A stretch of DNA of 64,000 nucleotides from Tabrizicola sp. (lineage in GTDB: Bacteria; Pseudomonadota; Alphaproteobacteria; Rhodobacterales; Rhodobacteraceae), in the NCBI RefSeq assembly GCF_022842145.1, contig NZ_JALHQD010000006.1:124001-188000 (forward strand). The letters run 5' to 3'. Positions 1 through 64,000 of the stretch are shown piece after piece. The position numbers were made by a program, and so were the translations under genes. Every line of letters starts with the position of its first letter. The first letter of the stretch is position 1. Below the pieces are notes generated by a model. It did not search any database. It had not been told where the DNA came from and saw only the letters and a program-made list of their open reading frames with translations.

Positions 1-143
1 TTGCCACGGGCGACGAGGCGGCGTCGATCAAGCTCATGACGGATCATCTTCGGCATATCGAATCCCAAGTGGATTTGTCGCAATCAACGGGCGGGGTGGA
101 TTTCAGGTCGCTCTTCTCCGGCGCGTCCGGGCAAATGGGCTGA
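1..143 (+). CDS. GntR-family (FCD) transcriptional regulator, C-terminal fragment
   Basis: The frame beginning at base 3 stays open to the TGA at 141-143 and gives about 46 residues. These include a short run around LMTDHLRHIESQVDL that resembles the last helix of FCD-type GntR regulators, where an Ala-rich stretch leads into a final M-x-x-H-L-x-x-I-E helix. The DNA-binding half lies outside the window. The 3' end overlaps the convergent racemase gene by 60 bases. FCD regulators commonly sit beside the catabolic operon they control, and candidate GntR-type operators lie in the 867-1244 intergenic region. Only the tail is visible, so the family call is moderate. Confidence 0.5.
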   Translation, partial: ATGDEAASIKLMTDHLRHIESQVDLSQSTGGVDFRSLFSGASGQMG

Positions 144-866
144 CGGGGCATAGGCGGACATCGCCCCGAGGTACGGTTTGGCAATTGGATAAGCGAGGTC
201 GCCATGTTTCGACGTCGCGAGCCTTGCCCCGACCAGAGCCTCGGCGAACTTGATCGCGACAGTAACGCCATCGATGACTGGCACCGGCAGCCGTTCGCGC
301 AGATAGTCGACCAGCCCGGCCATTCCGGCACAGCCCAGAACGATGGCGCCGCAGCGGTCCTCCGTCAGCGCACGCTGGCATTCGGCCAAGATGATTTCGT
401 TGACCTGATCGTCAGGACACTCGAGAGCAAGCACCGGCAGATCAGTTGCCCGGACACGACGGCACGCTGACTGCATCCCGTAGTTGCGCACCAGCGCCTC
501 GGCGATGATCCGCGTCCGGTCAAGGGTAGTGACGACCGAGAATGATGTGGCGATGAAGGTTGCCGCATGCATCGCTGCCTCTGCGATCCCCAGTACCGGG
601 GCTGCGGTGATCTCGCGCGCGGCAAGAAGCCCGGGGTCGCCGAAGCAGGCGATGACGTAGGCGTCAGCAGCGGGGTCTGCTCGCATTGCCTCAATAAGGC
701 CGAACACAGCGAACGCCTCGTCATAGTGCCCTTCAATGGACACCGGACCCGACGCAGCAGTTACCGAATCGATGATGGTGCCCGGACTCGCAACAGCGCG
801 GGCGGCCTCGGCCATGGACAGGGTCATCGCAGCGGTCGCGTTCGGATTGATCAGCTTGATACGCAT
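84..866 (-). CDS. Asp/Glu/hydantoin racemase family protein
   Basis: A 260-residue protein of the Asp/Glu racemase superfamily, which interconverts enantiomers with two active-site cysteines. It opens with MRIKLINPN, the typical N-terminal beta strand and Asn loop of hydantoin racemases. It has one cysteine at about residue 74 (IACFGDPG) and a second in the LGCAGM motif about 110 residues later, as expected for a two-base mechanism. The start at 866 is chosen because homologues begin at this motif; the frame extends upstream to 1019, but that part has no domain character. The gene is divergent from an oligopeptide-type ABC operon carrying two amidohydrolases, which fits use of a racemic cyclic amide or hydantoin-like compound. 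The substrate is not proven; other superfamily members are maleate isomerases or racemases of unknown substrate. Confidence 0.8.
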   Translation of the reverse strand: MRIKLINPNATAAMTLSMAEAARAVASPGTIIDSVTAASGPVSIEGHYDEAFAVFGLIEAMRADPAADAYVIACFGDPGLLAAREITAAPVLGIAEAAMHAATFIATSFSVVTTLDRTRIIAEALVRNYGMQSACRRVRATDLPVLALECPDDQVNEIILAECQRALTEDRCGAIVLGCAGMAGLVDYLRERLPVPVIDGVTVAIKFAEALVGARLATSKHGDLAYPIAKPYLGAMSAYAPSAHLPGRAGEERPEIHPAR

Positions 867-896
867 GTTTGTCCCACGGTGTGACGCTGCTGCCTT

Positions 897-907
897 ATTG
901 TATACAT
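897..907. promoter_or_regulatory. Candidate GntR-type operator, copy 1
   Basis: ATTGTATACAT lies 30 bases upstream of the racemase start and has a GTATAC palindromic core. FCD-type GntR regulators often bind TTGTATACAA-like sites. A related element, whose reverse complement is ATTGTGTACGA, lies at 1193-1203 just before the divergent ABC operon. Both share ATTGTRTAC. Confidence 0.4.
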
Positions 908-1192
908 CAAGATTGTTGATGCCTAAGGCTCTCCTGTCAACAGACTCGCCAAACACCACCGCGCGCACCCGCAAGCAACGGTAACGCGCCGGAGTTTCCC
1001 CAGTTAATCGGACGATCACAACCCCTCTAGATGCGCCGAATCCCGGAAAGACAGCTGGATTTTCGCGGATTTGGAGTGATTCTAGTGCAATTTTGTGTTC
1101 ACGCCGCTGAAGGATGCATCGCGCGGCCCCAAAAGCTGCCTAGCAAGTGACCAGTTTTTGGATACACCGACACTACTGCATTAAATCCACTA

Positions 1193-1203
1193 TCGTACAC
1201 AAT
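1193..1203. promoter_or_regulatory. Candidate GntR-type operator, copy 2
   Basis: TCGTACACAAT is the reverse complement of a near match to the site at 897-907 and lies about 40 bases upstream of the ABC ATPase start. The pair flanks the divergent promoter region. The rest of the 867-1244 interval shows no open frame with coding character. Confidence 0.35.
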
Positions 1204-1244
1204 TAAATGGTTCAATCTCGGTCTGAGTGTCAGGAAAGAGCCGA

Positions 1245-2216
1245 ATGGACAGCACACCGATTCTTGACGTTCGCGGCCTGAGTGTCGGGTTCGCCACTAT
1301 CGGCGGACTTCTGGTCGCGGTTGAGGACGTGACCCTTTCGGTGTCGCGCGGCGAAGTTCTGGCGATCATCGGCGAGTCCGGATCGGGCAAGACGGTGACG
1401 GCGATGTCGATTGCGCGCCTTCTGGCAAGCCCGCCCTCGCGGGTGCTGGGCGGGTCGGTGCGGATGGGCAAGGACGAGATCCTCGTCCTAGACGACCGGG
1501 CGATGGAGGACGTTCGTGGTCGTCGGATTGGCACGATCTTCCAGAACCCTCGCGCATCGCTGGACCCTTCCTTCACGATTGCGTCGCAACTGATCGAGAC
1601 GTTGCGGCGGCACGACCCGGCGTTGGGGCGGACGGCGGCTGCGGCCGAGGCGGTGCGCATGCTGGGCGAGGTCGGGTTTCCTGATGCCGATCAGGTGATG
1701 GCAAGCTATCCGCACCAGCTTTCCGGGGGGATGTGCCAGCGGATTGCGTTGGCGATGGCGCTGGCCTGCAAGCCCGAAGTGCTGATCGCGGACGAGCCCA
1801 CGACGGCACTGGACGTCGGCGTGCAGGCCCGCGTCCTGTTGCTGTTGAAGCGACGTAGCCACGAAACCGGCCTCCCAATCATCCTGATCACGCATGACAT
1901 CGGCGTCGTTGCGGCAATGGCAGGGCGGGTGTTGGTCATGTACGGCGGGCACATGCAGGAGGAAGCTCCGGTCGCCGACCTACTGGAGCGCCCGCTGCAT
2001 CCCTATACCCGCGCGCTGATCGCTGCGATCCCCGACCCTGACCTGCCGCCCGGCGAACGCAGCTTTATCGAAGGGGAACCACCGGACTTGGCTGATCCGC
2101 CGCCCGGTTGCCGCTTCGCTCCGCGGTGTCCAAAATCGGAAGCTAGGTGCGAAACCGAAGTTCCTGTGTGGCGACAGGTCGCGCCCCACCGTTCCGTCCG
2201 CTGCCATCTGGTGTGA
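1245..2216 (+). CDS. Dipeptide/oligopeptide ABC transporter ATP-binding protein (DppD/OppD type)
   Basis: A 323-residue ABC ATPase. It has Walker A (GESGSGKT), the signature LSGGMCQR, Walker B (VLIADEPT) followed by the D-loop ALDVG, and the switch His in ITHDIG. The C-terminus carries the Cys-rich oligo_HPY extension (CRFAPRCP...C) that marks Dpp/Opp ATPases. The ATG at 1245 is preferred over an in-frame GTG at 1227 because AGGAAAG lies just upstream of the ATG. It is the first gene of a contiguous operon of two ATPases, a binding protein, two permeases and two amidohydrolases. It powers import in the inner membrane. Confidence 0.9.
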   Translation: MDSTPILDVRGLSVGFATIGGLLVAVEDVTLSVSRGEVLAIIGESGSGKTVTAMSIARLLASPPSRVLGGSVRMGKDEILVLDDRAMEDVRGRRIGTIFQNPRASLDPSFTIASQLIETLRRHDPALGRTAAAAEAVRMLGEVGFPDADQVMASYPHQLSGGMCQRIALAMALACKPEVLIADEPTTALDVGVQARVLLLLKRRSHETGLPIILITHDIGVVAAMAGRVLVMYGGHMQEEAPVADLLERPLHPYTRALIAAIPDPDLPPGERSFIEGEPPDLADPPPGCRFAPRCPKSEARCETEVPVWRQVAPHRSVRCHLV

Positions 2217-2223
2217 CGCGCAG

Positions 2224-3255
2224 ATGGAGAACCTGATCGAAATCCGCAACCTTTCGAAGACGTTCCGCGTCCGGCGCGGTGGTGTTTTCAATCGGAGTAC
2301 GGTGGTGACACGGGCCGTGGAGGACGTCGGCATCGACATCCGAAAGGGCGAGATACTGGGCTGCGTCGGAGGCTCGGGGTCAGGAAAGTCAACCTTTGGG
2401 CGTATGGTCCTGCGCCTGATCGAGCCGGATGCAGGCACGATCAACTACGGCGGCCGCGACCTGCTTGCCTACTCCGCCGAGGAATTGCGCCAGCACCGGC
2501 GCCGGGCGCAGATCGTGTTCCAAGACCCGTTGCAGTCGCTGAACCCGCGCCGCACGGTGGCCGAGAATGTCGCCCGTCCGCTGCTGAACTTCGGCATGGA
2601 CGGCAGGGCGGCAGCGCGGCGGGTGGATGAGCTTTTCAAACTGGTTGGGCTCGATCCACGCCAGTCGCATCGCTATCCGCATGAGTTCTCGGGCGGCCAG
2701 TGCCAGCGTATCGCCATCGCCCGTGCCTTGGCGCCCGAGCCCGAATTCCTGTTCCTGGACGAGCCGGTATCTGCGCTCGATGTCTCGATCCAGGCGCAGA
2801 TCCTCAACCTGCTCAAGCGGTTGCAGGTGCAACTTGGGTTGACCTACCTCTTTGTCTCGCACGATCTGAAGATCGTCCGGCAGTTCTGCGACCGGACCAT
2901 GGTGATGTATCGCGGCAAGCTGCTGGAGACTGGCGACAGCGCCCCGGTCTATCAGGCCCCCCTGCATCCGTTCACACAAGACTTCCTCGGCACGGTCCTG
3001 CATGCCCGGCGCAATGACGCCTGGGAACGCGCGGCTGAGCTTGCCGAGGATCTGGAAGGCGCGCCGCCCCGGATGGACGGTCCGCACTGCCCCTACGCAG
3101 CGGCATGCACCCGCCGCATCGATCGTTGCACAATGGCCGAACCCGCGCTGCAGCCCGCGGGAGCTGGTCGGAGCGTGGCCTGTTTTCGCCACGACCCAGA
3201 CCTGGCTGCCCCCTCCCAAGCAACAAACTCTTCCCCAACAGGAGAAATCGCATGA
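2224..3255 (+). CDS. Dipeptide/oligopeptide ABC transporter ATP-binding protein (DppF/OppF type)
   Basis: A 343-residue second ATPase of the Dpp/Opp-type importer. It has Walker A GGSGSGKST, a signature FSGGQCQR, Walker B FLFLDEPVSALD, and FVSHDL at the switch region. The tail contains the CPYAAAC...RC cysteine pattern of the oligo_HPY domain. It starts 7 bases after the preceding ATPase gene and its TGA overlaps the ATG of the binding-protein gene (ATGA at 3252-3255), which implies translational coupling. Confidence 0.9.
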   Translation: MENLIEIRNLSKTFRVRRGGVFNRSTVVTRAVEDVGIDIRKGEILGCVGGSGSGKSTFGRMVLRLIEPDAGTINYGGRDLLAYSAEELRQHRRRAQIVFQDPLQSLNPRRTVAENVARPLLNFGMDGRAAARRVDELFKLVGLDPRQSHRYPHEFSGGQCQRIAIARALAPEPEFLFLDEPVSALDVSIQAQILNLLKRLQVQLGLTYLFVSHDLKIVRQFCDRTMVMYRGKLLETGDSAPVYQAPLHPFTQDFLGTVLHARRNDAWERAAELAEDLEGAPPRMDGPHCPYAAACTRRIDRCTMAEPALQPAGAGRSVACFRHDPDLAAPSQATNSSPTGEIA

Positions 3256-4835
3256 CCCGCCTAGGAACACTCTTGCGTGGATCGGTGCTGGCGTTCGCCC
3301 TCACCGCCACCACCCCGGCCCTGGCCGAAACCACCCTTGTCGTGGCAGTTGAAGCAGACTTCAGCCGGATGGACCCGGCCGCCTCACGCACCTGGAACAC
3401 CTTCAAGGTCGTGCGTCACATCTTCGAAGGCTTCGTCGAAGAGGACCTGACCAAGGGCGGTGACGCGGTGCCCGAGATCGTGCCCGCGCTGGCCACCAGC
3501 TGGGAAATCTCGGAGGACGGGAAATCCTACACGTTCAAGCTGCGCGAAGGCGTGACCTTCCACGACGGCACGCCCTGGAACGCCGAGGCCGCCAAGTTCA
3601 ACATGGACCGGATGACAAATCCGGACTTCGAATACTTCGTGCCGACCGCCCCTGGTCTGCTCAGCTGGGTGTTCATGGACCTTGCGGGCTATGAGGTCGT
3701 TGACGAATACACCTTCCGCATCGACCTGAAACAGCCCAACGCCGAGTTCCTGCGCCGCCTGTCGGCCGGCGGCTCGGGTGCGCCGCGGATGGTCTCGCCC
3801 GAGGCGGTGAAACAGTTTGGCAACGACGGGATCGAAGACAACCCGATTGGAACCGGCCCGTTCAAGTTTGTCGAGCGCGTGGTGGGCGAAAAGGTCGTGA
3901 TCACGAAGAACGAAGCCTACTGGAACCCTGATCGGATGCCGAAGACCGACACGATCGTGCTGCGCGGCATTCCGGAAGTGGCTACCCGGGAACTAGCGCT
4001 GATGGCGGGCGAAGTGGACATCATCGGCACCCCTTCGCCGGATTCGATCGAGACGCTGCAGGGGCAGGGAGCAAAGATCGTCACGGGCAAGTCGCCGATG
4101 TTCTATGTGCTGTGGATAAACACCAAGGACCCGCATTTCAGCGATGTCCGTGTGCGTCAGGCCGTCTGCATGGCGATCAACCGTGAGGACATGGCCAAGT
4201 TCCAGCGCAAGGGCTTTGCAGTGCCGACCTGGGGCATCCTGAACCCCGGTGGCCCGGGCTATGATCCGGCTTTCCGCGACTGCGAGTATGATCCCGAAGG
4301 CGCCAAGGCCCTGCTGGCCGAGGCCGGGTTCCCGGACGGGTTCGAGACCCGGATGGACTGGACCTTTGGCGGCGGGTCGGACGTGAACACCAAGGGCGAC
4401 GCGGAATGGCTGCAGCGCGATCTGGAGAAGATCGGCATCCGCGCCAGCATCGAGATGTTCGACAACAACACCTTCTGGGACATGATGACCGCCGGCATGC
4501 GCGAGGGGACCGGCTTGACCTCGGCCTCGTGGGGGGAAAGCACGTTCGCCTGGCTTGACCAGGTGGTGACCACGACCGCGTTGCCGCAGAACTGCTGTAA
4601 CTCGGGCTACTATGAAAACCCCCTGATGGACCAGCTTCTGTCCGAAGCGCGCGCCAGCGCCACGCAGGAAGAGCTGGACGCAAAGCTGCACGAAGTGCGC
4701 GACATCGTCGCCAAGGACATGGCCTTCACCAGCTACTATGCGGCCAACTCGGTCTACGCGACCGGGCCGACGGTCACTGGCTTCGTCCTTGCGCCTCAGC
4801 ACTGGATCGACCTGACCGGCGTCGCCAAAGAGTGA
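3252..4835 (+). CDS. Family 5 extracellular solute-binding protein
   Basis: A 527-residue periplasmic binding protein of SBP family 5 (dipeptide/oligopeptide/nickel type). The N-terminus has a basic start, a hydrophobic core and an ALA cleavage site at about residue 25, so it is a Sec signal peptide. After it come typical family 5 features: an N-terminal strand with DFSRMDPA, an early W-N-T segment, a YTFKLREGVTFHDGTPW block, and a C-terminal lobe rich in aromatic residues. The ATG at 3252 has GGAG five bases upstream. The frame is open further upstream within the ATPase gene, but that part is not coding in this frame. Its neighbours point to a nitrogenous, possibly cyclic-amide ligand rather than peptides. 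Confidence 0.9.
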   Translation: MTRLGTLLRGSVLAFALTATTPALAETTLVVAVEADFSRMDPAASRTWNTFKVVRHIFEGFVEEDLTKGGDAVPEIVPALATSWEISEDGKSYTFKLREGVTFHDGTPWNAEAAKFNMDRMTNPDFEYFVPTAPGLLSWVFMDLAGYEVVDEYTFRIDLKQPNAEFLRRLSAGGSGAPRMVSPEAVKQFGNDGIEDNPIGTGPFKFVERVVGEKVVITKNEAYWNPDRMPKTDTIVLRGIPEVATRELALMAGEVDIIGTPSPDSIETLQGQGAKIVTGKSPMFYVLWINTKDPHFSDVRVRQAVCMAINREDMAKFQRKGFAVPTWGILNPGGPGYDPAFRDCEYDPEGAKALLAEAGFPDGFETRMDWTFGGGSDVNTKGDAEWLQRDLEKIGIRASIEMFDNNTFWDMMTAGMREGTGLTSASWGESTFAWLDQVVTTTALPQNCCNSGYYENPLMDQLLSEARASATQEELDAKLHEVRDIVAKDMAFTSYYAANSVYATGPTVTGFVLAPQHWIDLTGVAKE

Positions 4836-4841
4836 CCTGGC

Positions 4842-4868
4842 CACCCCTGGGGCCAGTCCCCGGGGGTG
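4842..4868 (+). other. Intercistronic stem-loop after the binding-protein gene
   Basis: An 11-bp stem (4842-4852 with 4858-4868, one G-T pair) closes a 5-base loop 6 bases after the binding-protein stop and 25 bases before the first permease. No T-tract follows. Such hairpins after binding-protein genes usually protect the upstream mRNA and give a higher level of binding protein than of permease. Confidence 0.6.
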
Positions 4869-4893
4869 CCTATCCGACCGGAAGAGGACCGCG

Positions 4894-5844
4894 ATGCACC
4901 TTGCCCTTTTCACCCTTGGACGCCTTGGCTCGGCCATTCCGGTGCTGATCGGTGTCACCGTCGTGGTGTTTCTTTCGGTGCAACTTGTGCCGGGCGACAT
5001 CGCCCTCTCGATCTTGGGCCGCATGGCCACGCAGGAACAGCTTGCCGCCTTGCGCGAAAGCATGGGGCTGGACCGGCCGCTGATCGTCCAGTACGGGCGC
5101 TGGTTCGCCGCGCTGCTGCAGGGCGATATCGGGGTTTCTCTGGCCCAGCAGCTCCCGGTCGCGCAGATCCTGGTCCCGAAGATCTGGAACTCGCTGATCC
5201 TGATGGCGGGAAGCCTGTTTCTGGTCCTGACCATCGGCTTCGGGCTTGCCGTGATCTCGGCCCCGCGCTTTCGCAGCCTGACCGACCGCATTGTCGTGGC
5301 ACTGACCTTGGTCTTCGCCAGCTTGCCGGTCTTCTGGCTGGGGATCATCCTCCTCTACTTCCTTGCGTTCAAACTGAAGCTGTTTCCCATCTCGGGGATG
5401 TATGACGTTGTCGGGGGTGGCGGCTTCTGGGACCTGATCCACCATCTGATCCTGCCGGCCAGCGTGACCGCCGCATCATCCATCGCAGTCGTGGCCCGCG
5501 TTACCCGATCGCGGATGATCGACGTGTTGAACGAGCCTTACATCCTTGCCGCGAAGGCCCGGGGCCTGACCCGTCGCCAGATCGTGCTGCGCCACGCGGT
5601 GCGCAACAGCCTTGCCACCTTCGCCAGCATCGGCGGGCTGCAGATCGGCTACCTCTTCGGCGGTGTGGTCTTCACCGAGATCATCTTCAACTGGCCGGGC
5701 ATCGGCATGCAGCTTTACGATGCGATCCTGGCGCGGGACATCCCGATGATACAGGGCTGTGTGCTGGTGGTGGCGGTGGTCTTCGTCCTCGGCAACCTGA
5801 TGTCGGACGTTGTGGTCCGCGCTCTCGATCCGAAAGGGAGCTGA
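4894..5844 (+). CDS. ABC transporter permease (DppB type)
   Basis: A 316-residue inner-membrane permease of the binding-protein-dependent transport family. A first transmembrane segment at about residues 9-30 is followed by the DppB-type periplasmic segment (LGRMATQEQLAALRESMGLD). The EAA loop for contact with the ATPase lies at about residues 220-245 (EPYILAAKARGLTRRQIVLRHAVRN). Five further hydrophobic segments are evident. The start ATG at 4894 follows AGAGG. It pairs with the DppC-type permease three bases downstream. Confidence 0.9.
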   Translation: MHLALFTLGRLGSAIPVLIGVTVVVFLSVQLVPGDIALSILGRMATQEQLAALRESMGLDRPLIVQYGRWFAALLQGDIGVSLAQQLPVAQILVPKIWNSLILMAGSLFLVLTIGFGLAVISAPRFRSLTDRIVVALTLVFASLPVFWLGIILLYFLAFKLKLFPISGMYDVVGGGGFWDLIHHLILPASVTAASSIAVVARVTRSRMIDVLNEPYILAAKARGLTRRQIVLRHAVRNSLATFASIGGLQIGYLFGGVVFTEIIFNWPGIGMQLYDAILARDIPMIQGCVLVVAVVFVLGNLMSDVVVRALDPKGS

Positions 5845-5847
5845 CCG

Positions 5848-6756
5848 ATGACTGGCATACCCACCGCCTTGAAGCCCCCGATAGGCCGCCGGTCGAACCT
5901 CTACTTCGTCTGGCGCGGCGTGCTGGGCGACCCGGTTGCACGCATCGCTGCAGGTGTTATTGCAGGGATGATGCTTGCGGCCGCCTTCGCGCCGTGGATC
6001 TCGCCCTGGGCTCCGAACGCTGCCAATCCAGAGCTTCGACTTATGCCCCCCGGTACCCCCGGGCATCTTCTGGGGCTTGATCAGCAGGGACGGGACATCC
6101 TTTCGCGGACGCTGCATGGCGCACGGCTTACGCTGATCTGCGGCATCCTGCCGGTGGTCATCGGGGCGGCGATCTCGATCCCTCTGGGAATGCTCGGGGC
6201 GTGGTACCGTCGGCTGGGTGCCGTCATCATGCGGCTGATGGATGTGCTTTTCGCTTTCCCGATGGCCTTGCTGGCAATCATGCTGGCAGCGCTGATGGGC
6301 CCGGGTATCGGCAACATGATGATCGCGCTTGTCGTGACCCTGATCCCATACAACACCCGGGTCGTCTACGCGGCGGCCTGTCTGGAACGCGATCAGGCCT
6401 ATGTCGAGGCCGCCCGGGCCATGGCCACGCCGGATCTGAAAATCCTTTTCGTCGAGATGCTGCCGAACGTCGTGGCGGCCTCGGTCGTCTATTCCTGCAC
6501 GATCATCGGTGCCGTCGTGATCACCGCGGCGGGGTTGTCATTCCTGGGTCTGGGGGTTCAGCCGCCTACTGCCGAATGGGGCATCATGACCAGCGAAGGG
6601 CGCAGCTTCATCTTCAACGCACCCCATATCGCGGCGGTGCCGGGAATTGCGATCACCATCCTGGTGATGGCCTTCAACCTTCTGGGCGACAGCCTGCGCG
6701 ACAGCCTTGATCCCCGCACCCGCCTGCGCCTTGTGAAGCCGGCAAAGGAGACCTGA
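5848..6756 (+). CDS. ABC transporter permease (DppC type)
   Basis: A 302-residue permease. It has the short cytoplasmic N-terminus typical of DppC/OppC, a first transmembrane helix at about residues 30-50 and the LGLDQQGRDILSR motif characteristic of this subfamily. The EAA loop is around AYVEAARAMATPDLKILFVEMLPN, near residue 190. Its TGA overlaps the ATG of the first amidohydrolase gene, so the enzyme is made together with the transporter. Confidence 0.9.
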   Translation: MTGIPTALKPPIGRRSNLYFVWRGVLGDPVARIAAGVIAGMMLAAAFAPWISPWAPNAANPELRLMPPGTPGHLLGLDQQGRDILSRTLHGARLTLICGILPVVIGAAISIPLGMLGAWYRRLGAVIMRLMDVLFAFPMALLAIMLAALMGPGIGNMMIALVVTLIPYNTRVVYAAACLERDQAYVEAARAMATPDLKILFVEMLPNVVAASVVYSCTIIGAVVITAAGLSFLGLGVQPPTAEWGIMTSEGRSFIFNAPHIAAVPGIAITILVMAFNLLGDSLRDSLDPRTRLRLVKPAKET

Positions 6757-8288
6757 TGGCAACCGTCATCCGCAATGCGACCGTCCTGACGCTGGACGAA
6801 AGCGACCGCCTGCACCAGCGCGCCGATGTGGTGATCGAAGGCGGCCTCATCCGCGCTGTCGGTCTCGGGGCAGCCGAGTCCGCCCCTCCGGACGCGCAGG
6901 TGATTGCCGGCGAGGGCAAGCTTCTGATCCCCGGCCTCATCAACGGTCACTTCCATTCGCCCGGCAACTTCATGAAGGGCGCGCTGGAGAACTGGCCCTT
7001 GGAACTTTTCATGCTCTATGAGGTTCCGCCCCTGATGGACCGCGTGGCAAGCCCGCGCTTCGCCTATGTCCGCACCATGCTGGGCATCATCGAGATGCTG
7101 AAGCAGGGGGTGACGGCGGTCCATGACGACTGCTTCTTCGTACCCGTCGTGACCGAAGGCGAAGTCGATGCCGTCCTGCAGGCCTATGCCGACGCTGGGA
7201 TGCGCGCGACGGTGACGCTGGATCAGCCCAACGTGGCCGAGACGGCGAAATATCCGTTTCTGTCCGAAATTCTGCCCGCCCCCCTGCGCGACCGGATGCA
7301 GTCCGCGCCGCGCATGTCGGACCGAGAACTGCTGGACCACTATGCCCGCTACATCGACCGCTGGCATGGGTCTTCCGACGGCCGTTTGCGCGCAGCGGTC
7401 AGTTGCTCTGCCCCGCAACGGGTGACCCCGGACTATTTGCGCGCCCTTGGCCGCATCGCGCAAGAGATGGACATCCCCTACAACATGCACATCCTGGAAA
7501 CCCGGCTGCAGCGGGTCTTCGGGCAAGAGGTGCTCGGCAAGTCACTTGTCCGCTATGCCCATGATATGGGGGTGCTGACCGAACAGGCTATGGTGATCCA
7601 CGCGATCTGGATCGATGACGACGACATCCGCCTGATCGCGGACTCGGGTGCCTCGGTGGCGCACAACCCGGTGTCGAACCTGAAGATCGGCAGTGGCATC
7701 ATGCGTTGGCGCGCCATGCGGCAGGCCGGGATCAATGTCTGCCTCGGCAATGACGAGGCGAACACCGACGACGGCATCAACCTCTGGACGGTGGGCAAGG
7801 TCGCAGGGCTGATGCACAACATCGCTGATCCGGAGTTTCGCAACTGGATAACGCCGCAAGAGATCCTTGGCAGCCTCACACATGCCGGTGCGAGGGCGAT
7901 GCGACTGCCGGTGCCGACGGGGCAGATCAAGGTCGGCTGGCAGGCGGACCTCGCACTACTCGACTTGTCTACCCTGCCGTTCACGCCCCTGAACGATATC
8001 CGCCGCCAGCTGGTCTACTGCGAAACCGGTGCCTCGGTGCGCACGGTCCTGGTCGGCGGCGAAGTCGTCGTGCAGGACGGTCGCCTGACCCGCGTGGACG
8101 AGACCGCCCTTCTGGCCGAAGCGCGCGCCTGCGCTTCAGAGTTTGCGGATTACATGTCACGCTGCAAGACGGCAGCCGATGACCTCCTTCCGCATTACCG
8201 GGCAATGTATGACCGCGCGCTGTGCACGCCCGTCGGGATGGACCGCTGGGCGCGCCCCGATTTCGGCAAGGGAGGAGCCCCGCAATGA
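6756..8288 (+). CDS. Amidohydrolase, TRZ/ATZ/SsnA-type metal-dependent hydrolase
   Basis: A 510-residue cytoplasmic hydrolase of the amidohydrolase superfamily, cytosine-deaminase/chlorohydrolase branch. Metal-binding features are present: an HxH pair in INGHFHSPGNF (about residue 67), a His in YNMHILETR, a His in VIHAIWID, and an Asp in LGNDEANTDDG. The C-terminal small beta domain follows. These enzymes deaminate or hydrolyse N-heterocycles, guanidines or amides using one metal ion. The position directly behind the importer suggests it acts on the imported compound. It is followed with a 4-base overlap by a second, divergent amidohydrolase. Confidence 0.85.
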   Translation: MATVIRNATVLTLDESDRLHQRADVVIEGGLIRAVGLGAAESAPPDAQVIAGEGKLLIPGLINGHFHSPGNFMKGALENWPLELFMLYEVPPLMDRVASPRFAYVRTMLGIIEMLKQGVTAVHDDCFFVPVVTEGEVDAVLQAYADAGMRATVTLDQPNVAETAKYPFLSEILPAPLRDRMQSAPRMSDRELLDHYARYIDRWHGSSDGRLRAAVSCSAPQRVTPDYLRALGRIAQEMDIPYNMHILETRLQRVFGQEVLGKSLVRYAHDMGVLTEQAMVIHAIWIDDDDIRLIADSGASVAHNPVSNLKIGSGIMRWRAMRQAGINVCLGNDEANTDDGINLWTVGKVAGLMHNIADPEFRNWITPQEILGSLTHAGARAMRLPVPTGQIKVGWQADLALLDLSTLPFTPLNDIRRQLVYCETGASVRTVLVGGEVVVQDGRLTRVDETALLAEARACASEFADYMSRCKTAADDLLPHYRAMYDRALCTPVGMDRWARPDFGKGGAPQ

Positions 8289-9745
8289 CCACGACCCGCG
8301 TCCGCGCCCGTTACGTGATCGCCTGGGACGGCGCATCACACCGCACCTTGCGCGACGGCGAGGTGGTCTACCGCGGCGACACGATCCTTTTCGTCGGTCG
8401 TGGCTTCGAAGGCCCGGTCGATGTCGAGATCGACGGTGGCAATGCCGTCCTTGGCCCCGGGTTCATCGATTTGAACGCGCTGGGAGACCTTGATACGACG
8501 GTCCTTGCCTTCGACAACCAGCCCGACTGGGCCAAGGGCCGCACCTGGCCCGAAGATTACGTCGCCGCAGGCCCGATCGAGATGTATTCGGACGAAGAGC
8601 AGACCTTCAAGATGAAGTATGCCTTCGCGCAGCTGGTCCGGAACGGCATCACCACGGCCTTGCCCATCACCTCGATGTTCTACCGCAAATGGGCCGAGAC
8701 TTATGACGAGTTCGCCCGGTCCGCAGACAGCGCCGCCGAGATCGGTATCCGCGCCTACCTTGGCCCATGTTACATGACTGGCGTCGAAGTCGTGCGCAAC
8801 GACGGCTCTTTCTACACCCATTGGGACGAGGATCGTGGCCTGAAGGGCCTTGCCGATGCCGAGGGCTTCATTGACCGGTTCGACGGCGCGCATGGCGGAT
8901 TGATCCGCGGCATGCTGGCCCCCGACCGCATCGAGAACTGCACCCCGGAACTCATCCGCCGCACCGCCGCAGTCTCGGCAGAACACGGTGTCCCGGCGCG
9001 CCTGCACTGCTGCCAGAGCTTGGACGAGTTCCAAAGCATCGTCGACCGCAATGACATGACGCCGCTGGAATGGTTGTCGTCGCTGGGATTTCTCGGACCA
9101 AGGGCGCTTCTGCCGCATGGGGTCTATATCACCGGACACAGCCGGGTGTCCCGGACCGGCGACGACGTCGGGCTCCTGCGGGACTCTGGTGCCACGCTGA
9201 TCCACTGCCCGCTGGTCCTGTCACGCTATGGTGGTACGATGGAAAGCTTCGCGCGGCTGAAGGCCGCGGGGGTACGTATAGGTCTTGGCACCGACACCTT
9301 CCCGCCTGACATGGTGGAAAACATGCGCCTCGGGATCAGCCTGTGCCGGGTGGCTGAGCACTCGGTCACCGCCTGCTCGGCCGCAGATTTCTACAACGCC
9401 GCCACCGTCCACGCCGCCGATGCCCTTGGGCGTCCCGACCTTGGACGCCTGGCGCCAGGGGCGAAGGCCGATATGACCCTGTTTGACCTCTCGGATTTCG
9501 GAATCGGTCAGGTCATCGACCCGGTCCAGACCATGATGCTGTCTGGCACGGGGCGGGACTTCCGGACCTCGATCATCAATGGCCGTGTGGTCATGCGCGA
9601 CCGCCTCTTGCCCGGTGTGGACCTTGATGCTTGGCATCGGCAGGCTCAGGGGCAGTTCGAAGGCCTGATTGCAAAGTATCCACTCAGAACACTGCATCAC
9701 CCCCCCGTCGATGAGATTTTCGCTCCAGGCTTCCGCAATTTGTAG
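8285..9745 (+). CDS. Amidohydrolase-fold protein lacking the HxH metal motif
   Basis: A 486-residue paralogue of the upstream hydrolase, starting at the ATG that overlaps its stop (ATGA). The fold is recognisable: an N-terminal beta domain, then GPGFIDLNALGDLD, where active amidohydrolases have HxH after the GFID-type strand. Here that site reads Asn-Ala-Leu. Later ligands look retained: His in ARLHCC, His in YITGHSRV, Asp in LGTDTFP. It may therefore bind metal differently, be catalytically altered, or act as a partner of the upstream enzyme. The substrate is unknown. Conservation of the other positions and full length argue against simple decay. Confidence 0.75.
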   Translation: MTTTRVRARYVIAWDGASHRTLRDGEVVYRGDTILFVGRGFEGPVDVEIDGGNAVLGPGFIDLNALGDLDTTVLAFDNQPDWAKGRTWPEDYVAAGPIEMYSDEEQTFKMKYAFAQLVRNGITTALPITSMFYRKWAETYDEFARSADSAAEIGIRAYLGPCYMTGVEVVRNDGSFYTHWDEDRGLKGLADAEGFIDRFDGAHGGLIRGMLAPDRIENCTPELIRRTAAVSAEHGVPARLHCCQSLDEFQSIVDRNDMTPLEWLSSLGFLGPRALLPHGVYITGHSRVSRTGDDVGLLRDSGATLIHCPLVLSRYGGTMESFARLKAAGVRIGLGTDTFPPDMVENMRLGISLCRVAEHSVTACSAADFYNAATVHAADALGRPDLGRLAPGAKADMTLFDLSDFGIGQVIDPVQTMMLSGTGRDFRTSIINGRVVMRDRLLPGVDLDAWHRQAQGQFEGLIAKYPLRTLHHPPVDEIFAPGFRNL

Positions 9746-9786
9746 CGATGCATTTTCCTGAACGGATGTGGATTTCACAAAGTTTA

Positions 9787-9806
9787 GAATTGCGCCGTCG
9801 CAATTC
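9787..9806. terminator. Hairpin between convergent genes
   Basis: A perfect 8-bp inverted repeat (GAATTGCG / CGCAATTC) with a 4-base loop lies 41 bases after the amidohydrolase stop and before the convergent PLP-enzyme gene. There is no T-tract, so it is only a candidate bidirectional terminator. Confidence 0.4.
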
Positions 9807-9812
9807 GCGTCT

Positions 9813-9837
9813 GGCGGATAGCGGTCGTTCGCGGCCG
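9813..9837 (+). repeat. Dispersed intergenic repeat, copy 1 (degenerate)
   Basis: The GGCGGATAGCGGTCGTTCGC core resembles elements at 23042-23066 and 33846-33865 and, inverted, at 47728-47746 and 53637-53654. About 19 of 25 positions match the 23 kb copy. All copies lie between genes. Confidence 0.45.
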
Positions 9838-9947
9838 AAATGAGGAATGTCGGGTTAGGGCCGGGAACTGCCTTTCCAGCCGTTGTGCAGCGGGACAGCA
9901 CCCGCTTGGCTCCAGATCGGCGAAGGACTGCTACAGGGTGCGTCCGG

Positions 9948-11006
9948 TCAAGCCAGTTTGCCGCGCGACGTGATGCTGGCCAATTCCTGCACCACGGTGC
10001 CCCGGATCAGGTGGACACGGTCGAAGAGGTTCGTGACCACGCAGGCATGGTTCGGGATCACGCGCACCCGTTCGCCTACCGCGGGCCGGTCTGGGCAGGC
10101 TGACAGATCGACGTGGCCGTGTTCTTCCGACAGCCCGGTGATCACCGCGTCCGGATAGGCGGTGATACGGCCGTGGCCGGGCAGTGGGCAGAGGTCGGCG
10201 GACAGCGCCTTTGACCCGGAATCGAGGATGGCGCGGGTCTCGGTCGGGCGGCTTACCACGGTGGCCAGCACCGTCATCGCGCAGTCGTCCCAGCTGCCAA
10301 GACCGAAGGCGACCTGCATGCGGTCGCTGTAGATGTAGGTGCCGGGGCGGTGTTCGGTGGCGACGGTCACGAGATGCGCGCGGTAGAGGCCCGGGCTGCC
10401 CCCGGCCGAGATCACCGGCGGTGGCAGGCCAGCCTCGGTCAGGAGAGCGCGCGCGGCGGTCAGCCAGGCGTCCGTCGCAGCCTCGCCGTCGCGCGGCGGA
10501 TAGGTCATCAGGCCGCCGAACCGCAGGCCCGGCGCGGCGGCAATGGCCTGCGCCAGCGCCAGCGCCTCCTCCGGCGTCTGCACCCCGCAGCGATTGGCTC
10601 CGGTGTCGCATTCCACCAGAACGGTCAGGGGCTTCTTCGGCGCGGTGAAGGTCGCAGCATACCCGGCAAGGACGGTGGCATTGTCGCAGGTCACCGACAG
10701 AGTGACCCGCTCGGCCAGCGCGGCAAGCCGCGCAAGTTTGGCCGGGCCGATGATGTTGTAGGGCAGGAAGATGTCGGTCAGCCCGCCATCCGCCATCGCC
10801 TCTGCCTCGCCCAGTTTCTGCGCGGTGATGCCGATCGCGCCCAAGGCCAGCTGCGCGCGGGCGAAACGGGGCAGCTTGTGCGTCTTGACATGCGGGCGCA
10901 GCCGCAGCCCGTGTGCGTCGGCATAGCTTTGAGCGCGGGCCAGATTGGCCTCGACCCGGTCAAGGTCGATCAGCACGGCGGGGGTGTCGATGTCGTCAAG
11001 CGTCAT
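9948..11006 (-). CDS. DSD1/D-threonine-aldolase-type PLP enzyme
   Basis: A 352-residue fold-type III PLP enzyme related to alanine racemase. The N-terminal barrel begins DIDTPAVLIDLDRVEAN. The PLP lysine is K41 in RPHVKTHK. The C-terminal beta domain carries a His-x-Cys pair at about residues 320-322 (NHACVVTN), the metal site of D-serine dehydratase and D-threonine aldolase relatives. Family members cleave or dehydrate D-beta-hydroxy amino acids. The ATG overlaps the stop of the upstream SDR gene by 4 bases on the minus strand, so the two are co-translated. In context it may process a D-amino-acid-like product of the neighbouring hydrolases. Confidence 0.8.
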   Translation of the reverse strand: MTLDDIDTPAVLIDLDRVEANLARAQSYADAHGLRLRPHVKTHKLPRFARAQLALGAIGITAQKLGEAEAMADGGLTDIFLPYNIIGPAKLARLAALAERVTLSVTCDNATVLAGYAATFTAPKKPLTVLVECDTGANRCGVQTPEEALALAQAIAAAPGLRFGGLMTYPPRDGEAATDAWLTAARALLTEAGLPPPVISAGGSPGLYRAHLVTVATEHRPGTYIYSDRMQVAFGLGSWDDCAMTVLATVVSRPTETRAILDSGSKALSADLCPLPGHGRITAYPDAVITGLSEEHGHVDLSACPDRPAVGERVRVIPNHACVVTNLFDRVHLIRGTVVQELASITSRGKLA

Positions 11007-11746
11007 GTGATCGCCTCCAGAAACGGCAGGTTGCCGGCCATCAGCCCGGCATCCACCGTCAGCGTCGTGCCGGTGATGCCGCTGGCGGCGGGCGAAGCAA
11101 GGAAGGCGACGGCAGCGGCGACTTCATCGGTGGTGACGATCCGGCCCAAGGGATAGATCGCCGCCAGCTTGTCCAGAATCGCGGGATCGGCTTGCAAACG
11201 ATGCTCCCACGCGGCGGTGCGGATCGAGGCCGGGATCACCGCGTTCGAGCGGATGCCGTGACGGCCTTCCTCGATCGCGATGGCCCGCGACCAGGCCAGC
11301 ATCGCGGCCTTGGCGGCGGAATAGGGTGGGTTGCCGTGGTGAGTCAGGGCGTTGACGGAAGAGACGAAGACGAAGGCGCGGTTGCCGGTTGCCGCACGCA
11401 TGGCGGGCAGGAAGGCTTGGGTGAAATGCGCGGCCCCGGTGAAGTTGCGCGCCAGTTCATCGTCAACCGCGTCGGGGGTGCATTGGCCAAAGGTATCCGC
11501 CCGCGTCCAGCCCGCGTTTGAGATCACGACCGAAGGCGTCCCTCCGGCCAGTATGGCCGAGGCGGCGGCAAGGGTCGCGTCGCGGTCGCGCAGGTCGAAG
11601 TGGTGCGCCTCGCCCGCAAGATCGGTCCCAGGGATGTCGCAGGACACCACCTGCGCGCCAAGCCGTGCCAATGTTGCACCAAGCGCGCGACCGACGCCGC
11701 CACCCGCACCCGTCAGAACCACCCTTGCACCGGTCAGTTCGATCAT
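11003..11746 (-). CDS. Short-chain dehydrogenase/reductase (SDR)
   Basis: A 247-residue classical SDR. It has the N-terminal nucleotide-binding TGAGGGVG motif, an acidic residue after the second strand (CDIPG, suggesting NAD preference), ISNAG, a catalytic Ser in VSSVNAL, and Tyr/Lys in YSAAK. The start at 11746 fits the family N-terminus (MIELTGARVVLTGAG). A longer frame runs upstream to 12334 but is antisense to the RidA gene. Its 3' end overlaps the PLP-enzyme start, so it oxidises or reduces an alcohol/ketone in the same pathway. Confidence 0.85.
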   Translation of the reverse strand: MIELTGARVVLTGAGGGVGRALGATLARLGAQVVSCDIPGTDLAGEAHHFDLRDRDATLAAASAILAGGTPSVVISNAGWTRADTFGQCTPDAVDDELARNFTGAAHFTQAFLPAMRAATGNRAFVFVSSVNALTHHGNPPYSAAKAAMLAWSRAIAIEEGRHGIRSNAVIPASIRTAAWEHRLQADPAILDKLAAIYPLGRIVTTDEVAAAVAFLASPAASGITGTTLTVDAGLMAGNLPFLEAIT

Positions 11747-11809
11747 GCGCGCCTCCTTGCGTTTCCGGGCCGGGTCGTCAGGATCACGGCAGCAAAAGGA
11801 GGATACGCC

Positions 11810-12172
11810 ATGTCGAAGGAAGTGTTCGGAACCAGCCATGTGCCCCTGTCGCCTGCGGTGCGGGCGGGGGATTTCGTCTTTGTCTCGGGCCAGGTGCCCG
11901 TGGCGGACGGCAAGGTGGTTGCGGGCGGCATCGGGCCGGAAACCCGTGCCGTGCTGGAAAACGTGAAGGCCTTCCTTGCGCTGGCCGGAGCGACTATGGC
12001 CGACGTGGTGAAGACCACGGTCTGGCTGCGCGACCGCGACGACTTTGCGGGGTTCAACGCGGTGTATGCGGAATACTTCCCGCACCAGCCTCCGGCCCGG
12101 TCCACCGCTGAATCGCGCCTCATGATCGACATCGCGGTCGAGATCGAGGCCATCGCCTATGCCCCGCGCTGA
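11810..12172 (+). CDS. RidA/YjgF/UK114 family protein
   Basis: A 120-residue RidA-family protein. RidA hydrolyses reactive enamine/imine intermediates formed by PLP enzymes and amino-acid oxidases. Conserved features are the AGDFVFVSGQVP strand, the Arg in PPARST that binds the carboxylate, and the Glu in the final VEIEAIA strand. The start ATG at 11810 has a strong AAAGGAGG seven bases upstream. It is divergent from the SDR/PLP-enzyme pair and overlaps the convergent monooxygenase gene by 16 bases. Its presence next to a PLP lyase is functionally sensible. Confidence 0.85.
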   Translation: MSKEVFGTSHVPLSPAVRAGDFVFVSGQVPVADGKVVAGGIGPETRAVLENVKAFLALAGATMADVVKTTVWLRDRDDFAGFNAVYAEYFPHQPPARSTAESRLMIDIAVEIEAIAYAPR

Positions 12173-13929
12173 GGCGGGCCGCCCCAGACGGTGACCGGAA
12201 GCCCCGCCATCCGCGCTTTCAGCTGGAGTGCGACAAAGCGCGAATAGAACCGCGACAGGGCCAGATTGCCGCCATGGAACCAGAGGTTCTTTACGGCGGT
12301 CGGCTTCCACATATTGCGCAATTCGCCCTGCCAAGGACCTGGGTCGCCGCGCACGCCGGACCCCAGGCCCCAGCAGGGGCCAACCGCCTCGGCCGCCTCA
12401 TCGGACACGATGCCAGCGACGGTGCGGTGCATCGACTGATACCCGGTGCAGGCCACCACCACATCGGCCGTGACCGTCCTGCCATCGTCCAGCACCAGCC
12501 CTTCGGGCACCACCCGCGTCACGCCGTGCCCGGCGATCACTCCGATCTGGCCGGTGGCGATCAGGTCCGACGCGCCTACGTCGATGTAATAGCCCGATGC
12601 GGTGCGCAGCGCCTTCATCATCAGGCCGGACTGGTCCTCGCCAAAGTCAAGCTGCATCCCCGAGGCGGCAAGTCTGGCGTAGAAGTCGGCGTCCTGAGAA
12701 CGGATGCGCTGGTAAAGCGCGCGTTGGCCTGCGGTGAAGCGCGAGAACGGCGTGGCGGCTGACAGAAGGTCGGCCCGGTCGACGTCGATGCCGCGCGCCA
12801 CGGCGTCTTCGGAATAGATGTCGAACCCAAGGTCCATCAGCGTTTCCGACCGCACCACGCAGGTCGATGACCGCTGGATCAGCGTGACCTCGGCCCCGGC
12901 CTCCCACAGGTCCACGGCCACATCATGCGCACTGGACGCTGCCCCCACGACCAGCGCGCGCTTGCCCACAAAGGCGCGGCCATCCTGATAGGCGCTGGAA
13001 TGGATCAGGGTTCCGGCAAAGCTTTCCGCCCCCGGCCAGTCGATGGCGCGGGGCGGACCGTAGGCTCCGGTGGCAAACACCAGTTCCACCGGGTGGAGGG
13101 TGGTGGTGCCCCCGTCACGGCGCACCGTCACCTTCCAGCGATCGCCCTGCCAGACCGCGCTTTCGACGGTCGAGGACAGCCACAGGTCAAGGTCCAGAGC
13201 CAGTGCATAGGCCTCAAGCCAGTCGCCCATCTGGTCCTTGGGGCAAAACACCGGCCAGTGCGCGGGGAAGGGGATGTAGGGCAGATGGTCGTACCAGACC
13301 GGGTCGTGCAGCACGAGGCTGCGATACCGGTTGCGCCAGCTGTCGCCCGCGCGCGGGTTCTTTTCGACGACCAGTGCGGGCACGTCCAGCGACTTGAGCC
13401 GCGCGGCCAGCGCCAGCCCCCCCTGACCGCCGCCGATGATCAGAACCTGCGGTTGGTCTTCCTGCCCCAGCCTGGCGCGGCGGCGGGTGCGGGCTTCGGA
13501 CCAGGTCTCGCGCGTGCGGCTGGCCTTGTGGACGATGCCGCGGGGCCGGGTGGCTCCGCGCCGCTCTTCGTGGCTGGTCAGGTCGGCGACGGCGGTGAAC
13601 AGCACATCGGCCAGACCATCGCGCAGCGTCAGCCGCCCGGTGCCCTGCGCTGTGGCCGTGCGGAATGTGATCCAGGCGCTGATGGTCTCGCCTTCGCTTT
13701 CCGCCGGGCCGACCCGCTGCCAGCCCGTGGGGATGGCGCGGGCCAGGCAACCGCCCAGCATCGCCGCAATGCGGGCCGGGCCTTCAAGCGTCACGATGTT
13801 CCAGGTGAAGGCCAGAAGGTCGCGCCAGGCCGCGTCGGGGCGGAAAAGTGCAACCGCCCCTGCCACATCCTGTGCCTTGAGAGCAGTGTCGAACCGGGAC
13901 AGCCAGTGGTCGATGGCGGCGTCGGACAT
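12157..13929 (-). CDS. Flavin-dependent monooxygenase with N-terminal NTF2/SnoaL-like domain
   Basis: A 590-residue two-domain protein. Residues 1-125 resemble an NTF2/SnoaL-like cone fold (DVAGAVALFRPDAAWRD, later TGRLTLRDG). From about residue 160 there is a class B flavin monooxygenase: the FAD motif IIGGGQGG at 164-171, a second Rossmann segment VVGAASSAHD that binds NADPH, and the late ACTGYQS motif. Such enzymes hydroxylate N or S atoms or perform Baeyer-Villiger oxidation using NADPH and O2. It ends two bases beyond the RpiR gene start side in the same orientation and is probably co-transcribed with that regulator. Confidence 0.82.
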   Translation of the reverse strand: MSDAAIDHWLSRFDTALKAQDVAGAVALFRPDAAWRDLLAFTWNIVTLEGPARIAAMLGGCLARAIPTGWQRVGPAESEGETISAWITFRTATAQGTGRLTLRDGLADVLFTAVADLTSHEERRGATRPRGIVHKASRTRETWSEARTRRRARLGQEDQPQVLIIGGGQGGLALAARLKSLDVPALVVEKNPRAGDSWRNRYRSLVLHDPVWYDHLPYIPFPAHWPVFCPKDQMGDWLEAYALALDLDLWLSSTVESAVWQGDRWKVTVRRDGGTTTLHPVELVFATGAYGPPRAIDWPGAESFAGTLIHSSAYQDGRAFVGKRALVVGAASSAHDVAVDLWEAGAEVTLIQRSSTCVVRSETLMDLGFDIYSEDAVARGIDVDRADLLSAATPFSRFTAGQRALYQRIRSQDADFYARLAASGMQLDFGEDQSGLMMKALRTASGYYIDVGASDLIATGQIGVIAGHGVTRVVPEGLVLDDGRTVTADVVVACTGYQSMHRTVAGIVSDEAAEAVGPCWGLGSGVRGDPGPWQGELRNMWKPTAVKNLWFHGGNLALSRFYSRFVALQLKARMAGLPVTVWGGPPQRGA

Positions 13930-13931
13930 GG

Positions 13932-14852
13932 TCAGTCTCCCAGCGGTTCCAGTGTCGCGCCTCGGCGGTGCGTCTGGATGGCATACTTGATCCGCCTCAG
14001 GTTTTCGCGCGCGGGCGGGCCGATTGCATAGCCGGTGGCGGCGGCCAGAAGGTCGATCACCGCCAGAAAGGCAAAGCGTGATGCGGTGGGTTTCAGCGTA
14101 TCGGGGTACTCCGGCACGGCCACGGTCAGCGCCACATCCGCTGCGCGGGCAAGGTCGCTGCCGGGCGTGGTGATGGCGATGGTCGCAGCGCGGTGGTGAC
14201 GCGCCATCTCGACCGCCTCGATCACCTCGCGAGTGCGACCGGTCGACGAGATCGCGACAAAGGCATCGCCGGGGCGACAGGTCGCCACCATCATCCGCGC
14301 AAGGTAGGGGTCCTTCAGCGCCGTCACGCCCAAGCCATAGCGGAACAACCGGTTCTGCGTTTCCTCGGCCAGAGACGAGGACGACCCGCCAAGGCCAAGT
14401 GCAAGCACGCGCCCGCCCGATTGCGCCAGAAGTTCGGCCGCTTGCATCAGAAGGGCGGGGTCCAACTGTCGTTCGACGGCATGGATGGCGGCCCGCGCTT
14501 CAGCCAGCACAGATTCCCAGAACGGCGGCAGCGCGGTCTCGGACGGTTGCGCGGGCGCAGCATCTGCGGCCAGATACAGGTCGCCCACCACCAGTGACCG
14601 GGCCAGTTGCAGCTTGAAATCGCGCACACCTTCGCAGCCGATGGCGCGGCAGAACCGGGTGACGGTGGGCTGGCTGACGCCAGCGCGAATGGCAATGTCG
14701 GCGTTCGAGGCGTCGACGGCGGCCTGCACGTCCGACAGCACGGCGTCGGCCACCGACTGTTCGGCCGGCCGCAGATCAGGATAACTGTCCTTGATCCGGG
14801 CAATGATGTCCGGCACCGGCAAACGCCTGCTTGCGGCCTGTTCCGCTCGCAT
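13932..14852 (-). CDS. RpiR-family transcriptional regulator
   Basis: A 306-residue regulator. The N-terminal HTH_6 domain (about residues 12-85) contains the recognition helix in AIRAGVSQPTVTRFCRAIGC. It is followed by a SIS domain (about 130-260) with the ALGLGGSSSS phosphosugar-type loop and SSTGRT. RpiR proteins usually sense phosphorylated sugars or amino sugars, though relatives control amino-acid and polyol genes. It is divergent from the NitT/TauT-type ABC operon and upstream of the monooxygenase gene, so it probably controls both directions. Confidence 0.88.
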   Translation of the reverse strand: MRAEQAASRRLPVPDIIARIKDSYPDLRPAEQSVADAVLSDVQAAVDASNADIAIRAGVSQPTVTRFCRAIGCEGVRDFKLQLARSLVVGDLYLAADAAPAQPSETALPPFWESVLAEARAAIHAVERQLDPALLMQAAELLAQSGGRVLALGLGGSSSSLAEETQNRLFRYGLGVTALKDPYLARMMVATCRPGDAFVAISSTGRTREVIEAVEMARHHRAATIAITTPGSDLARAADVALTVAVPEYPDTLKPTASRFAFLAVIDLLAAATGYAIGPPARENLRRIKYAIQTHRRGATLEPLGD

Positions 14853-14920
14853 CCTGCCCCCGTCAATGTCTGAACCGCGCCCGTAGTATCCCGGTCATTG
14901 GCCATCCACGTCAAGCCCTT

Positions 14921-14937
14921 GTGTTGGAAACTTACAC
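14921..14937. promoter_or_regulatory. Candidate operator between RpiR gene and ABC operon
   Basis: GTGTTGGAAACTTACAC is an interrupted palindrome with perfect 4-bp outer arms and a GaaaC centre, in the 224-base divergent region. RpiR-family proteins bind palindromes with TGT...ACA ends. No other strong element is visible in 14853-15076. Confidence 0.35.
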
Positions 14938-15076
14938 GGGCTCTCAGCGCTCGCGGCCAGGAAAACATGGCGGCATCTCTGCCTCTGTGTCGAATCGTTG
15001 ACAGCCATGTAAGCCAGCAACATAGTTTCCGCTGGGTCAGCTTGCAGGTCGGCAAGGGACTGCAAGGCGGGGGCGC

Positions 15077-15856
15077 ATGGCTGTGGCGACAGAAGGCGCA
15101 AGGCTTAGCATTCGCGGCGCGGGCAAGCGCTATGGCGACCTGCAGGCGATTGCCGACGTGACCTTCGATGTCGGGCGCAACACCATCCTGTCCATTGTCG
15201 GGCCGTCGGGCTGCGGCAAGACCACGCTCCTGTGGTCGATGTCGGGGCTGCACGGGCTGAGCGAGGGGCAGGTGCTTCTGGACGGTCAGGCGATCACCGG
15301 CCCGCACCCCGAGATCGGGCTGGTCTTCCAGGAGGCCAACCTTCTGCCCTGGCGCAACCTGATGCAGAACATCCTGTTCCCGTGGGAGGTCAAGCGCCAG
15401 AAGCCGGACATGGCCTGGATCGACCACCTTGTGGACCGCGTCGGGCTGAAGGGGTTTGAAACCCGGATGCCGCGCGAGTTGTCGGGGGGCATGCAGCAGC
15501 GTGCCTCGATCGTGCGGGCGCTGTCGTTGCGGCCATCGGTCCTGTTGATGGACGAACCCTTTGGCGCGCTGGATGCCTTCACCCGCGAAGAGATGAACCG
15601 CCTGGTCGAGGAGATCTGGCTGGAGACGAAGACCACGATCGTCTTCATTACCCATTCCATCGAGGAGGCGATCTTTCTGTCGGACCGGGTGCTGGTGCTC
15701 AGCAAACGCCCTGGCCGGGTGATGGCCGACTATCCGGTGCCGTTTCCCCGGCCCCGCAGCCTTGAAACCATGGCCAGCCGCGAGGTCTTCGACCTGACGA
15801 ACCGGATCAAGGCCGACATCTACGGCCAGACCTCCTTGCGCGCGGCGGCGGAGTAG
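15077..15856 (+). CDS. NitT/TauT-type ABC transporter ATP-binding protein
   Basis: A 259-residue ATPase of the nitrate/taurine/sulfonate class. It has Walker A GPSGCGKTT, the Q-loop GLVFQEANLLPWRN typical of SsuB/TauB, a signature LSGGMQQR, and Walker B VLLMDEPFGALD with the switch His in ITHSIEEA. It is the first gene of an operon with a permease and a Tat-type binding protein, then catabolic enzymes. These importers carry taurine, sulfonates, thiamine precursors, riboflavin or pyrimidine precursors; the ligand here is not evident. Confidence 0.9.
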   Translation: MAVATEGARLSIRGAGKRYGDLQAIADVTFDVGRNTILSIVGPSGCGKTTLLWSMSGLHGLSEGQVLLDGQAITGPHPEIGLVFQEANLLPWRNLMQNILFPWEVKRQKPDMAWIDHLVDRVGLKGFETRMPRELSGGMQQRASIVRALSLRPSVLLMDEPFGALDAFTREEMNRLVEEIWLETKTTIVFITHSIEEAIFLSDRVLVLSKRPGRVMADYPVPFPRPRSLETMASREVFDLTNRIKADIYGQTSLRAAAE

Positions 15857-15861
15857 CGACG

Positions 15862-16695
15862 ATGAGGGATGCCATCCCCGAGTTCAACAAGTCACAGCCG
15901 GGGGGCGGGGTTGGCCTGTCGGGCGTTTCTCTGGCGGCTGGGACGGGTACGCGGACCCGCAAGGAAATCGCGATCATCCTCCTGGTGGCGGTGGTTGTGA
16001 TCGGCGGACTTGAGGTCCTGCTGCGCTGGTTCGAGGTGCCGCATTACATCCTGCCACCGCCGTCGGCCATCGCGGCGGCCTTGGTCAAGGAGTTTCCGCT
16101 GCTTCTGCCGCACCTGCGCGACACGTTGATCTGCCTGTTTGCGGGCTTCGGCATCGGGGCGAGCATCGGTCTGATCCTGGCCGCAGTGGTGACCCAGAAA
16201 CCCTTCGTCGAGAAGGTCATCACGCCCTACATCCTGATCCTTGTGACCACGCCCATGCTGGCGCTTGTGCCCTTGCTGATCCTGCGCTTCGGCTTTGGCT
16301 ACACGCCCCGCATCATCGCCGTGGCGCTGGCGGCGGGGCCGATGGTCATGATCAACGCCGCCACCGGGTTTCGCCGCACCGACAGCGCAAAGATCGCCTT
16401 GGCGCGCAGCTATGGTGCATCTGTCCTGCAGATCTTCTGGAAGATCCGCGCACCGATGGCGCTGCCGATGATCCTAGTGGGGCTGATGATCGGCGCCATC
16501 TTCGGCCTTTTGACCTGCGTCGGGGCTGAGATGGTGGGCGGTGGGTTCGGCTTGGGCAACCGGCTGACGACCTATTCCAGCATGATCAACATGCCCGAGT
16601 TCTTTGCGGTGATCATGATCCTCTCAATCATGGGCATCGTTCTCTACGTCCTGTTTTTCCTGATCGGCAAGAAGTGGGCAAGCTGGGAGACCTGA
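15862..16695 (+). CDS. NitT/TauT-type ABC transporter permease
   Basis: A 277-residue inner-membrane permease starting 5 bases after the ATPase gene. A cytoplasmic N-terminus of about 35 residues precedes the first transmembrane helix (IAIILLVAVVVIGG). YILPPPSAIAAAL is the usual motif of SsuC/TauC proteins. The EAA-type loop is near residues 170-195 (SAKIALARSYGASVLQIFWKIRAP). Five to six membrane segments are apparent. Confidence 0.88.
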   Translation: MRDAIPEFNKSQPGGGVGLSGVSLAAGTGTRTRKEIAIILLVAVVVIGGLEVLLRWFEVPHYILPPPSAIAAALVKEFPLLLPHLRDTLICLFAGFGIGASIGLILAAVVTQKPFVEKVITPYILILVTTPMLALVPLLILRFGFGYTPRIIAVALAAGPMVMINAATGFRRTDSAKIALARSYGASVLQIFWKIRAPMALPMILVGLMIGAIFGLLTCVGAEMVGGGFGLGNRLTTYSSMINMPEFFAVIMILSIMGIVLYVLFFLIGKKWASWET

Positions 16696-16737
16696 GGCAA
16701 GCCCGGCACAATCTAGTACAACAAGGGAGTGACCGAG

Positions 16738-17895
16738 ATGACCATTCTGAAAACCGGCCCCGGGCTAACGCGGCGGAGACTATTGCAGTTCACTGCCAGC
16801 GGTGTCGCGCTTTCGGGCCTGGGGCTGCGATCGGCGCTGGCCGAACCCTATGACCGCGCCTTCACCTGGATCAGCCCGCGCGGCACGCTTGAGGTCCTGG
16901 ATGACTACGGCTTCTGGGTGGCCAAGAAGATGGGCTACTTCGGCGACCTGTCGGTCGACATGCAGCCGGGCCCGTCGGACGGCACGGCCACGGTCAAGTT
17001 CGTCGATGTGGGGCAGGCCGACATGGGCTTCCCCTCGCCCGGCGTGTTCTCCTTCGCGCTGCGCGAGAGGATGAAGCTGAAATCGGTGTTCCACATGGGT
17101 GCGCGCGACACCTTCAGTCTGGCCTTCCGCAAAGGCGAAGGCCCGGCCGACATCAAGGGCATCGAGGGCAAGACGATCCTCTTGGGCTCTGCAGCCTGGC
17201 AACCGATCGTTGACCCGATGCTGGCCGCGCAAGGCGTCGACATCACGACCATCAAATATGTCGAGGCGGGCTGGCCGACCTGGGGCACGGCGCTGGCCGG
17301 CGGTCAGGGCGACGCGGCGCTGGCCTGGGAAGGCTTGCGGGCCGAGTGGATCGCCACGGGACTAGAGTTCGAATACTGGCTGGGCGTGCAGAACTCGCCC
17401 CTGCCGGCCAACACCTTTGTCGTGCGTGCTGCCGACGTCGAGGATCCCGACAAGAAGGCCTTCATGGAGCAGTACCTCAAGGGCTGGGCCATGGGGATGG
17501 AGTTCGCCGAGCACAACCCGCAGGCCGCCGTGCAGGCCGTGTTCGACCAGTTCCCGACCTTGGCGCAGAACGTCGGCCCCGCGCAGGGCTGCATGTCGCT
17601 GATCCAGCAGGCCAACGTCTTCCGCGGCGACATGGCCAAGCGGCAGGGCTGGGGTTGGCATGACATGGCGTCGTGGCAGGCCTTCTTCGACCTGACAGCC
17701 AAGATCGGCCAGACCGACGTGATCAAGGCCGAGGATGTCTGCAGCAACGACCTGATCGCAGGCGCAAACAGCTTTGATCTGGAAAAGATCAAGGCCGATG
17801 CGGCGGCAGCGGGGGTGCCCGCAGGCTTTGAGGACGTCAATGTCGAGGAAATCCGCGCCACGATGTTCGATCAGGCCATCGGCGCGAAAGGCTGA
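16738..17895 (+). CDS. NitT/TauT-type substrate-binding protein with Tat-type leader
   Basis: A 385-residue binding protein (NMT1/SsuA-like). The leader contains the twin arginine in TRRRLLQF, a hydrophobic core and an ALA cleavage site at about residue 34, so export is likely through Tat. Mature motifs include DDYGFWVAKKMGYFGDL and repeated Trp/Tyr ligand-cage residues. The ATG at 16738 is preferred to the GTG at 16729 because AAGGGAG, the ribosome-binding site, overlaps the GTG. NMT1-like proteins bind thiamine-pyrimidine precursors, sulfonates or similar small compounds. Confidence 0.85.
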   Translation: MTILKTGPGLTRRRLLQFTASGVALSGLGLRSALAEPYDRAFTWISPRGTLEVLDDYGFWVAKKMGYFGDLSVDMQPGPSDGTATVKFVDVGQADMGFPSPGVFSFALRERMKLKSVFHMGARDTFSLAFRKGEGPADIKGIEGKTILLGSAAWQPIVDPMLAAQGVDITTIKYVEAGWPTWGTALAGGQGDAALAWEGLRAEWIATGLEFEYWLGVQNSPLPANTFVVRAADVEDPDKKAFMEQYLKGWAMGMEFAEHNPQAAVQAVFDQFPTLAQNVGPAQGCMSLIQQANVFRGDMAKRQGWGWHDMASWQAFFDLTAKIGQTDVIKAEDVCSNDLIAGANSFDLEKIKADAAAAGVPAGFEDVNVEEIRATMFDQAIGAKG

Positions 17896-17900
17896 AACAC

Positions 17901-17948
17901 GGTTGGCGGCGCCCATCCTGCGGGATGAGTGCCGCCCACCGCCCAACC
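17901..17948 (+). other. Intercistronic stem-loop after the NitT/TauT binding-protein gene
   Basis: A long imperfect hairpin pairs GGTTGG at 17901-17906 with CCAACC at 17943-17948, with an inner CATCC-TGCG-GGATG arm. It separates the binding-protein gene from the oxidoreductase gene. There is no T-tract, so it is more probably an mRNA-stability or attenuation element than a full terminator. Confidence 0.55.
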
Positions 17949-17961
17949 GAAGGAGACCGCG

Positions 17962-19044
17962 ATGACCGCGCCCGTACGCATCCTTGTCGTGGGCCTGGGC
18001 AACATGGGTGCGTCCCATGCCAGCGCCTATCACCGCAACCCCGGCTTCCAGATCGTGGGCCTGTGTTCCCGCAAGATCAAGTCGAAGGCGATCCCCGAGG
18101 CGTTGCAGGGCTATCCGCTGTTCGAGGATTATGAGGCGGCGCTTGCGGCGCTGAAGCCCGACGCGGTCTCAATCAACACCTGGCCCAACACCCATGCCGA
18201 TTATGCCATCAAGGCGATGGAGGCGGGCGCGCATGTGTTCATGGAAAAGCCCATCGGCACCACCAATGCCGAGGCCGAGGCGGTCGTCGCCACCGCCCGG
18301 CGGCTGAACCGCAAACTGGTGCTTGGCTATATCCTTCGGGTACATCCCAGCTGGGAGAAGTTCATCGAGATCGGCAAGTCCATGGGCAAGCCCCTGGTCA
18401 TGCGGCTGAACCTGAACCAGCAGTCGTCAGGGGACGCGTGGTTCTGGCACAAGAACCTGATCGACAGCCTGATCCCCATCGTGGATTGCGGCGTGCACTA
18501 CGTCGACGTCATGTGCCAGTTGACGGGTGCCAAACCCGTCCGCGTACACGGGATTGGTGCAGCACTTTGGGCCGAGGCCGACAAGCAGAACTACGGCCAC
18601 CTGCACGTGACCTTCGATGACGGCAGCGTCGGCTGGTACGAGGCGGGCTGGGGGCCGATGATGTCGGAAACCGCCTTCTTCGTGAAGGATATCGTGGGGC
18701 CCAAGGGCTCGGTCAGTCTGGTGCCGGACGATCACGCGCGGTCGGGCGAGGAAGACCTGTCCGACAGCGCCAATATCGACAAGCATACCAAGACCGATGT
18801 GATTCGCGTCCATCATGCCGCCGTGGGCAACGACAAGCATTTTCTGAAAAAGGACGAGATCCTGCGGATGGCCGACGAACCCGGCCATCAGGAATTGTGT
18901 GACCGCGAGCAGGCCTATTTCTTGCGCGCGATCCGCGAGGATCTGGACCTGTCGGAAAGCATGGATGCCGCCGTCAATTCGCTGCGCATCGTGCTGGCGG
19001 CCGAGCAGTCGATTGCCGAGGAACGGGTCATCCGGCTGGACTGA
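17962..19044 (+). CDS. Gfo/Idh/MocA-family NAD(P)-dependent oxidoreductase
   Basis: A 360-residue dehydrogenase. It has an N-terminal Rossmann motif VVGLGNMGASH and the family EKPIGTT motif at about residue 95 (Lys for catalysis). The C-terminal alpha/beta substrate domain contains a D-x-G-V-H-Y-x-D segment near residue 180 (IVDCGVHYVDV), the usual Asp/His catalytic site. The ATG at 17962 follows AAGGAGACC. Substrates of this family are sugars, inositols and related polyols or imines. It shares an operon with an amidase and a deacetylase. Confidence 0.87.
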   Translation: MTAPVRILVVGLGNMGASHASAYHRNPGFQIVGLCSRKIKSKAIPEALQGYPLFEDYEAALAALKPDAVSINTWPNTHADYAIKAMEAGAHVFMEKPIGTTNAEAEAVVATARRLNRKLVLGYILRVHPSWEKFIEIGKSMGKPLVMRLNLNQQSSGDAWFWHKNLIDSLIPIVDCGVHYVDVMCQLTGAKPVRVHGIGAALWAEADKQNYGHLHVTFDDGSVGWYEAGWGPMMSETAFFVKDIVGPKGSVSLVPDDHARSGEEDLSDSANIDKHTKTDVIRVHHAAVGNDKHFLKKDEILRMADEPGHQELCDREQAYFLRAIREDLDLSESMDAAVNSLRIVLAAEQSIAEERVIRLD

Positions 19045-19077
19045 ACTGCGCCTCTGCCGGGCGCAAAGGGGGAAGCC

Positions 19078-20502
19078 ATGAGCAGTATCGACGACCTTTA
19101 TCGTTCGTCCGATGCGGTGGCGCTGGCCGGTCACGTCCGGGCGCGAGACGTTACTGCGGCGGAACTGACTGAAGCCGCGATCCGCGCCATTGACGCGCTG
19201 AACCCGCGGCTGAACGCCGTCATCCACCGGCTGGACGACATGGCACGGGCGCAGGTGGCCGCCGGTGTTTCGGGGCCGCTGGCGGGGGTGCCCTACTTGC
19301 TGAAAGAACTTGCCTCCAGCTGGACCGGCGCGCCGGTCACCAATTCCAGCCGCTACCTGCAGGACCAAGTCGCCACTGCCGACAGCACCGTCGTCAGCCG
19401 GATCAAGGCGGCAGGGCTGGTGCTTGTGGGCAAGTCGAACGCTCCGGAGAACGGCTGGTCCATTGCGACCGAGCCGGTTCTGTACGGCCCGACGCTGAAC
19501 CCATGGGATGCAGGCGTGACCCCCGGCGGGTCCAGCGGCGGGACGGCGGCGGCGGTGGCGGCAGGCATGGTGCCGCTTGGCGACTCCAGCGACGGGGCGG
19601 GGTCGATCCGGGTGCCCGCTTCGTGCTGTGGAGTGGTGGGGCTGAAGCCGTCACGCGGGCGCGTGACGCTGGCACCGCTTGCTGACTACTGGATGGGCGG
19701 GGCGTATTTCCTGTGCAACTCACGCACGGTGCGTGACACGGCGACCTATCTGGATGCCGTGGCGGGTGGTCTGCCGGGCGATCCCTACCCCTGCCCCCTG
19801 CCCGCCCGACCCTTTGCCGAACTGGCGCGCGAAATACCGCAGGGGCTGCGCGTGGGGTTCACGGTGGCCGATCCGACCGGGAACCCGGTCCATCCCGACA
19901 TCGCCTCCGTGGTCCGCGCCACGGCCCGCGCGCTGGAAAGCCAGGGCCACCACGTTTCCGAATACGACATGACGACCGACCTTGGCGTCTTGTGGCGCAC
20001 TTACACCGAAATGTCGGTGGTCGAGGCGGCGGGATTCTGGGGTTGGATGGAAACCGTGACCGGCCGCCCCGTCACCCCGGACAAAGTTGAGCCGGTGACT
20101 TGGGCGATCCTGACCCGGGGGCGCGCCACCATGGCGATCCCCCATGCCAACCGGGTAGAACAGCTGCGCCAGATGGGCCGCGCCATCGTGACCGAGCTTC
20201 TGCCCTTCGACATCTACCTGACCCCGACGCTGACCCAGCCGCCACGGCCCGTGGGCTATTACGACATGTCACTGACCGATCTGGACGCCTACAACACGCT
20301 CTGGGCCGATGCGGTGTTCATGGCCCCCTTCAACGTCTCGGGCCAACCGGCTATGTCGCTGCCGCTGGGCATGGCCGGGCCGTTGCCGGTCGGCGTGCAA
20401 GTGGTGGGACGGCCCGGAGACGAGGCGACGGTGCTGCAGGTGGCGACATTGCTGGAGCAGGTGATGCCCTGGCGCGACCGGCGTCCGCCGGTCCGGGTAT
20501 AG
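19078..20502 (+). CDS. Amidase signature family amidase
   Basis: A 474-residue amidase. The Ser-cisSer-Lys triad is visible: Lys in YLLKELASS (about residue 80), the GGSSGGTAAAVAAG glycine-serine block (about 150), and the nucleophile Ser in GAGSIRVPA (about 180). The nucleophile block reads SSDGAGSIR rather than the common SDTGGSIR, a modest variation. It hydrolyses an amide to acid and ammonia in the cytoplasm. A strong AAAGGGGGA precedes the ATG. It lies between an oxidoreductase and an amidohydrolase gene in one operon. Confidence 0.88.
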   Translation: MSSIDDLYRSSDAVALAGHVRARDVTAAELTEAAIRAIDALNPRLNAVIHRLDDMARAQVAAGVSGPLAGVPYLLKELASSWTGAPVTNSSRYLQDQVATADSTVVSRIKAAGLVLVGKSNAPENGWSIATEPVLYGPTLNPWDAGVTPGGSSGGTAAAVAAGMVPLGDSSDGAGSIRVPASCCGVVGLKPSRGRVTLAPLADYWMGGAYFLCNSRTVRDTATYLDAVAGGLPGDPYPCPLPARPFAELAREIPQGLRVGFTVADPTGNPVHPDIASVVRATARALESQGHHVSEYDMTTDLGVLWRTYTEMSVVEAAGFWGWMETVTGRPVTPDKVEPVTWAILTRGRATMAIPHANRVEQLRQMGRAIVTELLPFDIYLTPTLTQPPRPVGYYDMSLTDLDAYNTLWADAVFMAPFNVSGQPAMSLPLGMAGPLPVGVQVVGRPGDEATVLQVATLLEQVMPWRDRRPPVRV

Positions 20503-20511
20503 GGGGTGGCG

Positions 20512-21636
20512 ATGCATGATCTGGTGCTGCGGGGCGGGCGGGTGATCGACCCGGCCCATGGGATTGACGGCCTGGCTGACGTTGCCTTCACCGCGGGCCT
20601 TGTGGCCGCCGTCGGTCAGGGGTTGGCGGGGCGCGAGGTGCAGGACGTCAGCGGCCTGATCGTGACGCCCGGCCTGATCGACCTGCACACCCATGTCTAC
20701 TGGGGCGGCACCTCGCTGGGGGTAGAGGCCGACGCCTATTCCCGCCAGTCCGCCGTCACCACCGTCGCCGATACCGGCAGCGCAGGGCCCGGCAACTTCC
20801 CCGGCTTTCGCGCCCATGTCATCGACAAGGCGCGCGTGCGGGTGCTGGTCTATCTGCATGTGTCCTTTGCCGGCATCTACGCGTTCTCTCCGACCATCAT
20901 GGTCGGCGAAGCGCATGACATGCGGCTGATGGCTGCGCGTGAGGCGCTGGCGGTGGCCCGCGCCAACCCCGACGTGATCATCGGCATCAAGGTGCGCGTC
21001 GGCCGCCACGCCTCGGGCCCCTCCGGCATCCAGCCGCTGGATGTGGCCTTGGATCTGGCCGACCGCGCCGGTCTGCCGCTGATGTGCCATATCGACGAGC
21101 CGCCGCCGACCTATGCCGATGTGGTCGACCGCCTGCGCCCCGGCGACGTGCTGACCCACTGCTTCCGCCCCTTTCCGAACGCCCCGGTTGAGGGCAACGG
21201 GCACCTGCGTGAGGCCGTGCAGCGCGCCCGGGCGCGGGGCGTGTTGTTCGACGTGGGCCATGGCATGGGCTCGTTTTCCTGGGATACCGCGCGCAAGGCG
21301 CTGGCAGTGGGCTTTGCGCCCGATACGATTTCCTCGGACGTCCACGCGATGTGCATCACTGGTCCCGCCTGGGACCTGTTGCGCACGATGACAAAGTTCC
21401 TGTCGCTCGGTCTGCCCTTGTCCGACGTCGTTGCCGCCGCCACCTCCAACGCCGCCAAGGCGCTGCGCCGCCCCGAGCTTGGGCATCTGGGCGCAGGGGC
21501 TGCCGGGGATGCCTCGGTGCTGGCGCTGGCCGAGATGCCAACCCCGCTTGAAGACGTGCTGGGAGAGGTTGTCGATTACCCGCAACGGCTGATCCCGCGC
21601 GGCATGGTGATCGGCGGACGGTGGGAGGCGCTGTAG
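20512..21636 (+). CDS. Amidohydrolase/deacetylase family metallohydrolase
   Basis: A 374-residue protein like the EF_0837/AHA_3915 group. The N-terminal GRVIDPAHGIDG strand leads to the metal motif DLHTHVYWGG (HxH). A candidate carboxylated Lys lies in IIGIKVRVG (about residue 155), followed by His ligands in MCHIDEP and LTHCF, and Asp in ISSDVHA. The ATG at 20512 is chosen; a GTG at 20506 in the same frame is an alternative only two residues longer. Its TAG is followed immediately by the next ATG. Group members deacetylate N-acyl or O-acyl small molecules. Confidence 0.85.
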   Translation: MHDLVLRGGRVIDPAHGIDGLADVAFTAGLVAAVGQGLAGREVQDVSGLIVTPGLIDLHTHVYWGGTSLGVEADAYSRQSAVTTVADTGSAGPGNFPGFRAHVIDKARVRVLVYLHVSFAGIYAFSPTIMVGEAHDMRLMAAREALAVARANPDVIIGIKVRVGRHASGPSGIQPLDVALDLADRAGLPLMCHIDEPPPTYADVVDRLRPGDVLTHCFRPFPNAPVEGNGHLREAVQRARARGVLFDVGHGMGSFSWDTARKALAVGFAPDTISSDVHAMCITGPAWDLLRTMTKFLSLGLPLSDVVAAATSNAAKALRRPELGHLGAGAAGDASVLALAEMPTPLEDVLGEVVDYPQRLIPRGMVIGGRWEAL

Positions 21637-22815
21637 ATGACGCGCGTCTCGGTCTGGGCCTATCCCTGGGACCTGCACGACATCGGGCTGGACACCGCAC
21701 TGGACCGCATTGCGCAGGCGGGTGGCAATTGCGTCAGCGTTGCCACCTCCTACCACGCGGGCCGCTTCCTGCAGCCCGGCAATCCGCGCCGCAAGGTCTA
21801 CTTCCCGCAGGACGGTACGGTGTATTACCGGCTCGACCCTGCCCGCTGGCTAGGCCAGACGATCCGGGCGCTGCAGGCCGATGTGGTGGCGGCCGAGGGT
21901 GATTACCTGGCGGCACTGATCGACAGGCGCGACCGGGGCGGGCCTCAGGTCAGCTGCTGGACGGTCTGTCTGCACAACACGCGGCTTGGTATGGCGCATC
22001 CGGATCACGTCATGCGCACCGCCCATGGCGACCCGCATTTCTATGCCCTCTGCCCCAGCAGTCCCGCCGCGCGTGACTATGTGGCAACGCTGGTGCGCGA
22101 GGTGGCCGACGCCTATGCGCCGGACCGGATCGAGCTGGAAACGCCAGAGTTCATGGGGTTTTCCCATGGCTTCCACCACGAGAAGGACGGCCTTGGCGTG
22201 ACGCCGGAAGAGGATTTCCTGCTGGGCCTGTGCTTCTGCGCCCATTGCCGACAGGCAGCGATGGCGGCCGGGGTGCCCTTTGACGAAGCCCGCGCCCGGG
22301 TCGTGTCGTTGCTGGACGCGGCCTTTGCCCGGCCTTTGCCACAGCGCAGTTTTCCTGACTTTCCGGCCAGGGGATTTGCCGCTTTCGACGGTGAGCCCGC
22401 GCTGGCCGCCTTCCTGCGCTGGCGCCCGCAGGCGGTGACCGACCTTGTGGCGCAGGTCGCAGCCGGAGTGCCGAAGGCGACCGAACTGGCGGTCATCGAC
22501 TATGATGGGTCGTGGACCGGCGGGCTGGACATCGCGGCCCTTGCCCCGCATCTGGGCGGCGTTCTTTACTGCGCCTACTTTGCCCCACCTGAACGGGTTG
22601 GTGCGCTCCTGGCCCCGGTCAAGGCAGCGCTTGGTCCGGGCAAGAGGCTGACGGCAGGGTTCCAGCTTTTTCACCCCAATCTTGCCGACGCCGCCGACCT
22701 TGCAGCGCGCGTCGCTGCGGCCAGGGTCCACGCGGACGGCCTGAACTTCTACAACCTCGGCCTCGTGCCACCGACGCGTCTGGCCTGGATGCACAACGCG
22801 CTGCATCCGGCCTGA
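21637..22815 (+). CDS. Conserved protein of unknown function, possible TIM-barrel hydrolase
   Basis: A 392-residue soluble protein that starts directly at the preceding stop codon. I do not recognise the family with certainty. It opens VSVWAYPWDLHDIG and shows alternating strand/helix periodicity with ELETPEFMGF and LAVIDYDGSW at strand ends, as in (beta/alpha)8 glycosidase-like folds where Glu and Asp sit at strand ends. A CFCAHC cluster near residue 200 could bind a metal. No signal peptide or membrane segment is seen. It is last in the operon and so probably an enzyme of the same pathway. Confidence 0.6.
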   Translation: MTRVSVWAYPWDLHDIGLDTALDRIAQAGGNCVSVATSYHAGRFLQPGNPRRKVYFPQDGTVYYRLDPARWLGQTIRALQADVVAAEGDYLAALIDRRDRGGPQVSCWTVCLHNTRLGMAHPDHVMRTAHGDPHFYALCPSSPAARDYVATLVREVADAYAPDRIELETPEFMGFSHGFHHEKDGLGVTPEEDFLLGLCFCAHCRQAAMAAGVPFDEARARVVSLLDAAFARPLPQRSFPDFPARGFAAFDGEPALAAFLRWRPQAVTDLVAQVAAGVPKATELAVIDYDGSWTGGLDIAALAPHLGGVLYCAYFAPPERVGALLAPVKAALGPGKRLTAGFQLFHPNLADAADLAARVAAARVHADGLNFYNLGLVPPTRLAWMHNALHPA

Positions 22816-23331
22816 ACCCGGTGCTTTCCGGCCCCGAACCGCGACGGAACCGCACGCCCGACAGCGGCGGCTTTGGTGCCTTTGCCAAGTTCAAGACTGA
22901 ATTTGCCCTTGGCTAGGTCGCGTTGGTCCTGCAATTGCAGGGCCATGGCCAGCCACTTCGCTGCAGCCGAACGACTGCGGACACTGGTCGCAAACGCCGG
23001 CAAGGGCCGCGAGCGTCGATCCGGGTGGGGCCTTCGCAAGGGGCGGAAAGCGGACAGTCGCTGTCGCGCAACGAAGCGGGTTGGTTCGTCGCTGTCGACG
23101 AGATGTAGCAAACAGCATTCTCGAAGTAGAAACCGAGCGAAGGATCACCCTTGCTGCGATATTCACTTGGGGGGGAGCAGATCTTCCGGTGGCTGCCTGT
23201 TGCCGGCCATTTGGCCGGACGGGTCGTCTTGGCTCCGTCGCAAGTTCCTCACCGACCATGCCTACTGTCGCCCCATGTTATGTAGCTGTCGCGGCATTGA
23301 CCTACGACTGCACTTGGGTCTGCAAGCAGTG
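22816..23331. other. Gene-free interval with palindrome and repeat
   Basis: There is no convincing coding frame in this 516-base stretch between convergent operons. It contains a perfect 14-bp palindrome (CCTGCAATTGCAGG, 22928-22941) and a copy of the dispersed repeat (23036-23066). Short open frames here have no domain character. Confidence 0.6.
23036..23066 (+). repeat. Dispersed intergenic repeat, copy 2
   Basis: GCAAGGGGCGGAAAGCGGAC matches 17 of 20 positions of the element at 33846-33865 in the same orientation. It lies just outside the 3' end of the unusual 23.3-33.7 kb cluster. Confidence 0.5.
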
Positions 23332-24828
23332 TCAAACCATGTGCTGCAGCACGCCATCGCCGCCAAGACTGCGGGAAACCCTGTCCCAAAGTTGTCGCAG
23401 CCGCTTTACGTGCAGGTCGTCTATGATCGCCGCAACCAGGGTGCGCAGCGCCTCGCGCCTGGCGTCTGAGGTCAAGGCACCAGGCTCCCCGGCGCCGAGG
23501 TGGAGCTTCGGAAGTGTTTTCAGGCCAAGACTCTCACGAAGGTCAGCATCCCGCATGTCGTTCTGGAAAAGGATATCGGCCAGGGCCTCTCTCGCTTCCG
23601 GCGAGCCACGCTCCACGACGGCCTCGAGATCGAAGATCGTCCGGATGTTCAGCGTCCGCAAAGCCAGGAACCGCTCTGGCCCGAATTCCAGACAGAGTTG
23701 TGCCTGCGCGACCCAGTCGATCGTCGTGTATATCCCGAACGGACTTTCGATATGCAGCATGATCGGATTGAACGCAGCAAGGTTCTGAACGTCGAAGATA
23801 TACGCTTCTTCCAGCCGAAAGGCCGTCAGGTGATCGATGCCCTCAAGCAGCGTGACCGGAACCACCTTGCAGTGCTTTTCATGCTTGATGAGGCGTTCCT
23901 TAAACGAGAAGCCCGCTTTCTGGATGACATAGGACAAAGCCGATTCCGGAATGAAGCCGAAGGCGAAGGCCAGGAACAGCCAGCCGTAACCGACACCGTC
24001 GGTCGGGTCGTATTGAGGCCAGTCAGTCCCGCGGTTGAGGTCAAGCGCGGCAAGGGCGTCCCGGCCCAGCGCGACCACCTGTTCGGTGCTTGGCACAACC
24101 CGATAGGCGACGACGAGAAGAACCAGCACAAGCATCATGTGCAGGAAGGCGCGCAGAAAGGTGACAGGCGATAGGTCGAACGCGACCACTGCCCGCAGGA
24201 AAAGCCGGATCGAAAAGAAATACGACCCCGCGAAAGCGACAGCCGCGATGGTCAGGACATTCAGATGGTGTGCATCGATCTTTGCCGGGTCGGCTAGCAG
24301 TTCTGACGGCAAGCCACCGGCTGCCAACAAGCTTGGTTTGAGCCAGGCTCCGACCATTCCGTCGGCACTGAACTGAGCAAGATGCGCGAAGATCAGAAAC
24401 ATCCCGAAACCGGAAAAGATCATGAACGGAATGGCGCAGAAGAGCAGCATCCAGTCCGACAGGACCTGGAACGGAAAGCGGGGAATTTTGGTCAGATCGC
24501 CGGTCCGCGCCTCGTGGGGAAGATCGGCGTAGTACTTGCCACGGACGAACTCGAAGCTCACCAGGGTGCTTCCGGTTCCGTTGTGCGGGTGTAGGTCAAA
24601 TGTCTTGGCGAAGAGGTCGATGAGCTCGATCCTGTTGTAGCGAACCTGAGCCCGGATAGCGATGATCGCCACCGGAAGGAACAGGGCAAGAAAGGTTGCT
24701 GCCCAGACCGGCAGGTAGAAGACCGTGGGATCGCCGGGCAGTTGCAGGATCGCAACTCCCACGGCAATGACAAGCAGCATGACCAAAGCGAGGGTAGCCC
24801 CGCCGCCGATGGTCCCGAGTGCAGGCAT
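23332..24828 (-). CDS. Polytopic membrane protein of unknown function
   Basis: A 498-residue protein and the last gene of the minus-strand operon. About six hydrophobic segments are seen near residues 9-31, 36-60, 125-150, 190-215, 228-248 and 285-305. A soluble C-terminal part of about 190 residues follows (EGIDHLTAFRLEEAYIFDVQNLAAFNP, then FLALRTLNIRTIFDLEAV), whose repeated L-x-x-x-x-I-x-T/D-x-x-x-L pattern recalls helix-hairpin-helix-like repeats. The ATG at 24828 has GGAGG seven bases upstream; the frame is open earlier but overlaps the next gene. I do not recognise a family. It may be a transporter, sensor or scaffold for the products of the operon. Confidence 0.7.
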   Translation of the reverse strand: MPALGTIGGGATLALVMLLVIAVGVAILQLPGDPTVFYLPVWAATFLALFLPVAIIAIRAQVRYNRIELIDLFAKTFDLHPHNGTGSTLVSFEFVRGKYYADLPHEARTGDLTKIPRFPFQVLSDWMLLFCAIPFMIFSGFGMFLIFAHLAQFSADGMVGAWLKPSLLAAGGLPSELLADPAKIDAHHLNVLTIAAVAFAGSYFFSIRLFLRAVVAFDLSPVTFLRAFLHMMLVLVLLVVAYRVVPSTEQVVALGRDALAALDLNRGTDWPQYDPTDGVGYGWLFLAFAFGFIPESALSYVIQKAGFSFKERLIKHEKHCKVVPVTLLEGIDHLTAFRLEEAYIFDVQNLAAFNPIMLHIESPFGIYTTIDWVAQAQLCLEFGPERFLALRTLNIRTIFDLEAVVERGSPEAREALADILFQNDMRDADLRESLGLKTLPKLHLGAGEPGALTSDARREALRTLVAAIIDDLHVKRLRQLWDRVSRSLGGDGVLQHMV

Positions 24829-24841
24829 GGGCAATCCTCCT

Positions 24842-25531
24842 TCAGGGAGTGGGGTTGATCGTGCCGTGGGCCGCAGGTCCGAAAAGGCGCTCGGGCTCCC
24901 CGCTTTCCGGTCGCAGGAAATCAGCCTTTTGCAGGAAGGCATCCTTCTCGCGCTGGAACTGGGCCGTCATGAGGCCCAGCGACCGCAGAAGTGGCGGGTA
25001 GGGCCGTGGGTCCGCCACCCAGGTCATGTGCAACCACCTTGCGTAGAATGCCTTGTGACCCGGCCGCACCGTTGCCGTAACGATGTCGGCTGCGTGGTAG
25101 ATCGCGGCTGCCATGGCGATACGCATCAGCAACATATGGACGTCCGGCTCTTCACGTTGGGCAATCGGGTCCACCGTCAGCCGGTTTGGATCGACGATGC
25201 GATCGCCGGCTGCAAGCCGCGGCGACAGGATCTCGGGGAAAACCAGGACCGCTGGTGAGCGCGCCTCATGTGCAGCCCCGGCAACATGAAGTCGGATCGA
25301 AGCGATAAGCCTGTCGTCCCGCCAGACCCCCACGGTTCGCGCGTTCGGCATCTCATCGTAGCCGTCCCACAGGCGCTTTCCCGGGATTGCACCGATCATC
25401 CCGGCGGCCTGATAGGCACGGTACCGAAGCGCCGCCACGTCCTCCTGATCTTCGCCCGTCGCGACCCGACGGACAGAGACTCGCTGGACAAGCTCGGTCA
25501 GCCGGTCTGTCCGGTTCGCAAACCCCGTCAT
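24842..25531 (-). CDS. GNAT-fold autoinducer/N-acyl-amino-acid synthase-like protein (FeeM type), paralogue 1
   Basis: A 229-residue protein with the hallmarks of FeeM-like N-acyl amino acid synthases and acyl-homoserine-lactone-synthase-like GNATs. These are ALRYRAYQAAGMI near residue 35, a YDEMPNARTVGV segment, ASIRLHV, and a long C-terminal part with a LTVDP/RIAMAAAIYHAAD core. Such enzymes join an acyl-ACP or acyl-CoA chain to the amino group of an amino acid. The start at 25531 overlaps the stop of the upstream methyltransferase-like gene by 4 bases. It is one of two related GNATs in this operon, split by a membrane methyltransferase gene. Substrates cannot be deduced. Confidence 0.72.
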   Translation of the reverse strand: MTGFANRTDRLTELVQRVSVRRVATGEDQEDVAALRYRAYQAAGMIGAIPGKRLWDGYDEMPNARTVGVWRDDRLIASIRLHVAGAAHEARSPAVLVFPEILSPRLAAGDRIVDPNRLTVDPIAQREEPDVHMLLMRIAMAAAIYHAADIVTATVRPGHKAFYARWLHMTWVADPRPYPPLLRSLGLMTAQFQREKDAFLQKADFLRPESGEPERLFGPAAHGTINPTP

Positions 25532-26088
25532 CGCTGCCCCCGGATCAAGGTTAGTTTCGGGCAAAGGAATCCGGCGCTGCGGGTGGCGGCGCGGTAGCTT
25601 TCGGCTTGGGGTGAGGCGAGGATTGTCCGTTCCTCGATCAAGGCGCTGTTCACATAGAACAGGACCAGCGCAAAGGTCAGCGCGGCAAGCAACCAGACAG
25701 GTGCTGCAATAAGCAGGGCGGCCCAGAAAAGGATGTAGGACAGATAGAATGGGTGACGCACCCACCTGTATGGCCCGCTGCCCGCGATCCGGGGCGGTGC
25801 CACGGGATCAAAGGCAAGCGTCAGCCCGTGCCCATGTGTAGCCCGCACTGCGGCATGAAAGACGCCAAGGGCGGCCAGCACTCCGACGGCAGCAAGGGCC
25901 AGTCGCCCGTTGTCCGGAGGCGAGCGCAGGATAGCGATGATCCCGGTGAGTAGTGCTGCGGCTGCAAGTACCGAGACGATCCGCATTGCCATCGGCATCC
26001 GCGTGCTGACGAAGTGATAGCGGATCGCCCAGGCAAAGTAGGCAAAGACCGCCACGGCAAGCGCAAGGAACAGCACCGACCCGATCAC
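25528..26088 (-). CDS. Isoprenylcysteine carboxyl methyltransferase (ICMT)/PEMT-like membrane methyltransferase
   Basis: A 186-residue integral membrane protein. Hydrophobic segments lie near residues 2-22, 35-57, 62-80 and 125-155. The S-adenosylmethionine-binding motif GPYRWVRHPFYLSYILFW is the signature of ICMT/NnrU/PEMT-type methyltransferases, followed by the conserved ALIEERTIL Glu-Glu. The family methylates carboxyl groups of prenylated proteins, phospholipid amines, or small lipids. Both gene ends overlap the flanking GNAT genes by 4 bases, so it is stoichiometrically coupled with them. A role in esterifying an acyl-amino-acid carboxylate is an inference from that coupling. Confidence 0.8.
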   Translation of the reverse strand: MIGSVLFLALAVAVFAYFAWAIRYHFVSTRMPMAMRIVSVLAAAALLTGIIAILRSPPDNGRLALAAVGVLAALGVFHAAVRATHGHGLTLAFDPVAPPRIAGSGPYRWVRHPFYLSYILFWAALLIAAPVWLLAALTFALVLFYVNSALIEERTILASPQAESYRAATRSAGFLCPKLTLIRGQR

Positions 26089-26699
26089 GACAAGACCTCG
26101 CCAGCGATCTTTCGACTTGCAACACGCGCAAGCGGCGAGCCGATGCGGTTGAGATGGTCCGTGTCGAAAAGATCCAGCAACATGATGATCTGCGTGCCGG
26201 CGACCGGATGCTCGAAGGACCCGCCGGTCTGGCGATAGCCGAAGGTCCCGAACAACGAGACCAGCTCTTCCCGCGTGGACAGGACGGAATGCCTGACGTT
26301 CAGGTCCAGCCCGATCTGGTAGGCCAGGCGAAAGAGAGCGATCACCGCACGCAGGCTTCGGCCGCCTTCATCGGTCACAAATCGGCTGCAGACAATGGTT
26401 TCCGGGGCACAGAGAAGGCGGGCGGACACCGCAAGATCGGCGAGGTAGCCCTCGGGGCTGACGTCTTGCAGGGCGGTTTGCCGAAGCGCCGCAACCAGGC
26501 GGCCACCCTCGCAATACGCGATCTGTCGGGACCGCTGATCTTCCGCGTCGACCAAGGTGCCGTCCGGCGAGACGCCAGGATAGGACTTGCCCTGCTCGAC
26601 CACGAAGCGCCGATGGCGAAGCCGGTAGATCTGGCCAAACCAGGGTTCCGTTGTTGCGACGAATGCCCCGCGCCGCACGGTGGCCCGGTCCTCGTTCAT
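26085..26699 (-). CDS. GNAT-fold autoinducer-synthase-like acyltransferase, paralogue 2
   Basis: A 204-residue GNAT-type protein. The motif YRLRHRRFVVEQG near residue 25 matches the R-x-x-x-F-V-x-E entry helix of autoinducer-synthase-like/FeeM enzymes. The core has RLVAALRQTAL and CSRFVTDEGGRS. The late SLFGTFGYRQTGG is the strand and turn before the last helix. It differs clearly from the paralogue at 24842-25531. It overlaps both neighbours by 4 bases. The acyl donor and acceptor are unknown; a role in an N-acyl amino acid or lipid pathway is inferred. Confidence 0.68.
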   Translation of the reverse strand: MNEDRATVRRGAFVATTEPWFGQIYRLRHRRFVVEQGKSYPGVSPDGTLVDAEDQRSRQIAYCEGGRLVAALRQTALQDVSPEGYLADLAVSARLLCAPETIVCSRFVTDEGGRSLRAVIALFRLAYQIGLDLNVRHSVLSTREELVSLFGTFGYRQTGGSFEHPVAGTQIIMLLDLFDTDHLNRIGSPLARVASRKIAGEVLS

Positions 26700-27442
26700 G
26701 CGGCGTCTCCCGCGGGCGCGCCGATGGCCCGGACAAGTGCCTCATCCCGAAGCGGGATCGGATAGACCTGTCGGAACAGCGAAAGGCACTGGGTCATGGG
26801 GCCGATTGCGTCAGGGCGTTCGGTCAGCACCTGCTTGATCAGGTGGCGGAACAGATTGGCGTGCCGAACGTCCTCCGTGACATGATCCGACAGGAAGCGT
26901 GTTCCATTGGCGAAGGCAATGCCCGCGCCCGGCGACGCGGCAATCGCCTTGGTCAGGCGTTCGGTCAGGTTCTCGAACAGGTACTCGGCGCCGATGTAGC
27001 CGAAGGGGTCGCAGCGGTCCGCCATCCGGTCCCAGACCGCGGCGACGGCAAAGGCGGCGGGGGTGGGCGCCGCGCACTGCAGGGCGGGGTTGCCGCCCAT
27101 CGCAAGGTAGTCGTCCCACGCCCAGAGACCGTGCTCCGCCTCTTCCGCCTTGTGGTGCGACAGCACCTGCATCAGACGGACCTCGGACTTGTGCAACCGA
27201 CCGATCATCCGAAAGCCGGCCTCCGTGGTCTGGCCCTGGTACATGGGGACAGCATGCAGGATTTCGCGCAGGACCAGCCGCAGATCGGTGTGCCGGCTCG
27301 GGTTCTCCAGAAGCTGCCAGCCACGCCAGGCCCTGACCTCGCGTTCGACATCCGTGACCATCGCGTCAAGTTCGGCAAAACCCTTCTCGGCGGTTTCCGA
27401 GTACTTCCCCTTGCCGCGGGGCAATCGTCCATGTGGGGTCAT
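26696..27442 (-). CDS. Haem-oxygenase-like di-iron oxidase (iron-containing redox enzyme family)
   Basis: A 248-residue, mainly helical protein of the PqqC/TENA/HDO superfamily. Candidate metal ligands are E-E-A-E-H-G near residues 100-105 and DHVTEDVRH about 90 residues later, the usual spacing of the helix pairs that hold two irons. HDO enzymes use O2 to cleave C-C or C-N bonds or N-oxygenate amino acids and fatty acids. The ATG at 27442 has GGAAAG seven bases upstream; an in-frame GTG at 27481 is an alternative. Its 3' end overlaps the GNAT start. In context it probably oxidises an amino acid or acyl intermediate. Confidence 0.75.
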   Translation of the reverse strand: MTPHGRLPRGKGKYSETAEKGFAELDAMVTDVEREVRAWRGWQLLENPSRHTDLRLVLREILHAVPMYQGQTTEAGFRMIGRLHKSEVRLMQVLSHHKAEEAEHGLWAWDDYLAMGGNPALQCAAPTPAAFAVAAVWDRMADRCDPFGYIGAEYLFENLTERLTKAIAASPGAGIAFANGTRFLSDHVTEDVRHANLFRHLIKQVLTERPDAIGPMTQCLSLFRQVYPIPLRDEALVRAIGAPAGDAA

Positions 27443-27493
27443 CAGCGTTCTTTCCGAATGATTGAGTGTTTCGTCCTGCACCCGACCTTGGGC

Positions 27494-28288
27494 CTAGCCC
27501 AGGCCCAGGGCCCGAAGCGTGCGAAAGGTGGCGGTGCCGTCCGGCGGCAGTCCTTTGCTGCGCTGGAAGCCCGCCACCGCGGCCCGCGTGTCCTTGCCGA
27601 AGACCCCGTCGACCAGAAGCAGGTCGTCCGGCGGCAGATGGCGGTTGAGAGCGGCCTGCAGGCTTTCGACCTGGGGGCCACGATCGCCGATCGTCAGCCC
27701 CGGTTTGCGCAACGCGGGCCGCGCACCGAACAGGCCGTCCTGCGACCAGCGGTCGATCAGCTCTTCCGAGGCCTCGAAATGCATGGCGTCCTCGATCCGG
27801 AAGGCCGCGCCCCAGAAGAAGCCATGGCGGTTGAAGATCGGGTGGATTGCCATCAACCCGGCCTGCGCCCGCCCGTCGCCCCGCGAATCCAGCACGCCGC
27901 CCAGCGTCAGGTCGATCGCGGTGCCCCAGGCGTGGTTCGAGATGGCCGTCGCCGAGCCGCGGACGAGCCGGCAGCAAAGCATGCCTGCGCTGCCAAGGGC
28001 GGCATGGATGGCAGGGTGATCGCGCTGGATATCGGCCAGGATGGTCCGCAGGACGGCGACGGCAGGTGCAAGGCCAGTTGCGCGGAAGGGGCCGACATCC
28101 TCGGTGACGATCAGGCCTTTGATCAGCGGGTCCACGACCGGCGCGCAGTCGGTCCCATAGGTCGGGCGCGGATTGCCGATCAGCGCAAGCATGGTCGCGT
28201 TCCGCGCGGCGTGAAGCGGGCCGTTCAGAGTCCGACGGTCCTCATGCGCAAGGGGAACAGGGTTCGTCAATCCGGATGCAATGTTCAT
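27494..28288 (-). CDS. M15-family D-Ala-D-Ala carboxypeptidase-like protein with C-terminal peptidoglycan-binding domain, leaderless
   Basis: 264 residues. The zinc site fits M15/VanY-type enzymes: His119 in SNHAWGTAIDL, Asp126 in the same block, and His170 in EDAMHFE. A PG_binding_1 domain occupies about residues 197-262 (GDRGPQVESLQAAL, DGVFGKDTRAAV, FQRSKGL). No Sec or Tat signal is present after the ATG at 28288, which has GGGAAAGG upstream. Leaderless M15 enzymes are usually phage endolysins or are exported by special routes. It is the first gene of the six-gene operon, divergent from a leaderless subtilase. Confidence 0.82.
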   Translation of the reverse strand: MNIASGLTNPVPLAHEDRRTLNGPLHAARNATMLALIGNPRPTYGTDCAPVVDPLIKGLIVTEDVGPFRATGLAPAVAVLRTILADIQRDHPAIHAALGSAGMLCCRLVRGSATAISNHAWGTAIDLTLGGVLDSRGDGRAQAGLMAIHPIFNRHGFFWGAAFRIEDAMHFEASEELIDRWSQDGLFGARPALRKPGLTIGDRGPQVESLQAALNRHLPPDDLLLVDGVFGKDTRAAVAGFQRSKGLPPDGTATFRTLRALGLG

Positions 28289-28477
28289 CGCAGGCCTTTC
28301 CCATCGTGAAGGTGCAGGCCCTAAGAAGCGCGTTCTCCGTAAATCCAACGAAAATCTTCAGTGGGTGAATCCGCGCTGCCAGCGTTAATTTATCGTAAAG
28401 CGCGCCCTCGGCTGGTGATGGGTCCGGAATTGTCTGCCACAATCCTCCGTGACGTCGCGGGCACGGGGGACTGGCGA

Positions 28478-30631
28478 ATGACCTACACATGGCAAGAGCA
28501 GGACGCGGACGAAGGGCACCTGCGCGGCCCGACCAACCCTTCGGCTACTATCGCCGGGGTCGATCCCTACGAGGACTGGGACAAGGTGACCCGCCCCTCC
28601 TCCATGGCAATGAATCAGGACAGCGGGCAACCGCTGAGGCTGATGCAGCCGGTCTACGTTGAACTGATGTCTGTGCGTCCGGGCAAGCCGATCCACACCG
28701 CGCAAGACGCAAGTGCCGCTGCACAAAAGCTGTTGGACATCTGCAGCGAAAGTCCGGAATGGATTGCCTTGCCCGATGAAACCGCTGTCTGCCTGACCAA
28801 TCTGTCGACGGCACTCAAGGTCGACGAAGCAAGTCTCCGGTTCTTTGTCTTCCGGCCAGAGAACGAAGCCTACAACACCGTCATCCTGCGCGACAAGCTT
28901 CCCTACAGGGTCCTGCGCGTCGGCCTAGTTATCCCCTTTGCGGAACAGGCCCGACCTGGTCCGCCCGCCTTGCGCAGCCCACCGGTCGCGACGGTCGCCA
29001 CCGCGATTATCGACGACCAGATCGGCTTCCTCAACGAACGGTTCCGTGCGACGGAAGATACGACGCGGATCACGCGGGTCTGGCTTCAGGGGATGCCGAC
29101 CTTCCAGAAGGTGTCGGGCAAGCCAACCGTTGCGGATGTCGGACGCGAACTCAAACCCGACGAGATCGATGCTCTGCTGAAATCCTGCCCGTTCGAGGAC
29201 GAGGCCTATCGCGAAATCTATCCGTTCGGCGTGCCATTCATCCCATCCGAGAGTGTAACCGCCAGCGGGATCGATTTTCGGACCGCCCAGGACCTGCTTG
29301 ACCCGACCTTCATCCGGCCCTTCGGCTTTCAGGCGGGGCATGGCACGCATGTCCTCGATCTCGCGGCCGGATATCCATGCGGCACGGCACCCGGCGAACG
29401 TCCCATCCTTGCGGTGCAACTGCCAAAGCTCGCGGCGGCCGAGACGTCGGGGGCCCGGCTGGACCTCTTCGTGCTGTTGGGCCTGACGCGGATCCTGCAC
29501 TGGGCGGACACGGCGTTCCATGATAAATCCGGCAACGTTACCCCCATCTCGGTCGTGGTGAACATCAGCTACGGCTTTCTCGCCGGCCCAAAGGACGGCA
29601 GCGGCTTTCTGGAGCGCGAGATCGCCCGGCTTGTCCGACTTCGGAACCAGCGGAACGGACGGACCATCAAGACGGTGGTCGTGATGCCCTCGGGCAACGG
29701 CTACCGTGACCGGACCCGCGCGCGGATGACCCTTTCGAAGGACCAGTTCGAAACCGTCCTCCTGCGCCTTCAGCCCGAGGACCGGTCGGTCAGCTTTGTC
29801 GAGATCTGGACCAGCCGCAAACCGACACTTACGCTGACCATCGCACCCCCCATCGGCCCCGCCGTGACGATCCCGCTGCGCGGCACCGGCGTCTGGGACT
29901 GGATGGATGGCCCGACAGTGATCGGACGGGTCTATGTGCAGGACCACGATAACACGCGCCGGCGCGTGGTGATCGCGCTGGCCCCGACCATCAACCACGA
30001 CCGGCCTGCGACGACGGCACCGAACGGCGCATATGGCCTGACGCTGTTGAACACCGGCGGGGACGACCTCACCGTCGACATCGACGTCCAGCGCGACGAT
30101 ACGCCCTCGACCTTCCGGCAGTATGGCCGGCAATCCTATCTCGACCACCCGCGGGTCGACCTGATCGACCCCGAAACCTTCGACAGCGTCATGCCCGACC
30201 CCGATGACTGCCCGGTCACCCGGTCGGGCACGATGTCTGCCATGGCAACGTCGGGGGCGAAGGATTTCGTCGTGGTGGGCGGGGCTTTTGACCGCCACGC
30301 CTACGAGAAAGCCGCGCTGTATTCCGCCTCGTCCGGAGGCTTGCCCTGCGAGATCGACCTCTCTGCCGTGTCCGAAGAAACCCGCGCCCATCCGGGGCGC
30401 CTTGCCACGGGGCTCTTCTCCGGCTCGACTGCGATCTTCATGGGGACCAGCGCTGCCGCACCGCAGGTGACGCGGGCGATCGTCGAACAGATCGCGGCGG
30501 GTGGCGACTATGACCTCTCGGCGACCCTGGATCCGGCCGAGAGTTTCCCGGGAAAGGACGAACGGCTGGGCGCGGGCATCCTGCCCTTCCTCCAGGAACC
30601 GGGTCGCGTGGCGCGGAGGGACGAGCTTTAG
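28478..30631 (+). CDS. S8-family subtilase, leaderless, with long N-terminal region
   Basis: 717 residues from the ATG at 28478 (the frame is open from 28361, so the start is uncertain). The catalytic triad is visible: Asp near residue 179 (AIIDDQIG), His near 288 (GHGTHV) and Ser near 658 (GTSAAAP). A region of about 170 residues before the Asp and an insert of about 100 residues between His and Ser (PSGNGYRD, then a beta-rich ETVLLRLQPED segment) are unusual. No signal peptide is seen for either start. It is divergent from the M15/GNAT/HDO operon. Possible roles are intracellular maturation of a peptide or toxin, or a defence-type protease. The substrate is unknown. Confidence 0.8.
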   Translation: MTYTWQEQDADEGHLRGPTNPSATIAGVDPYEDWDKVTRPSSMAMNQDSGQPLRLMQPVYVELMSVRPGKPIHTAQDASAAAQKLLDICSESPEWIALPDETAVCLTNLSTALKVDEASLRFFVFRPENEAYNTVILRDKLPYRVLRVGLVIPFAEQARPGPPALRSPPVATVATAIIDDQIGFLNERFRATEDTTRITRVWLQGMPTFQKVSGKPTVADVGRELKPDEIDALLKSCPFEDEAYREIYPFGVPFIPSESVTASGIDFRTAQDLLDPTFIRPFGFQAGHGTHVLDLAAGYPCGTAPGERPILAVQLPKLAAAETSGARLDLFVLLGLTRILHWADTAFHDKSGNVTPISVVVNISYGFLAGPKDGSGFLEREIARLVRLRNQRNGRTIKTVVVMPSGNGYRDRTRARMTLSKDQFETVLLRLQPEDRSVSFVEIWTSRKPTLTLTIAPPIGPAVTIPLRGTGVWDWMDGPTVIGRVYVQDHDNTRRRVVIALAPTINHDRPATTAPNGAYGLTLLNTGGDDLTVDIDVQRDDTPSTFRQYGRQSYLDHPRVDLIDPETFDSVMPDPDDCPVTRSGTMSAMATSGAKDFVVVGGAFDRHAYEKAALYSASSGGLPCEIDLSAVSEETRAHPGRLATGLFSGSTAIFMGTSAAAPQVTRAIVEQIAAGGDYDLSATLDPAESFPGKDERLGAGILPFLQEPGRVARRDEL

Positions 30632-30683
30632 GAAGCGAAGGCGGGCAGAGATGCCCGCCTGCTCCATCTGCCCGCAGAGACCC

Positions 30684-31841
30684 CTACAACTTGAACTCGT
30701 CCAAGGCCTTGCGCCAGAACGTTTCCAGGATCGTCGGGCTCACCGTTGCAGCAGCCTCCGTCTGCGAACCCGCCCGGGAGATCGCGGGGTCCACCGGCGG
30801 TGTCGCTTTCGGATCTTCCGGAAGTGCACTGGCCAACCAGGCCAGGGAGAAGTCCATGTCCGCGTAAAAGGTCTTGTCGTCCGGCTTGCCAGATCCGAGC
30901 GGACGCACACCGAAGACGGGCGTCGCGGAAGTGACCGGCTTGGCCCCGGTTCCCAGCCGATGAACATATTCGCCCAACATACAGCCCAGGACGGCCCCCG
31001 CCGCCGTATCGCCGGGGAAATGAACCCCGGCGACCGTGCGATTGACGGCAATGCGGGCGGCCAGCCGGAACGGCTGGGCTTGGGCCGTCACTCCGGCCAG
31101 CGGGCCTTCGATGCCTTTGGTCATCAGCCTGTGCAGCACGGTCGCGACGGCGAAGGCCTCGGTCGCGTGGCCGCTGGGGAAGGTCGAATGGTCCGGCGTC
31201 TGGATGATCGGCTGCAGTTCCGGCGCATAGTCGACCGGACGCTTCGCCCGGCACAGGTGCTTGACCTTCAGCTCCACGAAGATGCACAGCCGGATGACGG
31301 CCTCAAGCAGCTCCATCGTCTTCAGCCGCCGCTGGTCGTCAATCAGCGCGATGGCCCCGAAGAAGGACAGGATATCGTCGATCTGCACGCTGATCTCGGG
31401 GATACGGTCCTCGCGCAGGTCAGCGTAAGATCGCATGAAACGAAGCTGTTGCCCGAAGAAATCCGGGGCCGGACGCGCGACCTGAAAAAACATCGTCCCC
31501 AGTGTCCGTTGCTTGACGACCGTTGCCGTGCTGTTGCCCGTCACCTCGACGCCGCTGAACAGTTCGTGGTCCAGCATCAGTCCCCGCGTCGAATAGCGCA
31601 GGTAAAGGATGTCATCATCTTTCGTCGAGAATTCGTCCGGCAAGTTGGCGGGTTTCGCGTCCCAGAACCCCGCGATGCCGTCATGGGTCTGGGTCAGGGC
31701 CTGGCTTAGAAGCGGCGACGCCTCGCCGCCGGCATGGTCCGCCAGGCCTTCGTCCCCCGACCTGCCGGAGCGGCCCGACCTGCCCGATCGCCCTGACCTG
31801 CCTGATCTTCCCGACCTGCCGGACCTTCCCAGTTCGCTCAT
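30684..31841 (-). CDS. PAP2/vanadium-haloperoxidase-fold protein with (GRS)8 N-terminal tail
   Basis: 385 residues. The acid phosphatase/haloperoxidase motifs are in order: K-R-P-V-D (about 218), FPSGHATEA (about 238) and RIAVNRTVAGVHFPGD (about 275-290), which hold phosphate or vanadate. No clear transmembrane segments are seen, so it is closer to soluble haloperoxidase-like phosphatases than to membrane PAP2 lipid phosphatases. The N-terminus after MSEL is eight perfect Gly-Arg-Ser triplets, positively charged and disordered. It is convergent with the subtilase gene and divergent from the SARP-like regulator. It could halogenate or dephosphorylate a product of the cluster. Confidence 0.8.
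   Translation of the reverse strand: MSELGRSGRSGRSGRSGRSGRSGRSGRSGDEGLADHAGGEASPLLSQALTQTHDGIAGFWDAKPANLPDEFSTKDDDILYLRYSTRGLMLDHELFSGVEVTGNSTATVVKQRTLGTMFFQVARPAPDFFGQQLRFMRSYADLREDRIPEISVQIDDILSFFGAIALIDDQRRLKTMELLEAVIRLCIFVELKVKHLCRAKRPVDYAPELQPIIQTPDHSTFPSGHATEAFAVATVLHRLMTKGIEGPLAGVTAQAQPFRLAARIAVNRTVAGVHFPGDTAAGAVLGCMLGEYVHRLGTGAKPVTSATPVFGVRPLGSGKPDDKTFYADMDFSLAWLASALPEDPKATPPVDPAISRAGSQTEAAATVSPTILETFWRKALDEFKL
31758..31829 (-). repeat. Eight tandem 9-bp codon triplets encoding Gly-Arg-Ser
   Basis: Eight successive 9-base units encode GRS; GGCAGGTCG/A alternates with more divergent units, so there is also an 18-bp periodicity. Third-position differences between units show the peptide has been kept while the DNA drifted. 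Confidence 0.85.
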
Positions 31842-31970
31842 GATGTTTGCCCACCCATTTGCCTATTGAACGCATCTTCGGCGGCGCGCTCTTTCTGGGT
31901 CAATCTTGGAAATGGGAACCCTGTGGAATTTACGCCGGATTCACGCTAGCCTCATCGCGCTGGCCAGGGT

Positions 31971-33653
31971 GTGGGGCAGCGCCATGTATTTCCGCGCTGT
32001 GGCGTTTTAGTGGGGACGGGGTTGGAAGAAGACGAGGGCCGAGGTCATCTACAGATCTTCCTCATGGGTCCCTTCCGCCTGATCGGTGAGGACGGGCAAG
32101 AGATTGTGTTGCGCGCGGCCAAAGCCAGAGGATTGATCGCGCTTCTGGCCGTTTCCCCAGTCTTCCGCCGTTCGCGCATATGGCTTCAGGACAAACTCTG
32201 GAGCGACAGGGGACGCGAACAAGCCTCGGCAAGTCTTCGGCAGGCGCTGTCGCAACTTCGCGACGAACTGGGCGCACTTGATTCCGTCCTGCAGGCAAGT
32301 CGCGATGACATCTGGCTCAATCCGTCACGGATCAAGGTATTCGACAAAGTCCAGGGAACAGACCAGGCTGAGTTTCTTGAAGGCCTGGACCTGCGAGATC
32401 ACGAATTCGAGGCATGGCTTCGCACGGAACGGATGGCCAGGCTTCCTGCGGTGGCCAAATCGACAAAGACCATTGCCGCCCCGCCACAGACCCGGGCCGG
32501 AAAGGCGCGTCCCGTCTATATTGTCGCCCAAGGCGCTCCACGGTCGACCGAACGGCTTTACGAGGATATCTTTGTCGACTGCCTCGAATGCAGTCTGCGA
32601 GAGTCGCTGACCGTAGACGTGTATCGCCGTGACCCACCTGCCATCGAGATCGACCCGTTGATCATGGCGGTGCAGGCGTTCGCCGTGTCGGGCCAGGGCC
32701 ACGGCCTTCGGGTACATATCGAGGAAGGCCGCAGGCGAAGAACGCTTTGGACCGGAATGCGGATCGTCCCCGCCAACGGCGCGCCCCCCGTCGAACACAA
32801 GGATGTCCTGGCCCTGGCGTATGAAGCGACCGAGGCGCTGGCCGACGCGCAGCTTCTGGACCGGTTGCGCAGTCGCGAGCAGCTTGATGCCTCGCTCATG
32901 GCGCGCATGGCCATCCGCAAGATATTCATGTTGACGCCGGATGAGCTTGAAAGAGCCGATCTCCTGCTTGATCAGGCGTTCGAAATTGACGCGCATCCGC
33001 AATTCCTTGCCTGGCGCATTCAACTCCGTGTCATTCAGCAACTTGAACGTCATCCTCAGGGCCAAAGCACATCGCATGAACTTCCCAAACTGATTGCCGA
33101 CGCACTCGCGCTTGACCCGACGAACTCGATGGTGCTTGCCGCCACGGCCAATGCAAAGCTTCTGGTTGAGGGCGATGTCGTGGCCGGAGTCGAAATTGCC
33201 CGCGCCAGTTTGCGGATGAATTCGTCAAATCCGTTTGCCTGGGACTGCCTGAGCATCGCGCTCTTGATGAATGGCGCATCCGAAGAGGCCCATCGGCACC
33301 AGATGTGGGCAAACCAGATCGCCGCCCGATACCCGATCCGGCATTTCTGGGACATGGGGGCTGCGCTTACCTCGGTCGTGACGAACCGGCACGAGGACGC
33401 GTTGAAGCTCGCTCAAACCGCACATGCGATGGCCCCGAGCTTCCGTCCACCGCTGCGCTATCTTACTGCTCTCAACGGGGCGATCGGGCAGCACGAGGCC
33501 GCCATCACCTATGCAGCCAAGCTGCGTGAGCTTGAGCCCGACTTCAGTTTTGAACGCCTCCTATCCGATTCCGCCTATCCGGTAGCAGCACTTCGACGCA
33601 GCGGTCTCCTGACAAGTGGTGCCCTGCGCGAGCTTAGGCATCACTCCCTTTAG
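31971..33653 (+). CDS. SARP/BTAD-like transcriptional regulator with TPR-like C-terminal half
   Basis: Up to 560 residues from the GTG at 31971; GTG 32010 and TTG 32022 (after GGGGACGGGG) are alternative starts. The N-terminal winged-helix shows the OmpR/SARP pattern: LQIFLMGPFRLIGEDG, the AAKARGLIALLAVSP helix and KLWSDRGREQASASLRQALSQLRDEL. A BTAD-like helical region and TPR-like repeats follow (LADALALDPTNSMVL, RASLRMNSSNPFAW). SARP-type regulators activate secondary-metabolite clusters in actinomycetes; related architectures occur in alphaproteobacteria. It is probably the local activator of the flanking 23.3-31.8 kb genes. Confidence 0.75.
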   Translation: MGQRHVFPRCGVLVGTGLEEDEGRGHLQIFLMGPFRLIGEDGQEIVLRAAKARGLIALLAVSPVFRRSRIWLQDKLWSDRGREQASASLRQALSQLRDELGALDSVLQASRDDIWLNPSRIKVFDKVQGTDQAEFLEGLDLRDHEFEAWLRTERMARLPAVAKSTKTIAAPPQTRAGKARPVYIVAQGAPRSTERLYEDIFVDCLECSLRESLTVDVYRRDPPAIEIDPLIMAVQAFAVSGQGHGLRVHIEEGRRRRTLWTGMRIVPANGAPPVEHKDVLALAYEATEALADAQLLDRLRSREQLDASLMARMAIRKIFMLTPDELERADLLLDQAFEIDAHPQFLAWRIQLRVIQQLERHPQGQSTSHELPKLIADALALDPTNSMVLAATANAKLLVEGDVVAGVEIARASLRMNSSNPFAWDCLSIALLMNGASEEAHRHQMWANQIAARYPIRHFWDMGAALTSVVTNRHEDALKLAQTAHAMAPSFRPPLRYLTALNGAIGQHEAAITYAAKLRELEPDFSFERLLSDSAYPVAALRRSGLLTSGALRELRHHSL

Positions 33654-33845
33654 GACCGGAATGCGAAAGCGGTGGGGTGTTCGCGACTAAGTATAAGTCA
33701 GAATGATCAAACGGGGAGCGGGTCCGTAACGCCTGGAACCTTTCGGGCGTTGGAAATCCGGAGGTCGCGATGCTTCGCCGATGGTGCTCTATGGTGTCTG
33801 GAGGCGATTGAACGTCAGCTATGGGCCGAGAGCGACTGGGAAGAC

Positions 33846-33865
33846 GCAAAGGGTGGAAAGCGGCC
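33846..33865 (+). repeat. Dispersed intergenic repeat, copy 3
   Basis: GCAAAGGGTGGAAAGCGGCC matches 17 of 20 bases of copy 2 at 23036 in the same orientation. The two copies bracket the unusual 23.3-33.7 kb cluster. Confidence 0.5.
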
Positions 33866-33950
33866 TCTCATGCCTCTCTGCTGCGGCACACAGGATCTGG
33901 CAAAGCAACTGGGACACTATTGCCAAACACCGCACACGATCCATCGTCCT

Positions 33951-33976
33951 GTAACGGGCCTGCAGCGTGTGACGAA
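33951..33976 (+). promoter_or_regulatory. SigF-like ECF promoter upstream of the SGNH hydrolase gene
   Basis: GTAACG, 16 bases, then CGAA. This matches the element found in both directions in front of sigF and ccdA except for one extra spacer base. It ends 44 bases before the start codon. Confidence 0.5.
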
Positions 33977-34020
33977 TAGGGCATTGGCCCAGTCTCTGTT
34001 CGCTACCTGGAGAAAACGAA

Positions 34021-34863
34021 TTGTTCCTCAAGACAGTCTGCACCGTTGCCTGCATGGCAGCATCGACCGGCATCTGCCAAGCCGAGGGCACGGCGAGGGG
34101 AGCGCCCGATATCCTGATCCTTGGAGATTCGCAGCTGACCTTCGGCGCGGGAGAGGCCTTTCTTGACGTGCTGGCCAGCGTGGCGGGCATCTGTGGGCTG
34201 GATGCAGACGCCACGACGGGGGTCATCGGCGTCCGATCCAGCGCGATAACCAGCTGGACCGGGACATCGAAGTCGGCCAAGGGCGCGATCTGCGATGTGG
34301 ACCCGAAATGGAAGGTGAACGCTGGGGCTTACGGGACATTGGGGCAAGGCGAGAACCCATATATCCAGATCGGCAAAGGCGCGCAGTTCCAGTTCTGCCG
34401 CGCAGGCATGTCCCCGCTGCAGGCGGTGTTCGCCGACGGCTACTACGCGCCGGATCTGGTGATCTTCTTCATGATGGGCAATGCAACCGAACGCTGGGCC
34501 AGTGACCCCGGTGCCGCGCTGCAGGACGTCCGGGCACTCATGGCCGACCTGCCGCCGAACCAGCCCTGCATCTTCATGACTTCGGCCCCGCCATTCAAGG
34601 AAAAGGCCGTCAAGGAGCGTCTGCAGGCGCAGGACAATATCGAGGCGGCCTTTGCACTGGCAGGCCGTCAGTGCACCTTCGTTCCGGGCTTTACGACTGA
34701 AACGATTGCCGAAAACCGGGGCAATGCCGCCAATTTCCGTCGCAATGCTTCGGGCAAGGTCAAGGACCCCTATCACCCGACCGAAGCCGGGGCGCGACGC
34801 TTCCTGAAACTGCAGCGTGGTGCTCTATGTGCGGCTATCGGCAAGGAACTGGGCGGATCATAG
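34021..34863 (+). CDS. Secreted SGNH/GDSL-type hydrolase
   Basis: 280 residues from a TTG start supported by GGAG eight bases upstream. A Sec-type leader (hydrophobic core, cleavage near residue 21 at CQA) precedes the GDSL block I (ILGDSQLTFG, nucleophile Ser) and the late block V DPYHPTEAGARR, which supplies Asp and His. Six or more cysteines suggest periplasmic disulfides. SGNH enzymes act as esterases, acyltransferases or deacetylases on polysaccharide or lipid substrates. A SigF-like promoter precedes it. Its cysteine content fits a regulon that includes CcdA- and thioredoxin-like genes. Confidence 0.78.
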   Translation: MFLKTVCTVACMAASTGICQAEGTARGAPDILILGDSQLTFGAGEAFLDVLASVAGICGLDADATTGVIGVRSSAITSWTGTSKSAKGAICDVDPKWKVNAGAYGTLGQGENPYIQIGKGAQFQFCRAGMSPLQAVFADGYYAPDLVIFFMMGNATERWASDPGAALQDVRALMADLPPNQPCIFMTSAPPFKEKAVKERLQAQDNIEAAFALAGRQCTFVPGFTTETIAENRGNAANFRRNASGKVKDPYHPTEAGARRFLKLQRGALCAAIGKELGGS

Positions 34864-34911
34864 GCCGCCCTCTTGGTGCCATCACGAGGGCGCGAGACCG
34901 CTGAAAGACTT

Positions 34912-34937
34912 GTAAGGCCCTCTGTGCCCGACACGAA
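34912..34937 (+). promoter_or_regulatory. SigF-like ECF promoter upstream of the YHS-domain gene
   Basis: GTAAGG, 16 bases, CGAA; one mismatch from GTAAC in the -35 element. It ends 30 bases before the ATG of the YHS-domain gene. Confidence 0.45.
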
Positions 34938-34967
34938 GAGAGAGATGCACCAGCAAAGGAACCCCCA

Positions 34968-35489
34968 ATGTTCAAAATGACCGCCCTCGCTCTCGCCCTT
35001 GCCACTGCCATGGTCGGCAGCGCCTTTGCAGGGGACCAGTATGTCGACAAGACCGGCTTCGCCGTGTCGGGATATGATGTCGTGTCCTACTTCGACCTGC
35101 CGCAGTCCAAGGTGGGTCAGCCGCAGCAGCAGCCGCTGCCGGGCCAAGCCAGCGTTACGGCCGACTACAAAGGTGCGACCTTCGCCTTCGCGACCGAGGC
35201 GAACCGCGACCGTTTCCTGGCCGACCCGGCGGCATTCGTCCCGCAGTATGACGGCCACTGCGCTTACGGCGTGGCCAAGGGCGGCAAGGTACCCGGCAAC
35301 CCGACGCTGTGGCGCATTGTCGATGGCAAGCTTTACCTCAACATCACGAAAAACGTCGTCGGCTTCTGGGAAGAAGACATCTCCGGCAACCTGAAGAAGT
35401 CCGAGAAGAACTGGGGCGGGCTGGAGCCGCAGGCGGCTTCCTCCGACAAGATCCCGAGCTTTACCTCGGCGGCACCTGTGTCGAACTGA
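34968..35489 (+). CDS. Exported YHS-domain-containing protein
   Basis: 173 residues. A clear Sec signal peptide (MFKMTALALALATAM..., cleavage at AFA near residue 21) is followed by a YHS-type domain. The domain has GYDVVSYF, the YKGATFAFATEANRDRFLADPAAFVPQYDGHCAYGVAKG block, and a late segment with LYLNITKNVVGFWEED. YHS domains are thought to bind metals; this periplasmic subgroup is widespread in alphaproteobacteria. The ATG follows AAAGGAACCCCC. It has its own SigF-like promoter candidate, which suggests metal or redox stress induction. Confidence 0.85.
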   Translation: MFKMTALALALATAMVGSAFAGDQYVDKTGFAVSGYDVVSYFDLPQSKVGQPQQQPLPGQASVTADYKGATFAFATEANRDRFLADPAAFVPQYDGHCAYGVAKGGKVPGNPTLWRIVDGKLYLNITKNVVGFWEEDISGNLKKSEKNWGGLEPQAASSDKIPSFTSAAPVSN

Positions 35490-35498
35490 CCAGCGGCA

Positions 35499-36761
35499 GT
35501 GAGTGATGCAAAGACCACATCGCCAAAAGCGCAGGCCCTAGCGGGCCTGCGTGTGCTTGACCTTTCGCGCATCTTGGCAGGGCCGACGGCGACGCAGCTT
35601 CTGGCCGATCTTGGGGCCGAGGTGATCAAGATCGAGCGCCCCGGGACAGGGGACGACACGCGCGGCTGGGGGCCTCCTGTCGTTCTGGATGCCGAGGGGA
35701 GGGAGACTTGGGAAAGCGCCTATTTCCTGTCGGCAAACCGGGGCAAGCATTCGGTTGCAATGAACATCGCCGATCCGCGTGGGCAAGTGATCTTGCAGGC
35801 TCTGGCTGCAAGAGCGGATTTCCTCGTCGAGAATTTCAAGCTGGGTGATCTGAAACGGTACGGGTTGGACTATGCCACCCTGCAAGCCGTGAATCCCGGA
35901 CTGATCTATTGCTCGATCACCGGCTTTGGCCAGACCGGCCCAAACGCCCACCGAGCGGGCTATGATTTTCTGGTGCAAGGCGAGGGCGGACTGATGAGCC
36001 TGACGGGCGAGGCCGACGGCCCCCCGACGAAGGCCGGGGTCGGTATCGCCGATGTGCTGTGCGGCATGTATGCGGCGGTGGGCATTCTCGCTGCGGTCCA
36101 GGCGCGGCACCACACTGGCCTTGGGCAGCACATCGACCTTGCGCTGATGGATGCACAGGTGGCGATGCTGATCAATCAGGGCGTGGGCTTTCTGACCGAC
36201 CGTCAGGTCCCGCCCCGGCGCGGGAATGACCATCCGACCATCGTGCCATACGGTACCTTCCCGGCCAGCGACGGGAGCTTCGTCCTGGCCATCGGCAACG
36301 ACGCCCAGTTCGCCCGCTTTGTCGCGGTGGCAGGCGCGCCAGGGCTGGCGACTGATCCCCGCTTTGCCACCAACGCATCCCGCGTCCGCAACCGCCAGGT
36401 CCTTGTACCCCTTCTGTCGGCCCTGACAGCTGGCCGCCCGGCGGCGGAGTGGCTAGCACTTTGCGCGGCCCAGACGATCCCCGCCGGGCCGGTCAACGAT
36501 CTGGCCCAGGTTTTCGCCAGCCCACAAGTAGCGGCGCGCGGGATGCGGGTGCGGATGGATCATTCCGGTGCGGGCAGCGGTGAGGTCGATCTGATCGGCA
36601 ACCCGTTGCACCTGTCGAAAACCCCTGTCAGCTATGCCAAGGCCCCGCCGACGCTGGGAGAGGACACCATGGCCGTGCTGGCGCGTGAGCTTGGGCTGGA
36701 CGCTGAGGCCCTGCGCGACCTTGCCGCTGCGGGCGTTATCGAAGGAAGGCCGGACGCATGA
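35499..36761 (+). CDS. Class III CoA-transferase (CaiB/BaiF family)
   Basis: 420 residues starting at a GTG. It has the N-terminal LRVLDLSRILAGPTATQLLADLGAEVIKIE and the RGKHSVAMNI segment. The putative catalytic Asp is D185 in VGIADVLCGM. The C-terminal arms carry HPTIVPYGTFPASDG. The family transfers CoA between carboxylic acids through an aspartyl-CoA thioester. It overlaps the following TPP-enzyme gene by 4 bases, the arrangement seen with oxalate (frc/oxc) and 2-hydroxyacyl-CoA routes, though no specific substrate can be assigned. Confidence 0.87.
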   Translation: MSDAKTTSPKAQALAGLRVLDLSRILAGPTATQLLADLGAEVIKIERPGTGDDTRGWGPPVVLDAEGRETWESAYFLSANRGKHSVAMNIADPRGQVILQALAARADFLVENFKLGDLKRYGLDYATLQAVNPGLIYCSITGFGQTGPNAHRAGYDFLVQGEGGLMSLTGEADGPPTKAGVGIADVLCGMYAAVGILAAVQARHHTGLGQHIDLALMDAQVAMLINQGVGFLTDRQVPPRRGNDHPTIVPYGTFPASDGSFVLAIGNDAQFARFVAVAGAPGLATDPRFATNASRVRNRQVLVPLLSALTAGRPAAEWLALCAAQTIPAGPVNDLAQVFASPQVAARGMRVRMDHSGAGSGEVDLIGNPLHLSKTPVSYAKAPPTLGEDTMAVLARELGLDAEALRDLAAAGVIEGRPDA

Positions 36762-38371
36762 CCACCACGGGCGCAGACATCATCGGACAGGCCTTGGCCC
36801 GAGCGGGCGCGACCCATGCTTTCGGCATTCCCGGCGGCGAGGTTCTGGCGCTAATGCAGGGCCTGGATGCCGCCGGGCTGCGGTTTCTCCTCGTCAAGCA
36901 CGAGAACTCTGGCGGCTTCATGGCTGAGGGGCTGTGGCACACGACCGGCGCGCTGCCAGTTCTGGTGGCGACCCTCGGGCCGGGGGTGGCGAATGCTGTG
37001 AACGTGGTGGCGAACGCGATGCAAGACCGCGTGCCGCTGATCTTTCTGACCGGCTGCGTCGACGCGGCCGAGGCCGAGACCTATACCCATCAGGTCTTCG
37101 ATCATCAGGCGATGCTGCGGCCCGTGGTCAAGGGCAGCTTTCGCCTGGCAACGGGCGCAGTGGGCTCCGGCATGGCCAAGGCGATTGCACTGGCGACCTC
37201 TGGCCAGCCCGGACCGGTGCATGTCGACGTGCCGATTGGCGTGGCCGACGGGCCAACCGACGAGGCGGACATTCCCTTTGTGCCCCCGGCCCGCCCTGGC
37301 CTGCCGCCTGCGACTGATCTTTCCGCCGCTCTGGCTGCCCTGACACCCGCACAACGACCGCTGGCCGTTGCCGGAGTCGATGCGGTGAACGAAGGCGCGG
37401 GCGATCTCATCCGGTGCTTTTGCCATGACCACGCCATTCCCCTGATCACCACCTACAAGGGCAAGGGGCTGATGGACGAGGGTGATCCTCTCTGCCTGGG
37501 CGGGGCGGGGCTCTCGCCCATGGCCGATCGCACCCTTATGCCGCTGATGGCGAAGGCGGATTGCATCCTCCTCCTGGGCTATGACCCGATCGAGATGCGG
37601 ATCGGCTGGCGCAATCCCTGGACGCCTGCTCAGACGGTGATCGAGATCGCCCCTATTCACCGCAACCACGGGATGCATCAGGCGGATCATTGCCTGATCG
37701 GCAGTTTGGTAGAGACCTTGACCACGTTGCAGCACTCGGCACCGCCGCGCTGGATCGACGGCGCGCCCGCGCAGGCGCGCGCCGAGCTTAGGGCCGCCTT
37801 TGCCACACCGCCCCGCTGGGGGCCGCATCAGGTGTTCGCCACCCTCCGCCAAGTCATGCCGCCCGAGACCCTGATCACCGCTGACAGCGGCGCGCACCGG
37901 ATCCTTGTCAGCCAGATGTGGGACTGTCCCGCTCCTCGTCTGATGCTGCAATCCTCGGGCCTGTGCACCATGGCCTGCGCCGTGCCACTCGCCGCAGGTG
38001 CGAAGCTTGGCCGACCCGATACCCCGGTCCTGGCCTTCGTCGGCGATGCAGGGCTTGAGATGGGGGCCGGAGAGCTTGCGACCCTGACCGCGCATGGCCT
38101 GCCCATCGTGATCTGCGTCCTGGTCGATGACAGCCTCTCGCTGATCGAACTGAAGCAGCGTGGCACCCAGCGCCCCAATCTGGGGGTCGATTTCGGCGGC
38201 CCGGGGCAAGGCACCGACTTCCCAGCCCTGGCCCGCGCCTTCGGAGGCCACGGGGTCGAGGTGACTGACCCCGAGACGCTGGCCCGTGAAGCAACCGATG
38301 CCATGTCGCGGGACAGCTTTACGCTTATTGCGGCCCGCATCCCGCGCCGCGCCTACGATGGGGCCTTGTAG
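36758..38371 (+). CDS. Thiamine-diphosphate-dependent enzyme (acetolactate-synthase-like)
   Basis: 537 residues. The N-terminal PYR domain has HAFGIPGGEV and the catalytic Glu49 in VKHENSGGFMAEG. The C-terminal PP domain has GDAGLEMGAGELATL, then VDDSLSL where the usual metal-binding Asn of the GDG...N motif is replaced by Asp. Family members include acetolactate synthase, oxalyl-CoA decarboxylase and benzoylformate decarboxylase. Translational coupling to a class III CoA transferase favours a CoA-thioester decarboxylase or lyase, but this is inference. Confidence 0.82.
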   Translation: MTTTGADIIGQALARAGATHAFGIPGGEVLALMQGLDAAGLRFLLVKHENSGGFMAEGLWHTTGALPVLVATLGPGVANAVNVVANAMQDRVPLIFLTGCVDAAEAETYTHQVFDHQAMLRPVVKGSFRLATGAVGSGMAKAIALATSGQPGPVHVDVPIGVADGPTDEADIPFVPPARPGLPPATDLSAALAALTPAQRPLAVAGVDAVNEGAGDLIRCFCHDHAIPLITTYKGKGLMDEGDPLCLGGAGLSPMADRTLMPLMAKADCILLLGYDPIEMRIGWRNPWTPAQTVIEIAPIHRNHGMHQADHCLIGSLVETLTTLQHSAPPRWIDGAPAQARAELRAAFATPPRWGPHQVFATLRQVMPPETLITADSGAHRILVSQMWDCPAPRLMLQSSGLCTMACAVPLAAGAKLGRPDTPVLAFVGDAGLEMGAGELATLTAHGLPIVICVLVDDSLSLIELKQRGTQRPNLGVDFGGPGQGTDFPALARAFGGHGVEVTDPETLAREATDAMSRDSFTLIAARIPRRAYDGAL

Positions 38372-38422
38372 GGCACGTCCCTTCACGCCGGCGTGATCCC
38401 CCTGACATCCGCCGCGCGGATC

Positions 38423-38448
38423 GTAACAAACCTCGCGCGACCAGCGAA
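38423..38448 (+). promoter_or_regulatory. SigF-like ECF promoter upstream of the TPR/opg operon
   Basis: GTAACA, 16 bases, CGAA. It ends 69 bases before the ATG of the TPR-protein gene, in an otherwise empty intergenic region of 146 bases. Confidence 0.5.
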
Positions 38449-38517
38449 CCGGCTGACGCAAACGCCTCTGCAGCCTATCGCACAGGCCCGCTGTCACGCT
38501 TGCGAGAAGGTTCGCCG

Positions 38518-39855
38518 ATGCCGGTTTCTGATGACCTGAGTGGAATGCCCACATCGCTGACCAGCCCCCTGATCGGCGACTGGAACGAGGTCATCCTTGG
38601 CATCCTGTCCCATGCCGCCAGCACCGGGCCGGACCTGAACAGGGTCCTTGCCGCTGCCCCCGACTTCGCAATGGGGCAGGCGATCCGAGGGCTCTCTTGC
38701 CTTCTTCTCGGCCGGGCGGAAATGGTGACCGTCGCGCATCAGGCCTATGCGGCAGCTGTGTCGGGCGCCCCGGCCACCATGCGCGAGATCGCCTTTGTCC
38801 ATGCGCTTGGCGATTGGTTGAACGGTCGTCCCACCCGAGCCGCGGCGCGGTTGCAGGTGATCCTGAACCTCAACCCGCGGGATGCTTTGGCGATGAAGAT
38901 GGTGCAGGCAATCCACTTCGTTATGGGCCGCCCGAAAGAGATGCGCGCCTCGGTCGAAGCGGTGATGCACGCCTGGGCCGACCATCGGGCGCGCGGCTAC
39001 CTGCTGGGCTGTCATGCCTTCACGCTGGAGGAAACCGGCGACTATGCAGCCGCTGAACGCACCGGTCGCAAAGGTGTGGAGCTGGCGCCTGACGACGCCT
39101 GGGGCCTGCATGCCGTGGCGCACGTCTACGACATGACCGGACAGGCGCGGTCGGGGTTGGACTGGCTGACAGGGCGCGAAGCCTCTTGGGCGCATTGCAA
39201 CAACTTCCGCTTCCATGTCTGGTGGCACGGGGCGCTGATGCATCTGGACCTGGGTCAGTACGACGTGGCCCTGGCGCATTACGACGCCGACATCCGGGCC
39301 GAAAAGACCGACGACTACCGCGACCTCGCCAGCGCCGCCTCGCTTCTGTCGCGGCTGGAGCTGGAGGGCGTTTCTGTCGGTGACCGCTGGGAAGAGCTTG
39401 CCGTGCTGGCTGAACGCCGCGCGACGGATGGTTGCCTCGCTTTCGCCGACCTGCACTACATGCTGGCGCTTTGCGGCGGTGCGCGCGATGAGGCCGCTGT
39501 GGCGCTGATCGCCCGGATGCAGGCGACCCAGCGTAGCGCGGGTGAGGCTCAGGCTGTCATCTCGCACCCCGGCCTGCATATCGCGCAAGGTCTGCACGCC
39601 TTTTCCAGCGGCGAATATTCCAGCGCCTGGATGCACCTGCGCGCCGGGCGGGCCGATCTGCAATCCATCGGGGGCAGCCACGCGCAGCGCGACGTCTTCG
39701 ACCGCATAACCATCGAGGCAGCGCTCCGTGGCGGCTACATGGACGCAGCCGAAGGCCTGATCCACGACCGCATGGCGCGGCGTGCGGGCAGGGCCGACGG
39801 CTATGCGACGGCCCGCCTTGCGCTGATCGGCTCTGCCCGCGCCCAGGCGGTGTAA
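38518..39855 (+). CDS. TTC38-like tetratricopeptide repeat protein
   Basis: 445 residues from the ATG at 38518 (GAGAAGG upstream; an in-frame ATG at 38500 lacks a site). Helical TPR-like pairs run through the whole protein (LNLNPRDALAMKMVQAIHFVMG, CHAFTLEETGDYAAAERTGRKGVEL, ISHPGLHIAQGLHAFSSGEYSSAW). The overall form resembles TTC38-family proteins of unknown function. No leader or membrane segment is visible. One base separates it from opgC, so it belongs to the glucan operon. Confidence 0.75.
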   Translation: MPVSDDLSGMPTSLTSPLIGDWNEVILGILSHAASTGPDLNRVLAAAPDFAMGQAIRGLSCLLLGRAEMVTVAHQAYAAAVSGAPATMREIAFVHALGDWLNGRPTRAAARLQVILNLNPRDALAMKMVQAIHFVMGRPKEMRASVEAVMHAWADHRARGYLLGCHAFTLEETGDYAAAERTGRKGVELAPDDAWGLHAVAHVYDMTGQARSGLDWLTGREASWAHCNNFRFHVWWHGALMHLDLGQYDVALAHYDADIRAEKTDDYRDLASAASLLSRLELEGVSVGDRWEELAVLAERRATDGCLAFADLHYMLALCGGARDEAAVALIARMQATQRSAGEAQAVISHPGLHIAQGLHAFSSGEYSSAWMHLRAGRADLQSIGGSHAQRDVFDRITIEAALRGGYMDAAEGLIHDRMARRAGRADGYATARLALIGSARAQAV

Positions 39856-39856
39856 G

Positions 39857-41059
39857 GTGAGCGCGCCCAAAGCCCAACGCGACCCCCGGCTCGATTTCTT
39901 CCGGGGCCTCGGCATGTTCATTATTCTGATCGCCCATATCACCGGCAACCCCTGGACCCTTTGGATCCCCGCCCGCTTCGGCTTTTCGGACGCGACCGAG
40001 ATGTTCGTCTTCTGCTCTGGCATGGCTTCAGCGTTGGCCTTCGGAGCGGTCTTCACCCGCGCGGGCTGGCTGCTGGGCACCCTGCAGATCGCTTTCCGCA
40101 TCTGGCAGGTCTACTGGGTGCATCTGGGCGTGTTCTTCGTGACGCTGGCCCTGATGCTGGCGCTGAACGCCACCGAAGCCTTCCCGCGCGATGAGGTCGG
40201 GGCGCTGAACCTGTATCCGTTCCTCAACAACACCGGGCCGAACCTGCTGGGCCTGCTGACCCTGACCTATGTGCCGAACTACTTCGACATCCTGCCGATG
40301 TATCTGGTGATCCTCGCGCTGATCCCGGTGATGATGGCACTGGTCCGGATCGAAATGCGGCTCGCGATCCTGTTCAGCCTGACGCTTTGGGTTGCGGCGA
40401 CGGCGGGGCTGAACCTCCCGGCGGAGCTCTGGTTCAGCAAACCCTCGGACCGGACCTGGTTCTTCAACCCCTTTGCCTGGCAGCTTGTTTTCTTCACCGG
40501 GTTCGCACTGATGGCGGGATGGCTGCCCCCGCCACCAGTGCACCGTGCGTTGGTTCTGGCGGCCATCGCCGTCGTCGTCTTCTCGGTCCCCTTTGCCTGG
40601 CACAAGGTCATCGGAGCGTCGGAATTCGTGCGCGACTGGCGGAAAGAATGGTCGGTCCTGTTCGACAAGTCGGACTTCGGCATCCTGCGCTACATCCACT
40701 TCCTTGCGCTGGCCTACCTCGCCTGGGTTTGCGCCGGTCCAGTTGGCGCACGGCTGCGGCGGGGCGGTCTTGCGGGTGCCGTCATCGCCCTGATCATGCG
40801 GGTCGGTCAGCAGTCGCTCGCAGTCTTCGCGGCCTCGATGGTGATGGCACGGGTCCTTGGGGCCGTGCTCGACCTTGCAGGCGGCGGGATGCTGGCGGCG
40901 CTGGCAGTCAACCTCGCCGGGTTTGCGATGATCATTGCGGTCGCAAGGCTTGCCGCATTCTTCAAGTCAAAGCCCTGGAAGACTGCCCAGCCCCGGCCCG
41001 CCGCAGACCCCGTTGCCGAGACAACCAACGCCCCTCTGACGGCCGAGATGCGGCCATGA
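39857..41059 (+). CDS. opgC: OpgC, osmoregulated periplasmic glucan succinyltransferase-type membrane protein
   Basis: A 400-residue polytopic protein starting with GTG two bases after the TPR gene. The opening RLDFFRGLGMFIILIAHITGNPW and DATEMFVFCSGMASALAFG are hallmarks of OpgC, a branch of the acyltransferase_3 family. About ten membrane segments are visible. OpgC adds succinyl groups to periplasmic glucans made by OpgG/OpgH. Its TGA overlaps the ATG of opgG. Confidence 0.9.
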   Translation: MSAPKAQRDPRLDFFRGLGMFIILIAHITGNPWTLWIPARFGFSDATEMFVFCSGMASALAFGAVFTRAGWLLGTLQIAFRIWQVYWVHLGVFFVTLALMLALNATEAFPRDEVGALNLYPFLNNTGPNLLGLLTLTYVPNYFDILPMYLVILALIPVMMALVRIEMRLAILFSLTLWVAATAGLNLPAELWFSKPSDRTWFFNPFAWQLVFFTGFALMAGWLPPPPVHRALVLAAIAVVVFSVPFAWHKVIGASEFVRDWRKEWSVLFDKSDFGILRYIHFLALAYLAWVCAGPVGARLRRGGLAGAVIALIMRVGQQSLAVFAASMVMARVLGAVLDLAGGGMLAALAVNLAGFAMIIAVARLAAFFKSKPWKTAQPRPAADPVAETTNAPLTAEMRP

Positions 41060-42144
41060 CCGACCTCTCTCGTCGCCATGTCCTTGGCCTAATCGGCGCG
41101 CTTTCGGCGCTTGGGTTCGCCCCGGTGCTGGCCGAAGAAGCCGCCGGTGCCACACTTGGCCCCGCTACCCCCTTCGACGTCGAAATAATTGTCGCCCGTG
41201 CCCGCGGGCTGGCCGCTGCCCCTTACGCCCCACCGCCTGTCGTCAGCCAGGATTGGCTTGGCCTCTCCTACGACGATTTCCGCGGCATCTGGTTCGACAC
41301 GCGTCACACCCTTTTCCGTGGCTCCCCCAGTGCGGTGCAGGCCGAGTTCTTTGTGGCCGGCCTATACTTCCCGCACAAGATCACCGTCCATGCCGTCGAA
41401 ATGAACCAGTCGCGTGAGGTGCAGTTCGGCTTGCGCCTCTTCGACACCACCGACCAGTTCCCGGCCCTGCCAGAGGATGGCACCGGTTTCGCCGGGTTCC
41501 GACTTCTAGGAGAGCTGGAGGCCCGCGACCGCTTTCAGGAATACGCCGTTTTCCAGGGTGCAAGCTACTTCCGCGCGATCGGCCGAGGCCAGGCTTACGG
41601 CCTGTCCGCCCGGGGCCTTGCCCTGAACACCGCCGCCGACGGGCCCGAGGAATTCCCCGTGTTCCGCGATTTCTGGATCGAGGCGGCGGAACCCGGCGCG
41701 GCGGAGGTCACGGTCCACGCCCTGATGGACAGCCCGTCGGTTGCCGGGGCCTACAGTTTCAAGATCACCAAGGGTGCGACGACCGAAATGACCGTCAGCG
41801 CCCGGCTTTTTCCGCGGGTGGACCTTGCGACAGTCGGCATCGCCCCCGGCACCTCGATGTTCCTTTTCAGTGACATCAACCGTACCCGCTTCGACGACTT
41901 CCGCGAGGCGGTGCATGACAGCGACGGGCTCCTCATCTTGAACGGGGCGGGGGAATCGCTTTGGCGACCCCTCACGAACCCGAAGGCGGTCGAGGTCAGC
42001 GCCTTCGCCGACATGAGCTCGCGAGGCTTTGGCCTGATGCAGCGCGCCCGCCAGCCCGGCGATTACAACGACCTCGTGGCGCATTACGAACGCCGCCCGT
42101 CGCTTTGGGTGGAGCCCGTGGGCGACTGGGGCAGGGCGCGGTGA
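41056..42144 (+). pseudogene. opgG: opgG, N-terminal part of a frame-split periplasmic glucan biosynthesis protein
   Basis: 362 codons. The Tat-like leader (SRRHVLGLIGAL, cleavage near residue 26) is followed by the OpgG/MdoG catalytic-domain sequence: FDVEIIVARARGLAA, LSYDDFRGIWFD, a long beta-rich domain, and ERRPSLWVEPVGDWG. At that point full-length homologues read on into G-x-V-x-LVEIP. Here the frame meets a stop at 42142-42144 because the G-run at 42128-42131 seems one base short. The missing C-terminal domain is encoded in the next frame and begins with an ATG that overlaps this stop. It may be a real mutation, a sequencing error, or a working split gene. Confidence 0.8.
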
Positions 42145-42587
42145 TGCTGGTCGAGATCCCGACCGACAAGGAGATCAACGACAACATCGTCGCCTTCTGG
42201 CGCCCCGCAGCGCCCCTGGCTGCCGGGTCCGAGCATCGCTTCGACTACCGTCTGCACTGGTGCGCGACCAGCCCGGCAGAAGGCACCGTCGCCCCGGTCA
42301 TCGCCACCCGCACCGGCGCCCGCATCTTCGAGGACGGGCGGCTTTTCACCATCGACTACGCGCCCCATCCCGCCCTTGGCGACGATCCCGAACGGATCGA
42401 GGCGCGCATCAGCACAAGCGTGGGCGAGATTTCCAGCCAGCACCTGCAGACAAACGCTGCCACCGGCGGCATGCGGCTGGACTTTACCCTGAAGGGCGGC
42501 GTGCCGGTCGCCGAACTGCGGGCCGAGCTTTGGCGCGGTGGCCAGAGTGTGGCCGAGGTCTGGGTGAACCGCTGGGTCAGCACATGA
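42144..42587 (+). pseudogene. opgG: opgG, C-terminal part (immunoglobulin-like domain)
   Basis: 147 codons from the ATG at 42144 that overlaps the preceding TGA (TGATG). MLVEIPTDKEINDNIVAFWRP is the standard OpgG linker and the start of its C-terminal beta-sandwich; the domain ends in EVWVNRWVST. Reading back in this frame across 42128 gives GQGAV, which joins OpgG exactly. Termination-reinitiation at TGATG could still produce it as a separate chain, but it would lack a leader and could not reach the periplasm alone. Its TGA overlaps the opgH ATG. Confidence 0.8.
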
Positions 42588-44341
42588 CCGCCGCCATTCG
42601 CCTTCCGCTGGTCAAGACCGAGCCAATCCAGCCGCTTGCGATGCCGGACCAGTCCTTCCGTTCGCCCTTTACCGATCCCGCAGCGACCGGAATTCGCTTG
42701 CCGCGTTCGGTAAAGGCGCTGCGGTTGGCGGTGCTGACGATGCCCCTCTGCGTGACGCTGGCCCTGGCCTGGATCGGCTTGGGATGGTTCACGGTGGACG
42801 GTCATCTCGCCGCGACCGAGGCCGCGCTGGTCGCCGTCACAGTCTTTGCTTTCTATTGGGTGGTGCTTTCGGTCGCAACCGCCGCTCTGGGGCTTTTCTG
42901 GCGCCCCCGGCCCAAGGTTCAGGCCCTGCATGGGCTATCTGTCGCGATCCTGTTGCCAATGTATGGCGAGCCTGCGGCCGCGACCATCGGCAATGCAGCA
43001 AGCCTTCTGGCCGCGCTGTCCGGTAAAGGACGCCACCGCTTTTCGCTACATGTCCTGTCCGACAGCCGCGACACTGCCGCCGCGCGAGACGAACTGGCCT
43101 GGATCAGCGCCGCCCGGCTGACTCATCCGGGCCTGGCGCTGCAGTACCGCCGACGCACCACCAATACCGACTACAAGTCCGGCAACATCCGCGACTGGGT
43201 CACCTCGCGCGGCCATGACCACGACGCGATGCTGATCCTGGATGCCGACAGCGTCATGGCGGCCGCTTCCGTGCTGCTGATGGCCGACCGGATGGCGGTG
43301 GAGCCAGGCCTTGGCCTGATCCAGACCGTCCCCCGCGTGCTGGGGGGCCATACCCTTTGGCAGCGGATGCAGTCTTTTGCGTCCGAGGTCTACGGCACCA
43401 ACCTTGGCCGTGGCTTTGCACTCTGGACCGGGGTCGAGGGCAACTTCCTGGGCCACAATGCGCTGGTGCGAACCCGCGCCTTTGCGGCCAGCGCGGGCCT
43501 GCCGCACCTGCCCGGACGCGCTCCGCGGGGTGGCGTCATCCTCAGCCACGATTTCGTCGAGGCCGCGCTGATCCGCCGCGCCGGGTGGGGGGTGCGGATG
43601 CTGCCCGAGGCGTCGGAAAGCTATGAGGACACACCCGAGACATTGCCCGGCTACCTGCGCCGTGACCGCCGGTGGTGCCAGGGCAACATGCAACACCTTC
43701 GCCTTTTGACAGTGCCGGGCCTGCACCTCGTCTCGCGCTTTCATCTGTTGCAAGGGGCGATGGCTTACCTTGCTTCGGTCTGGTGGCTGGCGCTGCTGGC
43801 GCTTTGGGCGCTGTCCGGCCCGGGCAATGCATTCTACGACCCTTTCCTGGCCAACCCGCTGATGCCGATCTGGCCTGACGTGCCCCCGGTCAGCCAGGCA
43901 GCGCTGAGCGTGACTGTCGGGCTGATGCTGCTTGGCCCCAAACTTCTGGGCATCGCCGCCCATCTGCGCGACCGGGGTCTTCCCCTGCGCCAGTTGCCCG
44001 GCTTTGGCGCCTCGGTTCTGGTCGAGGTTGTGCTGTCGGTCCTTCTGGCTCCCGCGCTGATGGTTCACCAGGTCCGCGCCGTGTTGCGCACGCTGGCCGG
44101 GTTCGACGGTGGCTGGATGCCGCACCTCACAGGCCGTCCGGGCCTTGGCACGCTTCTGCGCTTTCACGGGACGGAGTCTGCGCTTGGCGCGGCTCTCCTT
44201 TGTCTCTGCGCTCTTGGCAGGGTCGACCTTTGGCTCTTGCCGGTCGCAGGCAGCCTTTGCCTGACCAGCTTCATCTCGTGGCTGGTGCAACGCGATGTCA
44301 GGTCGGGCTGGCTTTTGCGCCCGATCGGGGGAAGCCGATGA
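42584..44341 (+). CDS. opgH: OpgH, glucan glucosyltransferase
   Basis: 585 residues, shorter than the enterobacterial protein but usual for this group. Two transmembrane helices near residues 45-95 precede a GT2 domain: ILLPMYGEP, SDSRD, YKSGNIRDWV, the LDADSVM metal motif, NFLGHNAL, LSHDFVEAALIRRAGW and the RRWCQGNMQH (Q/RxxRW-type) motif. Four or more C-terminal membrane segments follow. It polymerises glucose from UDP-glucose into linear glucan across the inner membrane. It overlaps both neighbours by 4 bases. Confidence 0.9.
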   Translation: MTAAIRLPLVKTEPIQPLAMPDQSFRSPFTDPAATGIRLPRSVKALRLAVLTMPLCVTLALAWIGLGWFTVDGHLAATEAALVAVTVFAFYWVVLSVATAALGLFWRPRPKVQALHGLSVAILLPMYGEPAAATIGNAASLLAALSGKGRHRFSLHVLSDSRDTAAARDELAWISAARLTHPGLALQYRRRTTNTDYKSGNIRDWVTSRGHDHDAMLILDADSVMAAASVLLMADRMAVEPGLGLIQTVPRVLGGHTLWQRMQSFASEVYGTNLGRGFALWTGVEGNFLGHNALVRTRAFAASAGLPHLPGRAPRGGVILSHDFVEAALIRRAGWGVRMLPEASESYEDTPETLPGYLRRDRRWCQGNMQHLRLLTVPGLHLVSRFHLLQGAMAYLASVWWLALLALWALSGPGNAFYDPFLANPLMPIWPDVPPVSQAALSVTVGLMLLGPKLLGIAAHLRDRGLPLRQLPGFGASVLVEVVLSVLLAPALMVHQVRAVLRTLAGFDGGWMPHLTGRPGLGTLLRFHGTESALGAALLCLCALGRVDLWLLPVAGSLCLTSFISWLVQRDVRSGWLLRPIGGSR

Positions 44342-45156
44342 GCGTAAAGACATCCACCCTCGCGCTGGTCCTGATGGCCGGGGCCGCAAGCGCCGACTGC
44401 GGGCCGGACGCAGGCGCGTGCAAGATCCCGGGCGGCACCTACCACATCGTCTTGCCTGATGGAGTGACAGGGCCGATCCCCGCGATACTCCTTCTGCACG
44501 GCTATGGCGGCGAGGGGCTGGGCACAATCCGCAACAAGCCGATGGTCAACCTGATGCTGGGCCATGGCTACGCCGTGATTGCCCCCGACGGCCAGCCGCG
44601 GTCGGATGGCGAGGGACAGACCTGGGATTTCCACCCCGACCGCCCCGCGACCCGCGACGAGACCGCGTTCCTGACCTCCGCGGCCGACGACGCCACCACC
44701 CGCTTCGGCCTGCAGCGCGATCGGATGCTGCTGGCAGGCTTCTCCATCGGTGGGTCGATGACGAGCTACGTCGCCTGTGCCAAGCCCGAGGCCTTTGCCG
44801 CCTATGCCCCGGTCGCTGGCAGCTTCTGGCGCCCGCACCCCAAGGCCTGCGCCGGTCCCGTGCGTCTGTTCCACACCCATGGCAAGGCCGACCGGACCGT
44901 GCCGCTTGAGGGCCGCGAGATCATGCCGGGGTTCGTGCAAGGAAATGTCTTCGAGGCTATGGGGATCTGGCGCGAGGCCAATGGCTGCCCATCGCCTGAC
45001 CCGAACGGAACCCGCAGCCTCGGGATCTACACGATCGAGGACTGGACCCGTTGCACTCCGCGGGCGAGCCTCAGCTTCGCCCTGCACGACGGCGGGCACA
45101 GCATCCCGAAGGGCTGGGCGCAAATGGCGATCGACTGGTTCGAGGCCCTGCCTTAA
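44338..45156 (+). CDS. Secreted poly(3-hydroxybutyrate)-depolymerase-like/feruloyl-esterase-like alpha/beta hydrolase
   Basis: 272 residues beginning at the ATG that overlaps the opgH stop. The leader MSVKTSTLALVLMAGAASA is a short Sec signal. The alpha/beta hydrolase core shows LLLHGYGG (oxyanion), nucleophile AGFSIGGSM (GxSxG), LFHTHGKADRTVP with the Asp, and DGGHSIP with the His. Many cysteines suggest disulfides in the periplasm. Being last in the opg operon, it may remove ester substituents from glucans or act on another ester. Confidence 0.8.
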   Translation: MSVKTSTLALVLMAGAASADCGPDAGACKIPGGTYHIVLPDGVTGPIPAILLLHGYGGEGLGTIRNKPMVNLMLGHGYAVIAPDGQPRSDGEGQTWDFHPDRPATRDETAFLTSAADDATTRFGLQRDRMLLAGFSIGGSMTSYVACAKPEAFAAYAPVAGSFWRPHPKACAGPVRLFHTHGKADRTVPLEGREIMPGFVQGNVFEAMGIWREANGCPSPDPNGTRSLGIYTIEDWTRCTPRASLSFALHDGGHSIPKGWAQMAIDWFEALP

Positions 45157-45165
45157 GGCGCCGCG

Positions 45166-45801
45166 CTACCAGCGCAGGACCCGTGCCCCGATCAGCGTCG
45201 ATACCAGCGTGACCCCGCCAATCGCCAGGCCGTACCAGGTGACGTAAAAGAGCGGACTGTCCTCGATGCAGTGCATGGCATAGGCCATCGCCGCCAGACC
45301 ACTGCCGCCAAGCCCCGCTGCGAACCCGGCCAGCGCGGGCGAGGTCGTTGCCCCCTTGCGCAACGCGACCAGAATCGCCGCGACTGGCAGCACCGACAGA
45401 AGCGGGATCATCACCAGGCAGGTGGTCATCGTCTTGCCGACCAGCGCCATCTGCCGCCCCTCGGCGGGCGTCAACACATAGGCCCAGACCAGCAGTCCCA
45501 GCGCTGCCACCACTGGCACCGCGACCGGCCAAAGCCGGGCCAGACTGCGTCCCTCCGGCCGGGCCAGAACCAGCGCAAGCCGCACCCCCAGAACGCCCAG
45601 AGCGGCAGTCAGCACAAAGCGCATCACCGAGAAAGGTTCACTCAGCGACGCCAGAAGATCGTCCCGGAACCCAAGCGAGACCCAGACCACGAGCACCGCC
45701 GCGGCCAATGCCAAGGCCAGCGCAGGCCACAGGAACGCCTTCAAGGGCGGCTCTGTCCGGCTGTCGGCGGCAAGTGCCGCAATGAGGTTTTCGGTCTTCA
45801 T
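45166..45801 (-). CDS. nrsF: NrsF (DUF1109) membrane anti-sigma factor
   Basis: 211 residues with six hydrophobic segments and a cytoplasmic N-terminus (MKTENLIAALAADS). Cys128 and Cys178 (MHCIEDSPLFY) keep the 50-residue spacing I recall for the two functional cysteines of Caulobacter NrsF. NrsF holds its ECF sigma factor at the membrane until chromium, cadmium or redox stress. Its start overlaps the sigF stop by 4 bases. Confidence 0.88.
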   Translation of the reverse strand: MKTENLIAALAADSRTEPPLKAFLWPALALALAAAVLVVWVSLGFRDDLLASLSEPFSVMRFVLTAALGVLGVRLALVLARPEGRSLARLWPVAVPVVAALGLLVWAYVLTPAEGRQMALVGKTMTTCLVMIPLLSVLPVAAILVALRKGATTSPALAGFAAGLGGSGLAAMAYAMHCIEDSPLFYVTWYGLAIGGVTLVSTLIGARVLRW

Positions 45802-46334
45802 TTCAGATGCCTTTCCCTAAGGGCGGCGAGTGTCTTGAAAGCGCGATGCAGGGCCACCCGGACCGCGCCTTCCGTCATGTTCAGGGCCTGCCCGGCCTCG
45901 GCCGCGCTGGACCCCTCGATCCCGATCATCCGAACCAATCGCCCCGAGCGGTTGTCCAAGAGCCCGATCATCTTGGCCATGTCGGCCGCCTCGGTCGGGT
46001 CGGGTCCGGCCTCGGCGGCGAGGATCTCGTCGAAATCCTCGATCGGCACTTCCACCTTGCCGCCGCGCGCCCGGAAGGCATCGACGACCTTGTAGCGCGC
46101 GATGGCATAGAGCCAGGGCCGCACCGGCGCACCCGCCTGCCAGGTGTGCCGCTTGAGGTGGACCGCAAGCAGCACCTCCTGCAGCACGTCCTCGCAGATC
46201 GCCTCGCCCAAGCACCCCGCCTTTGCCCGGACAACGCCCCGCAAGACTGGCGTGATCGTCCGAAGAAAGGTGGCATAGGCCCGACTGTCGCCCGAGTTCG
46301 CTTCAGCCAGCAAAGTGCCCCAGTCGTCCATCAA
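45798..46334 (-). CDS. sigF: ECF sigma factor, SigF type
   Basis: 178 residues. Sigma region 2 lies around EAICEDVLQEVLLAVHLKRHTW with YAIARYKVVDAFR; region 4 around LNMTEGAVRVALHRAFKTLAAL. The pairing with NrsF places it in the group of Caulobacter SigF. A start one codon later (46331) is equally possible. An autoregulatory promoter candidate with GTAACA-N15-CGAA lies 23 bases upstream. The paired divergent element controls ccdA. Confidence 0.9.
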   Translation of the reverse strand: MMDDWGTLLAEANSGDSRAYATFLRTITPVLRGVVRAKAGCLGEAICEDVLQEVLLAVHLKRHTWQAGAPVRPWLYAIARYKVVDAFRARGGKVEVPIEDFDEILAAEAGPDPTEAADMAKMIGLLDNRSGRLVRMIGIEGSSAAEAGQALNMTEGAVRVALHRAFKTLAALRERHLK

Positions 46335-46356
46335 CTCCGCATTCCTTGCCTACCTG

Positions 46357-46381
46357 TTCGCGAATGACGCCGTCTTGTTAC
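46357..46381 (-). promoter_or_regulatory. SigF-dependent promoter of sigF-nrsF (candidate)
   Basis: On the minus strand GTAACA (46376-46381), 15 bases, CGAA (46357-46360). The same architecture and spacing occurs on the plus strand at 46428-46452. This fits autoregulation by an ECF sigma factor and resembles the GTAAC/CGAA motif I recall for Caulobacter SigF. Confidence 0.65.
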
Positions 46382-46427
46382 ATGAGCGCATGCGCCGACT
46401 ACACGAAGTCACCAACCCGTGAAGGCC

Positions 46428-46452
46428 GTAACGAACGCCTCTTGCTTGCGAA
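46428..46452 (+). promoter_or_regulatory. SigF-dependent promoter of ccdA-thioredoxin operon (candidate)
   Basis: GTAACG, 15 bases, CGAA, facing away from sigF and lying 81 bases before the proposed ccdA start. Confidence 0.65.
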
Positions 46453-46533
46453 TGGCCTAGTGGATGCAGTGGGTTGGCGTCAACACACAGCCGTCGCGAT
46501 CGCTGCACTGCTGCTCAGCATGGGGACCGGACA

Positions 46534-47247
46534 TTGGAACTGCTTCTTGCCTACCTCGCCGGAATCCTGACGCTAATCAACCCTTGCGTCCTACCCGTGC
46601 TGCCCATCGTCCTTGCCTCCAGCCTGCACCGGGATCGGCGGGCGCCCCTAGCGTTGGCGGCAGGGCTCAGCCTGTCCTTCCTCGCCCTTGGCCTTGGTGT
46701 GACCGCCATCGGCCCAGCCCTTGGCCTTGACAGCGATCTTGTCGCGCGGGCTGCGGCTCTGGTGATGGTTGCCTTTGGTCTCGTCATGCTGGTCCCTGCC
46801 TTCTCGCAGCGATTTGCTGCAGCGACGGCAGGCATTGCCAACCGGGCTGATGCGCAGATCGACCAGACCACCACCTCCGGCCTTGGCGGTCAGTTCCTGT
46901 CCGGCGCGCTTCTCGGCGCGGTGTGGAGCCCGTGCATCGGCCCCACTCTTGGTGCCGCCATCGCACTCGCCTCTACCGGCGAAAGCCTTGGCCGGGCTGG
47001 GGCGATCATGGGCGCCTTCGCGCTTGGCGTCTCGACCCTTATCCTCGGGCTCGCCTACGGCGCCAAATCCGCTCTTCGCCGCCGCGAGACCCTTCTGCGC
47101 AGTCTGGCCGAACGTTCGAAACCTATCATGGGCGTCGTCTTCATCGTAGTCGGTACCGCGCTATGGTTCCGCCTCAACCATGTCGTCGAAGCCTGGCTGA
47201 TCGACACGCTTCCCCCCGGGCTGATCGACTTTTCGGTCAGCCTCTGA
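46534..47247 (+). CDS. CcdA-like thiol-disulfide transport membrane protein
   Basis: 237 residues from a TTG with GGGGA upstream; the in-frame ATG-less extension to 46474 has no membrane character. Six transmembrane segments are visible. The two redox cysteines sit in NPCVLPVLP (Cys18) and SPCIGPTLG, as in CcdA/DsbD. It moves electrons from cytoplasmic thioredoxin to periplasmic thiols. The thioredoxin-like gene 25 bases downstream is its likely partner, and a SigF-like promoter precedes it. Confidence 0.88.
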   Translation: MELLLAYLAGILTLINPCVLPVLPIVLASSLHRDRRAPLALAAGLSLSFLALGLGVTAIGPALGLDSDLVARAAALVMVAFGLVMLVPAFSQRFAAATAGIANRADAQIDQTTTSGLGGQFLSGALLGAVWSPCIGPTLGAAIALASTGESLGRAGAIMGAFALGVSTLILGLAYGAKSALRRRETLLRSLAERSKPIMGVVFIVVGTALWFRLNHVVEAWLIDTLPPGLIDFSVSL

Positions 47248-47272
47248 TCCCCACCCCCCAGAGGAGACCTTC

Positions 47273-47680
47273 ATGAACCGTCGTACTTTCCTTGCTTCCA
47301 CCGCCGCTGTTGCCCTGCTGCCTCTCGGCCTTCAGGCCGCCGAGCCCCTCCTCTACACGCCCGGTTCGGCCGAGGCTGCGATGGACGAAGGCAAGATCGT
47401 TCTCCTCGACTTCTGGGCCAGCTGGTGCACCACCTGCGCCGCCCAGGAACGCGTCCTGACCGCGCTCAAGGCCGAAAACCCGGCTTATGAACAGAAGATC
47501 GCCTTCTACAAGGTCGACTGGGACCTCTATGCCAAAGACACGTTGGCCATGGAACTGCGCATCCCGCGGCGCTCGACCCTGGTCCTGCTGAAAGGCCGTG
47601 AGGAACTGGGACGCATCGTTGCGGGGACCTCGAAGCGCGACATCAAGGCGCTACTCGACACGGCACTCGCAGCCAGCTAG
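47273..47680 (+). CDS. Exported thioredoxin-fold protein
   Basis: 135 residues. The leader has a twin-arginine-like NRRTFL, a hydrophobic core and AA cleavage near residue 22. The active site is WCTTC (Cys52/Cys55) after VLLDFWAS, and a cis-Pro segment IPRRSTLVLL follows. It resembles the soluble gamma domain of DsbD, so together with the CcdA-like protein it would form a split DsbD that keeps periplasmic thiols reduced. The ATG follows GAGGAGACC. Confidence 0.87.
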   Translation: MNRRTFLASTAAVALLPLGLQAAEPLLYTPGSAEAAMDEGKIVLLDFWASWCTTCAAQERVLTALKAENPAYEQKIAFYKVDWDLYAKDTLAMELRIPRRSTLVLLKGREELGRIVAGTSKRDIKALLDTALAAS

Positions 47681-48018
47681 CAGATCGGAACCCCCTGAAA
47701 GGGTCCGTCGCAAGGTGAGGTGGACGGCCAACGTCTGCTTTGGGCCGACAACGACCATGTCGTCGCGAAGGGCGGTCCGCCGCGGCTCGCGTGGGTGGGC
47801 GGAACCATCTCATCCTCTCACGGCTTGAGGCACGCGAATCGCAACCTGAAAATTTTGGCAAAAGACGCCGGGAGGGGCGGAATGATGACGTTTTTGCAAG
47901 GGGCGCCTTGCCGCGCAGGTGCCGAAATTGAAAGCGGACGAGAGGAAAATCATTCAACCTCTCCCCATCGGTGGCGCGAACACGCCGCGCTGCAGTCCTC
48001 ACCCGTCTTGGCAACCGC
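47681..48018. other. Gene-free interval with repeat
   Basis: No supported gene. It contains an inverted copy of the dispersed repeat (47728-47746). Confidence 0.5.
47728..47746 (-). repeat. Dispersed intergenic repeat, copy 4 (inverted)
   Basis: The reverse complement reads GGCCCAAAGCAGACGTTGG, sharing the AAAGC-GAC-GTT core with the other copies. Confidence 0.4.
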
Positions 48019-48762
48019 ATGATCAGGAGCCGGGCAAGCATTCGGGTCGGCACGGCAGGTTGGACAATCCCGACCGACGCGCAGGCTGCGTTCCCGAAGG
48101 CTGGCACGCATCTGGAGCGATACGCGGAGGTCCTCGACGGTGCTGAAATAAACTCGTCCTTCCACCGGCCACACCGAAGATCGACGTATCAACGTTGGGC
48201 CGCGTCCGTGCCGGACCACTTCCGGTTCTCTGTCAAGGTACCGAAAGAGATCACCCACAAACGCAGGCTGAAAGACAGCGAACCCCTGCTGGACAGCCTC
48301 CTGACCGAGGTGTCCGGCCTCGGGCACAAGCTTGGCCCGCTTCTGTTTCAACTGCCTCCCAGCTTCGCCTTCGAGCAAGCAACGGCCGAACGCTTTCTGA
48401 CCGAACTCCGCCACCGTGTGGCCGGGCCAGTCACTTTCGAGCCACGCCATCCGTCATGGTTCGCGCCCGAGCCCGAGGACCTCTTTGCAACTTTCGCCAT
48501 CGCACGCACAGCGGCGGACCCTCCGTGTGTTCCGAGCGCCGCCCAACCCGGCGGTTGGCATGGGCTGCGCTACGCGCGCTTGCACGGCTCGCCACGAATA
48601 CACCATTCGACCTATGGTGATGAGGCCATCAGTTCGGTGGTCGAGGCTCTTTGTGCGGACGAAGGGGCGATGGCCGAGCGCTGGTGCATCTTTGACAACA
48701 CTGCATCTGGCGCGGCGACGCAGAACGCACTCACCGCCATCGCGCTCATCGCGTCCCGCTAA
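48019..48762 (+). CDS. DUF72 domain-containing protein
   Basis: 247 residues. IRVGTAGWTIP, HLERYAEVLDGAEINSSFHRPHR, FRFSVKVPKEITH, LLFQLPPSF, FEPRHPSWF and WHGLRYARLHGSP are the ordered motifs of the DUF72 TIM-barrel family (YecE-like), which has no established activity. The ATG at 48019 fits the family N-terminus; the frame runs back to 47971. It stands alone between two gene-poor stretches. Confidence 0.87.
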   Translation: MIRSRASIRVGTAGWTIPTDAQAAFPKAGTHLERYAEVLDGAEINSSFHRPHRRSTYQRWAASVPDHFRFSVKVPKEITHKRRLKDSEPLLDSLLTEVSGLGHKLGPLLFQLPPSFAFEQATAERFLTELRHRVAGPVTFEPRHPSWFAPEPEDLFATFAIARTAADPPCVPSAAQPGGWHGLRYARLHGSPRIHHSTYGDEAISSVVEALCADEGAMAERWCIFDNTASGAATQNALTAIALIASR

Positions 48763-48926
48763 AGAACCGGCGCCGCCGCTGCAGAAAGGTGACCTTCTCA
48801 AAGGCCGGGGAACGGGCCATGGCAGTTGTGGACGAATGCCCGCATGGCGCTTCTATCTAGCCCTGCGCTCCGATCCCGTCTCAACTCCTCAGTGTCCACA
48901 AAACCGACGGTACGCAGTTGTGTACA

Positions 48927-48945
48927 GAACCGCAACGAGCGGTTC
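48927..48945. promoter_or_regulatory. Perfect inverted repeat upstream of ugpB
   Basis: GAACCGC-aacga-GCGGTTC, two 7-bp arms around a 5-base spacer, lies 114 bases before the ugpB start. It is a candidate operator for a LacI- or DeoR-type regulator. The rest of 48763-49058 shows no gene. Confidence 0.45.
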
Positions 48946-49058
48946 ATAGAGCGTGATGGAGAACTTTCATGAAGGACTTTGGGAACCAAAGCCGTCGCAC
49001 ATCGTCATAGGTACGGGCCAGAGTGCCCTCTGCAAGAGTTTCCTGGGAGGATGAACGT

Positions 49059-50354
49059 ATGATAGCGAAAAGCCTTTGGGCGCTCGGCCTTGTTGCCGTG
49101 CCCTTTGCTGCACATGCGCAGACGGAAATATCGTGGTGGCACGCCATGACCGGCGCGAATGCCGAGGTGGTGGAAAAGATCGCCGGCGACTTCAACGCCT
49201 CTCAGGGGGATTATGTGCTGAAGCCCGTCTTCAAGGGTACCTATCCCGAGGCGCTGAACGCCGGTATCGCCGCATTTCGCGCTGGACAGGCCCCCGACAT
49301 CATCCAGGTCTTCGACGTGGGTACGGGCGTCATGATGGGCGCCGAGGGAGCAATCAAGCCGGTGGCGGAGCTTCTGACCGAAAATGGCGCGACCTTTGAC
49401 AAGAGCCAGTACCTGCCGGGGATCGTCGCCTACTACTCGAACCCCGCGGGCGAGATGCTGTCTTTCCCTTACAATTCGTCCTCGCCGATCCTGTATTACA
49501 ACAAGGACATCTTCCAGAAGGCGGGGCTTGACGTCGACAACCCTCCGAAGACCTGGGATGAGGTCTGGACGGCCGCCCGTCAGATCAAGTCCAGCGGGGC
49601 TGCAACCTGCGGATATACCTCGACCTGGCTGACCTGGATCCATACCGAGAATTTCGCGGCCTGGAACAATATCTCCTGGGGCACCAACGAGAACGGCCTG
49701 TCGGGAAACCCCGAGCTGAAGCTGGACAGTGAGACCTACGTCAAGCACTTCCAAGCGCTTGCCGATCTGGCCAAGGAAGGCGTCTTCGTCTACGGCGGCC
49801 GCACCTCGGAGGCGAAGCAGAACTTCACCTCGGGCGAATGCGGTATCCTGACCGAAAGCTCCGGCGGCCTGGGTGACATCGTCAAGGCGGGCATCAATTA
49901 TGGCATCGGCCAGCTGCCCTATGACGCGACCGCCCCGGGCGCGCCGCAGAACACCATTCCGGGCGGGGCCTCGCTTTGGGTGATGGGCGGCAAGTCGGAC
50001 GAGACCTACAAGGGTGTCGCCGCCTTCTTCAACTATCTGTCGCAGACCGACGTGCAGCAGTACCTGCATGAACAGTCGGGCTATCTGCCGGTTACGATGG
50101 CGGCCTACGAAGCGTCCAAGGCTTCGGGTTTCTACGAGCAGAACCCCGCGCGCGAAGTGCCAATCACCCAGATGATGGGGAAGCCGCCGACCGAGAACTC
50201 GAAGGGCGTGCGCGCGCCGAACCTACCGCAGATCCGCGACATCCTGAACGAAGAGTTCGAGAAGATGCTCGCCGGTCAGCAGGATGCGGCCACCGCGATG
50301 AAGGCGGCGGTCGAGCGCGGGAATGCTGCGATCCGCGACGCTGCTGGCGGCTGA
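49059..50354 (+). CDS. ugpB: UgpB-type sn-glycerol-3-phosphate-binding protein
   Basis: 431 residues. A Sec leader (MIAKSLWALGLVAVPFAAHA, cleavage near residue 20) precedes ISWWHAMTGANAEVVEKIAGDFN, KGTYPEALNAGIAAFRAGQAPDIIQVFDVGTGVMM, a close match in pattern to enterobacterial UgpB. The ATG at 49059 has GGAGG about 13 bases upstream; an in-frame ATG at 49023 would extend it by 12 residues and lacks a leader-like start. It binds glycerol-3-phosphate or its diesters in the periplasm and delivers them to UgpAEC. Confidence 0.88.
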   Translation: MIAKSLWALGLVAVPFAAHAQTEISWWHAMTGANAEVVEKIAGDFNASQGDYVLKPVFKGTYPEALNAGIAAFRAGQAPDIIQVFDVGTGVMMGAEGAIKPVAELLTENGATFDKSQYLPGIVAYYSNPAGEMLSFPYNSSSPILYYNKDIFQKAGLDVDNPPKTWDEVWTAARQIKSSGAATCGYTSTWLTWIHTENFAAWNNISWGTNENGLSGNPELKLDSETYVKHFQALADLAKEGVFVYGGRTSEAKQNFTSGECGILTESSGGLGDIVKAGINYGIGQLPYDATAPGAPQNTIPGGASLWVMGGKSDETYKGVAAFFNYLSQTDVQQYLHEQSGYLPVTMAAYEASKASGFYEQNPAREVPITQMMGKPPTENSKGVRAPNLPQIRDILNEEFEKMLAGQQDAATAMKAAVERGNAAIRDAAGG

Positions 50355-50376
50355 CGCCGGACGGTCCAGACTGGCG

Positions 50377-50404
50377 CGCTGCGGGCCCTTTGGGGTCCGC
50401 AGCG
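50377..50404 (+). other. Stem-loop after ugpB
   Basis: CGCTGCGG (50377-50384) pairs with CCGCAGCG (50397-50404), with an inner GCCC/GGGG extension around TTT. TCTTCCCTTTT follows. It is either an attenuating terminator or an mRNA-protecting hairpin between ugpB and ugpA. Confidence 0.6.
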
Positions 50405-50435
50405 TCTTCCCTTTTCCTGATGCAAAGGACGCCGG

Positions 50436-51317
50436 ATGCGCCGGACGGTCTTCCCGCACAAGCTGTTGCCGTGGCTCTTGCTGGCCCCGCAGCTGGCCAT
50501 CACGCTGATCTTCTTCTACTGGCCCGCCGCGCAGGCCTTCCGTCAATCGGTGCTGAAGGAGGACCCCTTCGGCCTTTCCAGCGCCTTCGTGGGGCTGGCG
50601 AATTTCCGCAAGGTGCTCTCCGACCCCGCCTATCTGAACGCGGTGCAGGTGACCGTGGTCTTTTCGCTGCTGGTCGCCTTTTCGGCGCTGGCGATCGCAC
50701 TGTTCCTGGCGGTGCAGGCCGAGAAAATCATTCGCGGCAAGGGGTTCTACCGGACGATGATGATCTGGCCCTACGCCGTTGCGCCCGCAATCGCGGGTAT
50801 GCTGTGGCTGTTCATGTTCAACCCGTCCTTCGGGACCCTCGCCTGGCCCCTGCGCCAGATCGGGATCAACTGGAACCCGCTTCTGGACGGGGACGACGCG
50901 ATGATCCTGGTGGTGGCGGCAGCAACCTGGAAGCAGATCAGCTACAACTTCCTGTTCTTCGTCGCCGGTCTGCAGGCGATCCCCAAATCCCTGCTGGAAG
51001 CTGCGGCCATTGACGGGGCCAGTCGACGGCATGCCTTCTGGACCATCGTCTTCCCTCTCCTAACGCCCACGACCTTCTTCCTCTTGGTGGTCAACACGGT
51101 CTACGCGCTCTTCGACACCTTCGGAATCATCCATGCCGTCACCGGCGGCGGGCCCGGAAAATCCACAGAAACGCTGGTCTACAAGGTCTACAACGACGGC
51201 TTCGTGAACCTGATCATGGGCGATTCCGCTGCGCAGTCGGTGATCCTCATGGTCATCGTCATCGCCCTTACAGCCTTCCAGTTCCGCTTCATCGAACGGC
51301 GGGTGCACTATGGCTGA
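50436..51317 (+). CDS. ugpA: UgpA-type ABC permease
   Basis: 293 residues, with six membrane segments and the MalF-like N-terminus [24 protein letters not shown]. The EAA motif is near residue 190 ([26 protein letters not shown]). The gene overlaps ugpE by 8 bases. It is one half of the membrane channel for glycerol-3-phosphate uptake. Confidence 0.9.
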
Positions 51318-52179
51318 GCCCGGTCAAAGCCCGATGGCGGCACGTGGCCTCGCCCGCACCATGGCGCATTTCTGGATGATCCTGGGCGTCATCATCGTCG
51401 CCTTCCCAATCTACTACGTCTTCATAGCCTCGACCCATTCGGTGCAGACGATCCTGCGGCCGCCTTTGCCACTTCTGCCTGGGCCCGAGGCGGCCGAGAA
51501 TTACAGCGATGCCTTCTCGGGCGGGATCGGGCGGATCGGCGGGGTCAGTCTCTGGCGGCTTCTGGGCAATACAACGCTGATCGCCCTGGGCATCGCGCTG
51601 GGAAAAATCGCGATCTCGATGGCATCGGCCTACGCGATCGTCTTCTTCCGCTTCCCCTTCCGCATGGCCTGCTTCTGGCTGATCTTCATCACACTGATGC
51701 TTCCGGTCGAGGTGCGCATCCAGCCGACCTACAAGGTGATGGTCGACCTTGGCCTCATCGACACTTACGCCGGCCTCATCCTGCCGCTCATCGCCTCGGC
51801 CACCGCGACGCTTCTCTTCCGGCAGTTCTTCATGACCATCCCGGACGAGTTGCTGGAGGCCGCCCGGGTCGACGGCGCAGGACCGTGGCGCTTCTTCAAG
51901 GACATCCTCTGGCCCCTGTCGCTGACCAACGTGGCGGCGATATTCGTGATCCAGTTCATCTATGGCTGGACGCAATATCTGTGGCCCTTGCTGGTCACCA
52001 ACTCGAACGAAATGAACACCATTGTGATCGCGCTGAAGAAGATGATCTCCTTCGCCGATGCCGATACCCCCTGGAACCTGGTGATGGTCACCTCGGTCCT
52101 CGCGATCCTGCCGCCGATCCTGGTGGTCGTGCTGATGCAGCGCTGGTTCGTGAAGGGCCTGGTCGAGACGGAGAAGTGA
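51310..52179 (+). CDS. ugpE: UgpE-type ABC permease
   Basis: 289 residues, MalG-like, with six membrane segments. The EAA motif is near residue 180 ([25 protein letters not shown]), preceded by [26 protein letters not shown]. The stop is directly followed by the ugpC ATG. Confidence 0.9.
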
Positions 52180-53256
52180 ATGGCGCGCATCGAGTTGCAG
52201 GACGTCCGGAAAAGCTACGCTGGGCAAGAGGTGATCCACGGCGTCACCATTGATATCGCGAATGGCGAGTTCGTGGTGATCGTGGGGCCTTCAGGCTGCG
52301 GAAAGTCCACGCTGCTGCGCATGGTCGCGGGGCTGGAGGAGATCAGCGCAGGCACGATCCGCATCGGTGACCGGGTGGTGAACACTCTGGAACCGCGCGA
52401 GCGCAACATCGCGATGGTGTTCCAGAACTACGCGCTTTACCCGCACATGTCGGTGCGGGACAATATGGCCTACGGGCTGAAGATTGCGGGTTTGTCCAAG
52501 GCGGATATCGACGCGGCGGTCGCCCGGGCCGCGTCGATGCTGGAGCTGGAGCCCTTTCTCGACCGCAAACCCCGCGCCCTGTCGGGCGGGCAGCGGCAGA
52601 GGGTGGCGATGGGCCGCGCGCTGGTGCGCGAACCTGCGGCCTTCCTTCTGGACGAGCCGCTGTCGAACCTGGACGCCAAACTGCGCGTGCAGATGCGGCT
52701 GCAGATCAAGGACCTGCACCTGCGGACCGGCCAGACGACGCTTTACGTTACGCATGACCAGGTCGAGGCGATGACGCTGGCCGACCGGCTTGTGGTCATG
52801 GACCGCGGCATCGCCCAGCAGATCGCGACCCCTCACGAGGTCTACACCACCCCCGCGAACGAATTCGTGGCTGGTTTCATCGGCTCGCCGGCCATGAACA
52901 TCTTTGATGTCCGCAGCGAAGGCGGGATCCTGGTCCTGCCCGGCGGCCACCGGGTCACTGTCGCGGACCCCCCGCCCGACGGCGACCTGCGTCTCGGCCT
53001 TCGGCCGGAGGACGTCGAGACGGTGTCGGATGGCGCGGATGCCTTCCCGGTGGTGATACATTCGGTCGAATGGTTGGGGGCTGATGCCTACGGCTATTGC
53101 GTGATCGACAATTCTGACACGCAACTGACCGTGCGGATGCCAGGCAACGCCCCGGCGGCACGGGGGGACCGGCTGAAGATCAGCCTGTCGCGGTCAAGGC
53201 TGCACTTCTTCTCGAAGGAAGACGGCCGCCGTCTGAAAGCGCAACGGGCCAGCTGA
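52180..53256 (+). CDS. ugpC: UgpC-type ABC ATP-binding protein
   Basis: 358 residues of the MalK/UgpC group. It has Walker [10 protein letters not shown], the Q-loop [14 protein letters not shown], a signature LSGGQRQR, Walker [20 protein letters not shown] and the switch His in [17 protein letters not shown]-terminal TOBE-type regulatory domain starts near residue 240 (GFIGSPAMN). It drives the UgpBAE importer. No glycerophosphodiesterase gene (ugpQ) follows; instead, a recombinase remnant does. Confidence 0.9.
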
Positions 53257-53354
53257 TCCAAGGTGCCGACAGAGGAAGCTTCTACAACGCTGTCCGTGAC
53301 ATCCTTGGTGCCGACCGCCCGCCAAGGCCGACCCGCGCGAGGCGCGCCGGTTCG

Positions 53355-53506
53355 TCCAAGGTCGATCCCCTCTGACAGCGTCAAGGCATCCTCGATGCCG
53401 ACGCCCAGGTAGCGCCCAGTGCTGTCATCTTCGTATGACCGAGCAGCAGTTGAACAGCCCGGAGGCTGTCGGTCTTCTTATAAATCTGCGCCACCTTAGT
53501 CCGGCG
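53355..53506 (-). pseudogene. Tyrosine recombinase/integrase C-terminal remnant
   Basis: The minus strand reads RRTKVAQIYKKTDSLRAVQLLLGHTKM in one frame, the C-terminal Arg-box and LLGHTK His-box region of a phage-type tyrosine recombinase. After about 53414 the next frame continues RYLGVGIEDALTLSEGIDL, including the active-site Tyr. A few bases are lost between the two, and the N-terminal three quarters of the gene are absent. This is a decayed mobile-element relic. Confidence 0.75.
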
Positions 53507-53636
53507 CATGGACATGGAACTACCTCCTGTCCACCGAGCCCGCCCTTCTTCGGTCTTGCCGACACCGGTATGATATTTCGACCGAGGCCTGGTTTCCTCG
53601 CTACGCGCGGACGGCGGTCTCTCACTCTGGTCCAAG

Positions 53637-53654
53637 TCAACGACCGCTTTGGGA
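53637..53654 (-). repeat. Dispersed intergenic repeat, copy 5 (inverted)
   Basis: The reverse complement reads CTCCCAAAGCGGTCGTTGA, sharing AGCGGTCGTT with copy 1. The rest of 53507-53816 shows no gene. Confidence 0.4.
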
Positions 53655-53816
53655 GCGAATGTGCTTTTCTCGGTACCGCCGGTCGTCAGGCCTTTGTGGG
53701 TCTGCGGGCCCGAATGGCGGTGATGCAGAGGTCTCGGTAGGGCGCGCAATGTTGTGCGGTCGGTGAACGAGGATTACTGCGCCGAACCGGATGGCCGTTG
53801 ATGATCTGCTGCGCCG

Positions 53817-54068
53817 TCAGCGGTCACCGAAGCCGGCTTGCATGAAGAATGGCAGGTCGGGCTGGTGGCGCTTGATGCCGGTCGCCTGTTCGGGGGTGAG
53901 GCCGGTGTCACGAAGGAAGTCGGGCGGCAGGTCTTCGAGGGCGCGGCGCCGGGCGTGGGCGGCGCCGGTGCGGCGGGCTGTGGCGCTTACGGCAGCGAGC
54001 CAGCGGGTGAGGAGACCGGACCGGGGTTCGGCCACGAAGGTGCACGCGGGAACAGCTTTGGCAGGCAT
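53817..54068 (-). CDS. DUF1127 small protein
   Basis: 83 residues. The start ATG at 54068 has AGGAG six bases upstream. The C-terminal half RRALEDLPPDFLRDTGLTPEQA is the DUF1127/YjiS signature (R-x-L-x-x-L-x-D-x-x-L-x-D-x-G). Arg/Ala-rich N-terminus. Members of this group act as small regulatory or RNA-binding proteins in alphaproteobacteria. It is divergent from the CadC-like regulator at 54189, which may control it. The longer open frame covering it on the same strand is antisense to that regulator. Confidence 0.8.
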   Translation of the reverse strand: MPAKAVPACTFVAEPRSGLLTRWLAAVSATARRTGAAHARRRALEDLPPDFLRDTGLTPEQATGIKRHQPDLPFFMQAGFGDR

Positions 54069-54188
54069 TGGTGACTCCTGTCTACATGGCATGGCCGTGA
54101 TCCCGGAATACAGGGAAACCCCGAGTCGGTGCTTGAGGGCCGGATGGTGTTTTCTTGAGGGAATGCGGGGGAAAGCGTACGATGCCCC

Positions 54189-55745
54189 ATGATCCTCGAC
54201 TTCGCCCACTTCACGCTCGACACGGGCCGCGCCGAGTTGCGGAACGGCGACGCCGTGGTCGCGCTGGAGCCCAAGGTCTATGCACTGCTGCGGTTGCTGG
54301 TCGAGAACCATGACCGGGTGGTTAGCCGCGACGAGATGATCGCGGTCGTCTGGGGTGGGCGGTTCATCTCGGACGCTGCCGTTTCGACCGCGCTGAAGCA
54401 AGTACGCCGGGCCTTGGGCGATGACGGCGCGTCGCAAGTGTTCATCCGGACGCTGCACGGGATGGGCCACCGCTTTGTCGCCCCCGTGCGGATCAAGGCG
54501 GCGGCGGCTGCCGCGAGCCAGCCGGATACCACCGTGACCGACGACGCGCCGGGCGGGCAGCCGACGATTGCGGTCCTTCCCTTTGGCGCGACTGGGCTGC
54601 CGGAAAACTTCGCGTCCCTGAGTGATGCCCTGCCGGCCGAGATCATCTCGGCCCTGTCGCGGCTGCGCTGGCTGCGGGTGATCGCGCGGGAATCGAGTTT
54701 CCGCTATCGCGGCGCGGACGTTGATATTCAGGGTGTGCGGGCCGTGCTTGGCGCAGGGTATTGCCTGACCGGACGGGTGGAAATGCCGGGCGGGCGGATG
54801 GCGGTGACTGTCGATCTGGTCGATACGGCCCACGGGCGGCTGGTCTGGTCCGACCGGCTGGAAGGATCGCCCGACGATGTGCATGGCATGCGGCACAGCA
54901 TCGTGCAGGCGGTGATCGCGGCGCTGGATTTGCAGATCCCGCTGGCCGAGGCAGCGCGGGCACGGACGCGGGCGGTCGAGGCGCTGGATGCCTGGAGCGC
55001 CTATCATCTGGGCCTGAGCCACATGTACCGCTTCAATGCCCGTGACAATGCGATTGCGGCGGGGCTGCTGCAGCGGGCGACGGAGCTTGATCCGGGGTTT
55101 GCAAGCGCCTTTGCTGCGCGGTCGTTCACCAGCTTTCAGAACGCGATGATGGGCTATACGGGCAACCGCGCCACCGAGGTTGACGCCGCCCGCGCCTTTG
55201 CCGAACGCAGTGTCGAACTGGACCCTCTCGACCCCCATGCCAATGTGGCGATGGGGCGGGTACCGATCCTGTCGGGGCATCCCGAGGACGGGCTCTTGTG
55301 GCTGGAGCGGTCGGTGGCGCTGAGCCCGAGCCATGCCAAGGGCCATTATTCCATGTCCTTCGTGCAGGCGATGAGCAGTCGACCGGGCGAGGCGCGCGAC
55401 GCCGTCGATCTTGCAGTGGGCCTGAGCCCGCTCGATCCGCTGGTTGCGTCGATGCTGATGATGCGGGGGATTTCCTTTGGCATCGATGGCGACTTCGAAA
55501 CCGCGGCGAAATGGACCGTCCGTGCCAGCCGCATGGCACCCACGCATTTCGGTGGGCTTGTGCTGACGGTGGCGATGTGCACCTTGAGCGGGCAGGACGA
55601 GGCGGCGACGCATTGGATTCAGATGCTGCGCGAGCGCAGGCCCGACGCTACATGGACGCAGTTTCTGGTAGGGTTGCCATTCCAGGATTCCGTCTTTCGC
55701 CAGAAACTCGTGTCTGCCCTGATTGCCGCCGGTTTGCCCGAGTGA
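54189..55745 (+). CDS. CadC-like winged-helix regulator with FlgO-like and TPR regions
   Basis: 518 residues. The N-terminal Trans_reg_C winged helix (FAHFTLDTGRAELRNGDAVVALEPKVYALLRLLVEN, then VSTALKQVRRALGDDG and GMGHRFVAPV) spans about residues 1-98. A segment beginning PTIAVLPFGATG to about residue 255 resembles the FlgO/adenylate-cyclase-associated domain. TPR-like repeats (AAGLLQRATELDPGFASAFA, AFAERSVELDPLDPHA) fill the rest. No transmembrane segment is visible, so it is a soluble regulator unlike classical CadC. Confidence 0.82.
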   Translation: MILDFAHFTLDTGRAELRNGDAVVALEPKVYALLRLLVENHDRVVSRDEMIAVVWGGRFISDAAVSTALKQVRRALGDDGASQVFIRTLHGMGHRFVAPVRIKAAAAAASQPDTTVTDDAPGGQPTIAVLPFGATGLPENFASLSDALPAEIISALSRLRWLRVIARESSFRYRGADVDIQGVRAVLGAGYCLTGRVEMPGGRMAVTVDLVDTAHGRLVWSDRLEGSPDDVHGMRHSIVQAVIAALDLQIPLAEAARARTRAVEALDAWSAYHLGLSHMYRFNARDNAIAAGLLQRATELDPGFASAFAARSFTSFQNAMMGYTGNRATEVDAARAFAERSVELDPLDPHANVAMGRVPILSGHPEDGLLWLERSVALSPSHAKGHYSMSFVQAMSSRPGEARDAVDLAVGLSPLDPLVASMLMMRGISFGIDGDFETAAKWTVRASRMAPTHFGGLVLTVAMCTLSGQDEAATHWIQMLRERRPDATWTQFLVGLPFQDSVFRQKLVSALIAAGLPE

Positions 55746-56000
55746 GCCGCGTGTTCAGTCTGATGCCCTTCAGTTCGATCTTCGTGGCTCAGGCTTTCTT
55801 GCGAGCGGGTGAGGGCAGCGACGCAGAGGTCGCGGAAGCGGGCGAGGGTGGTGTCAGACCAATACGCACTCGAGCGGCGCTGAGGCCTCACAGTGGATCC
55901 TGGGATCGCACCAGATCGTCAGTGAACCCGGCACTTGAGTGCTGGCTGGATTTGAGAGCTGAATCTCTCGCAATTTTTGGGGTAGAGCCGGGCGAGAGCG

Positions 56001-56627
56001 TCAGCCGGGCAGGTTCGCCAGGACGTACTCGACTGCCCATTGCACGCCGCCACCATGCTGAAGTGTGATCGGATACATGCCTTGGTACTCGAGGGCCGTG
56101 TTGTCCGGCGACCATTCGGCCGCGACCGCAAACCATGTCATCGGCACAGCGCCCGCTTGGATCATCCTCTGGCAGGCGCGCTCGTGTGCTTCAGGGCTGA
56201 GGCCCCCCGAGGCATCGGCGACGAAAAAGACGTCGAAGCCGGCGCCCAGTGCCGAAATGGCGGTTTGCGCCAGGCAGACCTCTGTCCAGAGGCCGGCCAT
56301 GACCAGCTTTGTCCGTCCGGTGGCCAGGACCGCCTCCACGAATGCCGGATCGGACCAAGCGTTGGTGTTCGTTCTGTCGATCGGCTCCACATCGGGCCAA
56401 AGTGCTCGGAGACCCTGAAACAACGGATCCTTCAGGGGGCCGGATCGACCGTTGATCGTGGTCAGCACCGTGGGCACGGCGAGCGTTCGCGCCGTCTTGG
56501 CCAAAGCCAGGACATTGTTGGTCAGAAGTTCAGGCGTGATCGAGTTCACGGGGAACGCAACCCAAGGCTGATGGTCGATCAGGCACAGGGCCGAATTCTT
56601 GATCGTGAGCGTATTGATTGTGTGCAT
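56001..56627 (-). CDS. YcaC-type isochorismatase-family hydrolase
   Basis: 208 residues. NSALCLIDHQPWVAF holds the catalytic Asp18. NTNAWSDPAFVEAVLATGRTKLVMAGLWTEVCLAQTA holds the nucleophile Cys118. GFDVFFVADASGG and AGAVPMTWFAVAAEW follow, as in YcaC. Members hydrolyse amides, imides or unknown substrates. The ATG at 56627 has AAGGAG nine bases upstream. It is divergent from the LysR regulator at 56786, its probable controller. The 255 bases upstream of its stop (55746-56000) hold no gene. Confidence 0.87.
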   Translation of the reverse strand: MHTINTLTIKNSALCLIDHQPWVAFPVNSITPELLTNNVLALAKTARTLAVPTVLTTINGRSGPLKDPLFQGLRALWPDVEPIDRTNTNAWSDPAFVEAVLATGRTKLVMAGLWTEVCLAQTAISALGAGFDVFFVADASGGLSPEAHERACQRMIQAGAVPMTWFAVAAEWSPDNTALEYQGMYPITLQHGGGVQWAVEYVLANLPG

Positions 56628-56629
56628 TT

Positions 56630-56731
56630 TCAGGAGCTCCTTTCAGAAGAAAACTGCGCAGAGTGGCGCTGCCAAAGCGACACCGAGAGCCATAGAACGG
56701 CACAGCCGGCAACGATTTCAGCGATGGTCAT
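56630..56731 (-). CDS. Possible small membrane peptide ahead of the YcaC-type gene
   Basis: 33 codons from an ATG at 56731 (the frame opens further upstream), reading MTIAEIVAGCAVLWLSVSL then a charged tail. One hydrophobic helix is predicted. Its stop lies two bases before the hydrolase ATG, and its last codons contain that gene's ribosome-binding site, which suggests coupling. No convincing ribosome-binding site of its own is visible. Confidence 0.3.
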   Translation of the reverse strand: MTIAEIVAGCAVLWLSVSLWQRHSAQFSSERSS

Positions 56732-56785
56732 GACGATGGGTGGCAAAGCGATCGCCGCGATGGTCGGCGCGGTGCCGATTGATCC

Positions 56786-57685
56786 ATGGATGAATATATT
56801 GACGGACAGCTGGGAGATCTTGCCCTGCTGGTCAGGGTCGTAGAGTCGGGTGGCTTCACCGCGGCCTCTCGCCGGACCGGAACGCCGCAATCGACGATCA
56901 GCCGCCGCATCGCCGCCCTCGAACGCCGGCTGGGACAGACCCTGTTGTCGCGCACCACCCGACGTCTGGAACTGACGGAACCTGGGCAGCGGGTCTTCGA
57001 CCATGCCAAGCAGATGCTCGCCCACGCCGAGGCTGCACAGGGCGCGATGGCTGAACTGCTCAGTGATCCCTCCGGCCTCTTGCGCGTCACCGCACCGCTT
57101 GTCCTGGGCCAGGCGCTGCTGACCGAAACCATCTCGCGGTTCCTTGCAGACCATCCCGCCATCCGCTTGACGCTGGAATGGACCGCGCGCGCCATCGATC
57201 CCGTCGAGGATGCCGTGGATGTGGCCATCCGGGTTGGGAAGCCGCGCGACTCGGCCGCCATGATGGTGACGCTGGGATCTGTGCGCAGCTGCCTTTACGC
57301 CCCGGGCAATTGGGCGGGTCCTGTTCCACGTCACCCCGACGAGCTTGCCGGGCACCCTGTCTTCGGACTCGGTCGCGCCGGAGCTAGCGACTCGCTCCGG
57401 TTTGTGCGTGGTCGCGAGAGGGCAGACGTGGCCGTGACCTGGCGCTTGCAAGCCAACGACACAGGGCCCGTGATCGCTGCCGCCGAAGCGTGCGCAGGCC
57501 TCGCTGTGCTTCCCAGTTTCGTCATCCCGACCGGCTGGAGCAGGCTCCTCGCCGACTGGCAGATGACACCGATGCCCGTCAACGCCTTGACCGCGCGGGG
57601 CCGTGGTTCCTTGCCGCGCGTTCGTCTGTTTCTGCAAGCTCTTCAGGAAACCTTCGCGAATTTTTCGAAGCAGGACGCTAGGTGA
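56786..57685 (+). CDS. LysR-family transcriptional regulator
   Basis: 299 residues. The N-terminal winged helix reads LALLVRVVESGGFTAASRRTGTPQSTISRRIAALERRLGQTLLSRTTRRLELTEPG, the typical LysR pattern. The effector domain starts near residue 95 (LLRVTAPLVLGQALL). The C-terminal SLPRVRLFLQALQE is typical of the DsdC/CrgA-like branch. Divergent orientation suggests control of the YcaC-type hydrolase gene. Confidence 0.88.
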   Translation: MDEYIDGQLGDLALLVRVVESGGFTAASRRTGTPQSTISRRIAALERRLGQTLLSRTTRRLELTEPGQRVFDHAKQMLAHAEAAQGAMAELLSDPSGLLRVTAPLVLGQALLTETISRFLADHPAIRLTLEWTARAIDPVEDAVDVAIRVGKPRDSAAMMVTLGSVRSCLYAPGNWAGPVPRHPDELAGHPVFGLGRAGASDSLRFVRGRERADVAVTWRLQANDTGPVIAAAEACAGLAVLPSFVIPTGWSRLLADWQMTPMPVNALTARGRGSLPRVRLFLQALQETFANFSKQDAR

Positions 57686-58362
57686 CCGTGCCCTTTCGAC
57701 ATAACTGGCGGTTTGTTGCTGCTCCTTTGATCAGGTCATGTGCTGCAAAGGAGGTGAACCATGAACACAGGCAGAACGAATGAAATTCGAATGGACGCGG
57801 TTCGGGTCGCGTTGAGCCGCGGGCGTTAGCGGCGCCAAGTTGCGGATGACTGGGCGTCGGCTTTTCGGCGGTTCCGGCGGATGCGAACTCTGCAGATGTT
57901 CGCGTCCGTCACGCCTTAGTCTGCAACCGCTTCAATCAGGAGCGATCCCTCTCCGGGCGCACCAGCTGTGAGACCGCCCGCACCGGCGCTCTCGCCGAGT
58001 GGCGTGGTCTCTTCGCTGTTTGAGTTAAAGGTCGGGGTAGGGGTAACAGAGACTGGTCCGCAGTCGTCGGACAGCATCCCAACAGACGGATGACCTCGGG
58101 GCTCGTCTTGAAATAGCGAAAAGGGAAAGGTGTGGAGATCGCCGGGGGCTAGCGGGCACCGGTGTGCCCCCTCAAGCGAAATTCCTCTGACAACACCACG
58201 ATGAGCCTGTCGTCGGTCTCGGTAATTCGCAATGCGCTGCGGCTTAGGCGTGTGAAGCTTTAAGGGCTCTAGGACGGCAGACAACCAGGGGGAACTCTCT
58301 AAACGATGCGACGTTAAAATTTTTGACAACCCACGATAATGTACATCTCAGGAGAAATCACG
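57686..58362. other. Gene-poor interval with IS3 remnant
   Basis: It contains the IS3-type remnant (57761-57872). A minus-strand frame of 137 codons at 57916-58329 has no recognisable family, no good ribosome-binding site and low-complexity composition; I do not call it a gene. Confidence 0.5.
57761..57872 (+). pseudogene. IS3-type transposase orfA remnant
   Basis: A strong AAAGGAGGTGAACC and ATG start a frame NEIRMDAVRVALSRGR that stops at 57827. Beyond the stop the same frame reads RRQVADD, then is shifted: the bases fit the ...SRRQVADDLGVGLSTL... helix-turn-helix of IS3-family orfA. A stop and an indel mark decay, and no orfB or terminal repeats are visible. Confidence 0.6.
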
Positions 58363-58857
58363 ATGACCATTGCAAAGACATTTTTCGCGACGGCGCTAGC
58401 ATCAACCTTACTCTCAACGGCAGTGTTTGCCCAAGATGCGGCATTCAAGTTGCCCGAGCAGTGCACCGCCGCAAAGGCTTCTGGCGGAATGGATCATTCG
58501 GACATGGGCCATGGTAATGCCCAAGCCACTCCGTCCGACGGCATGAACGCCGGCATGATGGGAATGATGGGCATGGGAGGGGTCGATCTTGAGTCGATGC
58601 CTGCACATGTCAAAGATAACATGGGCAAGATGATGGTCACGATGCCTGCGATGCACGAAGGCATGATGATCGAGAACCCCGACGTGGCCTTCGCCTGCGG
58701 AATGATTGCGCACCACCAAGGCGCCATCGACATGGCTAACGTGATGCTCGCACATGGCGAGAATCCGCAGATGCGCGCGTTGGCCGATGAAATCATCGCA
58801 GCACAAGTTGGTGAGATTGAGCAGATGACGTCATGGCTGGCGGAAAACGCGAACTGA
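58363..58857 (+). CDS. Exported DUF305 protein, Met/His-rich
   Basis: 164 residues from the ATG at 58363, with AGGAG nine bases upstream. A Sec leader ends near AFA (about residue 22). A His/Met-rich segment (MDHSDMGHGN, then GMNAGMMGMMGMGG) precedes the DUF305 core ACGMIAHHQGAIDMANVMLAHG with paired His. DUF305 proteins are ferritin-like four-helix proteins often linked to copper. The composition suggests periplasmic metal binding. Confidence 0.87.
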   Translation: MTIAKTFFATALASTLLSTAVFAQDAAFKLPEQCTAAKASGGMDHSDMGHGNAQATPSDGMNAGMMGMMGMGGVDLESMPAHVKDNMGKMMVTMPAMHEGMMIENPDVAFACGMIAHHQGAIDMANVMLAHGENPQMRALADEIIAAQVGEIEQMTSWLAENAN

Positions 58858-59009
58858 AAAGAACGTGGTCGCGCAGTGTGGAGACACGCGCCTGCGTAGA
58901 AATGCCGCCCGAACGAGCCATCATGCGGAGTGCTTCTCCACCACACAGCCCGACCCCCGCATGCGGCCTCCACTGCGCTGTTAATTCAGTGGGCCGTTGA
59001 CCAGGAAGT

Positions 59010-59083
59010 TGGAGGCGGGTACCGGAATCGAACCGGTCTTCACGGATTTGCAATCCGCTGCGTAACCTCTCCGCCAACCCGCC
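59010..59083 (-). tRNA. tRNA-Cys (GCA)
   Basis: The minus strand folds as a full cloverleaf. The acceptor GGCGGGT pairs with ACCCGCC, the discriminator is T, and CCA is encoded. The anticodon arm GGATT-GCA-AATCC gives anticodon GCA for cysteine; the T-arm contains GGTTCGATTCC. 74 bases long. Confidence 0.95.
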
Positions 59084-59210
59084 GCGAAGGTGGGTGTGGG
59101 ATAGCGGATAGGGCGGGCGGCTGCAAGGGCTTCCTCCGGTCCGGCCGCAGGGTTGACTTGGGGTCGGGCCACGGTGATTGTCCGCGCCAGTCGGGCAGGG
59201 GCGCGGGCGC

Positions 59211-60224
59211 GTGCAGAAGATCCTTATCACCGGAAGCGCGGGTTTCATCGGCTTTCACCTGGCACGGCATCTCCTTGCGGCGGGCCACCGGGTGCATGGC
59301 TACGACGGGATGACCCCCTATTACGACGTGAAGCTGAAGGAAAAGCGCCATGCGATCCTGAGGGCGATGCCCGGGTTCACGGCCACGCAAGCGATGGTCG
59401 AGGATGTGGCAACGCTGGACCGGATCGGCGGCGACTTCGCACCCGATGTCATCATCCATCTCGCCGCGCAGGCCGGGGTCCGCTACAGTCTGACGCACCC
59501 GCGGTCTTACATCGAGACGAACTTTACCGGCAGTTTCAATGTGTTGGAACTGGCGAAGCGGTGCCGGGTCAAGCACCTTCTAATCGCCTCCACCTCATCG
59601 GTTTACGGCGCGAACCCTGAGATGCCGTTTCATGAGACGGACCGCACCGACCACCCGCTGACCGTCTACGCCGCCACAAAGAAGGCGGTCGAGGGTCTGT
59701 CGCATTCCTACGCGCATCTCTGGGACGTGCCGGTGACGCTGTTTCGCTTCTTCACCGTCTATGGCGAATGGGGCCGCCCGGACCTTGCCTATTTCAAGTT
59801 CGCGAAGGCGATCCTGCAGGGGCAGCCGATCGACGTCTACAACAACGGCGAGCTCTGGCGCGACTTCACCGCGGTCGAGGATCTGGTGGAGGGCGTCGGT
59901 CGGCTGATCCCGCTTGCGCCGCAGACGCCCGCCGCAAGGGGAACCCCTGTGGACGGTGACAGCCTCAGCCCCGTGGCGCCGCACCGGATCGTCAATGTCG
60001 GCAACAGCGACAAGGTGCATCTGATGGAGTTCATCGGGACCCTCGAAACCCTGCTGGGTCGCAAGGCGATCTGCAATTTCCTGCCGATGCAGCCCGGCGA
60101 CGTGCCTGCGACCTGGGCCGACTGCTCGCTTCTCGAACGGCTGACCGGCTTTCGCCCCGAGACGGACCTTGCCACCGGGCTTGGTCGCTTCGTAGACTGG
60201 TACCGTGACTACACCCGCGTCTGA
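59211..60224 (+). CDS. NAD-dependent epimerase, UDP-glucuronate 4-epimerase-like
   Basis: 337 residues from a GTG start. The extended-SDR Rossmann motif ITGSAGFIGFH is at the N-terminus. YDVKLKEKRHAIL and HLAAQAGVRYSL are typical of UDP-glucuronate 4-epimerases. Catalytic Ser and Tyr/Lys are in STSSVYG and YAATKKA. FTVYGEWGRPDLA and IDVYNNGELWRDFTAVED follow. It would make UDP-galacturonate for surface polysaccharide. The ATG-less upstream extension overlaps the region next to tRNA-Cys. Confidence 0.85.
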   Translation: MQKILITGSAGFIGFHLARHLLAAGHRVHGYDGMTPYYDVKLKEKRHAILRAMPGFTATQAMVEDVATLDRIGGDFAPDVIIHLAAQAGVRYSLTHPRSYIETNFTGSFNVLELAKRCRVKHLLIASTSSVYGANPEMPFHETDRTDHPLTVYAATKKAVEGLSHSYAHLWDVPVTLFRFFTVYGEWGRPDLAYFKFAKAILQGQPIDVYNNGELWRDFTAVEDLVEGVGRLIPLAPQTPAARGTPVDGDSLSPVAPHRIVNVGNSDKVHLMEFIGTLETLLGRKAICNFLPMQPGDVPATWADCSLLERLTGFRPETDLATGLGRFVDWYRDYTRV

Positions 60225-60316
60225 CTGGCTATAGCGGCGGCCTGGCTCTGGCCCTAAGCAGGCCGGGCGCGATCCCCGATACTGGCGCGCGAAAACGCAT
60301 TCGAAAGGACCGCCCC

Positions 60317-61699
60317 ATGGAAGGCTTCGCAGGATTGAACGACATCGGGCAGGTGGTCGAGGCCGACCGCGCCCATGTCTGGCACCACCTCTCCCAGCAC
60401 AAGCAGTATGACACGGGCGTCGATCCCCGCGTCATCGTCGAAGGCAAGGGGATGCGGGTCTGGGACGCCAAGGGGAAGGAACATATCGACGGTGTCTCGG
60501 GCGGGGTCTGGACGGTGAATGTGGGCTACGGCCGCGAATCCATCGCCAACGCCGTGCGCGACCAGCTGATCAAGCTGAACTATTTCGCCGGGTCCGCCGG
60601 GTCGATCCCCGGTGCGGTCTTCTCGAAGCGCCTGATCGAAAAGATGCCGGGCATGTCCCGCGTCTACTATTCCAACTCGGGGTCCGAGGCGAACGAGAAG
60701 GTCTACAAGATGGTGCGCCAGATCGCGCATCGGCACCACGGCGGCAAGAAGTGGAAGATCCTTTACCGGGACCGCGACTACCACGGCACGACCATCGCCG
60801 CACTTGCGTCGGCGGGCCAGGACCAGCGTGCCATGCAGTACGGACCCTTCCCGGACGGCTTTGTCCGGGTGCCGCATTGCCTGGAATACCGCAAGCAGTG
60901 GGAGGTCGAAAACTACGGCGAGCGCGCGGCTGACGCCATCGAAGAGGTCATCCTGCGCGAAGGCCCCGACAGCGTCGGCTGCCTGATCCTGGAGCCGGTG
61001 ACGGCAGGCGGCGGCGTCATCGTCCCGCCCCAGGGCTATTGGGACCGCGTGCAAGAAATCTGCAAGAAATACAACATCCTGCTGGCCATTGACGAAGTCG
61101 TCTGCGGCGTGGGGCGCACCGGGGTCTGGTTCGGCTACCAGCACTACGGCATCCAACCCGACTTCGTGACCATGGCCAAGGGTGTCGCCTCGGGCTACGC
61201 GGCGATCTCGTGCACCGTGACCACCGAAGCCGTCTTCGAGATGTTCAAGGACGACCCCTCGGACCCGATGAGCTATTTCCGCGACATCTCGACCTTCGGC
61301 GGCTGCACCAGCGGCCCGGCCGCGGCGCTGGAGAACATGCGGATCATCGAGGATGAGGGGCTTCTGGCGAACACCCTGGCGATGGGCGACTACTGCCTTG
61401 GGAACCTCGCCGCGCTGATGGACAAGCACAAGGTCATCGGCGACGTCCGCGGCAAGGGGTTGTTCCTTGGAGCCGAACTGGTGTCTGACCGCGCGACCAA
61501 AGAGCCTGCGCCCGAGAAGATGGTCCAGGCCGTCGTCGCCGACTGCATGGCGCAGGGCGTGATCATCGGCGCCACCAACCGCTCGTTGCCGGGCCTGAAC
61601 AACACGCTCTGCCTGAGCCCGGCGCTGATCGCGACGAAGTCTGACATCGACGAGATCACCACGGCGATCGATGGCGCGCTGACGCGGGTGTTTGGGTAA
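60317..61699 (+). CDS. tpa: Class III aminotransferase, taurine-pyruvate aminotransferase-like
   Basis: 460 residues. GVSGGVWTVNVGYG, YYSNSGSEANEKVYK, the PLP-binding IDEVVCGVGRTG with Asp, the catalytic Lys in MAKGVASGYA, and FGGCTSGPAAALENM fit fold-type I, class III omega-aminotransferases. The overall sequence resembles Rhodobacterales taurine:pyruvate aminotransferase (tpa), and a TauR-like regulator lies 1.7 kb downstream. Other omega-aminotransferases remain possible, and the usual tauABC, xsc and pta genes are not in the window. Clear terminator after it. Confidence 0.7.
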   Translation: MEGFAGLNDIGQVVEADRAHVWHHLSQHKQYDTGVDPRVIVEGKGMRVWDAKGKEHIDGVSGGVWTVNVGYGRESIANAVRDQLIKLNYFAGSAGSIPGAVFSKRLIEKMPGMSRVYYSNSGSEANEKVYKMVRQIAHRHHGGKKWKILYRDRDYHGTTIAALASAGQDQRAMQYGPFPDGFVRVPHCLEYRKQWEVENYGERAADAIEEVILREGPDSVGCLILEPVTAGGGVIVPPQGYWDRVQEICKKYNILLAIDEVVCGVGRTGVWFGYQHYGIQPDFVTMAKGVASGYAAISCTVTTEAVFEMFKDDPSDPMSYFRDISTFGGCTSGPAAALENMRIIEDEGLLANTLAMGDYCLGNLAALMDKHKVIGDVRGKGLFLGAELVSDRATKEPAPEKMVQAVVADCMAQGVIIGATNRSLPGLNNTLCLSPALIATKSDIDEITTAIDGALTRVFG

Positions 61700-61725
61700 G
61701 GACTGAAGCCTGTTGCAGGCGGGGA

Positions 61726-61751
61726 GGGTGTCCGACGACGGGCACCCTTTT
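61726..61751 (+). terminator. Rho-independent terminator after the aminotransferase gene
   Basis: A 9-bp stem (GGGTGTCCG / CGGGCACCC, one G-T pair) closes an ACGA loop and is followed by TTTT, 26 bases after the stop codon. This is the only canonical intrinsic terminator I find in the window. Confidence 0.85.
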
Positions 61752-61952
61752 GCTATGGTGGGACTTCGATATGCGGTTTGCCCTTCACGGTGCGCAGCGA
61801 AGAGAAGCCACCCAAAAGGGCAGGGACATTGCCCCGTTCGCGGCGGCGATGTCATCCCTAGGTGCGGAGCAAAGCGATTTTGGCGCTGACCTCAGTTGCG
61901 CCCGGATCGTTGCGCTGTAGCGCACCCGACGAGGCACTTGCGACCCTGGGCC

Positions 61953-62084
61953 TTATCTCACCAGAGCGGCGATGATCGTGCCCCAGGTCACCGCGCCGCC
62001 AAGGACGGAGGGCACCAGCCACCAGCCGCTGCGCATCTGCGCGGATTCTGACAGGTCCTTCTGGCGGGCATCGGTGATCTGCAT
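61953..62084 (-). CDS. Small single-pass membrane protein, 43 residues
   Basis: MQITDARQKDLSESAQMRSG leads into a hydrophobic segment of about 22 residues (WWLVPSVLGGAVTWG...IIAALV) and a final Arg. The ATG at 62084 has GAGGGAATGCC upstream. Codon use matches the surrounding genes. A charged N-terminus with one C-terminal helix suggests a tail-anchored membrane peptide. Function unknown; it lies downstream of the desaturase gene in the same orientation. Confidence 0.65.
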   Translation of the reverse strand: MQITDARQKDLSESAQMRSGWWLVPSVLGGAVTWGTIIAALVR

Positions 62085-62204
62085 GGCATTCCCTCGTTTT
62101 ACCAAGGTCATAGGCCAGACTGCGTCGGAACGCCTGCGGGCAGGAGGATAGTGTACTGTCCGGAAGGATAGGTCCGGCGGGGGTGGTTTTACCCGCCGGT
62201 CCCC

Positions 62205-63314
62205 TTACGCCACCCCGTAGCGCTTCCGGGCTTCCTTGAAGCTCATCAGCTTGCCCTCGACCGTGTCCCACAGATGCAGGTTCACCGACTGCAGGCTTTC
62301 GCGCACCGTCAGGCGCTGCGCTTCGGCCAGGGCGCGGTGGTCGCGGATCACCTCGGGCAGGCGGTAGAAGGGGATGCGGGAATAGAGGTGGTGGACGTGG
62401 TGGATGCCGATGTTGCCGGAAAACCAGCGCAGGGGCTGCGGCAGGATGTAGTGGGACGAGCCCTCCAAAGCGGCGTCGTGCAGCTGCCAGTCCTCACCTT
62501 TGGACCAGTGCGTTTCCTCGAACTGGTGCTGGACGTAGAAGAGCCAGACCCCCAGGGTCGCGGCCATCACCGAGGTGGGCAGGTAGATCAGGAGGACGGG
62601 CCAGAAGCCGCCGAACCAGATGATCAGGCCGACGGCGATGCCGATCATCGCATTGGTCCCCATCGCAGAGGTCCAGTAGCGCCAGCCGGATTTCATCAGA
62701 CCCAGGGGCAGGCGATTTTGCAGCAGGAACAGGTAGCTCGGGCCAAGGACGAACAGCACGACCGGGTTGCGGTAAAGCCGGTACATCAGCCGTCCCCACC
62801 AGCCCCGGGCGCGGTATTCCTCGATCGTCAGGGTCAGGACGTCGCCGATCCCGCGCGCGTCAAGGTCGCCGTGGTGTGCATGGTGGATCGAATGCGTCCG
62901 CCGCCAGACGGCATAGGGCGTCAGGGTCAGCACCCCGAGCACCCGGCCCAACCAGTCCTGCGCGGTGCGGTTCTTCAGGAAGGAGCCATGCCCGCAATCA
63001 TGCTGGATGATGAAGATGCGGACCAGGAAGCCGCCGTTCAACACGGCCAGCGCGAGCGCCAGCCAGGGGCTGACCGAAAGCGCCATCCAGGACAGGACCC
63101 AGAGTGCCAGGAACGGAACCAGCGTCGCTGCCAGTTCCCACAGGCTGCGGCGGGTCGAGGGTTCGCGGTAGCGGGCGAGGGTAGTCAGCCAGTCGCGGGC
63201 TGGGCGGTCGGCAAGGGTGTCGGGCATCGTGGCCTGCGGCATTCCCTCCGGCTTTTGCCGCGGCGGGGTCGGCTTGGCCTGCGGTAGAATTGCGCGGGCG
63301 CGCGCTTGTACCAT
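62205..63314 (-). CDS. Membrane fatty-acid desaturase
   Basis: Up to 369 residues; the start could be 63314, 63242 or 63227 and none has an ideal ribosome-binding site. The three His boxes of acyl-lipid desaturases are HDCGH, HSIHHAHHG and HHVHH. Hydrophobic pairs lie around residues 65-105 and 215-260. It introduces double bonds into acyl chains of membrane lipids using a di-iron centre. Confidence 0.88.
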   Translation of the reverse strand: MVQARARAILPQAKPTPPRQKPEGMPQATMPDTLADRPARDWLTTLARYREPSTRRSLWELAATLVPFLALWVLSWMALSVSPWLALALAVLNGGFLVRIFIIQHDCGHGSFLKNRTAQDWLGRVLGVLTLTPYAVWRRTHSIHHAHHGDLDARGIGDVLTLTIEEYRARGWWGRLMYRLYRNPVVLFVLGPSYLFLLQNRLPLGLMKSGWRYWTSAMGTNAMIGIAVGLIIWFGGFWPVLLIYLPTSVMAATLGVWLFYVQHQFEETHWSKGEDWQLHDAALEGSSHYILPQPLRWFSGNIGIHHVHHLYSRIPFYRLPEVIRDHRALAEAQRLTVRESLQSVNLHLWDTVEGKLMSFKEARKRYGVA

Positions 63315-63427
63315 CAGGCTGCTTCGGGTTAGGCGACACGGGGGCGAAGATCAACCGAATTGATGCGCGCCCGCAGTCACGTCCCGGCGATGTCTCTGCC
63401 CGGTCACGCTTGACTTCGCCCGCATCG

Positions 63428-64000
63428 ATGCCGCTTGATCCGGCCCGACCCAAGCTCCGTGGTGCCATGGCCGCCATTCCCGTCGAAGCCTTCTACCTGA
63501 CCCCCGGCGCTTCGGGGTCGCTGCAGCAGCAGATCCGGACCATGGTGACGCAAGGCATCCTTGCGGGCCGCTTTCGTCCAGGAAGCCGGATGCCATCCTC
63601 CCGCGGTCTGGCCGAGCATCTGGGCGTCAGCCGGATCACCGTGACGCTGGCCTATGCCGACCTTGTGTCGTCGGACTATCTGACGTCGGCGGGGCGGTCG
63701 GGTTACTTCGTGTCGGATACGGCCCCCCTGGCCCCCGAGTTCCCGCAGGCCGGACCGCCTGAGGAAGCCATCGACTTCAAGGGTTTGACCGGTGGTCGCT
63801 TTACCCTGGTTCCCCGGGTCGAGCGGCCCCAGGACTGGGACCGCTACCCCTATCCCTTCATCTACGGCCAGGCCGACCCGACGCTGTTCGATCACCAGAA
63901 CTGGCGGCAGTGCGCGCTGCGGGCCCTGGGCAAGCGCGATTTCGCGGCGCTGACCACCGACTATTATGAACGCGACGACCCCCTGCTGATCCAGGAGCTG
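63428..64000 (+). CDS. MocR-type regulator (TauR/PdxR-like), N-terminal part
   Basis: Open to the window edge. The GntR-type winged helix (SLQQQIRTMVTQGILAGRFRPGSRMPSSRGLAEHLGVSRITVTLAYADLVS) begins near residue 25. RSGYFVSD follows and leads into the linker to an aminotransferase-like domain, of which only the first strands are visible. The start is 63428 or 63467. TauR of Rhodobacter has this architecture and activates tpa; the nearby tpa-like gene supports this reading, but PdxR is an alternative. Confidence 0.7.
   Translation, partial: MPLDPARPKLRGAMAAIPVEAFYLTPGASGSLQQQIRTMVTQGILAGRFRPGSRMPSSRGLAEHLGVSRITVTLAYADLVSSDYLTSAGRSGYFVSDTAPLAPEFPQAGPPEEAIDFKGLTGGRFTLVPRVERPQDWDRYPYPFIYGQADPTLFDHQNWRQCALRALGKRDFAALTTDYYERDDPLLIQEL

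What the first reader, a model, noticed from the sequence alone, without database searches (positions are those of the whole stretch)
23332..33653. Undescribed-looking gene cluster: twin acyl-amino-acid-synthase-like GNATs, membrane methyltransferase, di-iron oxidase, leaderless peptidases, PAP2/haloperoxidase and SARP regulator
Six minus-strand genes (M15 peptidase, HDO-type oxidase, GNAT, ICMT-like, GNAT, membrane protein) overlap or nearly touch, and a subtilase, a haloperoxidase-fold protein and a SARP-like regulator are divergent or adjacent. The family calls come from motifs. FeeM-like enzymes make N-acyl amino acids, ICMT enzymes methylate carboxylates, and HDO enzymes oxidise amino or fatty acids. 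The combination suggests a modified lipoamino acid or acyl-peptide product under SARP control. I know no published system with this set; the pathway itself is inference.
Basis: partly seen in the sequence, partly recalled or inferred. Interest (0 to 1): 0.78.

Follow-up and report, generated by a model that had tools for sequence, protein, structure and literature searches.

The report
Gene cluster for methylated fatty amino acids
Five neighbouring genes look like an assembly line that joins fatty acids to amino acids, caps them with a methyl group and oxidises them; related gene pairs in Loktanella bacteria may be the genes behind a known family of signal-like marine molecules.

Summary
All nine genes are present at the stated coordinates and most family calls hold, but they are not one cluster. 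(1) A minus-strand operon, 27442-23332: di-iron oxidase (HDO), FeeM-like GNAT2, ICMT-like methyltransferase, FeeM-type N-acyl amino acid synthase GNAT1, membrane protein. (2) The subtilase, PAP2/haloperoxidase and SARP-like genes are a separate module: the trio recurs in 13 of 13 loci fetched from 11 relatives, none matching the operon's genes. M15 was found with neither. Parts of the operon recur. A GNAT2-like gene lies near the HDO in 6 of 7 other HDO loci (several phyla), three with an ICMT. GNAT1-type synthases sit beside a methyltransferase in 7 of 7 other strong loci of the family, six with a membrane sensor kinase. In Loktanella, 8 of 9 genomes have such a synthase, against 7 of 294 other family genomes (the window's included). 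[quoted passage not shown] Best reading: the operon makes oxidised, methyl-esterified N-acyl amino acids. Product, HDO reaction and signalling role are inferred; Roseovarius, the other NAME genus, and the producer strains were not searched.

The parts
23332..24828 (-). MEM: membrane protein of an unnamed family, helical (probably transmembrane) N-terminal part plus a helix-hairpin-helix-like domain (model residues about 320-385); likely start 24828 (ORF opens at 24942)
24842..25531 (-). GNAT1: FeeM-type N-acyl amino acid synthase; likely start ATG 25531 (ORF opens at 25765)
   Evidence: PF21926 119.9 bits; invariant R36, D56, D59, R80, R117 in A4; homologues beside methyltransferases
25528..26088 (-). 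ICMT-like membrane methyltransferase, between the two GNATs; GTG start
   Evidence: PF04140 28.2 bits; homologues next to FeeM-type or GNAT2/HDO genes
26085..26699 (-). GNAT2: second, more divergent FeeM-like GNAT, overlaps ICMT and HDO by 4 bases each
   Evidence: PF21926 33.8 bits, cut-off 27; near HDO in 6 of 7 other HDO loci
26696..27442 (-). HDO: heme-oxygenase-like di-iron oxidase; candidate ligands E114, H117, E170, H200, D204, H207 (numbering of the ORF that opens at 27481)
27494..28348 (-). M15 peptidase with peptidoglycan-binding domain, endolysin-like; found with neither module elsewhere
   Evidence: Pfam and PHROGs; no match in the fetched loci
28361..30631 (+). Subtilase of the separate S8-PAP2-SARP module
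   Evidence: near-invariant D218, H327, S697; with PAP2 and SARP-like gene in 13 of 13 loci
30684..31841 (-). PAP2/vanadium-haloperoxidase-fold protein of the separate module
   Evidence: PF01569 52.6 bits; K194, R201, P202, S223, G224, H225, R268, H274, D278 near-invariant
31971..33653 (+). SARP-like regulator with TPRs, divergent from PAP2, separate module
   Evidence: TPR only in Pfam; with S8 and PAP2 in 13 of 13 loci

Best explanation
The operon 27442-23332 (HDO, GNAT2, ICMT, GNAT1, MEM) is a small-molecule pathway. The two FeeM-like GNATs transfer fatty acyl groups, probably from acyl carrier protein, to amino acids; [quoted passage not shown] the HDO uses O2 and two metal ions to oxidise (desaturate, hydroxylate or cleave) the product made by GNAT2; the membrane protein serves sensing or export. 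Shown here: protein families, operon overlaps, recurrence of GNAT2+HDO(+ICMT) and of FeeM+methyltransferase(+sensor kinase). Inferred: substrates, order of steps, HDO reaction, MEM role, and any signalling function.
For: FeeM assignment of both GNATs. GNAT2-like gene near the HDO in 6 of 7 other HDO loci examined, with an ICMT homologue in 3 of the 6. A methyltransferase next to 7 of 7 other strong FeeM loci in the family (2 ICMT-type, 5 class I) and to 8 of 8 further Loktanella loci (4 ICMT-type, 4 class I); in L046 methyltransferase and synthase lie in one unbroken ORF of 529 aa, a possible fusion. With the same four methyltransferase queries and the window ICMT, 1 of 13 weaker FeeM loci has one. 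Loktanella, the genus of NAME producers F13, F14 and D3 (PMC6296433, abstract), has the synthase in 8 of 9 genomes against 7 of 294 other family genomes. The six proposed HDO ligands are invariant in 38 of 38 rows, in the 3-His 3-carboxylate pattern described for MboA (PMC13185094, passages); that paper says HDOs appear to specialise in amino-acid substrates.
Against: No product is known for any of these loci. The ICMT hit is weak and does not separate ICMT from PEMT and DUF1295. GNAT2 is borderline FeeM, within the score range of the weak, OlsB-like group, and cognates in L005 and L006 have no Pfam hit. Two GNAT2-HDO loci with ample flanks (Neoroseomonas L006, Rhizobium plasmid L010) show no ICMT; the G043 contig is only 3 kb. 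Of 5 plasmid loci with a FeeM-type match that I opened (of 12 records listed), 2 have the module (L. salsilacus, Sulfitobacter) and 3 (Palleronia, Rhizobium tumorigenes, Shinella) gave no match to the methyltransferase or kinase queries. The module also occurs in genera for which I saw no NAME report (Sulfitobacter). The window genome lacks the sensor kinase: 20 of 20 listed matches start at residue 218 or later, that is, in the kinase core. MEM occurs in G087 without GNAT1. NCBI annotates the L. salsilacus synthase as an acyl-homoserine-lactone synthase.
Confidence: 0.53

Rival explanations
1. The GNATs make an aminolipid of the membrane (ornithine-lipid-like), as OlsB does, and ICMT/HDO tailor that lipid.
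For: 101 of 295 family genomes have only weak FeeM hits that look OlsB-like (my inference), and GNAT2's 33.8 bits lie in that range; the Limisphaerales cognate of GNAT2 matches an OlsB model weakly, 24.9 bits against a cut-off of 350.
Against: GNAT1 scores 119.9 bits to FeeM, far above the weak group (26-43 bits); no second acyltransferase (OlsA-like) was recognised in the operon; the HDO gene is absent from 31 of 31 congeners examined, unlike a housekeeping lipid gene.
Confidence: 0.16
2. GNAT1-type proteins are LuxI-like acyl-homoserine-lactone synthases and the methyltransferase neighbours are unrelated.
For: Annotated as acyl-homoserine-lactone synthase in L. salsilacus; weak TraI-family hit of 24.2 bits against a cut-off of 292; some homologues carry PF00765.
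Against: No Autoind_synth hit for the window protein at E<=1; methyltransferase next to 15 of 15 strong loci examined in the family, of two unrelated kinds; the adjacent sensor is a membrane kinase, not a LuxR receptor.
Confidence: 0.12
3. One reading: one nine-gene pathway for a modified lipoamino acid or acyl-peptide, controlled by the SARP-like gene.
For: Physical adjacency.
Against: S8, PAP2 and SARP-like genes travel together without the operon in 13 of 13 loci; the operon's cognates elsewhere gave no S8, PAP2, M15 or SARP match.
Confidence: 0.07

Closest known systems
FeeM / NasY N-acyl amino acid synthase clusters (stieleriacine, kyonggic and thalassotalic acids)
   Same: FeeM-family (NAS) synthase in an operon with tailoring enzymes, in some a methyltransferase and an oxidoreductase (PMC12479983: abstract and the comparative-genomics section seen)
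   Different: Those use ThiF and nitroreductase family proteins; here an HDO and an ICMT-like membrane enzyme, with two GNATs
[quoted passage not shown]
   Same: Predicted product class; Loktanella genomes carry FeeM + methyltransferase modules
   Different: Genes for NAMEs were reported unknown in 2024 (PMC11580390, introduction seen); the window is from another genus of the family and adds an HDO and a second GNAT
Heme-oxygenase-like di-iron oxidases (CADD, UndA, AetD, MboA)
   Same: Fold and ligand pattern
   Different: At most 20% identity to the solved structures listed; the link to a FeeM-like GNAT did not show in the listings
Phc system of Ralstonia (methyl-ester signal plus membrane sensor kinase; recalled, no call)
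   Same: Methyltransferase gene next to a membrane sensor kinase, in the Loktanella-type loci
   Different: Phc methylates a hydroxy fatty acid and has no acyl-amino acid synthase (recalled). The window genome has no such kinase

Membership tests
FeeM N-acyl amino acid synthase (PF21926): GNAT1 | Profile score over the curated cut-off | tested here: met
   119.9 bits against 27
FeeM N-acyl amino acid synthase (PF21926): GNAT2 | Profile score over the curated cut-off | tested here: met
   33.8 bits against 27; borderline: cognates in L005 and L006 have no Pfam hit, that in L007 26.8 bits
FeeM N-acyl amino acid synthase (PF21926) | Makes N-acyl amino acids from acyl-ACP | not testable with these tools
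   needs enzyme assay
HDO di-iron oxidase | Heme-oxygenase-like fold | tested here: met
HDO di-iron oxidase | Three His and three carboxylate metal ligands | tested here: met
   E114, H117, E170, H200, D204, H207 invariant in 38 of 38 rows; assignment by sequence spacing, metal geometry not measured; E166 and E203 are invariant too
ICMT family (PF04140) | Profile score over the curated cut-off | tested here: inconclusive
   28.2 bits against 24, but PEMT and DUF1295 also pass; isoprenylcysteine equivalog 26.1 against 160
NAME biosynthesis | Found in NAME-producing strains and required for NAMEs | not tested
   genus-level association with Loktanella only
SARP regulator | Winged-helix DNA-binding plus BTAD domain | tested here: inconclusive
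   Pfam reports TPR and one weak unrelated hit
Subtilase S8 | Asp-His-Ser triad | tested here: met
   D218, H327, S697 near-invariant in 14 rows; Pfam S8 score itself 12.5 bits, under its cut-off of 21.8
PAP2 / vanadium haloperoxidase | KX6RP, PSGH, RX5HX3D motif (recalled) | tested here: met
   residues near-invariant; phosphatase and haloperoxidase not distinguished

The most novel reading that the evidence does not exclude
Probability: 0.3. Interest if true: 0.85.

Novelty: new variant of a known kind. Interest (0 to 1): 0.65.

Why it matters
NAMEs have been known from Roseovarius and Loktanella without genes (PMC11580390, introduction). The comparison gives a concrete two-gene candidate in sequenced Loktanella, with an adjacent kinase that could be the receptor, so both synthesis and the suspected signalling role become testable by deletion. 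The HDO cassette adds an oxidase class that did not show, in the listings, together with acyl-amino acid synthases.

Full report
Observation. Pfam supports FeeM for both GNATs (119.9 and 33.8 bits, cut-off 27), ICMT for the small membrane protein (28.2 bits, cut-off 24, with PEMT and DUF1295 also passing), M15 + PG_binding_1, and PAP2; the oxidase is at 27.5 bits to Haem_oxygenas_2, just under its cut-off of 28.9, and the subtilase and SARP-like proteins are weak. The 536-aa membrane protein has no informative library hit. HDO/GNAT2, GNAT2/ICMT and ICMT/GNAT1 overlap by four bases each.

Two modules, not one. The subtilase has matches in 12 of 61 genomes searched (the window's own and 11 relatives) and the PAP2 protein in 29 of 61. 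I fetched 13 subtilase loci from the 11 relatives, leaving out one 201-base fragment (G017:C325). All 13 also give a PAP2 and a SARP-like match, and none gives a match at E<=1e-4 to HDO, GNAT1, GNAT2, ICMT, MEM or M15; the stretches are 7.5 to 20 kb, and the SARP match in L114 is weak (42 bits). The subtilase triad and the PAP2 motif are near-invariant. So the SARP-like gene most likely serves this trio. The HDO was found in 3 of 61 genomes, the window's own and two distant ones, and in none of 31 congeners.

FeeM plus methyltransferase. In 295 genomes of the family (294 genera), 109 have a PF21926 match, but only 8 score over 100 bits, the window's own included. I fetched stretches of up to 20 kb around the other seven and around 13 of the weaker hits. 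All seven have a methyltransferase next to the synthase: ICMT-type in L050 and L052; class I of one kind in L046, L047, L048 and L051; another class I type in L049. In L046 methyltransferase and synthase share one 529-aa ORF. Six of seven have a membrane sensor kinase with a shared N-terminal domain. Of the 13 weaker loci, one (L054) has the class I methyltransferase and none that kinase domain; this control saw only methyltransferases like my queries. The synthase of G421 is 99.4% identical to one of Loktanella salsilacus, where the order is kinase, ICMT, synthase, the last two overlapping by four bases; Sulfitobacter sp. OXR-159 has methyltransferase (next to a transposase), GNAT, kinase. 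Three other plasmid loci with FeeM-type matches (Palleronia, Rhizobium tumorigenes, Shinella) gave no match to the methyltransferase or kinase queries, and 7 of the 12 records listed were not opened.

Loktanella. In the genus of G421, 8 of 9 genomes have a strong match to the synthase alignment A4, against 7 of 294 other genomes of the family by Pfam, the window's included (Fisher p 3.5e-11; the searches used different models, A4 contains the G421 protein, and the genomes are related, so the p-value is only indicative). G706 is L. fryxellensis, as a protein so named is 100% identical there and lies on a contig of the same length. The eight further loci, from seven genomes, all have a methyltransferase (4 ICMT-type, 4 class I) and seven of eight the kinase; L. 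fryxellensis lacks it in the 17 kb seen. Loktanella sp. [quoted passage not shown] Seven literature searches listed no paper that describes such a module, as far as titles, abstracts and the passages seen tell; that library lacks most subscription papers.

Window branch. A tree puts window GNAT1 with metagenome proteins (100/97 support), apart from the kinase-linked groups. Four contig lengths are shared between the listed MEM and GNAT1 homologues (5527, 4823, 8027, 3534; 0.3 expected), one of them (5527) with the HDO list as well, so MEM probably goes with GNAT1; against this, MEM stands alone in G087. MEM's model has a long-helix N-terminal part and a helix-hairpin-helix-like domain. The window genome has 20 matches to the kinase, all in its catalytic core.

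Mechanism. I read the operon as: GNATs acylate amino acids, ICMT methylates the carboxylate, HDO oxidises. That similar ICMT-like genes are found with GNAT1-type synthases and with GNAT2-HDO pairs, and that the window has both around one ICMT, is the main argument that all act on one class of compound. Substrate identity, HDO chemistry and signalling are inference. On checking I lowered confidence from 0.55 to 0.53 and interest from 0.66 to 0.65, because of the three plasmid loci without partners and MEM alone in G087.

Noticed in passing
window 28361-33653; L111-L123: Conserved trio of subtilase, PAP2/haloperoxidase-fold protein and SARP-like TPR regulator in 13 loci of 11 relatives; a system of its own, function unknown.
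   Followed up: partly
window 30684-31841, residues 1-40: The PAP2 protein begins with a GRS/Gly-X-Y repeat; seven of its glycines (11 to 38) are near-invariant in the 14-row alignment.
   Followed up: no
window 23332-24828: MEM: membrane protein family with a helix-hairpin-helix-like domain, 186 homologues, no Pfam domain shown for the 120 listed.
   Followed up: partly
L046 8853-10442: Methyltransferase and FeeM-type synthase in one unbroken 529-aa ORF, a possible fusion protein.
   Followed up: no
L049 9647-14853: FeeM-like gene overlapping a class I methyltransferase, followed by flavin-oxidase- and halogenase-like ORFs (my reading).
   Followed up: no
L005 10619-12591: Flavodoxin, second FeeM-like GNAT and second HDO beside the GNAT-HDO-ICMT cassette; a possible electron donor for the HDO.
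   Followed up: partly
L070 (NZ_CP069303.1): A 4.6-Mb Shinella record is listed as a plasmid; it may be a mislabelled chromosome.
   Followed up: no
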